DNA from: Phocaeicola barnesiae DSM 18169 = JCM 13652
Lineage (GTDB): Bacteria > Bacteroidota > Bacteroidia > Bacteroidales > Bacteroidaceae
Assembly (NCBI RefSeq): GCF_000374585.1
Contig: NZ_KB894643.1
Coordinates: 336,773 to 400,772, forward strand
Length of the DNA: 64,000 nt
Direction: 5' to 3'
Each line of letters starts with the position of its first letter. Positions within the stretch are counted from its first letter, which is position 1. A program made the translations under genes and the position numbers. The notes beneath the pieces are model-generated. The model saw only the letters and a list, made by a program, of their open reading frames with translations, ran no database searches and was not told where the DNA came from. This document shows positions 1 through 64,000 of the stretch, one piece after another.

Positions 1-1
1 C

Positions 2-1048
2 AGCAAGACAGGAATCGGCCTGCACATTGTCAAGCACACCATGGAACTCCATCACGGTACGGTCACCTTCCAAAGCAAACCGGGAGAAGGTTCTACATTT
101 ACCCTGCTCATTCCGGAAGGAAAGGCACATTTCCAGGCCGACAAATCCATTTATTTGCCGGAAGAAACCCCTGTCCGGACATCGTATCCGGAAAATCAGG
201 GGCAGGAATACACATCCGGAAAAGTTCAGGTTGCCCAACCTGCCGCCAAACAAAGCCTGCTCATCATCGAAGACAATACAGACATGCGCTCTTTCATCTC
301 CAGCATCTTCGAAAAGGATTTCAAAATATTCGAAGCATGCAACGGAGAAGAAGGTATACAGCTGGCCAAAGAACACATGCCGGCTCTCATCATCTGCGAC
401 CTGATGATGCCTGTCAAAGACGGTATCTCCTGTAGCCGTGAAATCAAGGAAAATCCGCAGACCACCCATATTCCCATCATCATCCTGACCGCCAAGGCCG
501 AAGATACCGATATACTGGAAGCTACACAAACAGGCGTAGACGATTATGTCATGAAACCCTTCAACCCGGAAATTCTGGCCACGAAGGTAAAAAACCTGAT
601 TACCCAACGGGAACGGTTGAAACGCATCTACACCAAATCACTGATGTTGAACAACCGCTCTTCGTCAGACGAAACATCAGAAACAGATACGTTTGTCCGA
701 CAAGTCATCCACGTGATAGAAACCAACCTATCGGACGAAAGTTTCAATGTAAAGAAATTGGCCGATGAACTACACATGAGCCAGCCTACCCTTTACCGGA
801 AACTGAAGCAAGTCACTCCACTGAGTGCCATCGACATGATTCGTAGTATCCGTATGAGTAAGGCCGCCACCCTGATTCTGGAGCATAACTATTCTATACA
901 GGAAATAGCGGAAATGGTCGGTTATAGCGACACACGAACTTTGCGAAAACATTTCACGGAACAATTCGGTACTTCACCGTCCCAGTTCGTCGAGAAGGAA
1001 GAAGTCCGGAAACTCCATAAAGACTCCCCCGTCCCTCCAGCGAGTTGA
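2..1048 (+). CDS. Hybrid two-component regulator, C-terminal part (5' end outside window)
   Basis: The reading frame is open from the window edge. It begins inside the ATPase domain of a histidine kinase: the first codons read SKTGIGLHIVK, a G2-type box, followed by the GEGSTF strand. A receiver domain follows at about nt 250-600, with phospho-acceptor Asp at nt 398-400 (ICDLMMP) and the conserved Lys in YVMKPF. The last ~100 codons form an AraC-type helix-turn-helix DNA-binding domain. This kinase-receiver-AraC order on one chain is the Bacteroidetes hybrid two-component system, normally an inner-membrane sensor with a periplasmic ligand domain. That sensor part is not in the window, so the ligand is unknown. 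It lies 180 nt upstream of the steroid-reductase operon on the same strand. It could control that operon, but it could equally belong to genes to the left. Confidence 0.9.
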   Translation, partial: SKTGIGLHIVKHTMELHHGTVTFQSKPGEGSTFTLLIPEGKAHFQADKSIYLPEETPVRTSYPENQGQEYTSGKVQVAQPAAKQSLLIIEDNTDMRSFISSIFEKDFKIFEACNGEEGIQLAKEHMPALIICDLMMPVKDGISCSREIKENPQTTHIPIIILTAKAEDTDILEATQTGVDDYVMKPFNPEILATKVKNLITQRERLKRIYTKSLMLNNRSSSDETSETDTFVRQVIHVIETNLSDESFNVKKLADELHMSQPTLYRKLKQVTPLSAIDMIRSIRMSKAATLILEHNYSIQEIAEMVGYSDTRTLRKHFTEQFGTSPSQFVEKEEVRKLHKDSPVPPAS

Positions 1049-1065
1049 GCCACAAGCTAACGAAT

Positions 1066-1107
1066 CCGGCCTGTAAAGCGAATATTTGCTCCGACTTTAC
1101 GGGCCGG
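1066..1107 (+). terminator. Stem-loop after the hybrid regulator
   Basis: Arms CCGGCCTGTAAAG (1066-1078) and CTTTACGGGCCGG (1095-1107) pair over 13 positions with one G-U pair. No T-run follows, so termination is plausible but not certain. Confidence 0.45.
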
Positions 1108-1187
1108 AAAACACAACACAGAGAATTCCAGACGATTCGGAACAATGATTCCATAAAAAAGGAGACCGTAATACCAAATTAAATCCG

Positions 1188-1195
1188 TACCTTTG
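1188..1195 (+). promoter_or_regulatory. Bacteroidetes -7 box upstream of the steroid operon
   Basis: TACCTTTG matches TAnnTTTG. No good TTTG box is seen 19-21 nt upstream. Transcription would begin shortly downstream, which favours the ATG at 1229 as the start of the first gene. Confidence 0.4.
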
Positions 1196-1228
1196 CCGGC
1201 TGGAAAACAACCTTTAATACAGATTGCT

Positions 1229-1990
1229 ATGATGGAAACGATGTACCATACATTACTTTATGCCATGCCGGTTCTGGCGGTCATAGTCTTTATCGCACTT
1301 TTCTTTGTCAAAGCGGGATATGGCATCTTCCAGAGCCGACAATGGGGAATCAGTCTTCCCAACAAAGTGGGATGGGTCCTCATGGAGTGTCCCGCATTTC
1401 TGATGATGCTCTTCTTCTGGCTCCAGTCGCCCGCCCGCTCGTCTTCGGTGCTGCTGAGCTTCTTCCTCCTGTTCGAACTGCATTACTTCCAGCGTTCGTT
1501 CATCTTCCCCATGCTGATGAAAGGAAAAAGCCGGATGCCGATAGCCATCACCGCCATGGGAGTGCTGTTCAACGTCATCAATACCTTCCTGATAGGGTAT
1601 GACCTGTTCTACCTCCATGCCTCTACATATACGGAAGCGTGGTTCACCACTCCTTCCTTCATCGGCGGATGCCTCTTGTTCTTCGGCGGCATGGGTATCA
1701 ACCTGCATGCCGACCACATTATCCGTAATCTCCGTCCGGCAGGAGACACCCGTCATTACCTGCCCCAGAAAGGAATCTATCACTATGTCACTTCAGGGAA
1801 CTATTTCGGCGAACTGGTGGAATGGACAGGATTTGCCCTCCTTACCCAGTCTACCGCCGCCTGGATTTTCGTACTCTGGACCTTCGCCAACCTGGCTCCG
1901 CGCGCTTATGCCATCCGGAACCGCTACCGCGAAGAATTCGGAAGAGAAGCCGTAGGCAGCCGCAAATGCCTGATTCCCTATATTTTCTAA
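1229..1990 (+). CDS. Steroid 5-alpha-reductase-like membrane enzyme (5AR)
   Basis: Predicted 253-aa polytopic membrane protein of the 3-oxo-5-alpha-steroid 4-dehydrogenase family, which reduces the C4-C5 double bond of 3-keto-4-ene steroids to the 5-alpha (allo) product using NAD(P)H. The C-terminal third carries the family hallmarks: GMGINLHAD, then YHYVTSGNYFGE, then the Asn/Arg-rich NLAPRAYAIRNRYREEF. At least five hydrophobic segments precede and surround these. An in-frame TTG at 1193 exists, but the ATG at 1229 (or the adjacent one at 1232) lies just behind the -7 box and is preferred. The gene ends 13 nt before the flavin reductase, so the two are surely co-transcribed. In gut Bacteroidetes, 5AR genes beside a 5BR and a 3beta-HSDH were linked in 2021 studies to isoallolithocholic acid formation. 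Bile acid versus hormone versus dietary sterol as substrate cannot be decided here. Confidence 0.85.
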   Translation: MMETMYHTLLYAMPVLAVIVFIALFFVKAGYGIFQSRQWGISLPNKVGWVLMECPAFLMMLFFWLQSPARSSSVLLSFFLLFELHYFQRSFIFPMLMKGKSRMPIAITAMGVLFNVINTFLIGYDLFYLHASTYTEAWFTTPSFIGGCLLFFGGMGINLHADHIIRNLRPAGDTRHYLPQKGIYHYVTSGNYFGELVEWTGFALLTQSTAAWIFVLWTFANLAPRAYAIRNRYREEFGREAVGSRKCLIPYIF

Positions 1991-2003
1991 CACCCCGATT
2001 ATC

Positions 2004-3239
2004 ATGAAAGAATCTATTCTGTTCACCCCCGGAAAAATCGGTCCGCTGACACTCCGGAACCGGACTATCCGTTCGGCCGCCTTCGAGAGTATGTGTCCCG
2101 GCAACAAACCGTCCAAAGAATTGTTGGATTATCACCACTCCGTAGCCGCCGGAGGTATCGGCATGACTACCGTAGCCTACGCCGCCGTAACCCGTAGCGG
2201 CCTTTCGTTCGACCGCCAGCTCTGGATGCGTCCGGAAATCGTACCGGAACTCCGCGAGCTGACCGATGCCGTCCACCGCGAAGGAGCGGCCGTCAGCATC
2301 CAGTTGGGACATTGCGGAAACATGTCGCACAAGGCCATTTGCGGTGAGACTCCCGTAGGAGCCAGCACCGGCTTCAACCTTTACTCTCCCACCTTCGTCC
2401 GCGGATTGCGGAAGGATGAACTCGCTCCGATGGCACGTGCCTACGGCGATTCGGTCCGTCTGGCCCGCGAAGCCGGTTTCGATGCCGTAGAAATCCATGC
2501 CGGACACGGCTACCTCATCAGCCAGTTCCTCTCTCCTTACACCAATCACCGGAAAGACGAATTCGGCGGAAGTCTGGAAAACCGCATGCGGTTCATGGAC
2601 ATGGTGATGGACGAAGTGATGAAAGCGGCCGGAAACGACATGGCCGTACTGGTCAAGATGAACATGCGCGACGGATTCAAGGGAGGAATGGACATCGACG
2701 AAAGCCTCCAGGTGGCCAAACGGTTGGTGGACGACGGCGCCCAGGCCCTGGTACTCAGCGGAGGATTCGTAAGCAAAGCCCCGATGTACGTCATGCGGGG
2801 AACCATGCCTATCAAGACCATGACCCACTACATGACCTGCTGGTGGCTGAAATGGGGCGTACGCATGGCCGGAAGAATGATGATACCGACCATCCCCTTC
2901 AAGGAAGCCTATTTCCTGGAAGACGCCCTCCGCTTCCGCAAGGAGATTACCCAAATCCCGCTGGTTTACGTAGGCGGACTGGTGGCACGCGAGAAGATAG
3001 ACGAAGTATTGAACGACGGATTCGAGTTTGTGCAGATGGGACGTGCCCTGCTGAACGAGCCGGGCTTCGTCAACCGGATGAAAGCGGAAGGCATGGCCCG
3101 GTGCAATTGCAAGCATAGCAACTATTGCATCGCCCGCATGTATACCCTGGATATGGCCTGCCACCAGCACCTGAAAGAGACATTACCGGCATCGCTACAG
3201 AAAGAAATTGACCAGCTGGAAAAGGAGGCCGACCGATGA
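2004..3239 (+). CDS. Old-Yellow-Enzyme family flavin reductase, 5-beta-reductase-like (5BR)
   Basis: 411-aa protein with the TIM-barrel fold of NADH:flavin oxidoreductases (the BaiCD/BaiH and 2,4-dienoyl-CoA reductase family). Seen: the N-terminal LRNRTIRSA, the active-site segment EIHAGHGYLISQFLSP (His165 and His168), then NHRKDEFGGSLENR. The protein stops after the barrel, so it lacks the second Rossmann module of the ~640-aa members. The C-terminal cysteine block is unusual: C368, C370, C376 and C387, with Ser373 where close relatives carry the second Cys of a C-x2-C-x2-C motif. That raises the question whether a 4Fe-4S cluster is bound. Likely role: reduction of 3-keto-4-ene steroids, probably to the 5-beta product. 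It overlaps the next gene by 4 nt (ATGA). The function is inferred from family and neighbours. Confidence 0.8.
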   Translation: MKESILFTPGKIGPLTLRNRTIRSAAFESMCPGNKPSKELLDYHHSVAAGGIGMTTVAYAAVTRSGLSFDRQLWMRPEIVPELRELTDAVHREGAAVSIQLGHCGNMSHKAICGETPVGASTGFNLYSPTFVRGLRKDELAPMARAYGDSVRLAREAGFDAVEIHAGHGYLISQFLSPYTNHRKDEFGGSLENRMRFMDMVMDEVMKAAGNDMAVLVKMNMRDGFKGGMDIDESLQVAKRLVDDGAQALVLSGGFVSKAPMYVMRGTMPIKTMTHYMTCWWLKWGVRMAGRMMIPTIPFKEAYFLEDALRFRKEITQIPLVYVGGLVAREKIDEVLNDGFEFVQMGRALLNEPGFVNRMKAEGMARCNCKHSNYCIARMYTLDMACHQHLKETLPASLQKEIDQLEKEADR

Positions 3240-4108
3240 AAAAGACCGCCATCATTACCGGTGCCGACGGAGGCATGGGTACGGAAATCACCCGTGCCGT
3301 CGCCATGGCCGGCTACCATGTCATCATGTTGTGCTACACGGCATTCCGCGGCGAAGAACGAAGAAGCCAACTGATACTGGATACGAAGAACGAAGACATC
3401 GAAGTCATGCAGGTAGACCTCTCCTCGATGGACAACATCGTGGAAGTGGCCCAACGGATATCCGCCAAGGAAACCAGCGTCGACCTGCTGATGAACAATG
3501 CCGGTACCATGCGCACCCACTTCAGCCAGACCGAAGACGGATTCGAATATACCGTAGCGGTGAACTACCTGGCTCCTTTCCTGCTGACCCACCGCCTGCT
3601 TCCGCTCATGCACGCCGGCACACGGATTGTCAACATGGTATCGTGCACCTATGCCATCGGAAAAATCGGTCCGCACTTCTTCACCCACGGAAAGGAAGGA
3701 AGTTTCTGGCGCATTCCCATCTATAGCAACACCAAACTGGCCCTCTGGCTATTCACGTGCAGGCTGGCCAGAAAGCTGAAAGACAAGGGAATCACCGTCA
3801 ACGCAGCCGATCCGGGCATCGTGTCGACCAACATCATCAGCATGGACATGTGGTTCGACCCCCTGACCGATGTCCTGTTCCGTCCCTTCATCCGTACCCC
3901 CCGGCAAGGAGCCGATACGGCCATCCGCCTGTTGCTGGAACCCGACCTGGAGGGAGTGACCGGACAAATGTTTGCAAGCGGCAAACCACGGAAGCTGAAG
4001 GAAAAGTACCTGAACCATCCGCAGGAAGAAAGCGTATGGACCGATACGGAAAAACTTCTGCAACCTTTCCTGACTACCGTAAAGAAAGAACCGGACCGGA
4101 ACGAATAA
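3236..4108 (+). CDS. Short-chain dehydrogenase, likely 3-beta-hydroxysteroid dehydrogenase
   Basis: 290-aa classical SDR. Rossmann cofactor loop TGADGGMG at residues 8-15, structural NNAG at 87-90, and catalytic Asn110, Ser136, Tyr163 and Lys167 (YSNTK) are all present. It overlaps the flavin reductase by four bases, so translation is probably coupled. Between them the three genes could interconvert 3-oxo, 3-hydroxy and ring-A saturated steroids. The 3-beta specificity is inferred only from this gene order, known from Bacteroidetes isoallo-bile-acid clusters. A 3-alpha or unrelated SDR activity is possible. The protein has no signal peptide and should be cytosolic. A strong terminator follows 24 nt after the stop codon, so the operon ends here. 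Confidence 0.8.
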   Translation: MKKTAIITGADGGMGTEITRAVAMAGYHVIMLCYTAFRGEERRSQLILDTKNEDIEVMQVDLSSMDNIVEVAQRISAKETSVDLLMNNAGTMRTHFSQTEDGFEYTVAVNYLAPFLLTHRLLPLMHAGTRIVNMVSCTYAIGKIGPHFFTHGKEGSFWRIPIYSNTKLALWLFTCRLARKLKDKGITVNAADPGIVSTNIISMDMWFDPLTDVLFRPFIRTPRQGADTAIRLLLEPDLEGVTGQMFASGKPRKLKEKYLNHPQEESVWTDTEKLLQPFLTTVKKEPDRNE

Positions 4109-4131
4109 CCCCGGCTACCGATATTCCCACA

Positions 4132-4178
4132 AGCCCTCGTCCCATCCCTGACACAAACCGATGGAACGAGGGCTTTTT
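4132..4178 (+). terminator. Rho-independent terminator of the steroid operon
   Basis: Left arm 4132-4146 and right arm 4160-4174 pair over 15 bp with one mismatch (core AGCCCTCGT / ACGAGGGCT), followed by TTTTT. Confidence 0.9.
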
Positions 4179-4345
4179 CCGTTATCTCCGCCACTCGGAC
4201 AAAAGCCCGGAACCTTCCGGTCCAAAATACTTAATTTTTGGTCTATTCTTCATCATCACTCGTCAAGTGAATTTCGAACCGCTCGAAAAATGACGGATTA
4301 TGAAATAAAAACAGGTAAAAAAACTAGTCTATATTTCATTTTTCT

Positions 4346-4353
4346 TATTTTTG
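4346..4353 (+). promoter_or_regulatory. -7 box for the AraC regulator operon
   Basis: TATTTTTG matches TAnnTTTG, 30 nt before the ATG at 4383. No clear -33 TTTG is seen, as could be expected if activation needs a regulator. Confidence 0.35.
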
Positions 4354-4382
4354 TAAAATCAAATTCTTAATGAAGTTCACCT

Positions 4383-5228
4383 ATGGATAAAGAACTGCCG
4401 AAAATAGACTTGCCGGAAGACTGGTTGGCCGGAACAGACATCAACAAAGAGCTGCTTGGACTGTATACCAATTTTCCGGTCAGGTTGAAATGCGAAGTTT
4501 TTGTACTTTGTATCGAAGGGACGGTAGAAGCCACACTGAACCTGAACAAAATCCAGGTATATCCGCATAGTCTGGTAACGCTGCCACCTGGAAGCATCTT
4601 CCAGGTCAACAGCATCGAAGGAGAGCTGAAGATTTACATCCTCGGATTCTCCTCGCAATACATCGAAGAGAACCAGCATTCCCACTTTTTGCTTGATACC
4701 ATGTACCATACCTTGGGAAAACCCGTCTGTTCGCTGAACGAGAAAGGAGTGCAAATAGCGGAAAGTTATTTCAAGCTGATGATTGACCTTTACGAGAACC
4801 TGCCCGATAAGGCCAAAAAGGAAGTAGCCTTCAACCTCTATTCTGACATACACAAAGGGATTTCCCTGCTGTATCAAAGCATCAGCAACGAACGGGCCAA
4901 CTTGTCGAAAAGCGAAATGATTTGCCGGAACTTCGGCCAGCTGGTCATCCAGCACTACCAGAACAACCGCAACGTATCCTGGTACGCCGAAAAACTCGGT
5001 ATCTCGCACGCCCACCTCTGCACCATCGTGAAGCAGATTACCGGACATACGTGCGTGGAAATCATCGCGTCGATGGTCATCATGGATGCCAAATCGCAAT
5101 TGAAGTCGACGAACCTCTCCATCCAGGAGATTTCCGATTCACTCAATTTCGCCAACATGTCGTTCTTCGGCAAATACTTCAAACGGAACGTAGGAATGAG
5201 TCCGTTGGAATACAGGAACAAGGGATAA
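4383..5228 (+). CDS. AraC-family transcriptional regulator
   Basis: 281-aa protein. The C-terminal ~100 residues form an AraC double helix-turn-helix: the first HTH around WYAEKLGISHAHLCTIVKQ, the second around SIQEISDSLNFANMSFFGKYFK, ending in the usual GMSPLEYR. The N-terminal ~160 residues look like a cupin-type ligand-sensing domain (LPPGSIFQV region). No membrane segment is seen. The stop lies 38 nt before a lipoprotein gene, which is 9 nt from a beta-barrel gene, so the regulator is probably first in a three-gene operon. The steroid operon just upstream, on the same strand, is a second candidate target. The ligand is unknown. Confidence 0.85.
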   Translation: MDKELPKIDLPEDWLAGTDINKELLGLYTNFPVRLKCEVFVLCIEGTVEATLNLNKIQVYPHSLVTLPPGSIFQVNSIEGELKIYILGFSSQYIEENQHSHFLLDTMYHTLGKPVCSLNEKGVQIAESYFKLMIDLYENLPDKAKKEVAFNLYSDIHKGISLLYQSISNERANLSKSEMICRNFGQLVIQHYQNNRNVSWYAEKLGISHAHLCTIVKQITGHTCVEIIASMVIMDAKSQLKSTNLSIQEISDSLNFANMSFFGKYFKRNVGMSPLEYRNKG

Positions 5229-5266
5229 CCCCAGCTAGAGTCATTCACTTAAACAGATACACACAC

Positions 5267-6394
5267 ATGAATTACAAGCCTTTATTATACGCTTTTCTGC
5301 TCGGTAGCGCATCCGTTTCCTGCATCCGCGAAGAGGCGCCCAATGCCGAAGCGGACATTACGGGTTGCACCTTGCCGGGCAACGTCCTGATACAGGACTC
5401 CATCGATGTCGATGTATCGTACGATGAGTCCCTGAATGCCTACCCCATCTACGTGCAGGTAAAGAAAGGAACAGACTGCTCGCAACTGGCTCCTACATTT
5501 ACACTCACACCGGGAGCCACCATCGAGCCCGCGAGCGGAAGTGTACAGGACTTCACTTCGCCCGTACGCTACACGGTCACTTCCGAAGACGGACAATGGC
5601 ACCGCACCTATTCCATCAGTATCGAAGAGGAAAAGGTGAAGGAAATCCCTACCACCTTCCATTTCGAGGACACACGGACAGAGAACGGCTATTATGTGTT
5701 CTATGAGACGAGCGGAACCCAGGAACTGACCTGGGCGAGCGGAAACGGAGGGTTCCGCCTGGCAATAAACGATGCCGAACCGTCCGAATACCCTACGACA
5801 CTGGAAGAAAAAGGCTTCTCGGGGAAATGTGCCAAACTGGTAACCCGGACCACCGGAAGCCTGGGAGCCATGGTAGGCATGCCTATCGCCGCCGGAAACC
5901 TTTTCATCGGGAAATTCAACCTCAGCAACGCGCTCAGCAACTCATTGAAAGCAACGCAACTAGGTGTGGAATTCTACCACAAGCCGCTGAAGCTGAAAGG
6001 GTATTATAAATATACCCCGGGGAACCAGTTCTATGAAAACGGAGGGTATACCAACCGGAAAGACCAGTTCGACATCTACGCCATCTTTTACGAGAACAAG
6101 GACGAGAACGGCCAATCGGTCATGCTGGATGGCACTTTGCCGCTGGCAAACTTCGTACACCCCAACCTGGTAGCACTGGCCCAATACAAAGATACGCAGG
6201 TACTCAACTCCTGGCAACCTTTCGAAATGACCTTCGATTATGACCGCTACGGGAAAAGCGTAGACTTGGACCGGTTGAATGCCGGAGACTATAACATTTC
6301 CATCGTCATCTCCTCCAGTAAAGACGGGGCCACCTTCGAGGGAGCACCCGGAAGTACACTTTGGATAGACGAAATGAGCATCATTTATGAATAA
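5267..6394 (+). CDS. PCMD-type surface or periplasmic lipoprotein
   Basis: 375-aa predicted lipoprotein: a short hydrophobic signal ends in VSC, with Cys19 as acylation site. Roughly residues 40-125 form an Ig-like module (YTVTSEDG...RTYSISIEE). The remaining ~240 residues look like the PCMD domain (Pfam putative carbohydrate metabolism domain), with its late LWIDEMSIIYE strand. PCMD proteins in Bacteroidetes typically sit beside a small outer-membrane barrel, as here. The biochemical activity is not established; glycan or ligand binding is the usual guess. I chose the ATG at 5267 because the longer open frame runs over the AraC gene and would lose the signal peptide. Confidence 0.75.
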   Translation: MNYKPLLYAFLLGSASVSCIREEAPNAEADITGCTLPGNVLIQDSIDVDVSYDESLNAYPIYVQVKKGTDCSQLAPTFTLTPGATIEPASGSVQDFTSPVRYTVTSEDGQWHRTYSISIEEEKVKEIPTTFHFEDTRTENGYYVFYETSGTQELTWASGNGGFRLAINDAEPSEYPTTLEEKGFSGKCAKLVTRTTGSLGAMVGMPIAAGNLFIGKFNLSNALSNSLKATQLGVEFYHKPLKLKGYYKYTPGNQFYENGGYTNRKDQFDIYAIFYENKDENGQSVMLDGTLPLANFVHPNLVALAQYKDTQVLNSWQPFEMTFDYDRYGKSVDLDRLNAGDYNISIVISSSKDGATFEGAPGSTLWIDEMSIIYE

Positions 6395-6403
6395 CCCCGA
6401 CGA

Positions 6404-7186
6404 ATGCCTATGAAAAAGAAATGGATAACCTGTATGCTGCTGGCTATGGCCGCCGCAGGCGTACAGGCACAGAACCCCAAAGAAATACTGAGACAGACCC
6501 GAGAGAACGGTTGGGAATTCGACTTGAAAGCCGGTATCAACATCGGCGGATTCTCTCCCCTGCCGCTTCCGGTAGAAATCCGGAGCATAGACAGCTATAA
6601 CCCGACACTGGCCGTACAACTGGGAGTAGATATCACCAAATGGATAGACAGCTCACGGACGTGGGGAGTCAGCACCGGATTACGCTTCGAGAACAAGAAC
6701 ATGACCACACGGGCCACCGTCAAGAACTATGGCATGGAAATCATTGGCGGAGACGGCAACCGGATGAAAGGAAACTGGACGGGAGGAGTACGCACCAAGG
6801 TACAGAACACTTACCTGACCCTACCGGTACTGGCCAGCTGGAAAGCATCACCACGCTGGAGTCTGCATGCCGGTCCATACTTCTCGTACCTGCTGGACGG
6901 AACTTTCTCCGGAGATGTCTATGACGGATACCTCCGCGAAGGAAACCCGACCGGCGATAAAATCAACTTTACCAACGGAGCTGTGGCAACCTACGACTTC
7001 AGCGAACATGAACGTAAGTTCCAATGGGGAATACAGGTAGGAGCCGACTGGAAAGCATTCAGCCACCTGAAGGTATATACCCATCTCACCTGGGGATTGA
7101 ACGACCTGTTCGAAAAAGATTTCCAGACCATAACCTTCGCCATGTATCCCATCTATCTGAATCTGGGATTCGGCTATACATTCTGA
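6404..7186 (+). CDS. Outer-membrane beta-barrel protein (porin family)
   Basis: 260-aa protein (258 if the ATG at 6410 is used) with a signal peptide ending near VQAQNPKE. Alternating amphipathic strands, Gly/aromatic-rich turns and a final aromatic residue (LGFGYTF) are typical of the PorT/OmpA-barrel-like families of Bacteroidetes. It starts 9 nt after the lipoprotein gene and is its likely partner. It may form a small channel or a structural anchor. The substrate is unknown. A link to uptake of the substrate handled by the steroid operon is possible from position only. Confidence 0.75.
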   Translation: MPMKKKWITCMLLAMAAAGVQAQNPKEILRQTRENGWEFDLKAGINIGGFSPLPLPVEIRSIDSYNPTLAVQLGVDITKWIDSSRTWGVSTGLRFENKNMTTRATVKNYGMEIIGGDGNRMKGNWTGGVRTKVQNTYLTLPVLASWKASPRWSLHAGPYFSYLLDGTFSGDVYDGYLREGNPTGDKINFTNGAVATYDFSEHERKFQWGIQVGADWKAFSHLKVYTHLTWGLNDLFEKDFQTITFAMYPIYLNLGFGYTF

Positions 7187-7191
7187 AACTT

Positions 7192-7200
7192 CCCCCCCCC
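7192..7200. repeat. Homopolymer of nine C
   Basis: A run of nine C begins five bases after the barrel gene's stop codon. It is a slippage-prone tract, but it lies outside any coding frame I can support. Confidence 0.6.
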
Positions 7201-7230
7201 TTCCAAGACTAACTTATCTAAAAAACAATA

Positions 7231-7263
7231 GCGCCACTACGGAACACTATCCGTAAGTGGCGC
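7231..7263. terminator. Bidirectional stem-loop between convergent genes
   Basis: GCGCCACTACGGA (7231-7243) pairs with TCCGTAAGTGGCGC (7250-7263) with one bulged base. It separates the plus-strand barrel gene from the minus-strand lipoprotein. Confidence 0.7.
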
Positions 7264-7335
7264 CTGGGTTTGCATATCAGCCTCCGGAAAATATCACATC
7301 CTCCGAAAGGCTTTCTTCAAGGAATATATAGGCTT

Positions 7336-8523
7336 TTACTTCTGGAAGTTCACTCCCACTTCCATGTTGGTTGTACCTGCAATGACATCAGGCAACTGTT
7401 CCAGAACCGGACCTACCATGCCAGCCATCGCTCCCATCGTAGGATCGTTGGCTACCATATCCATTATCTGCTGGAGGAAAGCCTCATCCTGGAACATCGG
7501 AGCCAATGCCTCCAGCAACGGAAGCAAAACATCTGTTCCCAGATAAACCTTCATGTTATTGTCTTCGATGACATACTTCATCGGAACTCCCTGTGAAAGC
7601 ATCGGAAGAACAACAGGCATCAGGTTTGCCAGAATATCACTGGTAGTAGAACGGCTCAAACGTGAGTTCTGGATATTGGCCATAATCTGAGACGGATTCA
7701 GGTAAAGCTGCAAACTCCCGGCATTGGCGGTATATTGAGCCATGTTCAACGGAGATGTTGCCCACTCGGCATCGGTCATGTTCTTCTTGTACTCGGCCGT
7801 AATGTTACCGTCGGCATTGAAAGTTACCGAATGGAACACCTGAGTCAAGGCGCCGTTTACACTCTGATCGCCCAGCAAAGGCAAACGCAATGCCATTTCT
7901 ACAATGGTAGAGACAGGCAAAGCATATCCCGGCATAATAGTAATATCCTTCGAAGATTCCCAAACAAAATGAATAGGAATACTCTGATAAGTAACATCAT
8001 CGAAAGGAACCACCGTCCAGGTTGTATTGGTCAAATCATTGGCCGGCATTGTTACATTCAGATTCAGAGTCAAGCCTCCTTCGCTGGCAGAACCATCGTA
8101 AGCAATCGTACAACCGTCCTGTTCCGTAGTTCCTTCGAAAGAAACTTCATCACCCGAAACGGTGAGGTCAACCGTCAGATTGGTGGTCGTCTGACCCGGA
8201 ATCACACCCGGAGCAGCCAAAGTAGCCGAAGCATTTTCCCGGCTGTTCATCAGACCAGTAAAGGAAGAAAGGTCCAGCACACCAGAAATGGTCAGCGTAG
8301 CCTTCGAACCGTCATTGGCATCGGGAGCAAACACTACCTGTTTTCCCAAAACCGGCTGACCGCTATAAGTCAATACCAGTCCACTGGCATCTGTGTAGGT
8401 AGTCTGAGCTATCGGACATATTACGACTTCATCCGTAGTGGGGTCGTCGTCATCGCTACAAGAGGTAAAGAAACCTCCGCAAGCCAAACCTGCCATCAGG
8501 CAGAATAATAATCTTTTCTTCAT
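7336..8523 (-). CDS. Lipoprotein, possibly DUF4925 family
   Basis: 395-aa predicted lipoprotein. Signal peptide MKKRLLFCLMAGLACGG, lipobox ending at Cys22 (FTSC), then SDDDD, an acidic stretch that often marks surface export of Bacteroidetes lipoproteins. The body has beta-rich, Thr/Ser/Asp-rich repeats and late amphipathic helices. I associate the overall pattern with the DUF4925 (calycin-like) group, but without a profile search this is weak. It stands alone on the minus strand, convergent with the barrel gene, with AT-rich DNA upstream. Function unknown. Confidence 0.75.
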   Translation of the reverse strand: MKKRLLFCLMAGLACGGFFTSCSDDDDPTTDEVVICPIAQTTYTDASGLVLTYSGQPVLGKQVVFAPDANDGSKATLTISGVLDLSSFTGLMNSRENASATLAAPGVIPGQTTTNLTVDLTVSGDEVSFEGTTEQDGCTIAYDGSASEGGLTLNLNVTMPANDLTNTTWTVVPFDDVTYQSIPIHFVWESSKDITIMPGYALPVSTIVEMALRLPLLGDQSVNGALTQVFHSVTFNADGNITAEYKKNMTDAEWATSPLNMAQYTANAGSLQLYLNPSQIMANIQNSRLSRSTTSDILANLMPVVLPMLSQGVPMKYVIEDNNMKVYLGTDVLLPLLEALAPMFQDEAFLQQIMDMVANDPTMGAMAGMVGPVLEQLPDVIAGTTNMEVGVNFQK

Positions 8524-8881
8524 AAATCTAGAAATGTTTAGTTATACGCATTAGCTATCAGCCGCAAAATAAGGCCTTATTTTTCAAACAGCCAAGGTCT
8601 ATTTTTAGGCTTTATGGCTTATTCTTTAGAATACAAAGCGTAAAACTACCAATAAGCGCATCAAATATAGTCTTTTTTTTAATAGCAAACGGAATAGAAA
8701 CAAAAATTTTACCACATGACGGCAAAAAAAATTTTATATCCGATAAAAAAAATCCTATAACTGACCCGAAAAAAAGAAAATTGCAAGATTCTCAGGAAAT
8801 AACTACCCTGAAACCTTTCACTATCTCTCCAAAACCAGAATGAGGCTCGGAAGAGTCAAACTTGAAAAACTTTGTTTTTCG
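8524..8881. other. AT-rich divergent intergenic region
   Basis: No coding frame is credible here. On the minus strand TATATTTG (8662-8669) is a -7 candidate for the lipoprotein gene, without a well-spaced -33 box. Several A and T runs are present. I see no repeat or RNA gene. Confidence 0.5.
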
Positions 8882-8913
8882 TTTGCCTCTCCACTCGCCT
8901 TTCACTATCTTTG
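8882..8913 (+). promoter_or_regulatory. Promoter of the DPP7-like peptidase gene
   Basis: Textbook Bacteroidetes promoter: TTTG at 8882-8885, 20-nt spacer, TATCTTTG at 8906-8913. The coding start is 70 nt downstream. Confidence 0.85.
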
Positions 8914-8983
8914 TCGCTTCGCAAGCAAATGACTTACAGAAAAAACAGAAAACAATTATTTCTAAAAACCAATCATAACGACA

Positions 8984-11146
8984 ATGAAAAAACTGAAAGT
9001 ACTCGCACTGGCACTCATGTGTGCCGTCTTCTCGCCCTCCAAGGCCGATGAAGGAATGTGGCTGCTCCAGCTCATGCAGGAACAGAACCTGGCCGACCGG
9101 ATGAAGGCACAGGGTCTGAAAATGGACATCGCAGACATCTATAATCCGGAAAAACTGACCCTGAAAGATGCCGTAGGTATCTTCGGAGGCGGATGTACCG
9201 GAGAAATCATCTCGCCGAACGGACTAATTCTGACCAACCACCATTGCGGTTACGATGCCATCCAGCAACACAGCTCGGTAGAACACGATTACCTAACCGA
9301 CGGTTTCTGGGCTAAAAACTACGAAGAAGAACTCCCGACTCCGGGATTGAAGTTCCGCTTTGTAGAACGCATCATCGATGTAACCGACCGTGTGAACGAA
9401 GATATCCGCAAGGGTAAGATTGAAGAGGCCGCTTCTTTCGGCGCTCCTTATATAAAAAAGGTGGCCGACGAAACATTGAAGAAGAGTGACCTGAAGAAGG
9501 CACCGGGCATCAGCGCCATGGCCCTGCCGTTCTACGAAGGAAACCGTTTCTATGTGTTCTTCATCAAGACCTATACCGACGTGCGTATGGTAGCCGCTCC
9601 CCCTTCATCACTGGGTAAGTTCGGTGGCGAAACCGACAACTGGATGTGGCCGCGTCATACCTGCGACTTCTCCATGTTCCGTATCTACGCCGACAAGGAC
9701 GGAAATCCGGCCGACTATAGCAAGGACAATGTACCTCTCCAGGTGAAGAAGTTCCTGCCTATCTCATTGAAAGGACTCCAGGAAGGCGATTACGCCATGA
9801 TTATGGGATTCCCGGGAAGCACCAGCCGATACCTGACTGAAAGCGAAGTGAAACTCCGCATGGATGCCGTCAACACCCCGCGTATCGAAGTGCGTGAAGC
9901 CCGCCAGGGTGTGCTGAGCAAGGAAATGGCTGCCAGCGACAAGGTACGTATCCAGTATGCCAGCAAGTATGCCAGCTCTTCCAACTACTGGAAGAACTCC
10001 ATCGGTATGAACAAGGCTATCGTCGACAACAAGGTATTGGAAACCAAGGCCGAACAGGAAGAACGTTTCCTGAACTTCGCGAAAGCGAAACAACATGCCG
10101 ACTATCAGGGTGTAGTCCAGCAGATCAATGACTATGTAGCCCGCGTCATGCCGTTGCAGACTCAGTCTACTTACTTCAGCGAAGTATTCCGTGGCATCGA
10201 GTTCGAATCGGCCCACAAGGCATTCGCCGACCTGAAGGAAGCTCTCCAGAAAAACAAGAAGAAAGACATCGAAAAAGCCATCGAGACCTTGAAGGAACGC
10301 TTTGCCGAAGTACACAACAAGGATTACGACCACGAAGTGGACCGCAAGGTAGCTACTGTCCTCCTGCCGCTGTATGCCGAAAAGGTTCCTGCCGAAGCCT
10401 TGCCTGACTTCTACCAGACCATCAAGGAAAAATTCAACGGCGACTACAACGCCTACATCAAGGCCTTGTATGAAAATACCATCTTCGCCAACGAAAAGAA
10501 CTTCAACGACTTCATTGCCAACCCGACCGTAGAAGCCATCGACAACGACCTGATGGTACAGTACTCTGCCGCCAAGGCAAAGACCGCCAAGGCTTTAGCC
10601 GACAAGCTGGACGAAGCAAGAGGTGACATCAACCTGCTGCACAAGACTTACGTACGCGGATTGTGCGAAATGTATGCGCCGACTCCCAAGGCTCCGGATG
10701 CCAACTTCACCATCCGTCTGACCTACGGTAACGTGAAGTCATACGACCCGAAAGACGGTGTACATTATAAATATTATACCACACTGAAAGGTGTCATGGA
10801 AAAAGAAGACCCGAACAACCCGGAATTTGTGGTTCCGGCCAAGCTGAAGGAATTGTACCAGGCCAAGAACTACGGCCGTTACGCCCTGCCGAACGGTGAA
10901 ATGCCGACCTGCTTCCTGACTACCAACGACATCACAGGCGGTAACTCCGGTTCTCCGGTAATGAACGGCAACGGCGAGCTCATCGGTTGTGCCTTCGACG
11001 GTAACTGGGAATCATTGAGCGGCGACATCAACTTCGACAACAACCTGCAACGTTGTATCGCCGTAGATATCCGCTACGTCCTGTTCATCGTCGAGAAATT
11101 CGGCGGTTGCAAGAACCTTATCGACGAAATGAACATCATCGAATAA
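8984..11146 (+). CDS. S46-family dipeptidyl peptidase, DPP7-like
   Basis: 720-aa periplasmic serine exopeptidase that removes dipeptides from peptide N-termini. A signal peptide covers about residues 1-21. The chymotrypsin-like triad can be read as His87 (TNHHCGY), Asp228 (TCDFSMFR) and Ser655 (GGNSGSPV). In this family the residue 18 positions after the catalytic Ser sets specificity: here it is Gly673 (CAFDGNW), as in DPP7, which prefers hydrophobic or uncharged penultimate residues. The next gene is a paralogue with Arg at that position. Each has its own promoter and a terminator lies between them, so they are not one operon. The pair would supply dipeptides for amino-acid use. Confidence 0.92.
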
Positions 11147-11177
11147 TTGGAAATCCGCTTTTCCGTAAACGCATCTT

Positions 11178-11214
11178 ACAGGCCTCTGTCGGGATTCCGG
11201 CAGGGGCCTGTTTG
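11178..11214 (+). terminator. Terminator after the DPP7-like gene
   Basis: Arms 11178-11192 and 11197-11211 pair over 15 positions (core CAGGCC / GGCCTG, two G-U pairs) with a 4-nt loop, followed by TTTGTTT. Confidence 0.8.
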
Positions 11215-11241
11215 TTTCCGTCCGTTTTTTTGCTAATTTTG
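11211..11241 (+). promoter_or_regulatory. Promoter of the DPP11-like peptidase gene
   Basis: TTTG at 11211-11214, 19-nt spacer, TAATTTTG at 11234-11241, 40 nt before the coding start. The -33 box sits in the T-tract of the preceding terminator. Confidence 0.8.
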
Positions 11242-11280
11242 CAGACATCAGGCAAGAAATCAATCCAAAAACCTAAGTAT

Positions 11281-13446
11281 ATGATGAAGAAAACCCTTTT
11301 GACAACCCTATTTGCCACATGCGCCCTCACCGGATTCGCCGACGAAGGCATGTGGATGCTGACCGACCTGAAGAAGCAGAACGCCGCGGTCATGCAGGAC
11401 ATGGGCCTCGACCTGAGCATAGACGATGTGTATAGCCCCGAAGGCATCAGCCTGAAGGACGCGGTGGTACACTTCGGAGGCGGATGTACCGGCGAGGTCA
11501 TCTCGGCCGAAGGGCTGGTGCTGACCAACCACCATTGCGGCTACGGCTATATCCAGCAGCACAGCTCGGTGGAACACGATTACCTGACCGACGGTTTCTG
11601 GGCCATGACCCGCGACGAGGAACTCCCGTGCGAAGGCCTGACCATCACCTACATCGACCGGATTCTGGACGTGACCGACTACGTGCAGGAACAGCTCAAG
11701 AAAGACAAGGACCCCGAAGGCCTGAACTACCTCTCTCCTTCCTACCTGGAGAAAGTGGCCGCCAGCTTCGCCAAGAAAGAGAAAATCAAGACCGACGAGT
11801 TCCATGTACTCGAACTGAAACCTTTCTACGGAGCCAACAAATATTACCTCTTCGTGAAGACCGTCTACAAGGACATCCGCATGGTAGGAGCACCTCCTTC
11901 ATCCATCGGCAAGTTCGGCGCCGATACCGACAACTGGATGTGGCCCCGTCATTGCGGCGACTTCTCGATGTTCCGTATCTATGCCGCTCCCGACGGGAAA
12001 CCGGCCAACTATAGCGCGCTCAACACACCGTTGAAGGTGAAACGCCACATCCCCATCAACCTGAACGGGGTGAAGGAAGGCGATTTCACGTTCGTCATGG
12101 GATTCCCCGGACGCAACTGGCGGTACATGATCAGTGACGAAGTGGAAGAACGGATGCAGACCACCAACTTCATGCGCGATACCGTGCGCGGTGTCCGCCT
12201 GAAAGTGATGGGCGAAGAAATGGCCAAGGACGCCAAGACCCGCATCCAGTATGCCGCCAAATACGCCTCATCGGCCAACTACTGGAAGAACGCCATCGGC
12301 ATGAACGAGGGACTTGTCCGTCTGAAAGTACTCGACAAGAAGAAGGCACAGCAGGAAGCCTTGCTGGCCTACGGCAAGGAAACCGGTAACAATGCCTATC
12401 AGCAGGCTTACGAAACCATCCGCTCCATCGTGGCCAAACGCCGGGATGCCGTCTACCACCAGCAGGCTATCTACGAAGCCCTGATGCTGGGTACCGAGTT
12501 CTCGAAAATTCCGGATACCGAGAGCTTGCTCGAAGCTCTGAAGAGCGGCAAGAAAAAGGAGGTAGCAGAAGCGGTTACCGGGCTGAAGGAAGCCGGAACG
12601 AAGTATTTCAACAAGGACTATAGCTCGGCCGTCGACCGGAAGGTTTCGAAAGCCCTGCTGGCCGTTTATGCCCGTCTGATTCCATCGGCCCAACGCATCC
12701 GTATTTTCCAGACCATCGACCGGGAATTCGGTGGAGATACCGACGCCTTCATCGACGCTTGTTTCGACCGCTCCATCTTCCGCAACGCCGAGGCGCTGGA
12801 AGCCTTCCTGAACAATCCGACCGCCGAAGCACTGGAAAAAGACTTGATGGTGCAATATGCGAAATCCGTAGAAGAAGGTTACAAGGCTACCGGCGACGCC
12901 ATGAAAGCCGAAACCGATGCCTACAACCTGGCACACAAGACCTGGGTAGCCGGCATGTTGGCCTTGAAGCAGAAGAACGGTGAACCCATCTATCCGGACG
13001 CCAACTCTACCCTGCGCCTCACCTACGGGAAAATCGGTTCCTACGAACCGGTGGACGGCAAGGAATACTTGTATTACACCACCCTGAAAGGGGTCATGGA
13101 AAAGGAAGACCCGGAAAATCCGGAGTTCGTAGTACCTGCCAAGCTGAAGGAATTGTATGAGAAAAAGGATTTCGGACCGTATGCCATGCCCGACGGACGG
13201 ATGCCGGTCTGCTTCGCTACCGGAACCGACAACACCGGCGGTAATTCCGGCTCACCGGTCTTCAACGGCAAAGGCGAGCTCATCGGTACCGGATTCGACC
13301 GCAACTACGAAGGGCTGACCGGCGACATCGCCTACAATCCCCAGTTGCAACGTGCGGCCTGTGTAGATATCCGTTACATCCTCTTCGTCATCGACAAGTA
13401 CGCGGGAGCCAAGCACCTGATTGACGAAATGACAATCATCCGCTAA
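11281..13446 (+). CDS. S46-family dipeptidyl peptidase, DPP11-like
   Basis: 721-aa paralogue of the preceding gene, with signal peptide (residues 1-20). Triad: His85 (TNHHCGY), Asp227 (CGDFSMFR), Ser656 (GGNSGSPV). Eighteen residues after the Ser stands Arg674 (TGFDRNY), equivalent to Arg673 of Porphyromonas DPP11, which confers preference for Asp/Glu in the penultimate position. Two adjacent ATG codons (11281, 11284) are possible starts; using the second makes the numbering identical to DPP11. A longer open frame runs back into the DPP7 gene but would bury the signal peptide and the promoter. Role: periplasmic release of acidic dipeptides. Confidence 0.92.
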   Translation: MMKKTLLTTLFATCALTGFADEGMWMLTDLKKQNAAVMQDMGLDLSIDDVYSPEGISLKDAVVHFGGGCTGEVISAEGLVLTNHHCGYGYIQQHSSVEHDYLTDGFWAMTRDEELPCEGLTITYIDRILDVTDYVQEQLKKDKDPEGLNYLSPSYLEKVAASFAKKEKIKTDEFHVLELKPFYGANKYYLFVKTVYKDIRMVGAPPSSIGKFGADTDNWMWPRHCGDFSMFRIYAAPDGKPANYSALNTPLKVKRHIPINLNGVKEGDFTFVMGFPGRNWRYMISDEVEERMQTTNFMRDTVRGVRLKVMGEEMAKDAKTRIQYAAKYASSANYWKNAIGMNEGLVRLKVLDKKKAQQEALLAYGKETGNNAYQQAYETIRSIVAKRRDAVYHQQAIYEALMLGTEFSKIPDTESLLEALKSGKKKEVAEAVTGLKEAGTKYFNKDYSSAVDRKVSKALLAVYARLIPSAQRIRIFQTIDREFGGDTDAFIDACFDRSIFRNAEALEAFLNNPTAEALEKDLMVQYAKSVEEGYKATGDAMKAETDAYNLAHKTWVAGMLALKQKNGEPIYPDANSTLRLTYGKIGSYEPVDGKEYLYYTTLKGVMEKEDPENPEFVVPAKLKELYEKKDFGPYAMPDGRMPVCFATGTDNTGGNSGSPVFNGKGELIGTGFDRNYEGLTGDIAYNPQLQRAACVDIRYILFVIDKYAGAKHLIDEMTIIR

Positions 13447-13472
13447 ACCTCCGATTACCGGATAAAAACAAC

Positions 13473-13657
13473 AAGAGGGTGTGTCAAAACTAAAATGACT
13501 ACTCCTCAAAGTTACAGATTGTAACTATAATATTTAAAAGGGTCGTATCAAACTCTGTATAGAGTAATGATACGGCCCTTTCTTTAGTCTTTTAGGATGC
13601 TCAAATTTCAAATTATAAGTTCACATTTTCAAAAAATGAGTTTTGACACACCCTCTT
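13473..13657. mobile_element. MITE-like element with 19-bp terminal inverted repeats
   Basis: A 185-bp non-coding block is bounded by perfect inverted repeats: AAGAGGGTGTGTCAAAACT at 13473-13491 and its reverse complement at 13639-13657. Inside, a second palindrome (13537-13550 with 13568-13581, 13 of 14 pairs) encloses a short loop. There is no transposase frame. Such ends resemble those of DDE-type insertion sequences in Bacteroidetes, so this may be a non-autonomous derivative. I see no clear target-site duplication. Confidence 0.6.
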
Positions 13658-13696
13658 TTTTTCGGATATATCCTATACAATGAACCGTCCGCTATA

Positions 13697-14044
13697 CTAT
13701 CGCTTCTGCTCCTTCGCCTCTTCCTGAGGTATGCGGAAAGCCGTATAAAGTTCCAGCACGGCGGCGATGGTCAACCCCACAATCCATTCGTTACGGTGCC
13801 ACACCAGCATGGCTACCCCCGTAAGTACCAGTATCAAGGCACCCATCAGCTGCTGGCGGCGCAGACGCCGGATGACGAAACTGGACCCCTTATAACCCGA
13901 CACCACCTGCGTATAGGCAAACATCACCGCCCCCACCAGGTAGATATACGGAGCATACACCAGCTTTCCGAACTGGAGAACCAGTCCCACAAACAAGAGG
14001 ACGGCACCGGCCATCGCCAGTACATTCACGGTCTTTGTACTCAT
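13697..14044 (-). CDS. Small four-helix membrane protein
   Basis: 115-aa hydrophobic protein with about four transmembrane segments (near residues 7-26, 30-48, 66-83 and 86-102) and a charged C-terminus (EEAKEQKR). I do not recognise a named family. Its ATG overlaps the stop of the FtsB/DivIC-like gene by four bases, so the two are translated together. That coupling hints at a role in the cell envelope or division, but nothing in the sequence proves it. Confidence 0.75.
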   Translation of the reverse strand: MSTKTVNVLAMAGAVLLFVGLVLQFGKLVYAPYIYLVGAVMFAYTQVVSGYKGSSFVIRRLRRQQLMGALILVLTGVAMLVWHRNEWIVGLTIAAVLELYTAFRIPQEEAKEQKR

Positions 14045-14349
14045 TTCTTCAAATCTTCTTCAAAAATATAGATATCTTCATTCTCCTGCTTCATCAGATA
14101 TTTCTCGCGGGCCACCTTCTCCAGCTCTTTCGGGTTGGAGGTAATTTCCTTCAGCGTCTTGCTATCTTCCTCATACTGTTTCCGGTAGCGTTCAATCTCC
14201 TTGTTCAGTTCATGAATCTCACGACGGTTCTGGAAACGATGAATCAGGCTGTTATCGTCTATCACACCGATAACAAGCAGAAACACACCAAGAGTAACCA
14301 GGTATTTATGGCGGCGGATATACAGCCACACTTTCGCAATTTTTCTCAT
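14041..14349 (-). CDS. Septum formation initiator protein (FtsB/DivIC-like)
   Basis: 102-aa bitopic protein: short basic N-terminus, one transmembrane helix (about residues 15-30), then a long coiled coil (HELNKEIERYRKQYEED) and the family's terminal block around NPKELEKVAREKYLMKQENEDIYIF. These features define the FtsB/DivIC family, which joins FtsL and FtsQ in the divisome at midcell. It overlaps the downstream four-helix membrane protein gene by four bases. Confidence 0.88.
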   Translation of the reverse strand: MRKIAKVWLYIRRHKYLVTLGVFLLVIGVIDDNSLIHRFQNRREIHELNKEIERYRKQYEEDSKTLKEITSNPKELEKVAREKYLMKQENEDIYIFEEDLKK

Positions 14350-14450
14350 AACACCAGCAGCATTTTATCGGGGCAAAGATAGTGAAAGGTGAGTGCAATA
14401 CAAAAAAGAAGCTTGTTTATTTTTTTATTGCCGAACCGCATCCTATCTTA

Positions 14451-14744
14451 TCATTTCCAACCCAATCTGTCTCGTATGTTGTTACTTACCGTTTCAAACC
14501 GATCAGTCAGACGAAGCCATTCAGGAACATCTTTATTCATCCATCCCATAACCACAATCATCTCTTTATGAATTTCCTCTACACGATTCAGATTCCAACA
14601 AATGGATTCATTATGAAACACCCTGTTTCGGAATGTACGGAACGTATTCAAAGGAGCTGAAACATTTTTCCTTTGCCGATCTTTTTTGGGCATAAAGGAG
14701 AAAACTTTTTCGAAGAAAGATTTGTCATATCCCATATTTTTCAT
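14451..14744 (-). pseudogene. Truncated Abi-family/HEPN remnant
   Basis: A 97-codon frame reads like the C-terminal end of Abi-family (AbiD/F-like) proteins: a helix containing RNRVFHNE, i.e. the HEPN R-x4-H ribonuclease motif, then a helix pair ending ...WLRLTDRFETV. Full-length members are around 300 aa, and nothing resembling the N-terminal part is seen upstream on the minus strand (14745-15000). I read it as the leftover of an abortive-infection gene. A functional mini-HEPN protein is possible but less likely. Confidence 0.5.
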
Positions 14745-15000
14745 ATTTTTGCATTACAGTCCCGAGCGTTCCTCTCCCAGCTTTCAGTTACTGGTGATGA
14801 ATCCGGGTTTTTTTATGTCCTGTCGCAAAGGTACTACAATTCTATCGGTTCAATACTTTTCCCTTATCTTTTCTTCTCCATCAGGTCATCAAATTCAACC
14901 ACTCCCCCGGACAAGAAAAACAAAATTTCCCCTCAAGTCCCCCGAGGTAAGGCAGATTTTATGTACATTTGCATGGAATCCTAAAATCAGAAAGCCGTTT
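14745..15000. other. Intergenic region before dnaX
   Basis: The frame of dnaX stays open upstream, but its composition is not coding-like and it would precede the conserved DnaX N-terminus. I see no RNA gene or strong promoter. Confidence 0.4.
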
Positions 15001-16830
15001 ATGGAGAATTACATCGTATCGGCGCGGAAATACCGCCCGGCAACGTTTGATACGGTAGTGGGCCAACGTGCCTTGACCACCACCCTGAAGAATGCCATCG
15101 CTACCAACAAGCTGGCTCACGCCTACCTGTTCTGCGGTCCACGCGGTGTGGGAAAGACTACCTGTGCCCGTATCTTCGCCAAGACCATCAATTGCCTGCA
15201 CCCGAAAGAAAACGGAGAGGCCTGCAACGAATGCGAATCCTGCCAGGCGTTCAACGAACAACGCTCCTACAACATCCACGAACTGGACGCGGCTTCCAAC
15301 AACTCGGTAGAAGATATCCGCCAGCTTATCGAACAGGTACGTATACCGCCCCAGATAGGCAAGTACAAGGTGTACATCATCGACGAGGTGCACATGCTTT
15401 CCACATCGGCCTTCAACGCGTTCCTGAAAACCCTCGAAGAGCCGCCCCAGCATGCCATCTTCATCCTGGCTACCACCGAGAAACACAAGATTCTGCCCAC
15501 CATCCTGAGCCGTTGCCAGATATACGACTTCAGCCGCATCAGCATCAATGACATGGTGGAGCACCTGGAACACGTGGCGGCGCAGGAAGGCATCGAAGCC
15601 GAACCCGAAGCCCTGAACGTCATCGCTCAGAAGGCCGACGGAGGTATGCGTGACGCCCTCTCCATCTTCGACCAGGTAGTGAGCTTCACCAACGGACACA
15701 TCACCTACCAGGGCGTCATCAATAACCTGAATGTACTGGATTACGAATATTATTTCCGCCTGACCGATTGTTTCCTGCAGAACAAGGTTCAGGACTGCCT
15801 CCTTATCTTCAACGAAGTCCTGCACAAGGGATTCGACGGCAACCATTTCATCACCGGACTCAGTTCGCACTTCCGCGACCTGCTGGTAAGTCGGGACCCG
15901 TCTACCCTCTGCCTGCTGGAAGTAGGTGCCTCCATCCGCGAACGCTACCAGACACAGGCGCGACAATGTACCCCGACCTTCCTTTACAAGGCCATGAAAC
16001 TCTGTAACGATTGCGACCTGAACTACCGGGTAAGCAAAAACAAACGCCTGCTCATCGAGCTGACACTGATTCAGCTGGCCCAACTGACCGCCGACGATGA
16101 CCCCGTGGGGGGGCAAGGCCCTAGCAAGCAGTTAAAACCCACCTTCACGAACCAGCCGGCCGCTCCGGCCCAGCCGACGGCTCCCACTACCGGCACTACT
16201 CAAGTGCAGGAAAGTGCTCCGGCCTATACACCCCAGCCGCAACCGGCCGCTCCACAGGCTTCGGCATCCCAGACAGCTCCCGCTCCGGGAAACCGCCCCG
16301 CGGTACACGCCAATCCCCTGCCTCAGACACAGGGAGAAAAGAAGATTCCGGTGGTGAAAGCAGGCTCCTATAGCGTATCCATCCGTCGTCCTCAGAAGCA
16401 GGAAACGGCTCCACAACCCGTGCAACAAGCCCAGACTACGGCCGCCAGCACGACGTGGGAAGACCATATCTTCAACGAAAAGGACCTGAATTATTATTGG
16501 AGAGAGTTTGCCGCCCGCCTGCCCAAGGAAGAAGCGGCGAATGCCGGACGTATGATGAACATGCAGCCTCATCTGCTAAAAGACCAGCGCACGTTCGAAG
16601 TCGTGGTAGATAACGAGATGGTACAGAAATACATGGAGCAACTGGCGCCTCAGATTGTCGGCCACCTCTGCCAGCAGCTACACAACCGTACCATCCGCAT
16701 GACGGTACGCGTGAGCCAGGAGAACGAGAATGTCCGTGCCTATAGCCATGTAGAACGCTTCAAGATGATGAGCCAGAAGAATCCGAAGCTCCTGAAGCTG
16801 AAAGAGACATTCGGGCTGGAACTGAACTGA
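15001..16830 (+). CDS. dnaX: DNA polymerase III subunit gamma/tau
   Basis: 609-aa clamp-loader ATPase. The ATG at 15001 gives the conserved N-terminus YIVSARKYRPATFDTVVGQ. Walker A GPRGVGKT at 46-53, zinc cysteines C65, C75, C78 and C81, and Walker B IIDEVHML around 127-133. After the three clamp-loader domains comes a Pro/Ala/Gln-rich linker (about 375-460) and a tau-like C-terminal domain that would contact the polymerase and helicase. I found no obvious A-rich slippery heptamer for a gamma frameshift, so only the tau-length product is supported. The longer upstream frame has no homologous content. Confidence 0.95.
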   Translation: MENYIVSARKYRPATFDTVVGQRALTTTLKNAIATNKLAHAYLFCGPRGVGKTTCARIFAKTINCLHPKENGEACNECESCQAFNEQRSYNIHELDAASNNSVEDIRQLIEQVRIPPQIGKYKVYIIDEVHMLSTSAFNAFLKTLEEPPQHAIFILATTEKHKILPTILSRCQIYDFSRISINDMVEHLEHVAAQEGIEAEPEALNVIAQKADGGMRDALSIFDQVVSFTNGHITYQGVINNLNVLDYEYYFRLTDCFLQNKVQDCLLIFNEVLHKGFDGNHFITGLSSHFRDLLVSRDPSTLCLLEVGASIRERYQTQARQCTPTFLYKAMKLCNDCDLNYRVSKNKRLLIELTLIQLAQLTADDDPVGGQGPSKQLKPTFTNQPAAPAQPTAPTTGTTQVQESAPAYTPQPQPAAPQASASQTAPAPGNRPAVHANPLPQTQGEKKIPVVKAGSYSVSIRRPQKQETAPQPVQQAQTTAASTTWEDHIFNEKDLNYYWREFAARLPKEEAANAGRMMNMQPHLLKDQRTFEVVVDNEMVQKYMEQLAPQIVGHLCQQLHNRTIRMTVRVSQENENVRAYSHVERFKMMSQKNPKLLKLKETFGLELN

Positions 16831-16867
16831 CATTCCTTTCAGTTCCAACCCGTTCCAGGAAGGGGAA

Positions 16868-17329
16868 TCAGATAGTCAAGTCGTGGTTGCGCAGGCGGTA
16901 TTCGGCCAGTTCCTCGTACTTGGTACCCGGACGCCCGTAGTTGCAATACGGATAGATGGAGATACCTCCACGTGGCGTGAAGATACCCGTCACTTCGATG
17001 TATTTCGGGTCCATCAGCTTAATCAGGTCCTTCATGATGATGTTCACGCAATCTTCGTGGAAATCGCCGTGGTTACGGAAGCTGAACAGGTAGAGCTTGA
17101 GACTCTTGCTTTCTACCATCTTCACATCCGGCAGGTAACTGATGCGGATTTCCGCGAAATCGGGCTGGCCGGTGATGGGGCACAGGCTCGTGAATTCCGG
17201 GCAGTTGAAACGTACCCAGTAGTCGTTCTCCGGATGCTTGTTTACGAAAGCTTCCAGCACTTCGGGGGCATAGTCCTGCTTGTAGGCGGTGGTCTTTCCC
17301 AGTATCGTCAATTCGTCTTTTCTTTCCAT
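16868..17329 (-). CDS. queF: NADPH-dependent 7-cyano-7-deazaguanine (preQ0) reductase
   Basis: 153-aa unimodular QueF. Catalytic Cys50 lies in [14 protein letters not shown] with Asp57 behind it, and the [16 protein letters not shown]...FHEDCVN block that defines the family follows. It reduces preQ0 to preQ1 in queuosine biosynthesis. The ATG at 17329 (MERKDEL) is chosen over an upstream start that adds 24 Lys/Phe-rich residues read from an A/T tract. It lies in the same direction as queC and the yhhQ-type transporter gene, separated from queC by about 420 nt of repeat-rich DNA. Confidence 0.92.
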
Positions 17330-17746
17330 ATATTTCTTTTTACTTTTATTTTTGAATGTATTTACTTTTTCTTTTTGATGGCAAAAAGAAAAAGATAACA
17401 AAAAGAAAAACCACCGGCTTCCGTTTGGAGGCGGCTACGAACCGTTTCCCGTCGGAAGCGCAGGAACTCGCTTCGCTCAGACAGCCTGCGCTTCTGGTCG
17501 CCGGGCTCCGTTTCTCCGCTTTTTCGCCTCAAAACTAAGGCCGGAATTATTCGGGAAGCCAAAGGGTGAGAGTATGTCCGCTTGCGGTTTTCGGGCGGGC
17601 TGCCCCCGCCTCTACAGACTATACCCATACAATCTAACGGAATCAAGTGTTTCACTTACGTACAAAACCTGAACCGGATTCGCTTGTGGTTTCCGGGCGG
17701 ATGCCCCCTACGGATAATCCCCATACAATTCGAGGGTAATAAGTGT
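17330..17746. repeat. Repeat-rich non-coding spacer between queF and queC
   Basis: Two features stand out. AAGCGCAGG/CCTGCGCTT (17456-17464 and 17485-17493) form a hairpin with a GC-rich loop. An imperfect direct repeat of about 70 nt occurs at 17580-17652 and 17681-17748; each copy starts GCTTG, contains a GCCCCC tract and CCATACAAT, and ends AAGTGTTT. Small open frames here look non-coding. Similar filler occurs in other Bacteroides genomes as far as I recall. Confidence 0.5.
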
Positions 17747-18448
17747 TTATTCCACGTCGGCTTCCTTCAGGCTTTCCAGGGTCTTTTCCTTCGATGCCAG
17801 ATACTTTTCCAGTCCCTCACGGCGTAATTTGCAGGCCGGGCAATGTCCGCATCCGTCGCCCTGCACTCCGTTGTAGCAGGTCAGCGTATCGCGACGCACG
17901 ATGTCCAGCACCCCCAGCTCGTCGGCCAACGCCCAGGTCTGCGCCTTGTCAATCCACATCAGCGGCGTATGGATGACGAACTGCTCGTCCATGGCCAGAT
18001 TCAGGGTCACGTTCAATGACTTGATGAACGAGTCGCGGCAATCCGGATAACCGCTGAAATCGGTTTGCGACACCCCGGTCACCATGTGCGCGATGCCCCG
18101 CTCGCGGGCATATACCGCGGCGATGCTCAGGAAGAAAAGGTTACGTCCCGGCACGAAAGTATTCGGGAACGAACCGTCCGGCTTCTCCTCGTCCATGTGG
18201 ATGGAAGTGTCCGTCAACGAGTTGCTTCCCAGTCTTCCGATGAACGAAACGTCCATCACATCGAAATGTACTTCCGCCTTGCGGGCGATTTCACGGGCCA
18301 GTTCCACTTCCTTCACGTGTTTCTGCCCATACACGAAACTCAAGGCATAGACCTCTTTGAAATGCTTTTTCGCCCAGTAAAGGCAAGTGGTGGAATCCTG
18401 TCCGCCACTGAATACGACCAATGCCGCCTGATTGTTCATCATCATCAT
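17747..18448 (-). CDS. queC: 7-cyano-7-deazaguanine synthase
   Basis: 233-aa ATP-dependent ligase that turns CDG into preQ0. The PP-loop SGGQDSTT is near the N-terminus, and the zinc cysteines lie in the C-terminal [16 protein letters not shown]. The start is chosen among a run of four ATGs: the first, at 18448, shares one base with the transporter's TGA and is preceded at 5 nt by GGAG, a good ribosome site. It forms an operon with the transporter upstream. Confidence 0.94.
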
Positions 18449-19134
18449 CAAATCTCCTTTATTTTCAATACATTGTAAGAAATATGCTCGTCGTACACGT
18501 CACTCTCGTCCACGCGCTTGATGTAGTTCACCACCCGGATAGTCACCGGCAGGATGACAATCTCGTAGGCGGTCTTCAGCACCACCTGCACCACCATCAT
18601 CTTCATCAGCTCATTCACGGGCATCAGTCCGCCGAAAGCCAGCGGGAAAAAGATAAGTGAATCGGCGCTCTCGCCCGCCACGGTAGAAAGGATGGCACGG
18701 GCCGAGAAATGGCGTCCTTGCGAAGCCACCTTCATGCGGCTCATCACGTATGCGTTGATGAACGACCCCACCAGGAAAGCCGTCAGACTGGCGGCGGCGA
18801 TACGGGGTGCCATGCCGAACACGAAGTCGAACGCCTCCTCGCCTTCCCAGAACGGCGCGGCAGGTATCGCGATGGCTATCTGTCCGAGGGCCACCACGAA
18901 GAAATTCATCAGGAAGCCCATCCAGATGATGAGTCGGGCCTTGCGGAAGCCCCACACTTCGGCAATGCAATCGTTGATAATGTAAGATACGGGGAAAACA
19001 ATCAGTCCGGCGGTCACGGCTATCGGGCCGAGTTGGACCACTTTGGTCTCTAACAGATTGGCTGCCACCAGGCAGACGCAAAACACGATACCCAAGACCA
19101 TGAAAGGTACCGATACGAGGTTTTCTTTCTTCAT
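18448..19134 (-). CDS. yhhQ: Queuosine precursor transporter (YhhQ/VUT family)
   Basis: 228-aa membrane protein with about six transmembrane helices. The conserved VUT-family stretches [18 protein letters not shown] and [15 protein letters not shown] are present. The family imports preQ0, preQ1 or queuine. Its stop overlaps the queC start, coupling import and synthesis. The leader contains a possible preQ1-type riboswitch that would hide AGGAG, which lies only 2 nt from the ATG. Confidence 0.9.
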
Positions 19135-19136
19135 CG

Positions 19137-19171
19137 CTCCTGTTTTTTACGTGGTGTTCTAGAATACACGG
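19137..19171 (-). promoter_or_regulatory. Candidate preQ1-I-like riboswitch aptamer
   Basis: Read on the minus strand: stem CGTG (19170-19167), loop with TTCTAGAACAC, stem CACG (19153-19150), then TAAAAAACAGGAG ending 2 nt before the yhhQ ATG. The order short stem, TTCTAG-type loop, ACACC, A-rich tail closely parallels the Bacillus preQ1-I aptamer. Loop TTCT could pair with AGGA (one G-U pair), making a pseudoknot that covers the ribosome site. Spotted by eye; not confirmed by a covariance model. Confidence 0.45.
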
Positions 19172-19217
19172 CCGCTATTCACGGCATCGCATGTGAATGT
19201 TCTCTTGAAATCGGGCG

Positions 19218-19225
19218 CAAAGATA
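19218..19225 (-). promoter_or_regulatory. -7 box for the yhhQ-queC operon
   Basis: TATCTTTG on the minus strand matches TAnnTTTG. The nearest TTTG upstream has a 25-nt spacer, too long for consensus. A leader of roughly 80 nt would contain the riboswitch candidate. Confidence 0.4.
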
Positions 19226-19394
19226 CGAATAAATTTCAGATTACCGAAATCAAAAGCAAACAGAAAAGCAGACGAACGGATTTTCCATCCTCCTGTAGGG
19301 GCGTTGTTTGCCACCCGAATACATAATACGATGGTTCACAGAGGGGGGAATACAGAATCTAAAGGAAACTGATTGACCGAACTTCCCACCGCTA

Positions 19395-19745
19395 TCAAAG
19401 CGCGGCGGCAATTTTACGCAATTCCGACAACCTGTCCATAAAGGTCTTGTCTTTGCGGATACTCCTCAGATTATATTCCGTCTGAAGCGCCAAAAGCGGC
19501 TCCGCATCAATGCCTAGAACTGCCTCGAACAACAGGGCTGTCTTTTCCGTAAGCGGACGATGTCCGTTCAGGATTTCGTTCAAAGCCGAGTAAGATACCC
19601 CCATCTGTTGGGCAAGCTTCTGTTGCGTGATACCTCTGTATTCGATTTCATCCTTCAGTATCGAACCGGGATGCGTGGCAAATGTCGGTTCAATATTATT
19701 CGCGATCATCTTAGGGTCAACTCCCGGTAATTCTACCATAACCAA
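19395..19745 (-). CDS. HigA-family antitoxin, apparently orphan
   Basis: 116-aa XRE-type DNA-binding protein: HPGSILKDEIEYRGITQQKLAQQMGVS spans the start of the helix-turn-helix, followed by NEILNGHRPLTEKTALLFEAVLGI, typical of HigA antitoxins. A HigB toxin gene normally lies directly upstream. Here the upstream minus-strand DNA (19746-19940) holds only a 64-codon frame ending YVIDLSNHYK with no RelE/HigB core. The gene is therefore an orphan antitoxin or a regulator that survived toxin decay. Confidence 0.75.
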   Translation of the reverse strand: MVMVELPGVDPKMIANNIEPTFATHPGSILKDEIEYRGITQQKLAQQMGVSYSALNEILNGHRPLTEKTALLFEAVLGIDAEPLLALQTEYNLRSIRKDKTFMDRLSELRKIAAAL

Positions 19746-20263
19746 TTATTTATAATGATTTGACAAATCTATCACATAAAAATACAAATAATTCCGGTCC
19801 TTCACAAAAAAAGTGAAGGAAATATGTGATAAGCCGAAAGACACAATTCCCTTACAAAACTCCCCCAAACACCCCACTTCACGACCGAAAAACACCGTAT
19901 ATACGGTTATTTTCGACTGAAAATCCCCATAAAAATACACGGATTCTTCCCGAAAAACGCATTTTTCTACCTTCTGAAAACCATACTGAATCCATGCATT
20001 TCTGACAAATCATGAAGCCATCGTTTCAGATTGACAGCAGTATTTCAGTTGCCGGAACGGTGAAAAAACAGCAATAAAATCTCCCTCCAAACAAGGAATA
20101 CAATCAGTACTTACAATAACCGATATACTGTCTGAAAGAACCGCTGTACATTTGCGGTAGAAAAATCCTTGGGAAGGGATTAAAAAAAATCCGCGTCAGG
20201 TTCAAAAAACATTCCGGGGCAGAAGGTCTGGAACCTGCAGGACAAACGAAAACGGGGCGGCCG
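19746..20263. other. AT-rich intergenic region upstream of corA
   Basis: No convincing gene. A perfect hairpin TCCTTCAC / GTGAAGGA with a 7-A loop sits at 19798-19820. The short minus-strand frame 19746-19940 could be a decayed toxin but shows no motif. Confidence 0.4.
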
Positions 20264-20295
20264 TTTGTCCGTTATCGGAGAATCGGCTATATTTG
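20264..20295 (+). promoter_or_regulatory. Promoter of corA
   Basis: TTTG at 20264-20267, 20-nt spacer, TATATTTG at 20288-20295. It lies 21 nt before the ATG at 20317, giving a very short leader. Confidence 0.8.
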
Positions 20296-20316
20296 TGCCA
20301 CAAAGGGTATGAAACT

Positions 20317-21357
20317 ATGGCAAAGAACAATCTGCTGAGCGAACAGCTGAACTACAACGGAGCGAGCGAGACACCTACCCACCTGCATCTGTGCAGCTAC
20401 AACGCGGCGCTGGTGGAGAAGAGCACGACGGACTCCTTCGACGAACTGAAACAATCGCTGGTGGGCGACCGCGTAAACTGGGTGCAAGTGTACGGACTAC
20501 AGAACGCCGCCACCATCCGGCAGGTATGCGAGCATTTCGACATCGATTTCCTGACCACACAGGACATCCTGAATGCCAACCACCTGACCAAGATAGAAGA
20601 GCATGACCGTTACAACGTGATCATCCTCAAACTGCTTTCGCGGGAGAAAGACGGAGCGTATACGCCCCAGCAACTGGGCATCGTACAGGGAGACAGTTTC
20701 CTGATAACCTTCACCGAACGCGAAACCGATTTCTTCAACGAAATCCTATCGGCCCTTGACAAGAATGTACTGAAGATACGGAACCGGCAGACGGACTACC
20801 TGCTGAGCGTCATCCTGAACAGCGCCATGGCCGGCTTCATGTCCATCCTCACCACGATGGAGGACGAGCTGGAAGACCTGGAAGAACGGTTTCTCTCGCC
20901 GGACTCCTATGACGCCCCGGGCATCGAGGAGATACAGGCCCACCGACGGAACCACCGCCTCATCCGGAAATGTATCCTGCCCCTGAAGGAACAGATAAAC
21001 AAGCTCTTCCATACCGAGAACACACTCCTGCACAAGAACAACCGCCCGTTCTTCAACGATGTGAACGACCACCTGCAATTCGCCCTGCAGGCGCTGGAAG
21101 GTTGCCGCGACACCATCAGCGCCCTGATAGACCTCTACATCTCCAGCAACGACCGGCGCATGAACAGCATCATGAAACAGCTCACCGTGGTGTCTACCAT
21201 CTTCATCCCGCTTACCTTCCTGGCCGGCATCTGGGGAATGAATTTCAGCTTCATGCCCGAACTGAATTGGAAATATGGTTATCTTTGCGCCTGGATACTG
21301 ATGATTGCGCTGGCCGTCGGTATCTATTATTACTTCAAGCACAAGAAATGGTATTAA
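20317..21357 (+). CDS. corA: CorA-family magnesium/divalent cation transporter
   Basis: 346-aa protein with a large cytoplasmic N-terminal domain and two C-terminal transmembrane helices. The family signature Gly-Met-Asn is at 307-309 (GIWGMNF), at the end of the first helix, followed by the acidic MPEL loop and a basic tail. It mediates Mg2+ (or Co2+/Ni2+) uptake as a pentamer. The ATG at 20317 is preferred to a TTG at 20293 that lies inside the promoter's -7 region. The nth gene follows 15 nt later, probably in the same transcript. Confidence 0.9.
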   Translation: MAKNNLLSEQLNYNGASETPTHLHLCSYNAALVEKSTTDSFDELKQSLVGDRVNWVQVYGLQNAATIRQVCEHFDIDFLTTQDILNANHLTKIEEHDRYNVIILKLLSREKDGAYTPQQLGIVQGDSFLITFTERETDFFNEILSALDKNVLKIRNRQTDYLLSVILNSAMAGFMSILTTMEDELEDLEERFLSPDSYDAPGIEEIQAHRRNHRLIRKCILPLKEQINKLFHTENTLLHKNNRPFFNDVNDHLQFALQALEGCRDTISALIDLYISSNDRRMNSIMKQLTVVSTIFIPLTFLAGIWGMNFSFMPELNWKYGYLCAWILMIALAVGIYYYFKHKKWY

Positions 21358-21372
21358 AAACCTCTGCCCGTT

Positions 21373-22026
21373 ATGAGAAAGAAAGAACTGTACGAGAAAG
21401 TCATCGCCTACTTCGGCCAGGCAATGCCGGTAGCCGAAACCGAACTACACTATAGCAACCCCTTCGAACTGCTGATAGCCGTCATCCTGAGCGCCCAGTG
21501 TACGGACAAGCGGGTGAATCTGATCACCCCTCCCCTGTTCCGCGATTTCCCTACTCCCGAAGCGCTGGCGGCCAGTACGCCGGAAGTGATTTTCGAATAC
21601 ATCCGTAGCGTGAGCTACCCGAACAATAAGGCGAAACACCTGGTGGGGATGGCGCAGATGCTGGTGAGGGATTTCCACAGCGAGGTGCCCGATACGCTGG
21701 AGGAACTGGTGAAGCTGCCGGGGGTGGGACGGAAAACCGCCAACGTCATCCAGAGCGTGGTGTTCAACAAGGCGGCCATGGCCGTAGACACCCACGTCTT
21801 CCGGGTGAGCCACCGCATCGGACTGGTACCGATGAGCTGCACCACACCGCTCGCCACCGAAAAGTACCTGATGAAGTATTTACCCAAGGAAATCGTGCCT
21901 ACCGCCCACCACTGGCTCATCCTGCACGGACGCTACGTCTGCACCGCCCGGAACCCGAAATGCGCGCAATGCGGACTGAACGGCTTGTGCAAGGAATCGC
22001 TCAAGGCCGTACCGGGAAAAATGTAG
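21373..22026 (+). CDS. nth: Endonuclease III, DNA glycosylase/AP lyase
   Basis: 217-aa base-excision repair enzyme for oxidised pyrimidines. Helix-hairpin-helix LPGVGRKTANV with catalytic Lys121, then catalytic Asp139 (AVDTHVFRV). The C-terminal 4Fe-4S motif reads C-x6-C-x2-C-x5-C (CTARNPKCAQCGLNGLC). Length and all key residues are normal. It lies directly behind corA. Confidence 0.95.
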   Translation: MRKKELYEKVIAYFGQAMPVAETELHYSNPFELLIAVILSAQCTDKRVNLITPPLFRDFPTPEALAASTPEVIFEYIRSVSYPNNKAKHLVGMAQMLVRDFHSEVPDTLEELVKLPGVGRKTANVIQSVVFNKAAMAVDTHVFRVSHRIGLVPMSCTTPLATEKYLMKYLPKEIVPTAHHWLILHGRYVCTARNPKCAQCGLNGLCKESLKAVPGKM

Positions 22027-22070
22027 CGATACACAAGCCCTTCCTGCCCATAAAATACCGCCTGTCCCAA

Positions 22071-22209
22071 GTAGGGACGCACGGCTCGTGCGTCCGGAAA
22101 ACCGTTTATCTACATAAATCAGACGGCTCTTAAACGACCAACCGGATTAAAACGTCACCGATTAGGAGAGTCGGAAAAGGAAGCGGACGCACAGACCGTG
22201 CGTCCCTAC
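22071..22209. repeat. REP-like inverted repeat pair
   Basis: Left copy 22071-22096 and right copy 22184-22209 are reverse complements over about 26 nt with two changes (core GTAGGGACGCACGG). Each copy is itself a hairpin (GGACGCACG/CGTGCGTCC in the left). They flank ~87 nt without a gene, between convergent nth and the hydrolase. This resembles a BIME-like pair of REP elements. Confidence 0.65.
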
Positions 22210-22269
22210 ATATTTGTAAGGATTATCTGTAAATTCAATACCACCCTGAGAACCGGAAGACCGCGACAA

Positions 22270-23046
22270 TCAGAGAGTGACGCAGAGGCCGTCGTAAGCC
22301 AGATGGATTCCTTCGGGAAGCATGGCGTCCACCTCGGCATGAAGCCCCATCTGATGGCTCATGTGAATGAACCAGGTCTGCCGCGCGCCGATACGGGCGG
22401 CCTGCTCCAAGGCTTCGGAAAGGCTCTGATGCGTCCAGTGAGGTTCGATACGCAAAGCATTCATCACCAGACAATCCAGCCCCTTCAACACCTCGTAGGA
22501 TGACTCCGGCATGGTGAGCATATCCGTTATCCACGCCATCCGGCCGATACGGAAGCCCAGGATGGGCAGCTTGCCGTGCATCACCCGGAACGGCACCACC
22601 TCGACGGTATTCCCGCCCAGGCTGCTTACTGTAAACGGCACACCGTCCTGAACGGTTTCCAACGGAATATGAGGGACACCCGGATACAGGTGTTCGGTAA
22701 AGCAATAAGGGATGCGTGTACGCAGGCGATCGGCCGTATACCCTTCGGCATACACGGGGACATCGCGGAACTGGCAATACGGACGCAAATCGTCCAGACC
22801 GCCTACGTGGTCGTAATGCTCGTGTGAGACCAGTACGGCATCGATGGGCTTGAAATCGTTCAGACGAATCATCTGCTCGCGGAAATCCGGACCGCAATCA
22901 ATCAGAATCCGCACCCCGTCCACTTCGACCAGCCCCGAACAACGCAGACGGTTGTCGCGCGGATCCCTGCTCGTACAGACCGGACAGGTACATCCCACCT
23001 GAGGGACTCCGGTGGAGGTTCCGCTACCTAATATCGTAATCTTCAT
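22270..23046 (-). CDS. Metallo-beta-lactamase-fold hydrolase (PhnP-like phosphodiesterase)
   Basis: 258-aa MBL-fold enzyme. The metal motif is SHEHYDH with His75, His77, Asp79 and His80, and downstream metal ligands in VMHG and the ITD segment. An N-terminal cysteine group (C19, C21, C24: GCTCPVC) recalls the zinc site of PhnP, a cyclic phosphodiesterase. No other phn genes are nearby, so the physiological substrate is uncertain. The gene lies 19 nt behind murB in a probable three-gene operon with murB and the DUF4348 lipoprotein. Confidence 0.85.
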   Translation of the reverse strand: MKITILGSGTSTGVPQVGCTCPVCTSRDPRDNRLRCSGLVEVDGVRILIDCGPDFREQMIRLNDFKPIDAVLVSHEHYDHVGGLDDLRPYCQFRDVPVYAEGYTADRLRTRIPYCFTEHLYPGVPHIPLETVQDGVPFTVSSLGGNTVEVVPFRVMHGKLPILGFRIGRMAWITDMLTMPESSYEVLKGLDCLVMNALRIEPHWTHQSLSEALEQAARIGARQTWFIHMSHQMGLHAEVDAMLPEGIHLAYDGLCVTL

Positions 23047-23065
23047 GATGAATATCTCCTTCGTG

Positions 23066-24079
23066 TTAGATGTAATTCACTTCGGGATGGATGTCGATAC
23101 CGAACGTCTCGCGCACCGAACGTACCACCTCGGCGGCCAGACGCATGACTTCCTCGCCGGTGGCGCCCCCCAGATTGACCAGAACCAACGCCTGTTTCTC
23201 GTGCACGGCGGCACGTCCAAGCGCCTTACCTTTCCAGCCGCAACGGTCTATCATCCAGCCTGCCGGAATCTTCACCCGGTCTTCATCCACCGGATAATGA
23301 GGCATGTCGGGATATTCCGCCAGCAAGCGTTCGAACTGGGCACGCGGCACGATGGGGTTCATAAAGAAGCTTCCGGCATTGCCCAGCACCTTCGGGTCGG
23401 GAAGCTTCGATTCGCGGATGGCGGTCACCACCTCGCGCACCGACGCCAGCGTCACTCCGCACCCGCGGCGCTCCAGTTCGGCACGGATATTCCCGTAATC
23501 CAGGTGGAAAACAGGGCACTTGCCCAGCCGATAAGTCACGTAAGTAACGATGTATTTCCCTTTCAGCTCCTGCTTGAAAACGCTGGAGCGGTAAGCATAC
23601 CGGCATTCGGCATTCGTGAAGCACCGCTTCTGTCCGGTAGCGACCTCGATGGTCTCTACGTCCACAATCAGGTCCTTCACCTCTACGCCGTAGGCACCGA
23701 TGTTCTGCACCGCCGAAGCCCCCACTTCGCCCGGAATGAGCGACAGGTTCTCGGCCCCGTACCAGCCGTGCGCCACGGTATAGGCCACAAAATCGTCCCA
23801 CACCTCGCCGGCTCCCACACGGATTTCCACCGAGTCGTCCGTCTCGTCCACGGTCTCCATGCCCCGGATGCCGGAGTGCAGGATGAGTCCGTCGTAATCA
23901 CCTTTAAACAAGAGGTTGCTTCCGCCGCCGATATGGAGGAAAGGATGCAACGCCTCCTTCGTGTCATTCAGAAAGCCGCACAACTCTTCTTCCGAAGCGT
24001 ATTCCACGAAACGGGCCGCCTTCACGTCCATTCCGAAGGTATTGTGCGCCAACAGGGGATAATGGGTATATGTCTTCAT
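23066..24079 (-). CDS. murB: UDP-N-acetylenolpyruvoylglucosamine reductase
   Basis: 337-aa FAD enzyme for the second committed step of peptidoglycan precursor synthesis (UDP-MurNAc formation). FAD loop GGGSN at 51-55, the [15 protein letters not shown] segment around 118-131, and the catalytic Ser237 in NAGSFF are all in place. The length and the YRSSVF loop match the type I (E. coli-like) enzymes. Genes follow closely on both sides: the DUF4348 lipoprotein 10 nt upstream and the MBL hydrolase 19 nt downstream. Confidence 0.95.
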
Positions 24080-24089
24080 AAAAGGAATA

Positions 24090-24953
24090 TCAATCGCTCA
24101 AATCTTCAAATTTCATCAGTTTCCAGATACCGTTCCGGCGCTCGAAATAGAGCGTGTTGCTGAACCCGTTGCCGAATCCCTTGAACTCGACCACTTTCGT
24201 ATCGATGTTGAGTTCTTCCTTCTGCCCGTAATGTACGTTCGTGAGTTTTCCGGGCATCATCGGCGGACGGAAAGCGAACCATTGTCCCGGTTCGAGGGTG
24301 GTCTCCAGAATCTGGAACTCATCTTCCGGGTCGGCGGTCACAAATCCCAGCGGCTCGGCCAGACGTTCGCCCTGGAAGATGGAATCGGAAGAGAAGCGTT
24401 CGTAGAACTGCATGAAATCCTCTTCCCCGTCCGTCTCGTGCGCCAGCTTTTGCAGGTTGATGGCCTCGAGGAACCAGGACTGTCCCTTGCGCTGGAAATA
24501 ATACCTCCGTATCAGGCTTTTCCTCAGGTCAATCATATCTACCTGCACACTCTGCATACTGGTATCTTTCTCCAGTTCCATGTCTTCTTCCTTATCGAAC
24601 AGCACCGTATAGGCCGGTTCACGGCTGAACAGATAGTCGTGGGTCCATTCGTCTTTCGGCACACGCACAATCTTGTCGCCCTTATACGTAGATACAGGGA
24701 AAAGGATGCGGGAAAGCTGGAACTTGGCATCGGAAGCAAAATTATAGAAGAAATCGGCAAAGCTTTCATCGGCCGAAGGAGGAATCACATCCTCTATCAC
24801 CAACGAAGTATCGGCCTGCACCGAATCCGATTTCAGGGAATCAATCTGTCCAGTCAATGTCTCGAAGGGGTCTATCTGCTTTTTTCCTCCTTTACAGGAA
24901 ATCATGAGCAACAACAGACAACATCCAAAGATTAGTTTTTTCATTGCATTCAT
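24090..24953 (-). CDS. DUF4348-like lipoprotein
   Basis: 287-aa predicted lipoprotein (284 from the second ATG at 24944). The signal ends LLMISC, followed by KGGKKQ. A Ser/Asp-rich linker leads to a globular domain of about 200 residues starting [17 protein letters not shown], which I associate with DUF4348. The C-terminal half has W/F-rich strands ([25 protein letters not shown]). Function unknown. It is the first gene of the operon with murB, so its expression is tied to cell-wall synthesis. Confidence 0.8.
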
Positions 24954-24967
24954 CGAAAAATCGGATG

Positions 24968-24975
24968 CAAAATTA
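24968..24975 (-). promoter_or_regulatory. -7 box for the DUF4348-murB operon
   Basis: TAATTTTG on the minus strand matches TAnnTTTG, 14 nt from the first ATG. No well-spaced -33 box is seen. Confidence 0.35.
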
Positions 24976-25060
24976 TCCTTTTTTTCAATCCCTTCTCACT
25001 TTTAGCAAGAGAAATCTCATTTATTGGACGAAAAAACAGGATTATTTCGGTGAAAATCCT

Positions 25061-25068
25061 TAACTTTG
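25061..25068 (+). promoter_or_regulatory. -7 box for pheS
   Basis: TAACTTTG matches TAnnTTTG, 29 nt before the ATG at 25098. The -33 position has no TTTG. Confidence 0.4.
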
Positions 25069-25097
25069 CCCTCACGAAAAATAATAACCGAAGAAAT

Positions 25098-26117
25098 ATG
25101 TTAGCAAAAATAGAAGAATTACTTCAGGAAGTGGGAGCCATGACGGCCGCCAACGCGGAAGAGCTGGAAGCCCTCCGCATCAAGTACCTGAGTAAAAAAG
25201 GAGCTATCAACGCGTTGATGGCGGATTTCCGCAACGTACCCGCCGAACAGAAGAAGGAAGTGGGTATGAAACTGAACGAACTGAAGAACCTTGCGCAGGA
25301 ACGTATCAACGCCCTGAAGGAAACGTTCGAGAACCAGGATAACGGAGCGGCCGAACTGGACCTGACCCGTACTGCATACCCCATCGAACTGGGTACCCGT
25401 CATCCGTTGTCTATCGTCCGCAACGAAATCATCGACATCTTCAGCCGTCTGGGATTCACCATCGCCGAAGGACCGGAAGTGGAAGACGACTGGCACGTGT
25501 TCTCGTCCATGAACTTCCCCGAAGACCATCCGGCACGCGACATGCAGGATACCTTCTTCATCGAAAGCCACCCGGACATCCTGCTCCGTACACATACTTC
25601 ATCGGTACAGAGCCGTGTGATGGAAGTGTCACAGCCTCCTATCCGCGTCATCTGCCCGGGACGTGTATACCGTAACGAAGCCATCAGCTACCGCGCGCAC
25701 TGCTTCTTCCACCAGGTGGAAGGCCTGTATGTCGACAAGAACGTATCGTTCACCGACCTGAAACAGGTGCTGCTCCAGTTCGCTCAGGAAATGTTCGGTC
25801 CGGAGACCAAGATCCGTCTGCGTCCGTCTTATTTCCCGTTCACCGAGCCGAGCGCCGAAATGGACATCAGCTGCGACATCTGCGGCGGCGAAGGTTGCCC
25901 GTTCTGCAAATACACCGGATGGGTGGAAATCCTGGGTTGCGGTATGGTAGACCCTGCCGTACTGGAAGCCAACGGCATCGACAGCAAAATCTATACCGGA
26001 TATGCCTTCGGTATGGGTGTAGAACGTATCACCAACCTGAAATACAAGGTGAAAGACCTGCGTATGTTCTCAGAGAATGATACCCGTTTCCTGGAAGAGT
26101 TCGAAGCGGCCAACTAG
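25098..26117 (+). CDS. pheS: Phenylalanine-tRNA ligase alpha subunit
   Basis: 339-aa class II aminoacyl-tRNA synthetase subunit. N-terminal coiled coil (residues ~1-85), motif 2 region around ICPGRVYRNEAISYRAHCFFHQVEG, and motif 3 near the end (GYAFGMGVERI). A cysteine group CDICGGEGCPFC in the last third is a common zinc-like insertion. The ATG at 25098 (MLAKIEELL) is chosen over an upstream GTG at 25050 that would place translation across the promoter box. The beta subunit gene is not nearby. Confidence 0.95.
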   Translation: MLAKIEELLQEVGAMTAANAEELEALRIKYLSKKGAINALMADFRNVPAEQKKEVGMKLNELKNLAQERINALKETFENQDNGAAELDLTRTAYPIELGTRHPLSIVRNEIIDIFSRLGFTIAEGPEVEDDWHVFSSMNFPEDHPARDMQDTFFIESHPDILLRTHTSSVQSRVMEVSQPPIRVICPGRVYRNEAISYRAHCFFHQVEGLYVDKNVSFTDLKQVLLQFAQEMFGPETKIRLRPSYFPFTEPSAEMDISCDICGGEGCPFCKYTGWVEILGCGMVDPAVLEANGIDSKIYTGYAFGMGVERITNLKYKVKDLRMFSENDTRFLEEFEAAN

Positions 26118-26168
26118 GAAACCCCAACATATTCGGCATTTATATGCACTTAATAAAATACGCTAAGA

Positions 26169-26208
26169 GAATCATTCCGGCCGAGCGAGGTCGGGATGAT
26201 TCATTTTT
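26169..26208 (+). terminator. Terminator of pheS
   Basis: GAATCATTCCGGCC (26169-26182) pairs with GGTCGGGATGATTC (26189-26202), followed by ATTTTTT. Confidence 0.85.
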
Positions 26209-26217
26209 TATCAGGCT

Positions 26218-27417
26218 ATGAAGAAGGACAAACTTGTTACTCCCAGCTATTGCTTTATCCTGGCGGCCAACTTCCTGCTCTATTTCGGATTCTGGCTGCT
26301 CACCCCCGTACTTCCGTTCTATCTACTTGAAGAATTCCAGGTATCGAACACCACCATCGGCGTGGTACTGAGCTGCTATACCATCGCGGCCCTCTGTATC
26401 CGTCCGTTCTCGGGCTACCTGCTGGACACGTTCTCCCGCAAGCCTTTGTACCTGTTCGCCTATTTCATCTTCACCCTGGTCTTTGCCGGCTACATGGTGG
26501 CCGGACTGCTTACCCTGTTCATCCTGCTCCGCATCGTCCACGGCATTTCGTTCGGAATGGTGACGGTGGGAGGAAACACGGTAGCCATCGACATCATGCC
26601 TTCTTCCCGACGCGGCGAAGGACTGGGATATTACGGATTGTCGAACAACATCGCCATGTCCATCGGACCGATGTTCGGCCTGTTCCTGCATAGCGCCGGG
26701 GTATCCTACATCACCATCTTCTCTTACTCACTGGCTTCGTGTATCCTGGGATTCCTGGCTGCCTGCCTGGTGAAGACCAGCTATCGCCCGCCCGTAAAGC
26801 GGGAACCCATCTCGCTGGACCGCTTCATCCTGCTGAAAGGGATTCCGGCCGGCATCTGCCTGCTGCTTATGTCCATCCCCTACGGGATGACCACCAACTA
26901 CGTGGCCATGTACGCCAAGCAGATCGGACTGACGGCCGAAACCGGCTTCTTCTTCACCCTCATGGCCATAGGAATGGCCATCAGCCGGTTGTTCAGCGGT
27001 AAACTGGTAGATAAGGGAATGGTGACCGGAGTGATTCAGGCCGGTCTGTACCTGGTGTGCCTCTGCTATTTCAGCCTTACCGCGTGCGGATGGCTGGTAG
27101 ACTGGAACGTGACTTTCACCACCGTGCTGTTCTTTGCCATCTCCCTGCTATTGGGAATCGGGTTCGGTACCATGTTTCCGGCCTACAACACGCTCTTCGT
27201 CAATCTGGCACCGAACAACCAGCGCGGAACAGCTACCAGCACGTACCTGACCTCGTGGGACCTGGGTATCGGAATCGGGATGCTCACCGGAGGCTACATC
27301 GCCGAGATCGCCTCGTTCCGCATCTCCTACCTGTTCGGCGCGGCGCTGACCGTCATTTCCCTGTTCTACTTCCAGTTCAAGGCCGGTCCGGACTACAACA
27401 AGTACAAGTTGAGATGA
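26218..27417 (+). CDS. Major facilitator superfamily transporter
   Basis: 399-aa protein with about twelve transmembrane helices. The loop 2-3 motif lies around GYLLDTFSRKPLY, and the second half repeats a similar pattern at GKLVDKGMV. This general MFS architecture resembles drug or metabolite efflux carriers, but the substrate cannot be read from the sequence. It stands alone behind the pheS terminator and converges with the next gene. Confidence 0.85.
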   Translation: MKKDKLVTPSYCFILAANFLLYFGFWLLTPVLPFYLLEEFQVSNTTIGVVLSCYTIAALCIRPFSGYLLDTFSRKPLYLFAYFIFTLVFAGYMVAGLLTLFILLRIVHGISFGMVTVGGNTVAIDIMPSSRRGEGLGYYGLSNNIAMSIGPMFGLFLHSAGVSYITIFSYSLASCILGFLAACLVKTSYRPPVKREPISLDRFILLKGIPAGICLLLMSIPYGMTTNYVAMYAKQIGLTAETGFFFTLMAIGMAISRLFSGKLVDKGMVTGVIQAGLYLVCLCYFSLTACGWLVDWNVTFTTVLFFAISLLLGIGFGTMFPAYNTLFVNLAPNNQRGTATSTYLTSWDLGIGIGMLTGGYIAEIASFRISYLFGAALTVISLFYFQFKAGPDYNKYKLR

Positions 27418-27421
27418 CCCG

Positions 27422-28555
27422 TCACTCCCGGTAGGTCAGGACAAAGATGTGAGAGAAACGTCCGTCCACTTCCGTCACCTGCACGGAAAGGATGAAGGGG
27501 TCGAACATCTCGGCCCATTCATTGATGAACGGCGGCAGATAAGGCTTGAAGAATTCTTTGTTGCGGACCACCTCCTGCATGTCGGCCACCATGATGTACG
27601 AGGCCGAAGGCGAGAGATTGGCGATACACTGATTGAAGAGGGTGTCTCCCTGAGCCACCGAAGCCCGGTTGATGCAGGAATCGATACGTGCGGTTCCCGA
27701 AAGGATGAGCAGGCTGTCCTTCGCTACCTGCGGTATACCGCCCAGACGTTCGGCCATGACAGGCATACAGGCTTCGGGAGCGGCCATGGAACCATTCAGG
27801 TAGATGACTTCGCTGTTCATGTGGAGGTCGAACTCGCTCCAGCAATAATCCCGTTTGCCCGTCAACAAGGGCACCGAGGCCGTCCGTCCGTAGAAGGTCA
27901 TGAAACGGGAAGACTTGTTGTGACGCAACGACGCCAATACCGTATCCCGGCTCAGGGAACGCTTGTCCAGTTGCGCGTCGATGACCTGCTCTATCAGCCG
28001 CTTCTCATGGCTGGCTACCAGAAAACCTTTCCCTCCGTATAGCGACAGGAAATCCTCGGCATCCAACGGATATACCTGGATTTCCTTTCCCCGGTAGATT
28101 TCCTTCTTCGGGGTGAACCGGTCACCGTATTTCTCGCGGAGCACTTCCTTGAACAGGTCCTTCCCCTCCTTGCTCATCCGGAAATAAGCGACCATGTCGC
28201 GCGGATTGCCCGGAAAATGGAAACTGAGCATCAGCTGGTTGACCTGGTTGCTCAACCCGTGTGCCGCATGAGAAGTATATTGGGTAAGTTCATAAAAGAT
28301 GGTCTCTATCAGGTTAGACTGATGCAAGGTATCGAATTGGGCCGCGTAGGCCATCCGCGGAAGCTCACTGATGAAGAAATCCACATTGTCCGTCTCCAGC
28401 AGGCCACGTGAGTCGGCAGGAACCAACTCCAGCAGGTCCACGGTCTGGGTCTTGTCGGCCAACTTCAATTGGACAAAGCTATATACGCCTACTCCTACAC
28501 AAAACAACAAGGTAGAAAGAATTACGGCAAATTTGGCGACGGTACGTAGTTTCAT
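27422..28555 (-). CDS. Membrane-anchored conserved protein, possibly DUF3352-like
   Basis: 377-aa protein with one N-terminal transmembrane anchor (about residues 8-28) and a large periplasmic or extracytoplasmic region. The start of the body, LELVPADSRGLLETDNVDFFISEL, resembles DUF3352-type proteins whose repeats begin with a 'P-x-D-x-x-x-x-x-x' strand. I see no catalytic motif. It ends 4 nt from the convergent MFS gene. Function unknown. Confidence 0.7.
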   Translation of the reverse strand: MKLRTVAKFAVILSTLLFCVGVGVYSFVQLKLADKTQTVDLLELVPADSRGLLETDNVDFFISELPRMAYAAQFDTLHQSNLIETIFYELTQYTSHAAHGLSNQVNQLMLSFHFPGNPRDMVAYFRMSKEGKDLFKEVLREKYGDRFTPKKEIYRGKEIQVYPLDAEDFLSLYGGKGFLVASHEKRLIEQVIDAQLDKRSLSRDTVLASLRHNKSSRFMTFYGRTASVPLLTGKRDYCWSEFDLHMNSEVIYLNGSMAAPEACMPVMAERLGGIPQVAKDSLLILSGTARIDSCINRASVAQGDTLFNQCIANLSPSASYIMVADMQEVVRNKEFFKPYLPPFINEWAEMFDPFILSVQVTEVDGRFSHIFVLTYRE

Positions 28556-28640
28556 GCTCCCTCCTATTCCTTTTCTACAAAGATATTAAAAATCTTTTAA
28601 AAAGTACAAATAAAACCGAAGAATAAAAGCGGAAGGACAC

Positions 28641-28668
28641 AAAAAAACTCCTGAAGAATCAGGAGTTT
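28641..28668 (-). terminator. Terminator of the tRNA-His transcript
   Basis: On the minus strand AAACTCCTGA / TCAGGAGTTT pair with a 4-nt loop and run into a T-tract. Confidence 0.85.
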
Positions 28669-28672
28669 GATA

Positions 28673-28748
28673 GGGTGACTAGTGGGACTCGAACCCACGA
28701 CATTCAGAACCACAATCTGACGCTCTAACCAACTGAACTATAGTCACC
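28673..28748 (-). tRNA. tRNA-His (GTG), downstream copy
   Basis: 76-nt cloverleaf on the minus strand. Acceptor GGTGACT pairs with AGTCACC plus the discriminator C expected of tRNA-His. Anticodon loop TTGTGGT gives anticodon GTG. T-arm GTGGG-TTCGAGT-CCCAC. CCA is not encoded. Confidence 0.97.
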
Positions 28749-28787
28749 ATGTTGGTAATCTAAAAAATACTTCATCAAGAAAAGAGA

Positions 28788-28863
28788 GGGTGACTAGTGG
28801 GACTCGAACCCACGACATTCAGAACCACAATCTGACGCTCTAACCAACTGAACTATAGTCACC
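28788..28863 (-). tRNA. tRNA-His (GTG), upstream copy
   Basis: Identical over all 76 nt to the copy at 28673-28748, with a 39-nt spacer. Both copies have ATGTTGG at the genomic right edge, so the duplication extends slightly beyond the gene. Presumably one precursor transcript ending at the 28641 terminator. Confidence 0.97.
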
Positions 28864-28939
28864 ATGTTGGCTTTCCTTTCAAAAGCGTTGCAAAGGTAGG
28901 ACTTTTTTCTGAATCTACAAGACTTTCGCCGAAAAAACT

Positions 28940-30037
28940 TCAAAAAAAGTATTCTTTTATTCCTTTCGTCTCCCGCTCCATCAACGAACGTACCTGCCGG
29001 GCGAAGCGGGACATCCGTTCTTTCTCGTTCACATTCAGCAGATTATCAGCTATATTCAACGGATACAGCTCGTAACCGGGTTTCCGGGACAGAACCGGCC
29101 GGGAAGTCCACACGAACGCATAGCCGCAATCGGCCAGACGGGTCCTCCCCTCCACCCGCCGGAGAGTGAGCGAAACCATCATCCCTCCGTCCGTACCGGT
29201 AGGGTGCATGTTCGACACGAAATTCCCCAACGAATAGGCCACCAGGTGACGCCCCGGAGTCACCGAATCGGTCAGGACTTCGAGCGGTTGCACCACATGG
29301 GGATGCGAACCGATGACGTGGTCCACCCCCAGCCCTATCATCCACCGGGCCAACTCCCGCTCCTGCCGGCGGGGGAGCGACTGGTATTCAATTCCCCAAT
29401 GCATACAGGCGATGATGACATCGGGTTTCATCCTCCGGGCTTTCAGAATATCCTCCCGAATCTGGGCGCGGTCAATCCCGTTCACGTAGTTGGGCGGCGT
29501 GACCGGAATCCCGTTCGTGCCGTACGTATAGTTCAGCAGGACAATCCGGAAGCCCTTCACCGTAACCAGCAACGGATAACGCCGGGAACGTTCCTCCACC
29601 TCCCTGTATGTGCCGGCATGAGGAATCTCCAGCGAATCCAGCATCCGGACGGTCCGCTCCAGCCCCTTACGTCCCCTGTCGAGGCAATGGTTGTTGGCCG
29701 TAAGCAGCACATCAAAACCCACCCGCTTCAATTCGTACAGGAACTCGTCGGGCGCGCTGAACGCCGGATACCCCCGGTAAGGCTTCCCGCCGAGCGTCAC
29801 CTCCAGATTCCCCACCAGCAAGTCCGCCCGGTCGAACTCCGGACGTACCTGCCTGAAATAAGAGGTATAGTCGTAAGTGCCGTCCGGACGCTTCGCCGCG
29901 TCCATCTGAGCCTGATGCTGCATCAGGTCGCCCACGAACAGGAGTCGGATGGAATCGGCCGTCTGGGCACGAAAAAGGGTTGCCGAAAGCCAACAGGCCA
30001 TCAGCAACCCTATCCGTTTCAGGGAAAAAGCATTCAT
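28940..30037 (-). CDS. CapA-family (poly-gamma-glutamate synthesis-like) protein
   Basis: 365-aa protein with a signal peptide (to about residue 25, LFRAQ) and the CapA metallophosphatase-like fold. Motifs: LLFVGDLMQHQ near the N-terminus, ADLLVGNLEVTLGG, LLTANNHCLDRG, and late GSHPHVVQPLE. In Bacillus CapA acts in poly-gamma-glutamate capsule export and anchoring, but most CapA-like proteins in Bacteroidetes have no such cluster and unknown roles. It starts 3 nt after folD and shares its transcript. Confidence 0.85.
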   Translation of the reverse strand: MNAFSLKRIGLLMACWLSATLFRAQTADSIRLLFVGDLMQHQAQMDAAKRPDGTYDYTSYFRQVRPEFDRADLLVGNLEVTLGGKPYRGYPAFSAPDEFLYELKRVGFDVLLTANNHCLDRGRKGLERTVRMLDSLEIPHAGTYREVEERSRRYPLLVTVKGFRIVLLNYTYGTNGIPVTPPNYVNGIDRAQIREDILKARRMKPDVIIACMHWGIEYQSLPRRQERELARWMIGLGVDHVIGSHPHVVQPLEVLTDSVTPGRHLVAYSLGNFVSNMHPTGTDGGMMVSLTLRRVEGRTRLADCGYAFVWTSRPVLSRKPGYELYPLNIADNLLNVNEKERMSRFARQVRSLMERETKGIKEYFF

Positions 30038-30040
30038 CCT

Positions 30041-30922
30041 TTATCCGTAAATGGCCTTCTTACCGGCCAGTAAAGTATTCTTCATCAAGGATACAATCGT
30101 CATCGGGCCTACTCCACCCGGTACCGGGGTTATGAAGGAACATTTCGGAGCCACTTCGTCGAACTTCACATCGCCGGTCAGCTTGAAGCCGGACTTACGG
30201 GTAGCATCCGGTACACGGGTCGTACCTACGTCAATCACGACGGCCCCTTCCTTCACCATATCGGCCTTCACAAAGTTCGGTTGTCCCAGCGCCGCGATGA
30301 TGATGTCGGCCTCACGGCATTCCTCCACCAGGTTCTTGCTCCGGCTATGGCAGACCGTCACGGTAGCGTCGCCCGGATAAGCCTTCTGCATCATGAGCAT
30401 CGCCATGGGTTTGCCCACGATGTTGCTACGTCCCAGCACGACACATTTCTTTCCCTGGGTCTCAATCTGATAACGCTTCAGCAATTCCAGAATTCCGTTC
30501 GGAGTAGCCGACACATAACAAGGCAAGCCGATGGCCATCCGACCTACGTTGATGGGATGGAAACCGTCCACATCCTTGCGGTAATCGATGGTCTCGATGA
30601 CCTTCTGCTCGGAAATGTGCTTCGGGAGCGGCAGCTGGACGATGAATCCGTCTACATCGTCATCCTGATTCAGTTCACGCACCTTGGCCAGCAGTTCCTC
30701 TTCCGTCACATCCGCCTCGTAACGGATGAGCGTCGACTTGAAACCGCAAACCTCGCAAGCCTTCACCTTATTGGCCACATAGGTCTCGCTTCCTCCATCG
30801 TGTCCGACCAGAATCGCCGCCAGATGAGGACGCTTGCCTCCTTTCGCTACAATCTCAGCCACTTCGGCCGCTATTTCCTGCTTCACCTGTTCGGAAATAG
30901 CCTTTCCATCTATCAATGTCAT
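30041..30922 (-). CDS. folD: Bifunctional methylenetetrahydrofolate dehydrogenase/cyclohydrolase
   Basis: 293-aa one-carbon metabolism enzyme. The catalytic Lys is Lys52 in [10 protein letters not shown], followed by the [12 protein letters not shown] signature, the NADP-binding [11 protein letters not shown], and the C-terminal [10 protein letters not shown]. It interconverts 5,10-methylene-THF and 10-formyl-THF in the cytosol. A TATCTTTG box on the minus strand (30948-30955) is the probable -7 element. The CapA gene follows immediately. Confidence 0.95.
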
Positions 30923-30947
30923 ATCTTCTGATTTTTTATGAGTGTAA

Positions 30948-30955
30948 CAAAGATA
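30948..30955 (-). promoter_or_regulatory. -7 box for the folD operon
   Basis: TATCTTTG on the minus strand, 25 nt from the folD ATG. No matching -33 TTTG at the usual distance. Confidence 0.4.
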
Positions 30956-31029
30956 AGAGATTCTGCGGCCCGTCAGGTTTCTTCCTTACAGGTTTAAGCT
31001 AAATTAACAGAGCTTCGGGCGAAGTACCT

Positions 31030-31205
31030 TCCTCCCAAACGTCCGTTCGTTCTCCTGTAAACGTCCGTTCGTTTTCCTGTAAACGTCCGTTCGTTTTCCT
31101 GTAAACGTCCGTTCGTTTTCCTGTAAACGTCCGTTCGTTTTCCTGTAAACGTCCGCAGGTCTTCGTGAAAACGTCCGTTCGTTTTTCGCCGCATGTCCGT
31201 CCGTT
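31030..31205. repeat. 22-bp tandem repeat array
   Basis: CCTGTAAACGTCCGTTCGTTTT repeats with an exact 22-nt period: the CCTG tetramer occurs at 31054, 31076, 31098, 31120 and 31142. Degenerate units extend both ways (first CGTCCGTTCG at 31040; altered units to about 31200). Because 22 is not a multiple of 3, every frame cycles and stays open on the minus strand, which creates a spurious repetitive reading frame. It lies between divergent folD and the amidase gene. Confidence 0.85.
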
Positions 31206-31356
31206 CCCGCCGGAGGGATTCCGAAGCCGGCAAAACACCGGCTTCCACGCGGACAGATTCGGCGAAAGATAGGAAATTCCCCTGTTTTTATGGGTTTTAT
31301 ATCGAATAATCTGCATCTTTTGGACGGGAAGGAAGGAGAGAAACAAAAAATTCTAT

Positions 31357-31364
31357 TACCTTTG
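31357..31364 (+). promoter_or_regulatory. -7 box for the amidase gene
   Basis: TACCTTTG matches TAnnTTTG, 14 nt before the ATG at 31379. The -33 region is A-rich without TTTG. Confidence 0.4.
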
Positions 31365-31378
31365 CAGGAAGTTTGGTT

Positions 31379-32623
31379 ATGAAGACTACAAGATTCAACA
31401 TACTATATCCTATCATCGGGGCCTTTCTTCTGGCCTTGTTCTTCCAGGCTCCCGCATCTGCCGGGAACGACAACCGTTTTACGCTGGTCATCGACGCCGG
31501 ACACGGAGGTCATGACCCGGGTGCCATCGGCAGAAACGTCAAGGAGAAGAACATCAACCTGAAAGTAGCCCTGAAACTGGGCAGGCTGGTAGAACAGAAC
31601 CTGCCGGATGTGCGGGTGGTCTATACGCGCGACCGCGATGTATTCATCCCGTTACACCGGAGAGCTGAAATAGCCAACAACGTCAAAGCCGACCTGTTCG
31701 TATCCATCCATACCAACTCGCTGGCTTCACGGAACAGCCGGGTAAGCGGCGCGGAAACCTACACCCTCGGTCTGCACCGTACACAAGAGAACCTGGAAGT
31801 CGCCCAAAAGGAAAACTCAGTGATTCTGATTGAAGATGACTACAAGCAGCAATACGCCGGATTCAACCCGAACTCGGCCGAAAGCTACATCATCTTCGAA
31901 TTCCTGCAGGACAAGTACATGGCCCAGAGTGTCAGCCTGGCCCAACTGGTACAACGCCAGTTCCGGAACAACGGCCGGCAGGACAAGGGGGTACACCAGG
32001 CCGGATTCCTGGTATTGCGCGAAACCTCGATGCCCAGCATCCTGGTGGAACTGGGATACATCACCAATCCGACCGAAGCCTCTTTCCTGATTTCGGAAAA
32101 CGGAAGCGCCACCATGGCACGGAGCATCTATACGGCTATCGCCAACTACCGGAACCAGCAAAGGAACGTCCGCTCCGGCGGCAACCGGGAAACGACGCCG
32201 GTGACCAACATTCCGGCAGACGAAACAGACTCCGCTTCGCGGGAAGCGATACCCGAAGCACCGGCCGCCCCAGCCGACACACGCGCCCCGCAAGCAAACG
32301 GCTCCGAGGTGCAACCGGCCAGACACGCGTCGAAACAGGAAGCTTCGCGCCCGGTATTCAAGATTCAGATTACCACCTCGTCGCGGGTACTTCCGAAAGG
32401 AAGCAGGCAACTGAAAGGGCTGACTCCGGTATCTTATTATAAGGAGAACGGGCTGGTGAAATACACCTACGGCGAAGATACCGACTACAACCGGATTCTC
32501 CGCCTGAAACGTACCAAAGTGGATGCCAAATTCAAGGACGCGTTCATCATCGCCTTCAAGGACGGACAGAAGATGAACATCAACGAAGCCATCCGCGAAT
32601 TCAAACGGAACAGAAGAAAATAA
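31379..32623 (+). CDS. N-acetylmuramoyl-L-alanine amidase (Amidase_3)
   Basis: 414-aa exported zinc amidase that cuts the peptide from MurNAc in peptidoglycan. Signal peptide to about residue 28 (APASAG). The Amidase_3 domain shows VIDAGHGGHDPGAIG (zinc His42), then SIHTNS and VELGYITNPTE near its end (about residue 235). A low-complexity Pro/Ala/Glu linker follows, then a C-terminal ~90-residue module (VFKIQITTSSRVLPKGSR...) that looks SPOR-like and could bind denuded glycan strands. Probably a daughter-cell separation enzyme. The MCE gene follows after 21 nt. Confidence 0.9.
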   Translation: MKTTRFNILYPIIGAFLLALFFQAPASAGNDNRFTLVIDAGHGGHDPGAIGRNVKEKNINLKVALKLGRLVEQNLPDVRVVYTRDRDVFIPLHRRAEIANNVKADLFVSIHTNSLASRNSRVSGAETYTLGLHRTQENLEVAQKENSVILIEDDYKQQYAGFNPNSAESYIIFEFLQDKYMAQSVSLAQLVQRQFRNNGRQDKGVHQAGFLVLRETSMPSILVELGYITNPTEASFLISENGSATMARSIYTAIANYRNQQRNVRSGGNRETTPVTNIPADETDSASREAIPEAPAAPADTRAPQANGSEVQPARHASKQEASRPVFKIQITTSSRVLPKGSRQLKGLTPVSYYKENGLVKYTYGEDTDYNRILRLKRTKVDAKFKDAFIIAFKDGQKMNINEAIREFKRNRRK

Positions 32624-32644
32624 ATAGAAACTACAAATAACAAA

Positions 32645-33532
32645 ATGAGAAAAGAAGTAAAAATAGGTTTGGCCGGTATCGGTGCATTGCTGGTACTTTT
32701 CTTCGGTATCAACTACCTGAAAGGCGTAAACATGTTAAAGCCTGAAAGTTACTACTACGTAGAGTTTACAGACATCAACGGACTGGCCAACTCAAGTCCG
32801 GTTTTTGCCAACGGACTGAAGGTCGGTCTGGTAAGAGACATCCAATACAATTACCAGAAACCCGGCCATGTGGTGGTAGGCATCGACATGGACGAAAAGA
32901 TGCGTATTCCGAAAGGAAGTTACGCAGACCTGGTGACCGAAATGCTGGGTACCGTAAAAATCAACCTGGTACTGGATTTCAACAGTACGACCTATTATGC
33001 CGCAGGCGATACCATCCAGGGACGCGCCAATCCGGGTATCATGGGAGTAGCCGAAAAGGAACTCCTGCCGAAAGTGGAACAGATGATGCCGAAACTGGAC
33101 TCCATCCTGAGCTCACTCAACCAGCTGCTGGCCGACCCGGCTCTGAAGAATACCCTGCATAACGCCGAACAGCTGACCGCCTCGCTGAACGCGACCAGCA
33201 AGCAGCTGAACACCCTGATGTCGAAAGACGTTCCGGCACTGACCGGCAACATCACCACCATCACCGAAGACTTGAAACAAATCAGCGGCAACCTGAAGAA
33301 TATTGATTACGCATCTACATTCATCAAAGTGGATTCTACCCTTCAGAACGTACGCCTGCTTACCGACAAGCTCAACCGGAAAGACAACTCGCTGGGTCTG
33401 CTGCTCAACGACTCGTCATTGTATAACAACCTGAGCGCTACGGCCGGCAATGCCGCCAGTCTGCTGGAAGACCTGCAGGCACATCCGAAACGTTACGTAC
33501 ACTTCTCACTCTTCGGAAAGAAAGACAAATAA
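32645..33532 (+). CDS. MCE-family lipid transport protein (MlaD-like)
   Basis: 295-aa inner-membrane-anchored periplasmic protein: one helix at about residues 7-24, then an MCE domain (YVEFTDINGLANSSPVFANGLKVG...), then a long helical tail (LDSILSSLNQLLADPALKNTL...) typical of hexameric MlaD/Mce rings that pass lipids between membranes. The usual ATPase and permease partners are not in the window. It is co-directional with the amidase and probably in one transcript. A strong hairpin follows. Confidence 0.88.
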   Translation: MRKEVKIGLAGIGALLVLFFGINYLKGVNMLKPESYYYVEFTDINGLANSSPVFANGLKVGLVRDIQYNYQKPGHVVVGIDMDEKMRIPKGSYADLVTEMLGTVKINLVLDFNSTTYYAAGDTIQGRANPGIMGVAEKELLPKVEQMMPKLDSILSSLNQLLADPALKNTLHNAEQLTASLNATSKQLNTLMSKDVPALTGNITTITEDLKQISGNLKNIDYASTFIKVDSTLQNVRLLTDKLNRKDNSLGLLLNDSSLYNNLSATAGNAASLLEDLQAHPKRYVHFSLFGKKDK

Positions 33533-33561
33533 GCGCTATATAGAAATAGTCTAAATAACAA

Positions 33562-33587
33562 AAGCTATCCGGACTTCCGGATAGCTT
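33562..33587 (+). terminator. Perfect stem-loop after the MCE gene
   Basis: AAGCTATCCGGA (33562-33573) and TCCGGATAGCTT (33576-33587) form a 12-bp perfect stem with a 2-nt gap. It is followed by A rather than T. Confidence 0.65.
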
Positions 33588-33858
33588 AAAAACAAACGCT
33601 TGATAATCAATAGATAAAACTAAAAGCGCACACGGATAAAAGGCAAGAAAACCAACGATTAAAATATTGATGTACAATACGTTGAAAAGTGCAAGATATC
33701 CTGTTTGAAGGTCCAACTACACTATTTTGTAAACAGTTAATTATCAATATCTTAAACAAAAGGTAAAAAAAGCAAGCAAAAACAGATTTGTTTTTCTAAA
33801 ATATCCTTACGAAATTTGCAAAGTAGAAGTTTTTGCAGTTAAAAATAACAACGCACGT
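33588..33858. other. AT-rich region upstream of dnaA
   Basis: No gene. I looked for DnaA boxes (TTATCCACA-like) and found none; TTATCAATA-like words occur but are too degenerate to call an origin. Confidence 0.4.
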
Positions 33859-35265
33859 ATGATTGAAAACAACCAGGCTGTAGCAGTGTGGAATCGTTGT
33901 CTCTCGTTCATTAAAGACAACGTGAACACGACAGCATACAATACATGGTTTGAGCCTATCGTACCACTCAAGTACGAGAACAAGGCACTTACGATTGGGG
34001 TCCCAAGTCCTTTCTTCTATGAATACCTGGAAGAAAAGTACGTGGGATTGCTTCGTGCGGCCTTGTATAAAGAAATCGGTGAAGGGACAGAGCTGATGTA
34101 CTCCATCCTGACGGATAAGACAAACCATATCACCATGAATATTGAAGGGACAAAACGGTCGACCGCTTTGCCCCAGCAGCCTATACATAATGCCAACAAG
34201 GCACCTAACCCGCTACAAGCAGCCGTACCTCAGGATTTGGACCCGCATCTGAATCCGAACTACAACTTCGAGAACTTCATCAAGGGAAACAGCAACGAAT
34301 TTTCACGCACGGTAGCCGAAACGGTCGCACAGAACCCGGCCCGTACGTTTAACCCGTTGTTTCTATACGGCCCTTCAGGCGTGGGGAAAACCCACCTGAT
34401 CAATGCCATCGGTACACGTATCAAGGAACTTTATCCGGAGAAACGTGTATTGTACGTATCTGCACACCTTTTCCAGGTGCAGTACACAGACTCCGTGCGT
34501 ACCAACCATTTCAACGACTTCATCAGCTTCTACCAGACCATCGATGTACTGATTATCGATGATATTCAGGAATTTGCCGGGGTGACGAAGACCCAGAATA
34601 CTTTCTTCCACATCTTCAACCACCTGCATCAGAACGGCAAGCAGCTCATCCTGACCTCCGACCGCGCTCCGGTCATGCTACAGGGTATGGAGGAACGTCT
34701 GCTCACCCGTTTCAAATGGGGACTGGTGGCCGAGCTGGAAAAGCCGGATATCGAACTGAGAAAGAATATCCTGCGGAACAAGATCAAGAAGGACGGACTG
34801 GTCATTCCGGAATCGGTTATCTGCTACATTGCCGAGAACGTGAACGAAAGCGTGCGTGAATTGGAAGGTATCGTGAACTCCCTGTTGGCTCAATCCATTC
34901 TGTTCAAGCGCGAAATCGACCTGGAACTGGCTCAACGCATCGTGAAGAAAGCGGTGAAATGCGCGGAAGTCAAACCGATTACCGTAAACGACATCATCGA
35001 AAAGGTATGCAGCCACTACAAGATCGATACGTCCGCCATCCACACCAAGACCCGCAAGCGCGAAGTGGTACAGGTAAGACAGGTAGCCATGTATCTGGCC
35101 AAGAAGCATACCGATACTTCTTCGTCGAAAATCGGCCAGCTCATCGGAAACAAAGACCATGCTACCGTACTCCATGCCTGCAAGATGGTGAAAGACCAGG
35201 TAGAGGTAGACAAGGCCTTCAAGAACGAAATCGAAGAAATCGAAGCGACCCTTCGGACCAAATAA
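33859..35265 (+). CDS. dnaA: Chromosomal replication initiator protein
   Basis: 468-aa AAA+ initiator. N-terminal interaction domain ([21 protein letters not shown]), a linker (about 95-135), AAA+ domain with Walker A GPSGVGKT at 171-178 and Walker B VLIIDDIQ near 230-237, and a C-terminal DNA-binding domain whose signature DHATVLHAC begins near 433. It binds origin boxes and starts replication. The length is normal. No typical replication partners (dnaN, recF) flank it, as is common in Bacteroidetes. Confidence 0.97.
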
Positions 35266-35283
35266 CGGAAATGTTCCGTAAGC

Positions 35284-35327
35284 AAAAAGCCCGGACTGAA
35301 ACACGCGTTGTTCAGTCCGGGCTTTTT
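35284..35327. terminator. Bidirectional terminator between dnaA and nitroreductase
   Basis: A 17-bp perfect inverted repeat (35284-35300 with 35311-35327; core GCCCGGACTGAA) bears A-run and T-run flanks, serving both converging genes. Confidence 0.95.
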
Positions 35328-35342
35328 ACTATTGTTCCGGCC

Positions 35343-36083
35343 TCAGTCCAGGAATCCCTGTTGGCGCAAAGTCTCCAGCAAGACCTTCGAAATCTCTTCG
35401 TTTGCGGCCTTCGTATAGCGGTAGTCGGTGAATACCTGAGCCAGATTCTCCGTACGATTCACCTCCACGAAATGCCGGTTCTCGGGCATGGCCTCCTTCT
35501 CCGCATAAATCCGGTCGATATCCTGTTCTCCGTATGCCCGATAAGTCTCCTGGTGAATCAAGCCCTCGATGGGAAGTCTCTCCGGTTGGGCCGGACATTC
35601 ATCGGGATAACCTACGGTAATGGTCGCAATCGGTACAACCAGCTTCGGCAATTCCAAAGCCTCGATCAGACCGCCGGCAGAATATAGGGTGGTACCCAGG
35701 TAGCAGGTGCCCAATCCGGCTGCCTCGGCCAGTGTACAGAAATTCTGGGTAACCAGAAGCGTATCGCTTGCCGCGTTCAGGAACGAAAGGAAATTATCGT
35801 ATCCGGGATTGGCGTTCCGCTGGCGACACCACTGGCAGAAGCGGTTGAAATCGGCGCAGAAGGTAAGCACGACCGGCGCCGAAGTCACCATCGGCTGGTT
35901 GAAATGAAACGGAGCAATCCGTTCCTTGCGTGCCGAATCACGGGTTACAATGACACTATAGAGCTGCATGTTCCCCATTGTGGGCGCACGGAAAGCCTCT
36001 TCCAGCAACTCATTCAACAACGAATCGGGGATGTCCTGACTCGTATACTTACGTATGGTACGTCTGTTTTTAATTGATTCCAT
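35343..36083 (-). CDS. Nitroreductase-family FMN oxidoreductase
   Basis: 246-aa flavoprotein. N-terminal NRRTIRKYTSQDIP and EEAFRAPTMGNMQLYSVIV are the FMN-binding hallmarks; GLGTCYLGTTLY lies in the second half. Members reduce nitro compounds, quinones or flavins with NAD(P)H. The substrate is not predictable. The ATG at 36083 (MESIKNRR) is preferred over a GTG two codons upstream. Single gene, convergent with dnaA. Confidence 0.88.
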   Translation of the reverse strand: MESIKNRRTIRKYTSQDIPDSLLNELLEEAFRAPTMGNMQLYSVIVTRDSARKERIAPFHFNQPMVTSAPVVLTFCADFNRFCQWCRQRNANPGYDNFLSFLNAASDTLLVTQNFCTLAEAAGLGTCYLGTTLYSAGGLIEALELPKLVVPIATITVGYPDECPAQPERLPIEGLIHQETYRAYGEQDIDRIYAEKEAMPENRHFVEVNRTENLAQVFTDYRYTKAANEEISKVLLETLRQQGFLD

Positions 36084-36089
36084 TTTCAC

Positions 36090-36399
36090 TCGATTTATTT
36101 CCTTACAAACTTACATAAATCTCAGCTAATTTCATACCCTTGGAACGAAAAAACATACCTCCGGCCCCGTCCTGTCCGAAGCGGCTACAAACAGGCACTT
36201 CCATTTCCTCCGGATGCTCCGGAACAGGCAGAAGAAGACATCATTCTGACAGGCTATAACATAAACTTTGAATTATGCAAGTTTTCAGTTTTGGAAAACT
36301 TTTAATTAACATTGTAAAAATAGTATGTTGTATATCAGCATTTTAAATTTGCTTTTTGGAAAAGTTTAAATAGTCCATGTAAGTTCCGGAGATTTTATT
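36090..36399. other. Intergenic region upstream of the ribonucleotide reductase
   Basis: AT-rich, non-coding. Because the reductase is cobalamin-dependent I looked for a B12 riboswitch box (AGYCMGGAGACCTGC-like) and did not find one. Confidence 0.4.
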
Positions 36400-36429
36400 T
36401 TGTGAATTGAAAAAACATCTATAGCTTTG
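36400..36429 (+). promoter_or_regulatory. Promoter of the class II ribonucleotide reductase
   Basis: TTTG at 36400-36403 and TAGCTTTG at 36422-36429 with an 18-nt spacer, one less than consensus. About 75 nt of leader precede the GTG start. Confidence 0.65.
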
Positions 36430-36504
36430 TACCGTCGTAGTTATTGAAAGCACAACTTCTACACTTTTGCTTTAATCGACAAACCAATTATCAATATATC
36501 AACC

Positions 36505-39060
36505 GTGGAAAAAAAGACGTATAGCTACGACGAAGCCTTCAACGCTTCGTTGCAGTATTTCAATGGAGACGAATTGGCTGCACGAGTGTGGGTCAATAAA
36601 TACGCCGTAAAAGATTCGTTCGGGAATATCTACGAGAAATCGCCGGAAGATATGCACTGGCGCATCGCCAATGAAGTGGCACATATCGAAGCCAAATACC
36701 CTAACGGACTCAAGGCGGAAGAATTGTTCAACTTGTTCGACCATTTCAAATACATCATCCCTCAGGGAAGTCCGATGACCGGTATCGGCAATGACTTCCA
36801 GGTAGCTTCCTTGTCCAATTGCTTCGTAATCGGTCTGGACGGTTCGGCCGACTCCTACGGTGCCATCATCCGCATCGACGAAGAACAGGTGCAACTGATG
36901 AAACGACGCGGAGGTGTGGGTCACGACCTGTCACACATCCGTCCGAAAGGTTCTCCGGTAAAGAACTCTGCCTTGACCTCTACCGGTCTGGTTCCTTTCA
37001 TGGAACGTTATTCGAACTCTACCCGCGAAGTGGCACAGGACGGACGCCGTGGAGCACTTATGCTGACCGTATCCATCAAACATCCGGACTCGGAATCCTT
37101 CATCGACGCCAAGATGACGGAAGGCAAGGTGACGGGTGCCAATGTTTCGGTAAAGCTGGACGACGCCTTCATGCAGGCCGCCGTAGACAACCAGACTTAT
37201 ACCCAACAATTCCCGATTGATTCCGACCATCCCGCGGTTACGAAAGAAATCAATGCCGCCGCCTTGTGGAAGAAGATTGTCCACAATGCCTGGAAATCGG
37301 CCGAACCGGGCGTACTTTTCTGGGACACCATCCTTCGCGAATCGGTGCCCGATTGCTACGCCGACCTGGGATTCCGTACGGTTTCTACCAACCCGTGCGG
37401 CGAAATTCCACTTTGTCCGTATGACTCCTGCCGTCTGCTGGCCATCAACCTTTACTCGTATGTAGTCAATCCGTTCACTCCGGAAGCCTATTTCGATTTC
37501 GATCTGTTCAAGAAGCACGTCGCATTGGCTCAGCGCATCATGGACGACATCATCGACCTGGAGCTGGAGAAGATCGAGAAAATCATGGAAAAGATTGACA
37601 GCGACCCGGAAAGCATCGAAGTCAAAGGTGCCGAACGCCACTTGTGGGAAAAGATTTACCGCAAGTCGGGTATGGGACGCCGTACCGGAGTAGGTATCAC
37701 CGGAGAAGGTGACATGCTGGCCGCCATGGGATTACGCTACGGAACCGAAGAAGCCAGCGATTTCTCTGAAAAGGTACACAAGACCATCGCACTGGCGGCC
37801 TACCGCTCCTCCATCAACATGGCCAAGGAACGCGGTGCCTTCGAAATCTACGATACCAAACGCGAAAAGAACAACCCGTTCATCAACCGCCTGAAAGAAG
37901 CCGACCCGGAACTGTACGAGGAAATGGTGAAATACGGACGCCGGAACATCGCCTGTCTGACCATCGCTCCGACCGGTACCACCAGCCTGATGACACAGAC
38001 TACTTCGGGTATCGAACCTGTCTTCATGCCGGTATACAAACGCCGCCGGAAAGTCAACCCGAACGATACCAACGTCCACATAGATTTCATCGACGAAACA
38101 GGTGATGCTTTCGAAGAATACATTGTCTTCCATCACAAGTTCCTGACCTGGATGAAAATCAACGGATACGATCCGGACAAGCGCTATACCCAGGAAGAAA
38201 TAGACGAACTGGTGGCCAAATCACCTTATTACAAAGCTACGTCGAACGATGTCGACTGGCTGATGAAAGTGAAGATGCAGGGACGCATCCAGAAATGGGT
38301 GGACCATTCCATCAGCGTCACCATCAACCTGCCGAACAATGTCGACGAAGAACTGGTGAACCGCCTCTACGTGGAAGCCTGGCGTTCCGGATGTAAAGGA
38401 TGTACCGTTTACCGCGACGGTTCACGTGCCGGCGTGCTCCTCTCTACCAAGAAGAAAGAAGAAAAGAAGGCCGATACGGCTGCCGTAGACAAGTTGCTCA
38501 AACGTCCGCAAGTGGTGGAAGTACGTCCGAAAGTACTGGAAGCCGATGTAGTACGTTTCCAGAACAACAAGGAGAAATGGGTGGCCTTCGTGGGTCTGCT
38601 CGACGGACGTCCCTACGAAATCTTTACCGGTCTGCAGGACGACGAAGAAGGTATCCTGTTGCCGAGATCAGTCACTCACGGACGTATCATCAAGAACTAC
38701 GACGAGGACGGCGTAAAACACTACGACTTCCAGTTCGAGAACAAGCGAGGCTACAAGATGACCATCGAAGGCCTGTCCGAGAAATTCAATAAGGAATACT
38801 GGAACTACGCGAAACTGATTTCAGGCGTCCTCCGCTGGCAGATGCCGATTGACCAGGTCATCAAACTGGTAGGTTCCCTGCAATTGGATAGCGAGAACAT
38901 CAACACCTGGAAGAACGGTGTGGAACGTGCCTTGAAGAAATATGTTCAGGACGGTACCGAAGCCAAAGGCGTGAAATGTCCGAATTGCGGCAACGAAACC
39001 TTGGTTTACCAGGAAGGTTGCCTCATCTGCAAGACCTGCGGTTCTTCACGTTGCGGATAA
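36505..39060 (+). CDS. nrdJ: Adenosylcobalamin-dependent (class II) ribonucleotide reductase
   Basis: 851-aa enzyme that makes deoxyribonucleotides without an oxygen-dependent radical subunit. Active site NPCGE at 296-300 with thiyl Cys298 and Glu300; redox partner Cys106 (LSNCFVI). TIAPTGTTSLM is another class marker. After the catalytic barrel come a charged linker (TKKKEEKKAD) and a C-terminal TSCPD-type domain ending in paired cysteines CPNC...CLICKTCG that resemble a zinc ribbon. Translation starts at a GTG (36505): no in-frame ATG fits the conserved N-terminus. Activity depends on cobalamin uptake or synthesis. Confidence 0.95.
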   Translation: MEKKTYSYDEAFNASLQYFNGDELAARVWVNKYAVKDSFGNIYEKSPEDMHWRIANEVAHIEAKYPNGLKAEELFNLFDHFKYIIPQGSPMTGIGNDFQVASLSNCFVIGLDGSADSYGAIIRIDEEQVQLMKRRGGVGHDLSHIRPKGSPVKNSALTSTGLVPFMERYSNSTREVAQDGRRGALMLTVSIKHPDSESFIDAKMTEGKVTGANVSVKLDDAFMQAAVDNQTYTQQFPIDSDHPAVTKEINAAALWKKIVHNAWKSAEPGVLFWDTILRESVPDCYADLGFRTVSTNPCGEIPLCPYDSCRLLAINLYSYVVNPFTPEAYFDFDLFKKHVALAQRIMDDIIDLELEKIEKIMEKIDSDPESIEVKGAERHLWEKIYRKSGMGRRTGVGITGEGDMLAAMGLRYGTEEASDFSEKVHKTIALAAYRSSINMAKERGAFEIYDTKREKNNPFINRLKEADPELYEEMVKYGRRNIACLTIAPTGTTSLMTQTTSGIEPVFMPVYKRRRKVNPNDTNVHIDFIDETGDAFEEYIVFHHKFLTWMKINGYDPDKRYTQEEIDELVAKSPYYKATSNDVDWLMKVKMQGRIQKWVDHSISVTINLPNNVDEELVNRLYVEAWRSGCKGCTVYRDGSRAGVLLSTKKKEEKKADTAAVDKLLKRPQVVEVRPKVLEADVVRFQNNKEKWVAFVGLLDGRPYEIFTGLQDDEEGILLPRSVTHGRIIKNYDEDGVKHYDFQFENKRGYKMTIEGLSEKFNKEYWNYAKLISGVLRWQMPIDQVIKLVGSLQLDSENINTWKNGVERALKKYVQDGTEAKGVKCPNCGNETLVYQEGCLICKTCGSSRCG

Positions 39061-39095
39061 ACCATCATCAGCACTATCACTTCCCGATAATAACA

Positions 39096-39133
39096 GAGGC
39101 TGTCTGTTTCCTTCATGGATTACAGACAGCCTC
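39096..39133. terminator. Stem-loop between nrdJ and lptD
   Basis: GAGGCTGTCTGT (39096-39107) pairs perfectly with ACAGACAGCCTC (39122-39133), followed by AACTTTT. It separates converging genes. Confidence 0.85.
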
Positions 39134-39194
39134 AACTTTTATATCCTGTTCCGGCATGAAGCATGCCGGGAAGAAACATCTCCGGAAAGCGATA

Positions 39195-41951
39195 TCAATA
39201 CCACGTAACCGAACTACCCGTATTACTACGCTGATCCCACTTCAGGGCATCCGTCAGCATACTGGAGTTGGCACGGATAGAGAAGTTGTACGAGGTGAAC
39301 GGACCGAATACCAGACCACAACTCATGTTGAAGCAATGCAGGTCACGCGTAATGTTCAGCGTCGTCATTGACATCTCCTTCGTCGTAAAATCATAACCGG
39401 TAGAATAGTTCATGTTCCAACGGCTACCAATCTTGAAGTTACCCGAAACATTCAACGAATGGGTCAACGAATACGGATAACGCATTGTCTTGATGTTAAT
39501 GTCTTTCGTCCGGTCTTCACGGATACTGTAGCTATAACTCAAGCTGATGCTCCACGGGAACTTGAAGGCCAGGTAACCATCCGCATCCGTCGCCGCACTT
39601 TCCGTCTTACGCATACCGGAATTATTGGTTTCCTCTTCCTTCTGCTCTGCATTCTCCGCATTGTCATCGTCCTCGGACTCTTCTTTCTTCTTATCGTCTT
39701 CTCCCTTATCTTCCGACTTGCCGAACAGCTTCTTGAACGTATCGTTATTCAGGGTATACGAGAAAGAACCGCTATATCCCTGGAAACGGCCGAAACGTCC
39801 GTACGACCATTCGGTACGATCACCTACCACCACATTACCCTGGTCATCGAACTGATAGGCGTACGTAGCAAACGAAGCGTTCATATTGAAGGTATACGAT
39901 TTGGTCAGTTTCAGACGCACGTTCATACTCAAGTCACTCCACTTCTTGTTTGCCATATCGTAAGAAAGCGAAGCACCCAACTGGTCAATCAGACTGATTT
40001 TCCGATAGCCCGTTGTATCCTTATCCGACTTCATCTTCATCTCCAGGTTATTATCCACCGAGAAACTGATGTTCTGGGACATCGTCTTTCCAGGAACTCC
40101 GTAACTCATTCCTTCAAATGGAGAATACTCTACGGTACGTACCTCACCGTCTTCATCCGTATACGTATACGTATCGTAATATCCGTAACGCGAAGCTCCG
40201 AAATTCGGGGTATACGTGTAACTTACCGAAGGAGAGAACACGTGACGTATCTGGATTTCCTTACTCTTCATGAACAACGGCTTGTACATACCATAAAGCT
40301 TGGTATTCATCTGCAAAGCCAGGTTATAGTCGTACAACCGGTAGAAACCGCTAACGGTATCCCGTTTCACATGGTCTGTAGAAGCCGGACTCGGGTCGTA
40401 GCTTCGGGTAATCTTGTTCAGGTACCACCGCTCGGTATAGTTGAACGACGGAACCAGATTGATGTATTTGAACAAGGTAAAGGTAGCCGTCACCGGAATC
40501 TTATGCTGCATACCGTTCACCCACTGACGCATCGGGGTCTTAAAAAGCAGATTGTCCTTCGTATCTACCTTATTCGTCATACTTCCGGTATATTGCAACG
40601 AAATCTTCTCGTACCAGCGCTCGTTACCCGCCGCCTTTTTCCGTTTGAACGGATAGATACGGTTCAACGCGATGTTGACATCCGGAAGGGTCATCGTTAC
40701 CGAGGAGTCGCGCGTATTCTGCGTAATGTTGAACGTACTGGAGATATTCAGACCGATTTCCGGAAAGTTACGTGAGTAGCTCACACTGGAAGCCTTGGTA
40801 TTCTGCGAATATTGTTGCGGATTGTAAAGACTGCTCAGGTTCGACTGGTCGTAACTACTGGTGGCGAAGTTCACACTGGCCGAGAAGGTGCTGTTCGGAT
40901 TGGCCTTCGCGTCCTGACGGTGGCTCCACTGAATCTTGAAGTCCTTCGATACCGCATAGTCCGGCATCCCCTTGTCACCGGTCTTCGTCACCAGGTAACT
41001 GGCATTGAATGTACCGCTATACTTGTAACGCTTGTTATAATTGGAAGCCGCCGAAAGTCCCCACGAACCTTTCGTAAAGATTTCGCCCAGCACTTTCAGG
41101 TCCATCCGGTCGCTGATGGCAAAATAATAACCACCGTCACGCAGGTAGAAACCACGGTTCATTTCATCACCGTAGGTCGGCATGATGAAACCGGAAGAAT
41201 AGCTGCTGTTGAACGGGAAGAAACCGAAAGGCACGGCAATGGGAAGAGGCACATCCTCTACCACCAGCTGGGCCGGACCGAATACTACATTCTTCTTCGG
41301 GCGCACCTTCGCCATCGATAGTTTCAGGTAAAAATGCGGATGCTCATGGTCGTCGCACGTGGTATATTTTCCGTGACGCATGTAAATCTCGTCGTTCGGA
41401 CCCTTCTTGGCCTCCTCACTGGTCACATACCCTTCACCCTGCTGAGTGATAATGCTATTGATGAAACCTTTCTTCGTCTTGAAGTTATAGCGCATGATTT
41501 CAGATTCGTACGGCGTTTCGCCATCCTTGAAGACCGGCGTTCCGGTTGCCACCCCTGTAGAATCCTCCACACCGCGGGCAAATACCGTACTGCTATCCAT
41601 ATTCATGGTAATGACGGCCGAAGTCAACTCGATATTCTGGTAATTGACCTTTCCGTTTCCATACAGGTGGGCAAATCCTCCACGGGTAAACACGATGGAG
41701 TCACTCGCCTCGTATACCACCGGGGCATCCAACGGGTCTTTTTTCTTTGCCGTATCACTCCCCACCGTATCCAATGCAAGCGAATCTACCAATAACGAAT
41801 CTCCCTGTATAGAATCCGAGACTGACAGGCTGGAAGGTGTACGTCCTCTCTTTCCCTTAACACGCTGTGCCTCTGCATAGAAAGAAAAAGAACATCCTAA
41901 AATAAACAAAGCCGTCAGCAGATATGTTATTCTTTTAAACGATGTCATCAT
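39195..41951 (-). CDS. lptD: LPS-assembly outer-membrane protein LptD
   Basis: 918-aa outer-membrane protein that inserts lipopolysaccharide into the outer leaflet. Signal peptide (MMTSFKRITYLLTALFILG...), then an OstA/LptA-like beta-jellyroll (YEASDSIVFTRGGFAHLYGNGKVNYQNIEL) and a large C-terminal barrel with alternating strands ending VTWY. A strongly acidic insert (EDKGEDDKKKEESEDDD and following) about 150 residues from the C-terminus is probably an extracellular loop. The ATG at 41951 is preferred to one 14 codons upstream because it places the signal peptide at the start. An HD-domain gene lies 85 nt upstream. Confidence 0.85.
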   Translation of the reverse strand: MMTSFKRITYLLTALFILGCSFSFYAEAQRVKGKRGRTPSSLSVSDSIQGDSLLVDSLALDTVGSDTAKKKDPLDAPVVYEASDSIVFTRGGFAHLYGNGKVNYQNIELTSAVITMNMDSSTVFARGVEDSTGVATGTPVFKDGETPYESEIMRYNFKTKKGFINSIITQQGEGYVTSEEAKKGPNDEIYMRHGKYTTCDDHEHPHFYLKLSMAKVRPKKNVVFGPAQLVVEDVPLPIAVPFGFFPFNSSYSSGFIMPTYGDEMNRGFYLRDGGYYFAISDRMDLKVLGEIFTKGSWGLSAASNYNKRYKYSGTFNASYLVTKTGDKGMPDYAVSKDFKIQWSHRQDAKANPNSTFSASVNFATSSYDQSNLSSLYNPQQYSQNTKASSVSYSRNFPEIGLNISSTFNITQNTRDSSVTMTLPDVNIALNRIYPFKRKKAAGNERWYEKISLQYTGSMTNKVDTKDNLLFKTPMRQWVNGMQHKIPVTATFTLFKYINLVPSFNYTERWYLNKITRSYDPSPASTDHVKRDTVSGFYRLYDYNLALQMNTKLYGMYKPLFMKSKEIQIRHVFSPSVSYTYTPNFGASRYGYYDTYTYTDEDGEVRTVEYSPFEGMSYGVPGKTMSQNISFSVDNNLEMKMKSDKDTTGYRKISLIDQLGASLSYDMANKKWSDLSMNVRLKLTKSYTFNMNASFATYAYQFDDQGNVVVGDRTEWSYGRFGRFQGYSGSFSYTLNNDTFKKLFGKSEDKGEDDKKKEESEDDDNAENAEQKEEETNNSGMRKTESAATDADGYLAFKFPWSISLSYSYSIREDRTKDINIKTMRYPYSLTHSLNVSGNFKIGSRWNMNYSTGYDFTTKEMSMTTLNITRDLHCFNMSCGLVFGPFTSYNFSIRANSSMLTDALKWDQRSNTGSSVTWY

Positions 41952-42036
41952 CAAATATTTACGCAATGTGCGTACAAAAGTACACAATCTCACTCAAATA
42001 AACATAAAAGCCCGGCTTTTTAATGTATTTTTAGGA

Positions 42037-42573
42037 CTACAAAAAGAGTCTGCACCAGTTATCGAAGCGGTCCAGACCCTCTTTTCCGTACTTCTGGATG
42101 CTTTTCCGTGCCTTTTCCACACTCTTTTCACGGTCCAGATGGGTTTTGGAGAAGAATTTGTCGGCAAAACAGATGAGTTGCTCTTCCAGGCTGACCGGCA
42201 CAAGTTCCCTGTGCGGTACCGGAAGCCCCTGGCTGATGATGCTCTGTAGTGTCAGACCGGCTCCCGTATGCCGTTCACACACCAGCGCATGCTTCGGGAA
42301 GCCTTCCTCACGCATCAGGTCAGCTCCCAGGTATCCGTGACAGATATACGGATAATGTCCCATGCAATAGATTTTATCGGCATCGGTCTTGAAGATACCG
42401 ATGTCGTGAAGCATGGCCGCCTCTTCAATAAAGGGTATATCGAGCTCGAGTTCCGGATGTTTCCGAGCCATAGCCAAAGCCTTATCGGCTACCGAACGGC
42501 TATGAGTTACCAGAATATGTTTCAGTTCATTATCCAACGGATAATACTTGTCTATGATTGCATACGGATTCAT
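42037..42573 (-). CDS. HD-domain hydrolase
   Basis: 178-aa soluble protein with an HD phosphohydrolase fold: HSRSVADKALA (first His), AAMLHDIGIF (HD pair), a later His in CERHTGAG, and ICFADKFFSKT as the closing Asp motif. Such proteins hydrolyse nucleotides or phosphate esters. The substrate is unknown. Same strand as lptD and perhaps co-transcribed. Confidence 0.85.
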   Translation of the reverse strand: MNPYAIIDKYYPLDNELKHILVTHSRSVADKALAMARKHPELELDIPFIEEAAMLHDIGIFKTDADKIYCMGHYPYICHGYLGADLMREEGFPKHALVCERHTGAGLTLQSIISQGLPVPHRELVPVSLEEQLICFADKFFSKTHLDREKSVEKARKSIQKYGKEGLDRFDNWCRLFL

Positions 42574-42746
42574 ATACTTTTCCTTTTTTTACTTTTTATC
42601 ACTACGGATGTAAGCGTATTTTTAGCTATCGTGATAACAAAGATATAAAAAATAATCGGAAAAATACCAACGGAATTCTTCCGGTTCAAAACTTACGGGA
42701 ACAGATTCAAAAACATCCGCATCCGATTCAAAAAAATTCCCGAACG

Positions 42747-42777
42747 CTTGCCGTCATCCGGAAATCGTCTATCTTTG
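42747..42777 (+). promoter_or_regulatory. Promoter of the NamZ-like gene
   Basis: CTTG at 42747-42750 (one mismatch to TTTG), 19-nt spacer, TATCTTTG at 42770-42777, 32 nt before the ATG. Confidence 0.65.
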
Positions 42778-42809
42778 TCTACCAGAACGTTATAAAAGGA
42801 CAAAGCACT

Positions 42810-44009
42810 ATGAAACATCTCTGTACATACCTCCTCGCATGGATATGGATTTTCGGGCTGGCCGTTACGACCGCCTACGGAGAAGACCTGCGCACCGGAG
42901 CCGACCGGACGGAAGCCTATCTCCCGCTTCTGAAGGGGAAACGGATTACCCTGGTAGTGAACCAGACCTCGCGGATAGGAGAAACACACCTGCTGGACAC
43001 ACTTTGCGCCCTGGGCATACGCCCCGTACAGATACTGGCCCCGGAGCACGGATTCCGAGGGACGGCCGATGCGGGCGAAACGGTCCGGAACGGGAAAGAT
43101 GCCCGTACCGGTGTACCCATCTATTCCCTGTACGGGAAGAACAAGAAGCCTCAACCGGAACAATTGCAACGGACGGACTGGGTGGTGTTCGACATCCAGG
43201 ATGTGGGCGCCCGCTTCTATACCTACATCAGCACATTATATTATGTGATGCAGGCCTGCGCCGAGCAACACAAGCCCCTCCTCCTGCTGGACCGCCCCAA
43301 CCCGTGCGACTACATCGACGGACCGGTGCTGAAAAACGGCTACAAGAGCTTTGTGGGCATGTTCCCCATTCCGGTATTGCACGGATGTACCATCGGAGAA
43401 CTGGCCCGGATGATGAACGGAGAAGGCTGGCTGGGAAACGGACTGCGGTGTGAGCTGACCGTCGTTCCGGTAAGCGGATGGCAACACGGCCAACCGTATT
43501 CGCTCCCGGTAAAACCCTCGCCCAACCTACCGAACGACCAGGCCATTGCCCTCTATCCTTCCCTGTGTCCCTTCGAAGGAACTCCTGTCAGCGTGGGAAG
43601 AGGGACGGCAAACCCCTTCCAGGTTGTCGGAAGCCCCGTTACACGGGATTTCCCCTACTCGTTCGTACCGAAGCCGACGGCCGGATCTGACAAGAATCCG
43701 CTACAGAACGGAAAGACCTGCTACGGACTCGACCTGCGCCAGACGACTCCCCCCGCCGGATTCTCGTTGGAGTACGTCCTCCGATTCTACCAGGCCTACC
43801 GGAAAGCCGGGCAAGGTGACAAATTCTTCAGCCGTTCCCGTTTCTTCGACCTGCTGATGGGAACCGACCAGGTACGTCTGGACATCCTGAAAGGAAAAGA
43901 CGAAACCGGAATCCGCTCCGCCTGGCAGGCCGACCTGGACAAGTACCGGACCTTGCGGAAGAAATACCTGCTCTATCCGGAACCGGCTTCTTCCGTTTCC
44001 GGCCAATAA
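42810..44009 (+). CDS. namZ: Exo-beta-N-acetylmuramidase, NamZ-like (DUF1343, GH171)
   Basis: 399-aa exported enzyme. Signal peptide to about residue 23 (VTTAYG). Family motifs read in order: LVVNQTSRIG, ILAPEHGFRGTADAGE, SLYG, DIQDVGARFYTYISTLYYVM, LLDRPNPC and PNLPNDQAIALYPSLC. NamZ enzymes release terminal MurNAc from peptidoglycan fragments; Tannerella and Bacillus members are characterised. A longer frame runs upstream through the promoter and is not used. No MurNAc transporter is adjacent, so recovery of the sugar must involve distant genes. Confidence 0.88.
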   Translation: MKHLCTYLLAWIWIFGLAVTTAYGEDLRTGADRTEAYLPLLKGKRITLVVNQTSRIGETHLLDTLCALGIRPVQILAPEHGFRGTADAGETVRNGKDARTGVPIYSLYGKNKKPQPEQLQRTDWVVFDIQDVGARFYTYISTLYYVMQACAEQHKPLLLLDRPNPCDYIDGPVLKNGYKSFVGMFPIPVLHGCTIGELARMMNGEGWLGNGLRCELTVVPVSGWQHGQPYSLPVKPSPNLPNDQAIALYPSLCPFEGTPVSVGRGTANPFQVVGSPVTRDFPYSFVPKPTAGSDKNPLQNGKTCYGLDLRQTTPPAGFSLEYVLRFYQAYRKAGQGDKFFSRSRFFDLLMGTDQVRLDILKGKDETGIRSAWQADLDKYRTLRKKYLLYPEPASSVSGQ

Positions 44010-44014
44010 CCCAT

Positions 44015-44055
44015 AAAAAAAGGTGGGACACACTCACCGAGAGCACTTCCCACCT
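44015..44055 (-). terminator. Terminator of the susCD operon
   Basis: On the minus strand GGTGGGA...TCCCACC forms the stem, followed by a run of seven T. It may also serve the converging namZ gene. Confidence 0.8.
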
Positions 44056-44082
44056 ACACAAACAAACTCAAACTCCACCTGG

Positions 44083-45798
44083 TTATTTACCACCGTAACC
44101 AGGATTCTGTTCCAGAAGATTATTTGCCCCTATGATGCTATAATGAATCGGGAACCGATTCAGATACTGATTATTAGTCGCTTTGTGGTCCCACCAGTCT
44201 TCGGTTACATAGGCACCCCAGCGAACCAGGTCTGTACGACGGCGTCCTTCGCCCAGGAATTCGAGTTTCCATTCCTTCAGCATACGGTACTTGTCGAGGT
44301 TGGCGGCGGTTACAGGGTCCGGATCAACGCCATCGGCAAAGTTACGCTTACGTACGGCATTGATCAAATCGGCAGCCCCTTGCTTGTCGCCGGCACGCAT
44401 CTTGCACTCAGCCAGGGTATAATAGATTTCACTCAAGCGAATCACAGGAATATCGGGATTGTACATCTCCTTATACTCGTCGGCATTCGGTCTCGGACTC
44501 CGCTTCATCAGACGTACGCCGGAATCCTCTTCGCCCGTAGCGATGGTAGAAGGCAACTCATCCACACTCGCATATTCCTTTCCGACCTTGGTAAAACAAG
44601 CTATCTGGTCACGGATGACAAGCGGCTGACCGATATAGTCTCTCGCTCCGACACAGACCCAATCCGGATGATCAGGATTGACCAGCTTGCCTACGACAAA
44701 CATGCCACGGTACTTTCCACCTTCCTCATAAACATATTGCTGCTTACGGACATCCTTATCGTCGTAACCTTCATAGTTATTACTCAAGTTGAAGTGATAC
44801 AGGTTCCCTTTCGGGTCACGGCTAGGAATCAGACAACTTCCGTTGTCCGCATCGGAATCCTTCAGGCCACCCAGGAAGCCCTTGTAATTGTAAGGCATGG
44901 AAGGTTTCCAATAACATCCGTCGGTCTCCAGCTTGGCATTCTCACTGGGGAGTGTCCAGATGATTTCGGGACAGGTTTCATTCCGGAAACCGAAGATGTC
45001 GGTCCAGTCGGTTGCCAATGCATAATTTCCGTACTTTCCATCGATGATATCCTGGCAAATCTGGGCGGCCTCCTCATACATCGGTTTCCCGATATAGGCC
45101 TCCGCATTGAAATAAAGCTTGGCCTTCAGAGCGGCGGCTACGGCCTGATGGACCGTGTTGGTCTCCATGGCTCCCAGTTCCGTCTTCACGGGTAATTCCG
45201 GAAGCGACTCGGTCAGCAACGAATCGATGAAATTGAATGTCTCCACATCGGTAGACCGAGGCAGGACCTCACTTTGGGTAGTCGTATAGAGCGGAACTCC
45301 CCCGAAGAAATCCAGCCCGTCCAAGTAAAAGGAAGCGACCAGTGTATTCATCTGGCTCAACATGGACTCTTTGGTTCCAGGCTCAAAACCCAAGGATTCG
45401 AAGTCAATCTTCTGCAAATCCTCCAGCGCGTCCCAGGACAATGCGATTCCCATCGAGAAATTCGTCCATCCATTCGCAATGCTGGTCATGTCTTCGGTAT
45501 ACTCATGGTGATGAAACTTCTGATAGACCGCCCCGTCGTACCAGTCGCTGCCCCGGGTCGGGACACAGAACTCATCCGTACCGAGTTCCTGCAACTCCCA
45601 CCGGGCCCTGTCTTGGGCAATCCACCATCGCCAATGGGTGAAAGGTCTGTTAAACCGTTCCCAAACCGCCTCCTGCGAAGAGTAGAACGTTTCGGGCACT
45701 ACTTGAGAATAAAACGTCGGCTCTACATTACAGGAAGTTCCCATCGTCAAAAAGAACAGACTTCCTACAATTCCTGATTTTATAGTAAATGCTTTCAT
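44083..45798 (-). CDS. SusD/RagB-family surface glycan-binding lipoprotein
   Basis: 571-aa lipoprotein; the signal ends with Cys23 (TMGTSC). TPR-like N-terminal helices and the RagB/SusD C-terminal segment (IPVIRLSEIYYTLAECKMRAGD and LNAVRKRNF-like) are present. SusD proteins cap the SusC channel and bind the incoming ligand. The stop codon is the last of the eight-gene minus-strand operon; susC lies 49 nt upstream. The ligand is unknown but should be the glycoside processed by the operon's oxidoreductases. Confidence 0.92.
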   Translation of the reverse strand: MKAFTIKSGIVGSLFFLTMGTSCNVEPTFYSQVVPETFYSSQEAVWERFNRPFTHWRWWIAQDRARWELQELGTDEFCVPTRGSDWYDGAVYQKFHHHEYTEDMTSIANGWTNFSMGIALSWDALEDLQKIDFESLGFEPGTKESMLSQMNTLVASFYLDGLDFFGGVPLYTTTQSEVLPRSTDVETFNFIDSLLTESLPELPVKTELGAMETNTVHQAVAAALKAKLYFNAEAYIGKPMYEEAAQICQDIIDGKYGNYALATDWTDIFGFRNETCPEIIWTLPSENAKLETDGCYWKPSMPYNYKGFLGGLKDSDADNGSCLIPSRDPKGNLYHFNLSNNYEGYDDKDVRKQQYVYEEGGKYRGMFVVGKLVNPDHPDWVCVGARDYIGQPLVIRDQIACFTKVGKEYASVDELPSTIATGEEDSGVRLMKRSPRPNADEYKEMYNPDIPVIRLSEIYYTLAECKMRAGDKQGAADLINAVRKRNFADGVDPDPVTAANLDKYRMLKEWKLEFLGEGRRRTDLVRWGAYVTEDWWDHKATNNQYLNRFPIHYSIIGANNLLEQNPGYGGK

Positions 45799-45847
45799 AG
45801 CTATGTATCTTAACTTTGTTCAGTCAATATCATTTTAACCATCATAC

Positions 45848-48800
45848 TCAGAAAGAGATTTGCAATCCCAATGTATATGTTCTTACCAACGGGTAAAGTC
45901 CGTCGAAACGTTCCGTACCCTTATCCCAGCCGGCAATATCGACCTCAGGGTTCACGCCGCTATACTTGGTGAACATACCCACATTTCCTACCGTAGCATA
46001 GATACGGAGCTTGTCGAGCCATTTGGAATACTCTTTCAACGAGAGTGAATATCCCAAAGAAATGGCATCAATCTTCAGGAAAGTACCATCTTCCAGGTAA
46101 TAGTCGCATATCTGTTTCTCACCCCGGATGTGGTTGAACTTTCCATAGGCTTCCTTCAGCACATTACACTCGTCGATTCCCTGGATACCGAAATACATGT
46201 TGATCATGTTGTACACATCGAACTTAATCCAGCTACGCATATTGATACTCAAGTCAAAGTTCTTGTACATGAATGAGTTATTCCATCCCAGCATAATCTT
46301 TGGCACGTAATTGCCGATGTATTGCTTGTCCGCTTCGGTCTTCTCGGCGGCAGGAATCACCTCTCCTTCCTTGTTGTACAACAAGAAATTACCGTCATCG
46401 TCAAATCCGGCAAACTTCCAGAGGTAGAAAGAACCGATGGTAGAACCTTCCTCCATTCTGGCGGCATCGCCCGGTGTACCCGGAGCCGGGAATGAGTTTC
46501 CATTGTAGTAAGTATTGTTTCCCCATAACGTAAGAATCTTACCGGTGTTATGAGCCAGATTCACCTTGGAAGTCCACACGAAGTCTTTGTTCCGGATGAT
46601 ATCACCCCCTATTTCGAATTCCCAACCTTTACTTTCCATGGCTCCGATGTTCTGCCATTGCGTTCCTTGGGTAAATGGAGGTTGAGGTACCTTCACCTCA
46701 TAGATCATGTTATCAATCTTGCGGCGATAGTAGTCGAACTTACCGTAAAGACGGTTGTCGAAGAAGGAGAAATCCAATCCGATGTTCCATTCCTTTTTCT
46801 CTTCCCATCCCAGGTTTTCGTTGATATTCTGCGTCTTACCATAAGAATAGGCCCAGGTTCCGTTAGGCAGCATCCAGTAAGCATCCGAACCCAAGACATT
46901 GGCCATGAAAGAGGAGCTGAAATCATTGTTACCTGTCACACCATAACCGAAGCGGAGTTTCAGGTCGTTTACCCAATCGGCTTTCTCCATGAACTTTTCG
47001 TTGGAAATACGCCATCCACCGGACAACGCCCAGAAATTTCCCCACCGGTTCTGAGCCGAGAATTTTGACGAACCTTCATGACGGATGGTTGCCGTCACCA
47101 TATATTTGTCGTTATAGGAATAGTTCGCACGGGCATATAGCGCAAACAAGCGTTCCGTGATGTTCTTTCCGGAACCCATTCCGGCTTTACCGTCACTCAG
47201 GTACGAACCTTTGCCGATATCCCAGAAACGGATTCCTTCTACATCGAAATTGTAGTTTTCGGCATAAAAGTTTTCACCGTTGTTTTCAAAGTAAGAATAA
47301 CCTGCTACGGCATTCAGGCTATGTCCTCCTTCCAGCTCCTTCACGTATGTGGCGTAACCTTCCGAAGTCAGGTTCTCGGTCTTACTGAACTCCAGTTTAG
47401 CCCATCCGGTACGGCTGTTGTTCACTTCATCCAGGTGATACCGGGAACGGAACTGGTGAAGCTCCCACTGACGGCTCTCATAACCGATGGTCTGCGTGTA
47501 CGACAGGCCAGGTATGGCCTTGACATTCAATTTCAAGGAAACTTCCGGTTTGAACCACTTGTCAAGTCCTTCGTAATCGTACAAGGCCGAATTGGCCAAC
47601 ACGTTGTAATCCAAGGTCTCGCCCGTCCATACATTGTATCCGCTCTCGCTATCCGGATCGTAAGGAGAACGAGTCGGGTTGTTTCTCAAAGCCTGCTGGA
47701 AATTAGGCCAGTTGTTATTTCTCCATGCCTGACGGTAATCCACGTTCGGCCGGATTTCGAGCCATCCGTCAAACAATTTGAAATTCGCGTTGATTCGCCC
47801 TCCGTAATCCTGTCGGGAATCATCAATGGCGATACCTTCGTTCTTCTGATAAAAGAAGGAAGTGAAGATCTGGGCATTTTCCGTTCCCAACTCCAGCGTC
47901 AGGTTGTGTTTCTGAGAGAAATTGTTGTCATTGATCAACTCTTCCCACCAATCCACATCATCTCCATAATCGATTCCGACGTTATGAGCCCTGTATTCAT
48001 CGGCGCTCAGCATTTCCGGTTTTCCGTAATCCTGCTTCTTGGAGAGTTCTGTACTATAAGTCAATTTGGCTTTCCCGTTCGTATTCGATCCACTCTTGGT
48101 CGTAATCAGGATAACTCCCGAAGCGGCCCGTGTTCCGTAAATGGCTCCGGCAGAGGCATCCTTCAGGACATCAATCGATTTCACATCGTCCAGATTGATG
48201 GAACGGATATCACCCCCCGGAAAACCATCGATGACAATCAAGGGCGAACGTCCGGCATTGATAGAAGTCATACCACGCAACTGGATAGTCGTTCCGGCAT
48301 TCGCGCTACCGTTGTTCTGCAACAACAATCCACTGATCTTACCCTGCAGGGAGGTCGTAATATCGGCTCCTCCAACCCCTTTCATCATATCATTTGCGGA
48401 AAGAGAAGTCACGGCACTGGTCACCTGTTTCTTCTCCATGGTTCCGTATCCTACCACAACCACCTCATCCAAGGTTTCCGAATCTTCGGACAAGGTGACG
48501 CGGATGAGATTCTGGCCTTTTACCGGCACCTCTTTCGTCTTATAGCCGATAAATGATATTTCCAGAACGGCATTGGCCGGTACATCCTGCAAGACGACCC
48601 GTCCGTCAATATCTGTTACATTCCCGTTTGTTGTTCCCTTTACCAATACATTGGCTCCAATCAGTTCTCCCGCATTGTCAGATACGACTACCGTCACCTT
48701 CTGATGCTGCTGGGCCATTGATTTTTCATTCAAATCACGATGGGAGGCCGATAAATCTTTAGCTTGCAAGTTAACCGTTGTAATCCCCAATAACCCCGAG

Positions 48801-48877
48801 ACAAGCAATACCGTCACTTGCCTGAACGAAGTACAACGCATGCCTAAGTTATGTTTCTTTCCAGATATCATAATCAA
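45848..48877 (-). CDS. SusC/RagA-family TonB-dependent outer-membrane transporter
   Basis: 1009-aa protein. Signal peptide, a carboxypeptidase-D-like regulatory domain (GANVLVKGTTNGNVTDIDGR...LEISFIGYKTKEV), a TonB box-like DEVVVVGYG, plug domain (IQLRGMTSINAGRSPLIVIDG), and a C-terminal barrel ending in LQISF. No N-terminal STN signalling domain is present, so the transporter is not of the anti-sigma-linked kind. With the SusD partner it should import a glycoside for the enzymes encoded upstream. Confidence 0.95.
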   Translation of the reverse strand: MIMISGKKHNLGMRCTSFRQVTVLLVSGLLGITTVNLQAKDLSASHRDLNEKSMAQQHQKVTVVVSDNAGELIGANVLVKGTTNGNVTDIDGRVVLQDVPANAVLEISFIGYKTKEVPVKGQNLIRVTLSEDSETLDEVVVVGYGTMEKKQVTSAVTSLSANDMMKGVGGADITTSLQGKISGLLLQNNGSANAGTTIQLRGMTSINAGRSPLIVIDGFPGGDIRSINLDDVKSIDVLKDASAGAIYGTRAASGVILITTKSGSNTNGKAKLTYSTELSKKQDYGKPEMLSADEYRAHNVGIDYGDDVDWWEELINDNNFSQKHNLTLELGTENAQIFTSFFYQKNEGIAIDDSRQDYGGRINANFKLFDGWLEIRPNVDYRQAWRNNNWPNFQQALRNNPTRSPYDPDSESGYNVWTGETLDYNVLANSALYDYEGLDKWFKPEVSLKLNVKAIPGLSYTQTIGYESRQWELHQFRSRYHLDEVNNSRTGWAKLEFSKTENLTSEGYATYVKELEGGHSLNAVAGYSYFENNGENFYAENYNFDVEGIRFWDIGKGSYLSDGKAGMGSGKNITERLFALYARANYSYNDKYMVTATIRHEGSSKFSAQNRWGNFWALSGGWRISNEKFMEKADWVNDLKLRFGYGVTGNNDFSSSFMANVLGSDAYWMLPNGTWAYSYGKTQNINENLGWEEKKEWNIGLDFSFFDNRLYGKFDYYRRKIDNMIYEVKVPQPPFTQGTQWQNIGAMESKGWEFEIGGDIIRNKDFVWTSKVNLAHNTGKILTLWGNNTYYNGNSFPAPGTPGDAARMEEGSTIGSFYLWKFAGFDDDGNFLLYNKEGEVIPAAEKTEADKQYIGNYVPKIMLGWNNSFMYKNFDLSINMRSWIKFDVYNMINMYFGIQGIDECNVLKEAYGKFNHIRGEKQICDYYLEDGTFLKIDAISLGYSLSLKEYSKWLDKLRIYATVGNVGMFTKYSGVNPEVDIAGWDKGTERFDGLYPLVRTYTLGLQISF

Positions 48878-48927
48878 AATATTGTAGAATAAACAAAAAT
48901 TAAAGGATTGATTCTCAATAGTAGTTG

Positions 48928-49836
48928 TTAATATTCTGCCTTAATGAAAGGGGCATCCAGCAGATAATCGATGCTCTCTCTCACACTCTTCAGTACGTCA
49001 TCCGTACTATATGATTCTATCTCGGCTACAATGTCTTTTACACCTGCCACATCCGCATTCCGGAAAATCGCGTCGTAACCAACCATACCGCTTTGTCCGA
49101 TTTCCCGATGGTCTTTCAGATGCAACATTCTGAAACGTCCCGGATACTTGTGAAAATAATCGACCGGACTATTCTGTCCTCTTACCACCCAATATACGTC
49201 CATTTCGAAAAATACATATTCAGGGTCTGTGTGTTGCAACAGATAATCCATCATCACCTCACGGTTTTCCACTTTCTGGAATTCATGGGCATGGTTATGA
49301 TAACCGAATTGTAATCCGGCTGCCTTGCAACGTTTACCTATCTCGTTGAAATACTTGCAATAAAGATCCAGGTCCTTCACCGTTTTGGGAACTTCCAGAT
49401 AAGGGAATACGATGTATTTCATGCCAGCTTCCTTGTGGTCGGCTATACACTGGTTCCACCAGGCCAATGCCTCAGACAAATCGCCGGTCTGCAATTCATG
49501 GGCATTCAGCGCACGGCTACAATGCGAAGACAATACCTTCATTCCGGCATTTTCCACATCGTGCTTGAAATCGGACGGTTTACGTCCATAGAATTTACCT
49601 TCGCCGTAATAAGCTGCCTCTACCGAAGTATACCCCATATCAGCCAGACTTTTCAATGTCTTGAGATACACATCAGAAGCTTTGCCGTCTTTATTGACAT
49701 CATTAATCAGACTCCGTACGGAATAAAGCTGGATTGTTATTTCTTTTTTGGCCTCTTTTTCCGGATGAGCCATAACGAACTGGAATGGAATCAAGAACAG
49801 GATTCCAAGCATCCAAAAATAACATTGTCTTTTCAT
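48928..49836 (-). CDS. Exported TIM-barrel sugar epimerase-like protein (putative 3-keto-glucal hydratase)
   Basis: 302-aa member of the AP-endonuclease-2/xylose-isomerase-like TIM-barrel family, with a signal peptide (to about residue 24, FVMAHPEK). Metal-site strands are visible: GYHNHAHEF, FFEMDVYW and MLHLKDHRE. In the gut-bacterial stepwise glycoside route described in 2024, a TIM-barrel protein hydrates the 3-keto-glucal left by the lyase. Its location next to a DUF1080 gene and two Gfo/Idh/MocA genes fits that role, but an isomerase is also possible. Probably periplasmic. Confidence 0.8.
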   Translation of the reverse strand: MKRQCYFWMLGILFLIPFQFVMAHPEKEAKKEITIQLYSVRSLINDVNKDGKASDVYLKTLKSLADMGYTSVEAAYYGEGKFYGRKPSDFKHDVENAGMKVLSSHCSRALNAHELQTGDLSEALAWWNQCIADHKEAGMKYIVFPYLEVPKTVKDLDLYCKYFNEIGKRCKAAGLQFGYHNHAHEFQKVENREVMMDYLLQHTDPEYVFFEMDVYWVVRGQNSPVDYFHKYPGRFRMLHLKDHREIGQSGMVGYDAIFRNADVAGVKDIVAEIESYSTDDVLKSVRESIDYLLDAPFIKAEY

Positions 49837-49924
49837 AGATAAGATTAGGAATTAAGCAGTTCCGGGCTCAAAACAGCCTTAGCCCGGAACTTGCATCAAC
49901 TTTTAATTTAATATATAATGAAAA

Positions 49925-50815
49925 CTAGTCGAGTATCTTGATACGGATGTTTCTGAACCAGACATCATCGCCATGGTCTTGAAGTCCGATAAATCCTTCA
50001 TGGTTTTCGCCACCGCAATTATTCAGCAATTCAAAAGCCAACGGCCATTTATCTTCACTGAACTTACTTTCCTGCAACATCTTGGTCCATTGAGGAGTCC
50101 ACAAGTGATATTCTACGACGTTTTCTCCGTTCTGTCCATGAACTACGGTACCTTTATAAACCATGATTTTAGCCTGGTTCCATTCGCCATAAGGCTTCTG
50201 GTTCTGAGGAACGGCCGGAATCATGTCATACAAAGAAGCAGACTGGCGGTTGTTGTCCTTACCCAATTTCGCATCCGGATGGTTGGCATTATCCAATACC
50301 TGATATTCAGGAGCGGAGATATAAATCGGTTCCAGCACTTCGTTTCCGTCCTTGTCTTTCGAAGTGACTTCCTGTGCCAGATACAAGATACCGGAGTTAC
50401 CGCCCTTCGAAATCTTCCATTCCAGTTGCAATTCAAAGTTCTTGAACTTATGTCCGAAAATCAAATCGCCACCATCGTTGTTCTGTGCTTCACCGCCACC
50501 TGAACCATTGAATTTGATGCAACCGTCTTCGATGACCCAACGTGAAGGAACCCTGTCCTTACCATAACCACGCCAGCCGTTGAATGTCTTTCCGTCGAAG
50601 ATTGTAATGTAACCATCCTTGTCAATCGGAAATGCCAGACTATCTGTTTCAGGCGCCTTCAACGATTTGGAATAAGACAACATAGTGGTAGTAGGAGCGG
50701 TAGCTGTAGTTGCCGTTTCTTCCGCTACCTGATTATCGGCCTTTTTCTGGCCGCCACAAGCCGCCAAAGTACAACTCAAGGCCAATACGCCCAAGGTATA
50801 ATTCATTTTTTTCAT
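49925..50815 (-). CDS. DUF1080 lipoprotein (3-keto-glycoside lyase/hydrolase-like)
   Basis: 296-aa lipoprotein with Cys20 (TLAAC) acylation site. Residues ~65-290 form the DUF1080 (Pfam 3-keto-disaccharide hydrolase) jellyroll: TIFDGKTFNGWRGYGKDR, GGEAQNNDGGDLIFGHKFKNFELQLEWKI, NSGILY and the closing GFIGLQDHGDDVWFRNIRI. Family members cleave glycosidic bonds after the sugar has been oxidised at C3. The neighbouring Tat-exported dehydrogenase would supply that 3-keto sugar in the same compartment. Confidence 0.85.
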   Translation of the reverse strand: MKKMNYTLGVLALSCTLAACGGQKKADNQVAEETATTATAPTTTMLSYSKSLKAPETDSLAFPIDKDGYITIFDGKTFNGWRGYGKDRVPSRWVIEDGCIKFNGSGGGEAQNNDGGDLIFGHKFKNFELQLEWKISKGGNSGILYLAQEVTSKDKDGNEVLEPIYISAPEYQVLDNANHPDAKLGKDNNRQSASLYDMIPAVPQNQKPYGEWNQAKIMVYKGTVVHGQNGENVVEYHLWTPQWTKMLQESKFSEDKWPLAFELLNNCGGENHEGFIGLQDHGDDVWFRNIRIKILD

Positions 50816-50867
50816 GTGAACAAATATTTAAAGTTATTGATAATCATTCTGTTGATATTCCGGATAA

Positions 50868-52352
50868 TCATCTAGGCATATCCGGCAATGCCCAACCTGC
50901 ACGGTAATGATGCTTGATCAATTCGGCGGCAAATTCCTGCGCGTTGATAGGCTCTGTCCATGTCTTGTTGAACGACGGATGTCCGTTATGAATGGTAAAG
51001 CCGTCCTTGATACAAGTCTTCAGCGTTTCGTTTTCACCGATATTGGTGAAGCGCATGTTTTCGCCGTCCCATTCCAATGTCTTGTTCAGGCCCTGTAGAC
51101 GGACTGCCAATACACCCATTACGACCATTTCATTCAATGGACCAGCTTCGGAGAAATCAGACTTAACCGGAACACGGTATTCCGGATCTTCCTTACATGC
51201 ACGTACCCAATCCATTTCGTGAGAAGTAGTCACACGACGGCAAACCTTCGGTGCATTAGGCACTCTTCCGGAAAGCAAGAACGGATTTTCTCCATAGCAG
51301 CTACAAACCAGCGTATCCTTGGTTCCATGGAAAATAGTCAGACCACCGTTTGCCGGCATCAACGGCTTTCCTTCCGGGAATCCTTTCGGACGTTCAGGCA
51401 ACAGACCACCGTCGTACCAGTGTACTTCCACTTCGGGCATGGAAACTTTCGGCATGTTCTCGCGGGCAGGGAAAATCATTTTTACATGCTGTGCCTGAGG
51501 AGCACATGCATTCAGCAACAGGGTAGAACTTGCTTCCACTTTGGTAGGATAACCCAGTTTCAAGGCCTTGAAAGGCTGATGCAGGATATGACAAGCCATA
51601 TCTCCCAAAGCTCCAGTACCGTAATCCCACCATCCACGCCAGTTCCAAGGATGATAAATCGAATTATAAGGATTCAGTTTGGCCGGACCGGTAAAGAGGT
51701 CCCAGTTCAATGTCTTCGGAATACGTTCTTCTTTTTCCGGTTCATTCAAGCCCTGCGGCCAGATAGGACGGTCTGTCGCACATTCCACTTTTACGACATC
51801 ACCGATTTCACCGTTCCAAATCCATTCGCAAACCAGATCTGTTCCCTCGCCGGATGCTCCCTGGTTTCCCATCTGGGTAACTACACCGGTCGATTTCGCC
51901 AATTTAGTCAGCAAACGTGACTCATATACCGAATGGGTCAACGGCTTCTGGCAATAGACATGTTTCCCCATTGTCATCGCATCTGCGGTGATGATGGCAT
52001 GGGTATGGTCGGCCGTAGCAATCATGACACCGTCAATGGATTTTCCCATTTCATCCAGCATCTTGCGATAGTCCCAATATTTTTTCGCATTGGGGAACTC
52101 ATCGAATACGCCTTTTGCATAATTCCAGTCCACATCGCATAATGCAACCAGATTTTCAGTGTCTTTCACGGCATTAATATTGCTATGTCCGATACCTCCG
52201 ACACCGATAGCAGCAATATTCATCTTATCGGACGGTGAGATGTGTCCGAAACTCTTACCCAAGATAGAACTAGGAGCGATTGTGAAAGAAGCCAACGTGG
52301 CAGCTCCTGTCTTCAAAAATTCTCTTCGAGATACTTTTACCATAAGATTCAA
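50868..52352 (-). CDS. Tat-exported Gfo/Idh/MocA oxidoreductase (putative glycoside 3-dehydrogenase)
   Basis: 494-aa protein beginning with a twin-arginine signal (VSRREFLKTGAATLASF), so it is folded with its NAD(P) cofactor before export. Rossmann domain: IAAIGVGGIGHSN, CDVDW. The catalytic EKP-like motif reads QKPLTHSV. Substrate-side region: HILHQPFKALKLGYP. Predicted step: oxidation of a glycosyl C3 hydroxyl in the periplasm. It is encoded with tatA/tatC in one operon, which is notable. An earlier ATG (52352) and one at 52343 are both possible starts. Confidence 0.9.
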   Translation of the reverse strand: MNLMVKVSRREFLKTGAATLASFTIAPSSILGKSFGHISPSDKMNIAAIGVGGIGHSNINAVKDTENLVALCDVDWNYAKGVFDEFPNAKKYWDYRKMLDEMGKSIDGVMIATADHTHAIITADAMTMGKHVYCQKPLTHSVYESRLLTKLAKSTGVVTQMGNQGASGEGTDLVCEWIWNGEIGDVVKVECATDRPIWPQGLNEPEKEERIPKTLNWDLFTGPAKLNPYNSIYHPWNWRGWWDYGTGALGDMACHILHQPFKALKLGYPTKVEASSTLLLNACAPQAQHVKMIFPARENMPKVSMPEVEVHWYDGGLLPERPKGFPEGKPLMPANGGLTIFHGTKDTLVCSCYGENPFLLSGRVPNAPKVCRRVTTSHEMDWVRACKEDPEYRVPVKSDFSEAGPLNEMVVMGVLAVRLQGLNKTLEWDGENMRFTNIGENETLKTCIKDGFTIHNGHPSFNKTWTEPINAQEFAAELIKHHYRAGWALPDMPR

Positions 52353-52377
52353 TTTAAAGTTAATACTATCAATATTT

Positions 52378-53460
52378 TTATTTAAAGTGTTTTAAAAGCC
52401 CATAGCCGTTTGTCATCGTCCTTCTCCGTTGGCGGATTTCCTCCAGTGTGGCATTGTCACCGATAGCGGGTAAGGCATGCATCGTAGCGTCCTGCAGGAA
52501 TTTCCAAGCATATCCGGACGCAATTGCCGAATCACGCATCGGAGGTAAATCCGGCGAAAGCTTCCCTTCAAGAATACGCCGGGCAAACAAGTCGCACAAC
52601 ACATCGATATTCTTCCCGCCATAAGGTCTTTCTATCCGCTCGGTGCGGGTAACTCCATGTAATTCCACTACAGCCGTCTTGAAATCATGAGTCATTCTGG
52701 CTATCCCCTTAGTACCTATCAAGTCAGTATATGAATTGTGTGTCTGGTCTTTCGCCAACTGCCCATATACGAATCCCTGTGTAATATCGAATACGATTCC
52801 GCTCTGGAATGTACCATGACACTGGAGCCACCACGGGTCTTTATAGCTCCACATTCTCATCCCCTGCGCATGCCAGGTCTCATATTCGCATCCGGCATAC
52901 CAGCGGGCAATATCGACATAATGCATTCCACAATCATGGAAAGCAGGTCCTTCGTATTCGTGCCCTTCACCGGGAGCCAATCCCGGAGTCATGTGGCAGA
53001 TACGGATAATGGCCAGTTCACCAATCTCACCGGACTCGACAAACTGCTTCAACACATGATGATACCAGGCATTACGCAAATACAGATTGACCGTAGCGAT
53101 GATGGAACTATTCTCCACCAGTTTTACCGCTTGCCACTCCCGTTCGATGGAGTCGGCTATCGGTTTCTCGGCTATCACATGCTTATCGTAACGGACCGCC
53201 TTTTCAATCTGAGACAGACGCTGGTCCGCCAACGTGAACAGTCCGACGGCCTGGACAGATTCGTCTTCGAAAATGACCTGCTCGTCTGCTACAATCCGTG
53301 TGCCTTCCGGAGCCAGACCCTCCGCTTCTTTTCTGACTTCAGGATTCACATCGCAGATGTATGCAATGTTCCATTTCTCACTTTTCTTCATTTCATCCAG
53401 GTAGAATCTGCCCATTCTACCCAATCCGATGATTCCTATTTTTATCTGTGAATCTTTCAT
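52378..53460 (-). CDS. Cytosolic Gfo/Idh/MocA oxidoreductase (putative 3-keto-sugar reductase)
   Basis: 360-aa NAD(P)-dependent protein without signal peptide. Rossmann motif IGIIGLGRMGRFY at 6-18, catalytic EKP in VIAEKPIADSI, and HDCGMHYVDIARWYAG in the second domain. Compared with the neighbour it is shorter and cytosolic. In a redox loop it would reduce the imported 3-keto sugar back to the normal hexose. The substrate is inferred from context only. The next gene starts 25 nt downstream. Confidence 0.87.
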   Translation of the reverse strand: MKDSQIKIGIIGLGRMGRFYLDEMKKSEKWNIAYICDVNPEVRKEAEGLAPEGTRIVADEQVIFEDESVQAVGLFTLADQRLSQIEKAVRYDKHVIAEKPIADSIEREWQAVKLVENSSIIATVNLYLRNAWYHHVLKQFVESGEIGELAIIRICHMTPGLAPGEGHEYEGPAFHDCGMHYVDIARWYAGCEYETWHAQGMRMWSYKDPWWLQCHGTFQSGIVFDITQGFVYGQLAKDQTHNSYTDLIGTKGIARMTHDFKTAVVELHGVTRTERIERPYGGKNIDVLCDLFARRILEGKLSPDLPPMRDSAIASGYAWKFLQDATMHALPAIGDNATLEEIRQRRRTMTNGYGLLKHFK

Positions 53461-53490
53461 AACCTTTTAGATATTAAAATTTTTAAAGGC

Positions 53491-54300
53491 TTATTCCTCC
53501 GGCACATCATCCGCCTTTACCAGCCATGCACTCATTTCCCACAACATATAGATAGGAATAAAGACAGCCATTAGCGTGAACGGATCCGAAGACGGAGTAA
53601 TCACCGCGGCTACCGTCAGAAGGATGACAATGGCATACCTCCGGTACTTCTTGAAAAACGTACGGGTCAGTAACCCTAATTTAGAGAACAAAGCAGCCAG
53701 CAAAGGCAATTCAAACATGATACCCATCATAAAGACCAGCATCAAAAAGTTATTCATGTATGAATCCAATGTCAACTGATTGGTAATGAACGAACTCAGT
53801 TCGTACGTATACAGGAACCGCAACGTCAGAGGAAATACAACAGAATATCCTACCACACATCCCAAAAAGAACATAAATGTACCAAAGACAAATGCCCATC
53901 TTATCTTGATACGTTCATTATCATACAAAGCCGGACAAATGAATTTCCAGATTTCATAAATCATATAAGGAAAAATAATCAGCAGGGATGTCCAGAAAGA
54001 CAAAGACATGTGAATGAAAAACTGGGATGCCAGCTTGATGTTGATAACCTCCACCTGGAAAGGCTTCTCCAAAAAATCAGGGACCAACGAAGTATATGAA
54101 TTCAATTTCGCCAGAAACCGATATAAGAAGAAGTCTTCTCTGGACGGAGCCAGCACCACCTGATTGAACAGAGAAGGTATAAACATAAAACTGGTCAACA
54201 CTCCTATGGCCCATGCGATAAGAATCCGTATCAATGTCCACCTCAGCACTTCCAAATGCTCCCAGAGTGGCATTTCCATATGATCTACTACATCACGCAT
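53491..54300 (-). CDS. tatC: Sec-independent protein translocase subunit TatC
   Basis: 269-aa membrane protein with six transmembrane helices. The N-terminal PLWEHLEVLRWTLIRI is the TatC signature that recognises the twin-arginine signal. Together with tatA 5 nt upstream it forms a minimal two-component Tat system. The Tat substrate encoded two genes downstream is an obvious client. Confidence 0.93.
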   Translation of the reverse strand: MRDVVDHMEMPLWEHLEVLRWTLIRILIAWAIGVLTSFMFIPSLFNQVVLAPSREDFFLYRFLAKLNSYTSLVPDFLEKPFQVEVINIKLASQFFIHMSLSFWTSLLIIFPYMIYEIWKFICPALYDNERIKIRWAFVFGTFMFFLGCVVGYSVVFPLTLRFLYTYELSSFITNQLTLDSYMNNFLMLVFMMGIMFELPLLAALFSKLGLLTRTFFKKYRRYAIVILLTVAAVITPSSDPFTLMAVFIPIYMLWEMSAWLVKADDVPEE

Positions 54301-54305
54301 ACCGG

Positions 54306-54530
54306 TTATTTCTTTTCAGGAAGTGAAGTTTCGTTGTTCAAATCAGTATCCAGACCTTTGTTGATATCCTTTTCGATACCGTTCATTCCATCCTTGAACG
54401 TCTTGATTCCTTTCCCCAAACCGTGCATCAGTTCCGGAATCTTCTTTCCACCGAATAAGAGTAAAGCGATAAAAGCAATCAACAGGATTTCAGAGGTTCC
54501 TACAGAACCCAAAAATAAAAGTGTACCCAT
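54306..54530 (-). CDS. tatA: Sec-independent protein translocase subunit TatA
   Basis: 74-aa protein. One hydrophobic helix (EILLIAFIALLLF, about 14-26), the FGGKKIPEL hinge, and a long amphipathic helix (GLGKGIKTFKDGM). This is the pore-forming TatA/E type; no separate TatB is present. It is first in the operon, behind TATATTTG at 54593-54600. Confidence 0.9.
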   Translation of the reverse strand: MGTLLFLGSVGTSEILLIAFIALLLFGGKKIPELMHGLGKGIKTFKDGMNGIEKDINKGLDTDLNNETSLPEKK

Positions 54531-54942
54531 AACAGCAATAGATTTAAAAATTAGTATTCAAAATTGAAGGTCGTCATTGAAACCTTGTGCTGCAAATATA
54601 AAGGAAGGGAAAAGGGCCGTGTAAAATGAAATATTTTTTGTAGTATCCGAAAAATTCTAAAGAAACGATTTCCAGGAAGTTACAGGTATTCTCCTGCAAT
54701 AATTTATAGAGAAGACTTGGAGATGGCACCCGTTCCAAACCTAAAGGAAAAAATGATACAATACATCCAAAGACACTTCCAATGCCCCCAATGGCATCTA
54801 CACTTTCAAACTGGAAGCATTTTACAGAATGCTGTTTATCAGTCCATTAAAATTATATTCAGAAAAAACACTCTACACAAATAGAGTAAAAATCAAATTA
54901 TTTATAATTTCGTACGATTAAATCTAGTTTTTGTGATGGCTT
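54531..54942. other. Divergent regulatory region between the Tat/glycoside operon and its facing regulator
   Basis: Non-coding, AT-rich. The minus-strand -7 box TATATTTG (54593-54600) serves the tatA operon; its -33 position lacks TTTG, which suits a regulated promoter. For the plus-strand gene I see no consensus -7 box. Confidence 0.5.
54593..54600 (-). promoter_or_regulatory. -7 box for the tatA-susD operon
   Basis: TATATTTG on the minus strand, 62 nt upstream of the tatA start, matches TAnnTTTG. Confidence 0.45.
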
Positions 54943-56607
54943 ATGAAACGCACTGCTTTTTTCATCTTATTCGCATGCTGCTGGGTCTCGATTTTCTCCC
55001 AAACCCCCGACACCGGCACTCTGCTCCGACAATTGTCGGATTCATTGAACTATTGTATCAAACACAGACAAGAATATATAAATAAGAAGGAAACCCGCAT
55101 AAGAACCATCAAACACCGGTTGACAAACAAGCCACAAGACGACTGGCAACGATACGAAATATACGACCAGCTCTCCAAAGAATATCAGAAATTCAATGTC
55201 GATTCGGCAATCCATTATGCGGAGAAGAAACTAGAATTATCAACTCTCCATCACAAGTCTACGGAACTCACCAGGTCTAAAATAGACCTTTCATTGCTTT
55301 GTTCCATGAGAGGCAGGTATCTGGAAGCTGAAAAAATCCTGCAAAGCATCAACAGCAGTTCACTGGACAAGAATCTCCGCGCCGAATACTATAGCGCCTA
55401 CCACCAGTTCTGGGAGTATTATTCCATTTCCTCCCGAGACAACGCCTACGCTAAAAAACAATTTGCACTGTATGATGACTCACTCATCCATGTCATGGAT
55501 CACTCCAGCATATCCTATAAGATATTACAGGCAAATATTGCAGGAAACAAAAAACAATACCTTGAAGCCGAAAAGAAATTCAAAGAGCTGTTGGCCGATG
55601 AAGAAATTGGAAGTGCCCATTATGCCATGATAACCTGTGGGCTTGCCTTCAATTACATGACCCTGAACCAGCCGGATCAGGCTCAAATTTATTTCACCTT
55701 ATCGGCCATTACAGATTTACGCAATGCCACCAGAGAAAACATGTCATTACAGATTCTGGCGATGATGGAGTTTCAGAACAAGAATCTGGAACTGGCCTCC
55801 ACCTATGCGCAAATAGCCGTAGAAGATGCCGTAGCTTCAGGCATCCATTTCCGTACTTCGCAGATTTATCAATTCTATACAGACCTGAATGCCCAGTACA
55901 AACAAGAAGAAACCAAACAGAAAGCCAAATTGCGAACGAGTCTGATTGTCATCAGCTGTATCTCCTTCTGCTTGATTCTACTGGCTATTTATATTGTTCT
56001 ACAGATACGGAGAATCTCCCGCATCAAGGAAACGCTTTCTCAGAGCAACGAACAGTTGAGGGAATTAAACAACCGGCTGAACCTGATGAATGAAGAACTG
56101 AACCACAAAAACGAAGAGTTGCATGAGATTGGAAACATCAAAGAAAAATACATTGCCCAGTTCTTCGATTTATGTTCCAGTTACATCAGTAAAATGGAGA
56201 ACTACCAGAACCAACTCTATAAACTGGCCATCAATCACCACTATGAAATGCTGGTCAAACGATTGAAGTCGACCAGCCAGATTGATGAAGAGCTGGAAGC
56301 TCTCTATAAACATTTCGACAGTATTTTCTTAAGTTTGTATCCTACCTTCATAGAGGAGTTCAATGCGTTGCTGAGCGAAAACGAGAAAATCACACTTAAA
56401 TCAGAACACCTGTTGAACAAGGAGCTACGCATCTATGCGTTACTCCGGCTAGGATTGGTCGATAGCAATAAGATGGCAAGTTTTCTGCGGTGCTCCATCA
56501 GTACCATCTACAACTATCGTACAAAGATGAGAAACAAATCCAGAATCGAAAGGGATGATTTTGAAAATCAAGTCATGCAAATAGGAAAAGCAGACACCCA
56601 CAAATAA
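54943..56607 (+). CDS. TPR / DUF6377-type membrane-bound regulator
   Basis: 554-aa protein. Signal peptide (to about residue 19), TPR-like helices at about 60-310 (LSKEYQKFNVDSAIHYAEK and similar), one transmembrane helix at 332-354, coiled coil at about 360-402, and a cytosolic C-terminal half. The last ~50 residues contain an HTH-like segment SNKMASFLRCSISTIYNYRTKMRNKS. This layout is that of Bacteroidetes regulators with a periplasmic TPR sensor and a DUF6377 output. It faces the Tat/SusCD operon across 412 nt and is its likely regulator. A sensing signal is not evident. Confidence 0.78.
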   Translation: MKRTAFFILFACCWVSIFSQTPDTGTLLRQLSDSLNYCIKHRQEYINKKETRIRTIKHRLTNKPQDDWQRYEIYDQLSKEYQKFNVDSAIHYAEKKLELSTLHHKSTELTRSKIDLSLLCSMRGRYLEAEKILQSINSSSLDKNLRAEYYSAYHQFWEYYSISSRDNAYAKKQFALYDDSLIHVMDHSSISYKILQANIAGNKKQYLEAEKKFKELLADEEIGSAHYAMITCGLAFNYMTLNQPDQAQIYFTLSAITDLRNATRENMSLQILAMMEFQNKNLELASTYAQIAVEDAVASGIHFRTSQIYQFYTDLNAQYKQEETKQKAKLRTSLIVISCISFCLILLAIYIVLQIRRISRIKETLSQSNEQLRELNNRLNLMNEELNHKNEELHEIGNIKEKYIAQFFDLCSSYISKMENYQNQLYKLAINHHYEMLVKRLKSTSQIDEELEALYKHFDSIFLSLYPTFIEEFNALLSENEKITLKSEHLLNKELRIYALLRLGLVDSNKMASFLRCSISTIYNYRTKMRNKSRIERDDFENQVMQIGKADTHK

Positions 56608-56613
56608 AAAAAA

Positions 56614-56640
56614 GCGAAGCAGGACTTGCTTCGCCTTTCT
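56614..56640. terminator. Terminator between the regulator and ffh
   Basis: GCGAAGCA (56614-56621) / TGCTTCGC (56627-56634) with a 5-nt loop, preceded by an A-run and followed by CTTTCT. Confidence 0.8.
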
Positions 56641-56660
56641 ATTGAAACATATCGCTTCAC

Positions 56661-57986
56661 TTATTTCTTTTTCATCTTCTGCATCATACCGGCCATTTTG
56701 CTGCCCGTCACCATCTTCATCATCTTACGAGTCTGGTCGAACTGCTTCAGCAGGCGGTTCACTTCCTGAATGCTGGTACCACTACCTTTGGCGATACGGG
56801 TACGGCGGCTTCCGTTCAGAATTTCCGGATGCGTACGTTCCTGCGGAGTCATGGAGTAGATGATGGCCTCGATACTCTTGAACGCATTGTCGTCGATATC
56901 GATATCCTTGATAGCCTTTCCTACGCCCGGAATCATGGAAGCCAGTTCCTTCAGGTTACCCATCTTCTTGATCTGATGAATCTGGGTCAGGAAATCGTTG
57001 AAATCGAACTGGTTCTTCTGGATTTTCTTCTGCAGACGTTTGGCTTCTTCTTCATCGTATTGTTCCTGGGCACGTTCTACCAATGAAACGATATCACCCA
57101 TACCCAAGATACGGTCGGCCATACGTGCCGGATGGAACTGGTCAACAGCATCCAGCTTCTCGCCGGTACCCACGAACTTGATAGGCTTGTTCACCACGGT
57201 ACGGATAGACAAGGCGGCACCACCACGGGTATCACCATCCAACTTGGTCAGTACGACACCGTTGAAATCCAGACGTTCGTTGAACTCACGGGCGGTATTC
57301 ACGGCATCCTGACCGGTCATGGCATCTACAACAAACAATGTTTCATCCGGATTGATGGCGTTCTTGATGGCCTCGATTTCATTCATCATCTGCTCATCGA
57401 TGGCCAGACGACCGGCGGTATCGACAATCACCAGGTCATATCCTTTTGCCTTGGCTTCCTGGATGGCATGCAGAGCAATCTGAACAGGATCCTTACTATC
57501 CAGCTCACAATAAACAGGTACCTCCACCTGCTGACCCAACACCTTCAGCTGTTCGATAGCGGCCGGACGGTATACGTCACAAGCTACCAGCAACGGCTTG
57601 CGGTTCTTCTTGGTCTTGAGCATACGGGCCAGCTTACCGGAGAACGTAGTCTTACCGGAACCCTGCAGACCGGACATCAGGATAACGGCCGGACGGTTCT
57701 TCAACTCGATTTCGGCGGTATCGCCACCCATCAGCTTGGTCAATTCATCGTGTACAATCTTCACCATCAACTGGCTCGGCTTCACCGCCGTAAGTACGTT
57801 CTGTCCCAAGGCCTTCTCCTTTACCGTATCTGTAAAGCTTTTAGCAACTTTATAGTTCACATCGGCATCCAACAGGGCACGACGCACATCTTTCAAGGTC
57901 TCCGCAACATTGATTTCGGTAATCTTACCTTCACCTTTCAATATCTTGAACGACCGTTCTAGTCTTTCACTTAAATTATCGAACAT
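56661..57986 (-). CDS. ffh: Signal recognition particle GTPase
   Basis: 441-aa SRP54 homologue. N domain, then G domain with P-loop GLQGSGKTT at 106-114, DVYRPAA, DTAGR and TKLDGDTRGG. A C-terminal Met-rich M domain ends KMAGMMQKMKKK and binds signal peptides and 4.5S RNA. It directs ribosomes making membrane proteins to FtsY. Sequence and length are normal. Confidence 0.96.
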   Translation of the reverse strand: MFDNLSERLERSFKILKGEGKITEINVAETLKDVRRALLDADVNYKVAKSFTDTVKEKALGQNVLTAVKPSQLMVKIVHDELTKLMGGDTAEIELKNRPAVILMSGLQGSGKTTFSGKLARMLKTKKNRKPLLVACDVYRPAAIEQLKVLGQQVEVPVYCELDSKDPVQIALHAIQEAKAKGYDLVIVDTAGRLAIDEQMMNEIEAIKNAINPDETLFVVDAMTGQDAVNTAREFNERLDFNGVVLTKLDGDTRGGAALSIRTVVNKPIKFVGTGEKLDAVDQFHPARMADRILGMGDIVSLVERAQEQYDEEEAKRLQKKIQKNQFDFNDFLTQIHQIKKMGNLKELASMIPGVGKAIKDIDIDDNAFKSIEAIIYSMTPQERTHPEILNGSRRTRIAKGSGTSIQEVNRLLKQFDQTRKMMKMVTGSKMAGMMQKMKKK

Positions 57987-58047
57987 ATATTTTCAGTTTT
58001 TATTATCAGCTGTTTACCGCGCAACAAGCGCATTTTGAATCAAGGTG

Positions 58048-58077
58048 CAAAATTACAAAAAATTCCTTTCGCTCAAA
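58048..58077 (-). promoter_or_regulatory. Possible promoter of ffh
   Basis: On the minus strand TTTG (58077-58074), an 18-nt spacer, then TAATTTTG (58055-58048). The spacer is one short of consensus and the upstream box overlaps the MATE gene's end. Confidence 0.45.
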
Positions 58078-59398
58078 TCTTTTTATTCTGCCATTTTGCT
58101 TTTTTCAGATAAACAAGGCTGAGCCCCAGCATCAGAACGTAATAAACCAACTCGGTCGTGAAACAGATTTCCACCGGAGCACGGAGTACCATCCCCACCC
58201 CTATGACATAAAGCGCATAGAACACCTGAACCACAATTTCCAGTACCAGAGCAGCCTGAGTATTTCCCGTACCCGAGATACCGTTGAAATAAACAAAGGC
58301 AAACGAAGCCAACAACATGGCTCCACATATCACATAAAGCGAAGGTACCGCCTCGGTCACCAAGGTCGCATCTCCGGTATAGACCGAAAGGACCAGCCGC
58401 CGGAATACCACACAAAGCACCACACAGACCACCATAATCAGGAAAGACATCCGCGCTATCTTATGCAGGAGTTGCAGGACATGGGAGGTTCCTCCTGCCC
58501 CAATCAGATTACTTACCAGAGAATTGGCTGTCGTAGAAAGAGATTGTACCGGAATAAGCATGACCACATACACACTCCGCACAATGTTGGCAATGGCCAG
58601 TTCCCGTTGCCCCAGACGTTCCAATGCCAGAAAGAAAACAAACCAGATAGCCATTGCCAGAAAATATTGTACCATCGTGAATGCCGAAATCCGCAAGATA
58701 CGGAACACCAGCTCCATATCCAACCGTCCGAAATGATTCAACCCATATTTTTTCCGGTCTACCTTATAATAAGTATATAACAGGTAGAAAAGCAAAGAGG
58801 AGGCCTCCGCAATGACAGAAGCCAATGCCGCTCCCCGTACCCCCATTTCCGGAAATCCCCATTCACCGAACACCAGGACATAATCCAGGAAAACATTGAC
58901 CACTGCCATCACTACGGCACTCCAGGTCAAGACTTTCGTCTGCGTAATGCCGATATACAACGCCCGGAACATCACATTCAGGAAAGCGAACAGGAACCCC
59001 CAGATGCGCCAGGTAAAAAACTCATACGTCGCTTCAAAGACAGCATCCGATGAAATCAACACCCGAATCAACGGGCGGGCAGATACATACATCAACACCA
59101 GCAATGCCGCCGCCATCATCAGACTGAAAACAGAACCTTGCCACATGATAGGCCCCACATTCCGGTAGTTCTGCTCCCCGTTTCGCCGGGCTATCAGAAT
59201 CTGAGAACCGATACTGAACCCGAAAGCCACGGTATAGATACAGATATAAAGCAGGCCACCCATCGCCGAAGCGCCTAAGGCCACCTCACCGACATGACCT
59301 AGAAAAGCCGTATCGGTTACATTGATTACATTCTGTGCCAACAGACCCAACAGAATGGGATAAGTCACTTGCCAGATTTCTTTCCGCGAATACATCAT
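58073..59398 (-). CDS. MATE-family efflux transporter
   Basis: 441-aa protein with about twelve transmembrane helices and the internal two-fold repeat of MATE carriers. N-terminal LLAQNVINVTDTAFLGHVGEVALGASAMG is the family's typical first repeat. It would export cationic drugs or metabolites in exchange for Na+ or H+. No partner gene suggests a specific substrate. Confidence 0.88.
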   Translation of the reverse strand: MMYSRKEIWQVTYPILLGLLAQNVINVTDTAFLGHVGEVALGASAMGGLLYICIYTVAFGFSIGSQILIARRNGEQNYRNVGPIMWQGSVFSLMMAAALLVLMYVSARPLIRVLISSDAVFEATYEFFTWRIWGFLFAFLNVMFRALYIGITQTKVLTWSAVVMAVVNVFLDYVLVFGEWGFPEMGVRGAALASVIAEASSLLFYLLYTYYKVDRKKYGLNHFGRLDMELVFRILRISAFTMVQYFLAMAIWFVFFLALERLGQRELAIANIVRSVYVVMLIPVQSLSTTANSLVSNLIGAGGTSHVLQLLHKIARMSFLIMVVCVVLCVVFRRLVLSVYTGDATLVTEAVPSLYVICGAMLLASFAFVYFNGISGTGNTQAALVLEIVVQVFYALYVIGVGMVLRAPVEICFTTELVYYVLMLGLSLVYLKKAKWQNKKI

Positions 59399-59576
59399 AA
59401 AGCATTGTTTTCAGGTTCCAAAGATAAGAAAATCCAGCGAAAAGCCTACTGAAAGTCTCAAAGAAGAATATCCGTTGCCTACGCAATCCGGTTATCTCAA
59501 AGAGAGCCTTAAACACATTGTTTCACTTGAAATTATTCCATTTAAAAGCATCCACTCGAAAATAATTGCACAAACC

Positions 59577-59608
59577 GTTGCTTGATGTGCTATTAAACAT
59601 TAATTTTG
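59577..59608 (+). promoter_or_regulatory. Promoter of the FadL-like gene
   Basis: GTTG (59577-59580), 20-nt spacer, TAATTTTG (59601-59608). One mismatch in the -33 box. Confidence 0.7.
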
Positions 59609-59636
59609 CGGCCATTAACGCTAATTTATGTTTCTA

Positions 59637-60980
59637 ATGAAAAAAAATCTATTGATTGGTGCAGCGTCACTAATCGTTTCAATTCCAACCTTTGCCGGAG
59701 ATTATTTGACCAATACCAACCAGAATGCCGCTTTCCTGCGTATGATAGCCCGTGGAGCTTCCATCGATGTAGACGGTGTCTATAGCAACCCGGCCGGTCT
59801 GGCCTTCCTGCCTGAAGACGGATTTCATCTGTCACTTACCGGACAAAGCGCCTACCAGACCCGCGAAATCCTAGCCACTTCCCCACTCTGGACTTTGGAC
59901 GGAAATACAACCGAACGTTATTATAAAGGTACTGCCTCTGCCCCCATCATCCCGAGTTTCCATGGAGCCTACAAGAAAGACAAATGGGTCATTTCTGCTT
60001 CGTTCGCCATCACCGGAGGAGGTGGAAAGGCCTCGTTCGACAACGGACTTCCGATGTTCGATGCACTAGCTATCGGAGGTATCTATACCAATGCCCAGTT
60101 GACAGGCCTGGTAGGAAAACCCGTAACTCCGGATATGTATGAAATCAATAGTGCCATGGACGGTAAGCAATACATTTACGGTGTACAGCTAGGCGTAAGT
60201 TACCGTTTCAACAACTGGTTAAGTGCCTTTATAGGAGGACGTATGAACTACGTAAAAAGCGGATATGAAGGTTATCTGAAAGCTCAGATGAAAGAAGAAT
60301 TCGGAGGAATGGCTTTAACTAATCTTGAACTGGATTGCGACCAAAGCGGATGGGGACTGACGCCTATCATCGGCCTGGATGCGAAACTGGGACGTTGGAA
60401 CCTGGCGGCCAAGTACGAATTCCAGACCAATCTGAACATCGAAAACAAAACCAACAAACTGGAAGTACCGGTCGGCACTCCGGAAGCGGTCATCAAACCC
60501 TACGCCGACGGTGAACAGACTCCGAGCGACATTCCGGCTTTCCTGAGCGTGGCCGCCGGTTACGAAATCCTGCCTACCCTGCGTGCCTCGGTAGAATACC
60601 ACTTCTTCGACGACAAACGGGCAGGTATGCTCAACGACCGTCAGAAGACTTTGAAGCACGGTACCCACGAATACCTGGCCGGTATCGAATGGGATGTCAT
60701 CAAATACCTGACCATCAGTGGTGGTTTCCAGAAAACCAATTACGGACTGAGTGACGACTTCCAGACCGATACCAGCTTCTATTGCAGTTCCTACTCCCTG
60801 GGATTCGGAGCCAGAGCTCGTCTGAATGATGCCCTGAGCCTGGACATCGCCTATTTCTGGACTACCTACGACGACTATACCAAGACATCTGCCAACTACA
60901 ACGGAACCGGTATGCCGGGTACCGATGTCTATAGCCGTACCAACAAGGTCTTCGGCTTGAGTCTGAACTATCATTTCTAA
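59637..60980 (+). CDS. OmpP1/FadL-family outer-membrane transporter
   Basis: 447-aa protein from the ATG at 59637 (an in-frame ATG at 59628 adds three residues). A signal peptide ends near TFAGD. The N-terminal plug-like segment ASIDVDGVYSNPAGLAFL is the OmpP1/FadL hallmark (the N-P-A-G-L region), and the rest alternates barrel strands to a final NYHF. Such channels pass long-chain fatty acids or other hydrophobic compounds across the outer membrane. Confidence 0.9.
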   Translation: MKKNLLIGAASLIVSIPTFAGDYLTNTNQNAAFLRMIARGASIDVDGVYSNPAGLAFLPEDGFHLSLTGQSAYQTREILATSPLWTLDGNTTERYYKGTASAPIIPSFHGAYKKDKWVISASFAITGGGGKASFDNGLPMFDALAIGGIYTNAQLTGLVGKPVTPDMYEINSAMDGKQYIYGVQLGVSYRFNNWLSAFIGGRMNYVKSGYEGYLKAQMKEEFGGMALTNLELDCDQSGWGLTPIIGLDAKLGRWNLAAKYEFQTNLNIENKTNKLEVPVGTPEAVIKPYADGEQTPSDIPAFLSVAAGYEILPTLRASVEYHFFDDKRAGMLNDRQKTLKHGTHEYLAGIEWDVIKYLTISGGFQKTNYGLSDDFQTDTSFYCSSYSLGFGARARLNDALSLDIAYFWTTYDDYTKTSANYNGTGMPGTDVYSRTNKVFGLSLNYHF

Positions 60981-61002
60981 ATAATTTATCTGATAAATTG
61001 TC

Positions 61003-61044
61003 GGCCATCTGTCTTTTTTCACCATAGACAGATGGCCTTTTTTT
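61003..61044 (+). terminator. Terminator of the FadL-like gene
   Basis: GGCCATCTGTC (61003-61013) and GACAGATGGCC (61027-61037) pair perfectly, followed by seven T. Confidence 0.95.
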
Positions 61045-61127
61045 GCTTCCGGTCACTGATATTCAGATAAAATAACACATCACACGAAAATAATTTCTTC
61101 AAAGTCACGCCTGTTACATTTTTTTCT

Positions 61128-61135
61128 TAACTTTG
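61128..61135 (+). promoter_or_regulatory. -7 box for pgk
   Basis: TAACTTTG matches TAnnTTTG, 52 nt before the start codon. No TTTG at the right upstream distance. Confidence 0.4.
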
Positions 61136-61186
61136 CAGTGCTATCAAATATCCGATTAAAAACACTTTAATAAAAATATTGAGATT

Positions 61187-62443
61187 ATGATGACAATTGA
61201 CAAATTCAACTTTGCCGGTAAGAAGGCAATCGTTCGTGTAGACTTCAATGTTCCTTTGAACGAAGAAGGCAAAATTACAGATGATACTCGTATCCGTGGT
61301 GCTCTGCCTACTTTGAAAAAAATCTTGGCAGACGGTGGTGCATTGATTATCATGTCACACATGGGTAAGCCAAAAGGTAAAGTAAACGCTAAATATTCTT
61401 TGAGCCAGATTGTTGACGCTGTTGCTGCTGCTCTGGGTACTCCGGTTAAGTTTGCTCCGGACTGCGCCAAAGCTCAGGAAGCTGCTGCTGCCTTGAAACC
61501 GGGTGAAGTTCTGTTGCTGGAAAACCTCCGTTTCTATCCGGAAGAAGAAGGCAAACCGGTAGGTATCGAAAAAGAAGATCCTGCTTACGAAGATGCAAAG
61601 AAAGCAATGAAGGCTTCTCAGAAAGAATTTGCCAAAACATTGGCTTCATACGCTGACTGCTACGTAATGGATGCATTCGGTACCGCTCACCGTAAACACG
61701 CTTCTACAGCTGTTATCGCTGACTACTTCGACGCTGACCACAAGATGTTGGGTTACCTGATGGAAAAAGAAGTACAGGCTGTTGACAACGTATTGAAAGA
61801 CATCAAACGTCCGTTCACTGCTATCATGGGTGGTTCTAAAGTATCTACTAAGATCGGTATCATCGAAAACCTGATGGATAAGGTTGATAACCTGATTCTG
61901 TGTGGTGGTATGGCATTCACATTCGCTAAAGCTCAGGGCGGTAAAATCGGTAACTCACTGGTAGAAGATGACAAACTTCAGTTGGCTCTTGACATCATCG
62001 CTAAAGCTAAAGCTAAAGGTGTAAACCTGGTATTGGGTTGCGACTGCGTTGCTGCTGACAAGTTCGCTAACGATGCCAACACTCAGGTTTGCGACGACAA
62101 GAACATTCCTGACGGATGGATGGGTCTGGATGCAGGTCCTAAGACTCAAGAAGAATTCAAGGCTGCCATCAAGGGTGCCAAGACTATCCTGTGGAACGGT
62201 CCTGCCGGTGTATTCGAATTCGACAACTTCGCAGGTGGTTCTAAAGCAATCGCTGAAGCAATCGCTGAAGCTACTAAAGAAGGTGCCTTCTCTCTGATCG
62301 GTGGTGGTGATTCTGTAGCTTGTATCAACAAGTTCGGTATGGCTGACCAGGTATCTTACATCTCTACAGGTGGTGGTGCTTTGCTGGAAGCTATCGAAGG
62401 AAAGATCCTGCCGGGTATCGCAGCTATCCGTGGCGACAAATAA
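61187..62443 (+). CDS. pgk: Phosphoglycerate kinase
   Basis: 418-aa glycolytic enzyme (417 if the second ATG is used). Substrate loop [19 protein letters not shown] near the N-terminus, SHMGKPKG, the GGSKVSTKI hinge, and the [13 protein letters not shown] nucleotide motif near the C-terminus. Codon choice differs from the surroundings: it is rich in GCT, GGT and other T-ending codons, as expected for a very highly expressed gene. It is terminated by a strong hairpin. Confidence 0.97.
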
Positions 62444-62472
62444 GCATGAACAAATCATTCATAGCATAAATG

Positions 62473-62499
62473 AAAAAGGAGGCGAATGCCTCCTTTTTT
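62473..62499 (+). terminator. Terminator of pgk
   Basis: AAAAAGGAGGC / GCCTCCTTTTTT around GAAT: an 11-bp stem with a T-run. Confidence 0.95.
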
Positions 62500-62553
62500 A
62501 TTTTATCCGCTCCTGCCACCATCTGTTACTCATCGATAAAAAGCGATTTACAC

Positions 62554-62584
62554 GTTGGATAAATACATTAAATTATTATCTTTG
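62554..62584 (+). promoter_or_regulatory. Promoter of the Rpn-type nuclease gene
   Basis: GTTG (62554-62557), 19-nt spacer, TATCTTTG (62577-62584), 27 nt before the ATG. Confidence 0.7.
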
Positions 62585-62611
62585 TGAAAATACAACTTAT
62601 TCCTTACACTT

Positions 62612-63565
62612 ATGAACGGCAGAGACCTGAAAGACAGATACATCAACCCTTATACCGACTTCGGTTTCAAGAAGCTTTTCGGTACGGAAATAAATAAGGA
62701 ACTCCTTATCAGTTTCATCAATAGCCTGTTGCACGGGAAAGAGGTCATCACAAACCTGACTTACCTCAATACTGAACACCTGGGCACCAGCGAAGCTGAC
62801 CGCAAAGCGGTGTTCGATGTCTATTGCGAAAACGAGAAGGGTGAAAAGATATTGGTGGAAATGCAACGTGGCCTGCAACAATATTTCAAGGACCGCAGCA
62901 TCTATTACGCCACCTTCCCTATCCGTGAACAGGCTCAGCGCGGAGACTGGGACTACCAGTTGAAAGGTATCTACATCATCGGTATTCTGAACTTCACTTT
63001 CGACGAGAAGGATGACAACTATTTTCACCACGAAGTCCAACTACTGGATAACCATACCAAAGAAGTCTTCTACGACAAACTGACCTTCATCTACCTGGAA
63101 ATGCCCAAATTCAACAAAACCGAAGACGAACTTCATACTATGTTCGAGAAATGGCTCTTCGTCCTCCGGAACCTGTCACGCCTGATGGAGCGCCCCAAGG
63201 CCTTGCAGGAACGTGTCTTTACCCGTCTTTTCGAAGCCGCTGAAATCGCCAAGTTCACGAAAGTGGAATACGAAGCCTACGAGGACAGCCTGAAGGCTTA
63301 CCGTGATTGGAAAAATATGATTGATACGGCCATGATGATTGCCAAGAAAGAAGGTCATGAAGAAGGTCGTCAAGAAGGACGAGAAATCGGTCGGAAAGAA
63401 GGTCGGAAAGAAGGTTTGAAAGAAGGTCGGGAAGAAGGTCTGAAAGAAGGTCTGAAAGAGAAAGCCATCGAAACTGCACGGCGGATGAAAACCAAAGGCT
63501 ACCCTATCGAAGAAATCATGCTCCTCACCGACTTGTCGGAAGAAGAGATAACCCAGCTACTATAA
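62612..63565 (+). CDS. Rpn-family PD-(D/E)XK nuclease / transposase-like protein
   Basis: 317-aa protein of the PDDEXK_2 (Rpn/YhgA-like) family. The N-terminus YINPYTDFGFKKLFG is the family start. The catalytic core is Asp69, then Glu83-x-Gln85 (VFDVYC...ILVEMQ). A C-terminal stretch at about residues 247-287 repeats E-G-x-x units (EEGRQEGREIGRKEGRKEG...), built from near-identical 12-nt units that can expand or shrink. Members act as recombination-promoting nucleases with very variable C-termini. No inverted repeats typical of an insertion sequence flank it. Confidence 0.88.
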   Translation: MNGRDLKDRYINPYTDFGFKKLFGTEINKELLISFINSLLHGKEVITNLTYLNTEHLGTSEADRKAVFDVYCENEKGEKILVEMQRGLQQYFKDRSIYYATFPIREQAQRGDWDYQLKGIYIIGILNFTFDEKDDNYFHHEVQLLDNHTKEVFYDKLTFIYLEMPKFNKTEDELHTMFEKWLFVLRNLSRLMERPKALQERVFTRLFEAAEIAKFTKVEYEAYEDSLKAYRDWKNMIDTAMMIAKKEGHEEGRQEGREIGRKEGRKEGLKEGREEGLKEGLKEKAIETARRMKTKGYPIEEIMLLTDLSEEEITQLL

Positions 63566-63585
63566 TTGATAATCAACTGACCACC

Positions 63586-63614
63586 CCATGAGGATGCACC
63601 GCGCACCCTCATGG
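63586..63614. terminator. Stem-loop after the Rpn-type gene
   Basis: CCATGAGG-TGC / GCA-CCTCATGG pair with a short loop. No T-run follows. Confidence 0.5.
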
Positions 63615-63854
63615 AGCATGATTAGTCATAAGACCAAATGGGTAATTTTTCGACGAGTAGACTCGTATTATACCGACTTTTATGGGAACTGTCCAAGATT
63701 TTGTGTAAATGGAAACAGGATTCAGCTGTAAGTTTGTCCTTATAGGCTCATTCTCTGTATAATTAAAAATGTCAAGTTCTAAATCAAAAATTCATCTTAC
63801 ATAAGAAGAAATTTGACGAACCCTTCTGATTCATATTTCAACTCCACCAGCAAA

Positions 63855-64000
63855 CTATTCCGATACTTCTTTTACTACCAGAGTATGGTTATGGGCATCC
63901 TTCCATTCTGCCAGAAGGGCATACAGTTCCTTGTAATTAGACGGAGTCTGCAACTGACGGCCTACTCGAATCGTGCGGATTACTTTCACACCATCCTGCA
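63855..64000 (-). CDS. 3' end of an unrecognised gene (5' end outside window)
   Basis: Forty-eight codons on the minus strand run from the window edge to a TAG at 63857-63855 and read naturally as the end of a protein (...TIRVGRQLQTPSNYKELYALLAEWKDAHNHTLVVKEVSE). The composition resembles the closing segment of large DUF3857/transglutaminase-like proteins, but this is only an impression. It is too short for a confident family call. Confidence 0.5.
   Translation of the reverse strand, partial: QDGVKVIRTIRVGRQLQTPSNYKELYALLAEWKDAHNHTLVVKEVSE

Follow-up and report, generated by a model that had tools for sequence, protein, structure and literature searches.

We have found that positions 44083-54530 of the window, a stretch of 64,000 nucleotides from Phocaeicola barnesiae, hold a tight minus-strand run of eight genes, which is likely to be an operon of the BT2156-BT2160 type that cleaves glycosides by the 3-keto route and has its own TatA and TatC, the glycoside 3-dehydrogenase being the probable main cargo. 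The gene order is tatA, tatC, the BT_2159-family and BT_2158-family oxidoreductase genes, the genes for the DUF1080 and TIM-barrel proteins, susC and susD. Profile matches and coordinates agree with the gene identities given in the original prediction, and the predicted gaps of 5-88 nt were measured as 5, 30, 34, 52, 88, 50 and 49 nt from tatA to susD, where the 34-nt gap is counted from the dehydrogenase ATG at 52343 and not from the listed TTG at 52352. The divergent SusR-family regulator that adjoins the run was absent from the earlier account of the locus.

Features of the gene run and its flank, in positions of the window
Feature	Position	Strand	Evidence
tatA, first in run	54306..54530	-	PF02416 52.3 bits; TIGR01411 tatAE 60 bits, cut-off 53.9
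tatC, dehydrogenase-linked TatC group	53491..54300	-	PF00902 201 bits; TatC tree
BT_2159-family Gfo/Idh/MocA oxidoreductase	52378..53460	-	NF058563 699.6 bits, cut-off 650
BT_2158-family glycoside 3-dehydrogenase	50868..52343	-	NF058561 867.5 bits, cut-off 750; Tat signal SRREFLK
DUF1080 (PF06439, 3-keto-disaccharide hydrolase) lipoprotein, BT2157-like	49925..50815	-	PF06439 (3keto-disac_hyd) 164 bits
Xylose-isomerase-like TIM barrel, BT2156-like	48928..49836	-	PF01261 (AP_endonuc_2) 59.8 bits
SusC/RagA TonB-dependent outer-membrane transporter	45848..48877	-	TIGR04056 682 bits, cut-off 368
SusD/RagB outer-membrane lipoprotein	44083..45798	-	PF07980 102 bits
SusR-family glycan regulator, divergent	54943..56607	+	NF058541 516 bits, cut-off 480
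TATATTTG, Bacteroides -7 promoter box match, upstream of tatA	54593..54600	-	pattern match

The run has as its enzymatic core a known module, BT2156-BT2160 of Bacteroides thetaiotaomicron, and its chemistry, predicted to break sugar bonds oxidatively and not hydrolytically, is not new. Both oxidoreductases contain the GFO_IDH_MocA domain in a profile search and exceed the cut-offs of curated NCBIfam equivalog models, BT_2158_fam ('glycoside 3-dehydrogenase') and BT_2159_fam ('disaccharide 3-dehydrogenase'). Among solved structures, the dehydrogenase matches PDB 8tdf (780 bits) and 8tdh (764 bits), the DUF1080 protein 3nmb (541 bits), 4hxc, 8tda and 8v31, and the TIM-barrel protein 8tct (447 bits), 8tcd and 8tcs; for the BT_2159-type oxidoreductase the best solved match, at 63 bits, is not close. 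These models and the close solved homologues of three enzymes support the proposal that the run matches the oxidation, elimination, hydration and reduction steps of the route. Inspection by eye found a lipobox-like LAAC in the DUF1080 protein, a Sec-type signal in the TIM-barrel protein, a predicted periplasmic lyase/hydratase, and no signal peptide at the N-terminus of the BT_2159-type oxidoreductase, a predicted cytosolic 3-keto-sugar reductase. A conservation scan of the DUF1080 protein over 103 rows gave zero columns at 95%. It is improbable that the cluster uses the same fold families to attack non-glycosides, for example an inositol-type substrate: the TIM-barrel protein is weakly IolE-like (52.7 bits, cut-off 290) and the oxidoreductases weakly IolG-like (63.8 and 109.4 bits, cut-off 355), whereas both oxidoreductases lie above their equivalog cut-offs and the DUF1080 and TIM-barrel proteins reach 541 and 447 bits at best against solved relatives.

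The dehydrogenase, a predicted Tat cargo, has an SRREFLK signal, which, as claimed in the original prediction, is carried by that protein only within the run. The SRRxF part is invariant in all 18 dehydrogenase rows aligned, and the gene lies near the translocase genes, with one intervening gene between tatC and the dehydrogenase. All Tat signals of the window genome fall below the PF10518 cut-off of 22.7, that of the dehydrogenase included at 21.7. The SRRxFLK DNA pattern, which is weak evidence with nine places in that genome against five for the reversed control, reads as a Tat signal in a long frame at two of the nine.

The link of tatAC to the dehydrogenase module is real. In genomes drawn evenly from the larger family, tatC lies within about 10 kb of the dehydrogenase at 22 of 52 strong loci (listed matches of at least 699 bits; two partial matches of 606-611 bits in one genome were dropped), where 52 is a lower bound with up to about seven candidates scored per genome; tatA alone is nearby at two of these loci. 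Among the best 80 named matches, tatC is linked at 16 of the 80 loci and at 14 of the 42 loci flanked on each side by over 5 kb of sequence; at least two loci belong to both the family and the named set. Random placement of 1.15 tatC per 3-Mb genome would give about 0.8% linkage, and 22/52 differs from this with p 3e-32, a value uncorrected for kinship of the genomes. Moreover, TatC is present in 37/37 genomes with a listed dehydrogenase match of at least 699 bits vs 123/164 others (p 8e-5). The original prediction had regarded the link as meaningful, and this synteny comparison upholds it, tatAC being linked at 22 of the at least 52 loci instead of lying elsewhere in nearly all relatives. There was no tatC in the available stretch, which is often short, at 30 of the 52 family loci and 64 of the best 80 named loci, and at the closest Bacteroides loci with an upstream stretch of 10 kb, four in number, the enzymes are present without tatC. 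The dehydrogenase closest to that of the window among the best 80 named loci is from an uncultured Bacteroidales bacterium (97%).

Could tatAC have landed beside catabolic genes and been carried along with them as chance neighbours? The chromosomal place of the cluster varies among species, lying in one same-genus relative (L157) between rpoC-like and rpsL-like genes, and susCD was added in some lineages only, as this explanation would allow. Against it stand the linkage counts, on which chance linkage was rejected, the occurrence of the link in at least five gene orders, and the correlation between dehydrogenase and TatC distances (r 0.58 over 35 loci, 0/2000 permutations as high), though shared ancestry gives correlation too; L141, a long branch in the TatC tree, was dropped from this test. 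We therefore regard chance neighbourhood as very improbable.

The TatC of the run groups with dehydrogenase-linked TatCs. In the TatC tree, which is without three duplicate rows and L236, L237, L239, L240 and L242, the 31 linked rows need five label changes, compared with a mean of 23.6 after shuffling (0/500 as low), and 23 of the 31 fall inside one group of 25 rows (support 100/96); the linked rows were gathered by a different route from the unlinked ones. The rows called 'housekeeping' are a leftover class, most of them motif-scanned without a match, with one Tat-signal neighbour of another type at L200 and with L156, L161 and L163 outside the motif scan. The window genome has a second tatC (G000 C2:122604-123305), with tatA beside it, among purC/menG/aroE-like genes that were named by eye and look like housekeeping genes; G126, too, keeps a tatAC apart from the dehydrogenase. 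Other tatAC pairs lie near other Tat-signal genes, namely those of aldo-keto reductases and Cys-rich small proteins, labels given by eye from the N-termini, with two and four profile-tested, respectively.

How dedicated the linked translocase could be depends on the genome. The linked tatC is the sole tatC in 19 of 22 linked genomes. Counted as a set and not inspected singly, Tat-signal matches over the Pfam cut-off other than the linked dehydrogenase occur in 8 of the 10 linked genomes scanned and in 7 of the 9 with a single tatC; in G097 and G096 the other matches are all weak. Since the linked tatC is mostly the sole copy and 7/9 of these genomes have other Tat signals, it probably serves more than the dehydrogenase there, and strict exclusivity as a general rule was rejected on the same 19/22 and 8/10. 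It is quite conceivable, if somewhat short of an even chance, that a general Tat system sits near the dehydrogenase through shared history or because the enzyme is an abundant client, with no dedication at all. The sole copies and the other Tat signals agree with such a general system, as do the tatAC pairs near other Tat-signal genes and L196 and L201, two TatCs from the same genus which fall in the linked group and persist with no dehydrogenase nearby and no strong one in their genomes. On the other hand, the separate tatAC of the window genome and of G126 makes the cluster copy extra there, and the link has more than one origin and outlasts changes of gene order. Judged from gene content, dedication of the cluster's Tat is possible at most in genomes with two tatC, such as that of the window. 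We put forward only tentatively, and with more doubt than belief, that an old Bacteroidota TatAC lineage has been co-inherited and switched on with dehydrogenase operons, exporting only the dehydrogenase in two-Tat species, and that sister TatACs are tied to single cargos (Fe-S aldo-keto reductases, CXXX-repeat radical-SAM peptides).

With susC and susD in one run with the enzymes, the locus has a feature of the polysaccharide utilisation locus type. Of the same-genus clusters with a visible downstream side, two of four have susCD (the window and L160, not L157 or L158), L159 being left out because a contig end cuts its cluster, and susCD as a conserved part of the cluster was rejected. The description of the locus as a self-contained system was hence overstated: the tatAC link stood, but susCD is present in 2/4 clusters and other Tat-signal proteins exist.

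Homologues of the regulator lie beside the run in L157-L160, and that of the window would be of the same NCBIfam kind as BT2160/SusR4. Upstream of tatA, a TTTGCA core is common to the window and L157-L159 in an alignment without L160; it is part of the tabulated box, found with what we take to be the consensus of the Bacteroides -7 box. The strict Bacteroides -33/-7 pattern matches in L158 only and the relaxed one in L158, L159 and the window, there at -242 from tatA; for the window's -7-like box closer to tatA, no -33 partner is matched. Cargo and translocase, whose genes share a strand with short gaps and have a -7-like box before tatA, may be co-expressed.

We suggest the following working of the predicted operon. 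Entry of the substrate, a glycoside or a small oligosaccharide, into the periplasm would be the task of SusCD. Still in the cytosol, the dehydrogenase would fold and take up its nicotinamide cofactor, and it would then leave in folded form via Tat, the export signal being seen in its sequence and cofactor loading being suggested by Gfo/Idh/MocA kin such as GFOR; we propose that folded export is used because the periplasm is without a free NAD pool. The exported enzyme would oxidise the sugar at C3, and the Sec-signal TIM-barrel and DUF1080 proteins, by homology to solved and assayed relatives, may remove the leaving group by elimination and add water to the glycal, which gives 3-keto-glucose. 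In the cytosol, the signal-less BT_2159-type enzyme could then make glucose by reducing 3-keto-glucose; alternatively, the dehydrogenase could use 3-keto-glucose to reset its bound cofactor. The SusR-type regulator and a promoter before tatA may raise exporter and cargo together; as the catabolic operon has its own Tat translocase, more of the cofactor-loaded dehydrogenase would be matched by more export capacity.

This chemistry matters for the breakdown of disaccharides and plant glucosinolates in the gut, according to extracts of PMC11300592, PMC12385236 and PMC11879859. The recurrence of the link suggests that a limiting or co-regulated step lies in the export of the dehydrogenase in its folded and cofactor-loaded form. 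Gene linkage to Tat is a route to finding Tat cargos in Bacteroidota, and it makes testable whether cargo-dedicated Tat systems exist in this phylum. In the open-access papers searched we found no prior report of a tatAC link to a BT2156-BT2160-type module; the 2024 Nature and 2021 Cell Reports papers and preprints may mention it.

The closest known system is BT2156-BT2160, reportedly the glucosinolate and disaccharide 3-keto route of the 2024 Nature work. It shares with the window a SusR-type regulator, BT_2159 and BT_2158 oxidoreductases, a DUF1080 protein and a TIM barrel, whereas the window has tatAC between the BT_2159-type gene and the regulator, and susCD after the TIM gene; consecutive locus tags suggest that B. 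thetaiotaomicron is without tatAC between BT2159 and BT2160. In the available parts of the sources, BT2158 is a periplasmic glycoside 3-dehydrogenase required for trehalose, leucrose and palatinose (PMC11300592), BT2157 is named a 3-ketotrehalose hydrolase (PMC9007349), and glucosinolate conversion requires BT2158 with BT2156 or BT2157 (PMC12385236).

For the translocase, excerpts on Bacillus subtilis describe co-expression of cargo and translocase from phoD-tatAdCd under phosphate starvation (PMC6708511, PMC3827258). As in the window, a two-gene TatAC lies beside a cargo gene in a genome with another TatAC; as far as these sources go, phylum, cargo and regulator differ, and phoD-tatAdCd has one known cargo.

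For the dehydrogenase, Zymomonas glucose-fructose oxidoreductase (GFOR) acts on free glucose and not on C3 of glycosides, and to our knowledge it is not in a Tat operon. Part of PMC4628093 describes it as a periplasmic member of the Gfo/Idh/MocA family that has a Tat signal and holds its cofactor bound; by its title, Halbig 1999 also concerns GFOR. The enzyme shares family and signal type with the window dehydrogenase, which it matches weakly (best E 1.6e-4). Finally, the lactose route of Caulobacter, LacABC-DUF1080, is proposed in the portion available of PMC9007349 to oxidise C3 in the periplasm, after which a DUF1080 protein acts, the same order as proposed for the window, although its dehydrogenase is described there as membrane-bound and three-part, in contrast to the Tat-signal Gfo/Idh/MocA enzyme of the window.

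We confirmed the predicted run of eight minus-strand genes with intergenic gaps of 5 to 88 nt, and these genes would probably be co-transcribed. The convergent NamZ-like gene marks the limit of the run at its susD end. Among the same-genus clusters, the window and L160 (genome G126) have susCD after the TIM-barrel gene, and L157 and L158 lack it there; in L159 the contig end is too near to judge. The susCD pair was added in only some members of the genus. The cluster of L157 (G097) lies between genes that resemble, by eye, rpoC and rpsL/fusA, and its chromosomal place is therefore unlike that of the window.

Features of the cluster in the window and related matches elsewhere in its genome
Feature	Position	Strand	Remark
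tatA, tatC, BT_2159-type oxidoreductase, BT_2158-type glycoside 3-dehydrogenase, DUF1080 lipoprotein, TIM-barrel enzyme, susC, susD	44083-54530	-	genes in run order
SusR-family regulator	54943-56607		divergent from run
NamZ-like gene	42558-44009	+	both NamZ domains (exo-beta-N-acetylmuramidase); convergent, 73 nt from susD
Other tatC	C2:122604-123305		tatA beside
Second PF06439 (DUF1080) match	C7:98658-99218		weak, 30.8 bits (cut-off 26.8)

Both oxidoreductases exceed the curated equivalog cut-offs of the models named for BT_2158 and BT_2159. Solved structures are matched by the dehydrogenase (8tdf, 780 bits; 8tdh, 764 bits), the DUF1080 protein (3nmb, 4hxc, 8tda and 8v31, 458-541 bits) and the TIM protein (8tct, 8tcd and 8tcs, 403-447 bits), while for the BT_2159-type protein even the best match to a solved structure is distant (63 bits). 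The 8TC and 8TD entries we take to be from the 2024 gut-glycan paper. In excerpts of the published work, BT2158 is a periplasmic glycoside 3-dehydrogenase required for growth on trehalose, leucrose and palatinose (PMC11300592), BT2157 is named 3-ketotrehalose hydrolase (PMC9007349), and glucosinolate conversion in vitro requires BT2158 with either BT2156 or BT2157 (PMC12385236). Excerpts also report that no defect of BT2157 or BT2158 mutants was found on raffinose-family sugars (PMC11501099), and that BT2160 is SusR4, with no role predicted for it in 2013 (PMC3878776). Given this work on BT2156-BT2160, the chemistry of the window enzymes would already be known; their activity is predicted, and we infer the substrate and a 3-keto-glucose route.

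Among the proteins of the run, only the dehydrogenase carries a twin-arginine signal (VSRREFLKTG). S-R-R-x-F is invariant in all 18 aligned dehydrogenases, namely that of the window and those of 17 of 30 loci among the ones listed by the BT_2158-family search. The window protein scores 21.7 bits against the Pfam Tat-signal model, slightly below the 22.7 cut-off, and its orthologues in G097, G168, G196 and G126 score above it. Visual reading of the N-termini gave lipoprotein signals for DUF1080 and SusD, a Sec-type signal for the TIM protein and no signal for the BT_2159-type protein. From this pattern we predict Tat export for a single enzyme of the route, Sec export for the remaining exported parts and a cytosolic location for one enzyme.

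TatC was present in 160 of 201 family genomes, and in 37 of 37 genomes with a BT_2158-family match of at least 699 bits versus 123 of 164 others (p 8e-5). At least 52 such matches were listed in these 37 genomes; among those listed, 41 (in 32 genomes) exceed the curated cut-off. The original prediction had linked tatAC to the dehydrogenase, and our synteny check, covering the surroundings of all 52, placed tatC within ~10 kb at 22 (16 of them among the 41) and tatA without tatC at 2 more. The linked tatC is the sole one found in 19 of 22 genomes; the other three, with two tatC each, are the window genome, G126 and G152. The best 80 named loci have tatC in the available stretch in 16 cases (14 of the 42 with >5 kb on each side), including Dysgonomonas, Alistipes/Rikenellaceae and uncultured Bacteroidales. 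Counting against the link, tatC is lacking at L063, L064, L066 and L067, which are the closest Bacteroides loci for which 10 kb of upstream DNA was available. tatA alone lies immediately upstream of the dehydrogenase gene at L241 (G006), L243 (G034), L068 and L101, with no tatC in the stretch seen; contig ends may account for some of these. At L062, where the dehydrogenase is 97% identical to that of the window, no DUF1080, TIM or susCD gene was detected downstream, reflecting either loss or a misassembled MAG contig.

Several gene orders were found: tatA-tatC-BT_2159-dehydrogenase-DUF1080-TIM in the window genus and in G026 (no TIM seen there); BT_2159-tatA-dehydrogenase-DUF1080-TIM-tatC in Alistipes and several family genera (BT_2159 not seen in some); dehydrogenase-...-TIM-tatA-tatC in G195, G096 and, with a spacer, Dysgonomonas; tatA-tatC-TIM-dehydrogenase-DUF1080 at L099, L129, L136 and L137; and tatAC on the opposite strand at L131 and L141. 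That closeness is kept despite reordering points to selection for linkage.

On a tree of 73 TatCs (31 dehydrogenase-linked), the linked rows need 5 label changes; shuffled labels need 23.6 on average, and none of the 500 shuffles was as low. One group (support 100/96) holds 23 linked and 2 unlinked rows and includes the window TatC; the other TatC of the window genome groups with same-genus TatCs unlinked to the dehydrogenase. Since L077, L191/L195 and four Alistipes rows are placed outside this main linked group, linkage arose more than once. Two same-genus genomes that lack a strong BT_2158-family match, G013 and G140, also have TatCs of the linked group (L196 and L201, respectively), with genes resembling susC/susD and murI close by. 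Across 35 linked loci, dehydrogenase distances are correlated with those of TatC (r 0.58; 0 of 2000 permutations), with a contribution from shared ancestry. This is similar to the correlation with TIM (0.60, 33 loci) or DUF1080 (0.48, 35 loci) and below that with BT_2159 (0.88, 16 loci).

The window genome (assembly 99.97% complete) has two tatC genes, and the neighbours of the copy outside the cluster resemble, by eye, purC, menG, aroE and phoH kin. Two incomplete scans gave a DUF6282 protein, an FMN reductase, a ferredoxin-type protein and an aldo-keto reductase as further Tat-signal candidates, none above the Pfam cut-off. The enzymes and the tatAC linkage of the original prediction stood, but "self-contained" was too strong.

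We also viewed 40 regions, nearly all centred on other tatC places. In twelve, tatAC has a neighbouring Tat-signal protein that looks like an aldo-keto reductase (L204, L205, L207, L209, L211, L222, L224, L229-L232 and L234); both of the two tested give that Pfam domain and 4Fe-4S matches. In four (L208, L210, L212 and L216), second tatAC copies have as neighbours small Cys-rich proteins that bear RREFFK-type signals; three of the four match TIGR04117 (CXXX-repeat radical SAM target) below cut-off; these are possibly Tat-exported modified peptides. Such neighbours suggest that these bacteria may commonly keep tatAC next to a cargo gene.

We argue that the dehydrogenase would have to acquire its fold, with NAD(P) bound, before leaving the cytosol and that, most likely, the Tat pair of the operon lets export capacity rise together with the enzyme, to which it may be dedicated. 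In this presumed folding around a cofactor before Tat export the dehydrogenase resembles Zymomonas glucose-fructose oxidoreductase, which has a Tat signal and a bound cofactor according to an excerpt of PMC4628093. Judging from excerpts of PMC6708511 and PMC3827258, phoD-tatAdCd is the best functional analogue of the window operon. The catabolic module is known and cargo-linked Tat is of a known kind; their combination is recurrent and, among the open-access papers searched, new.
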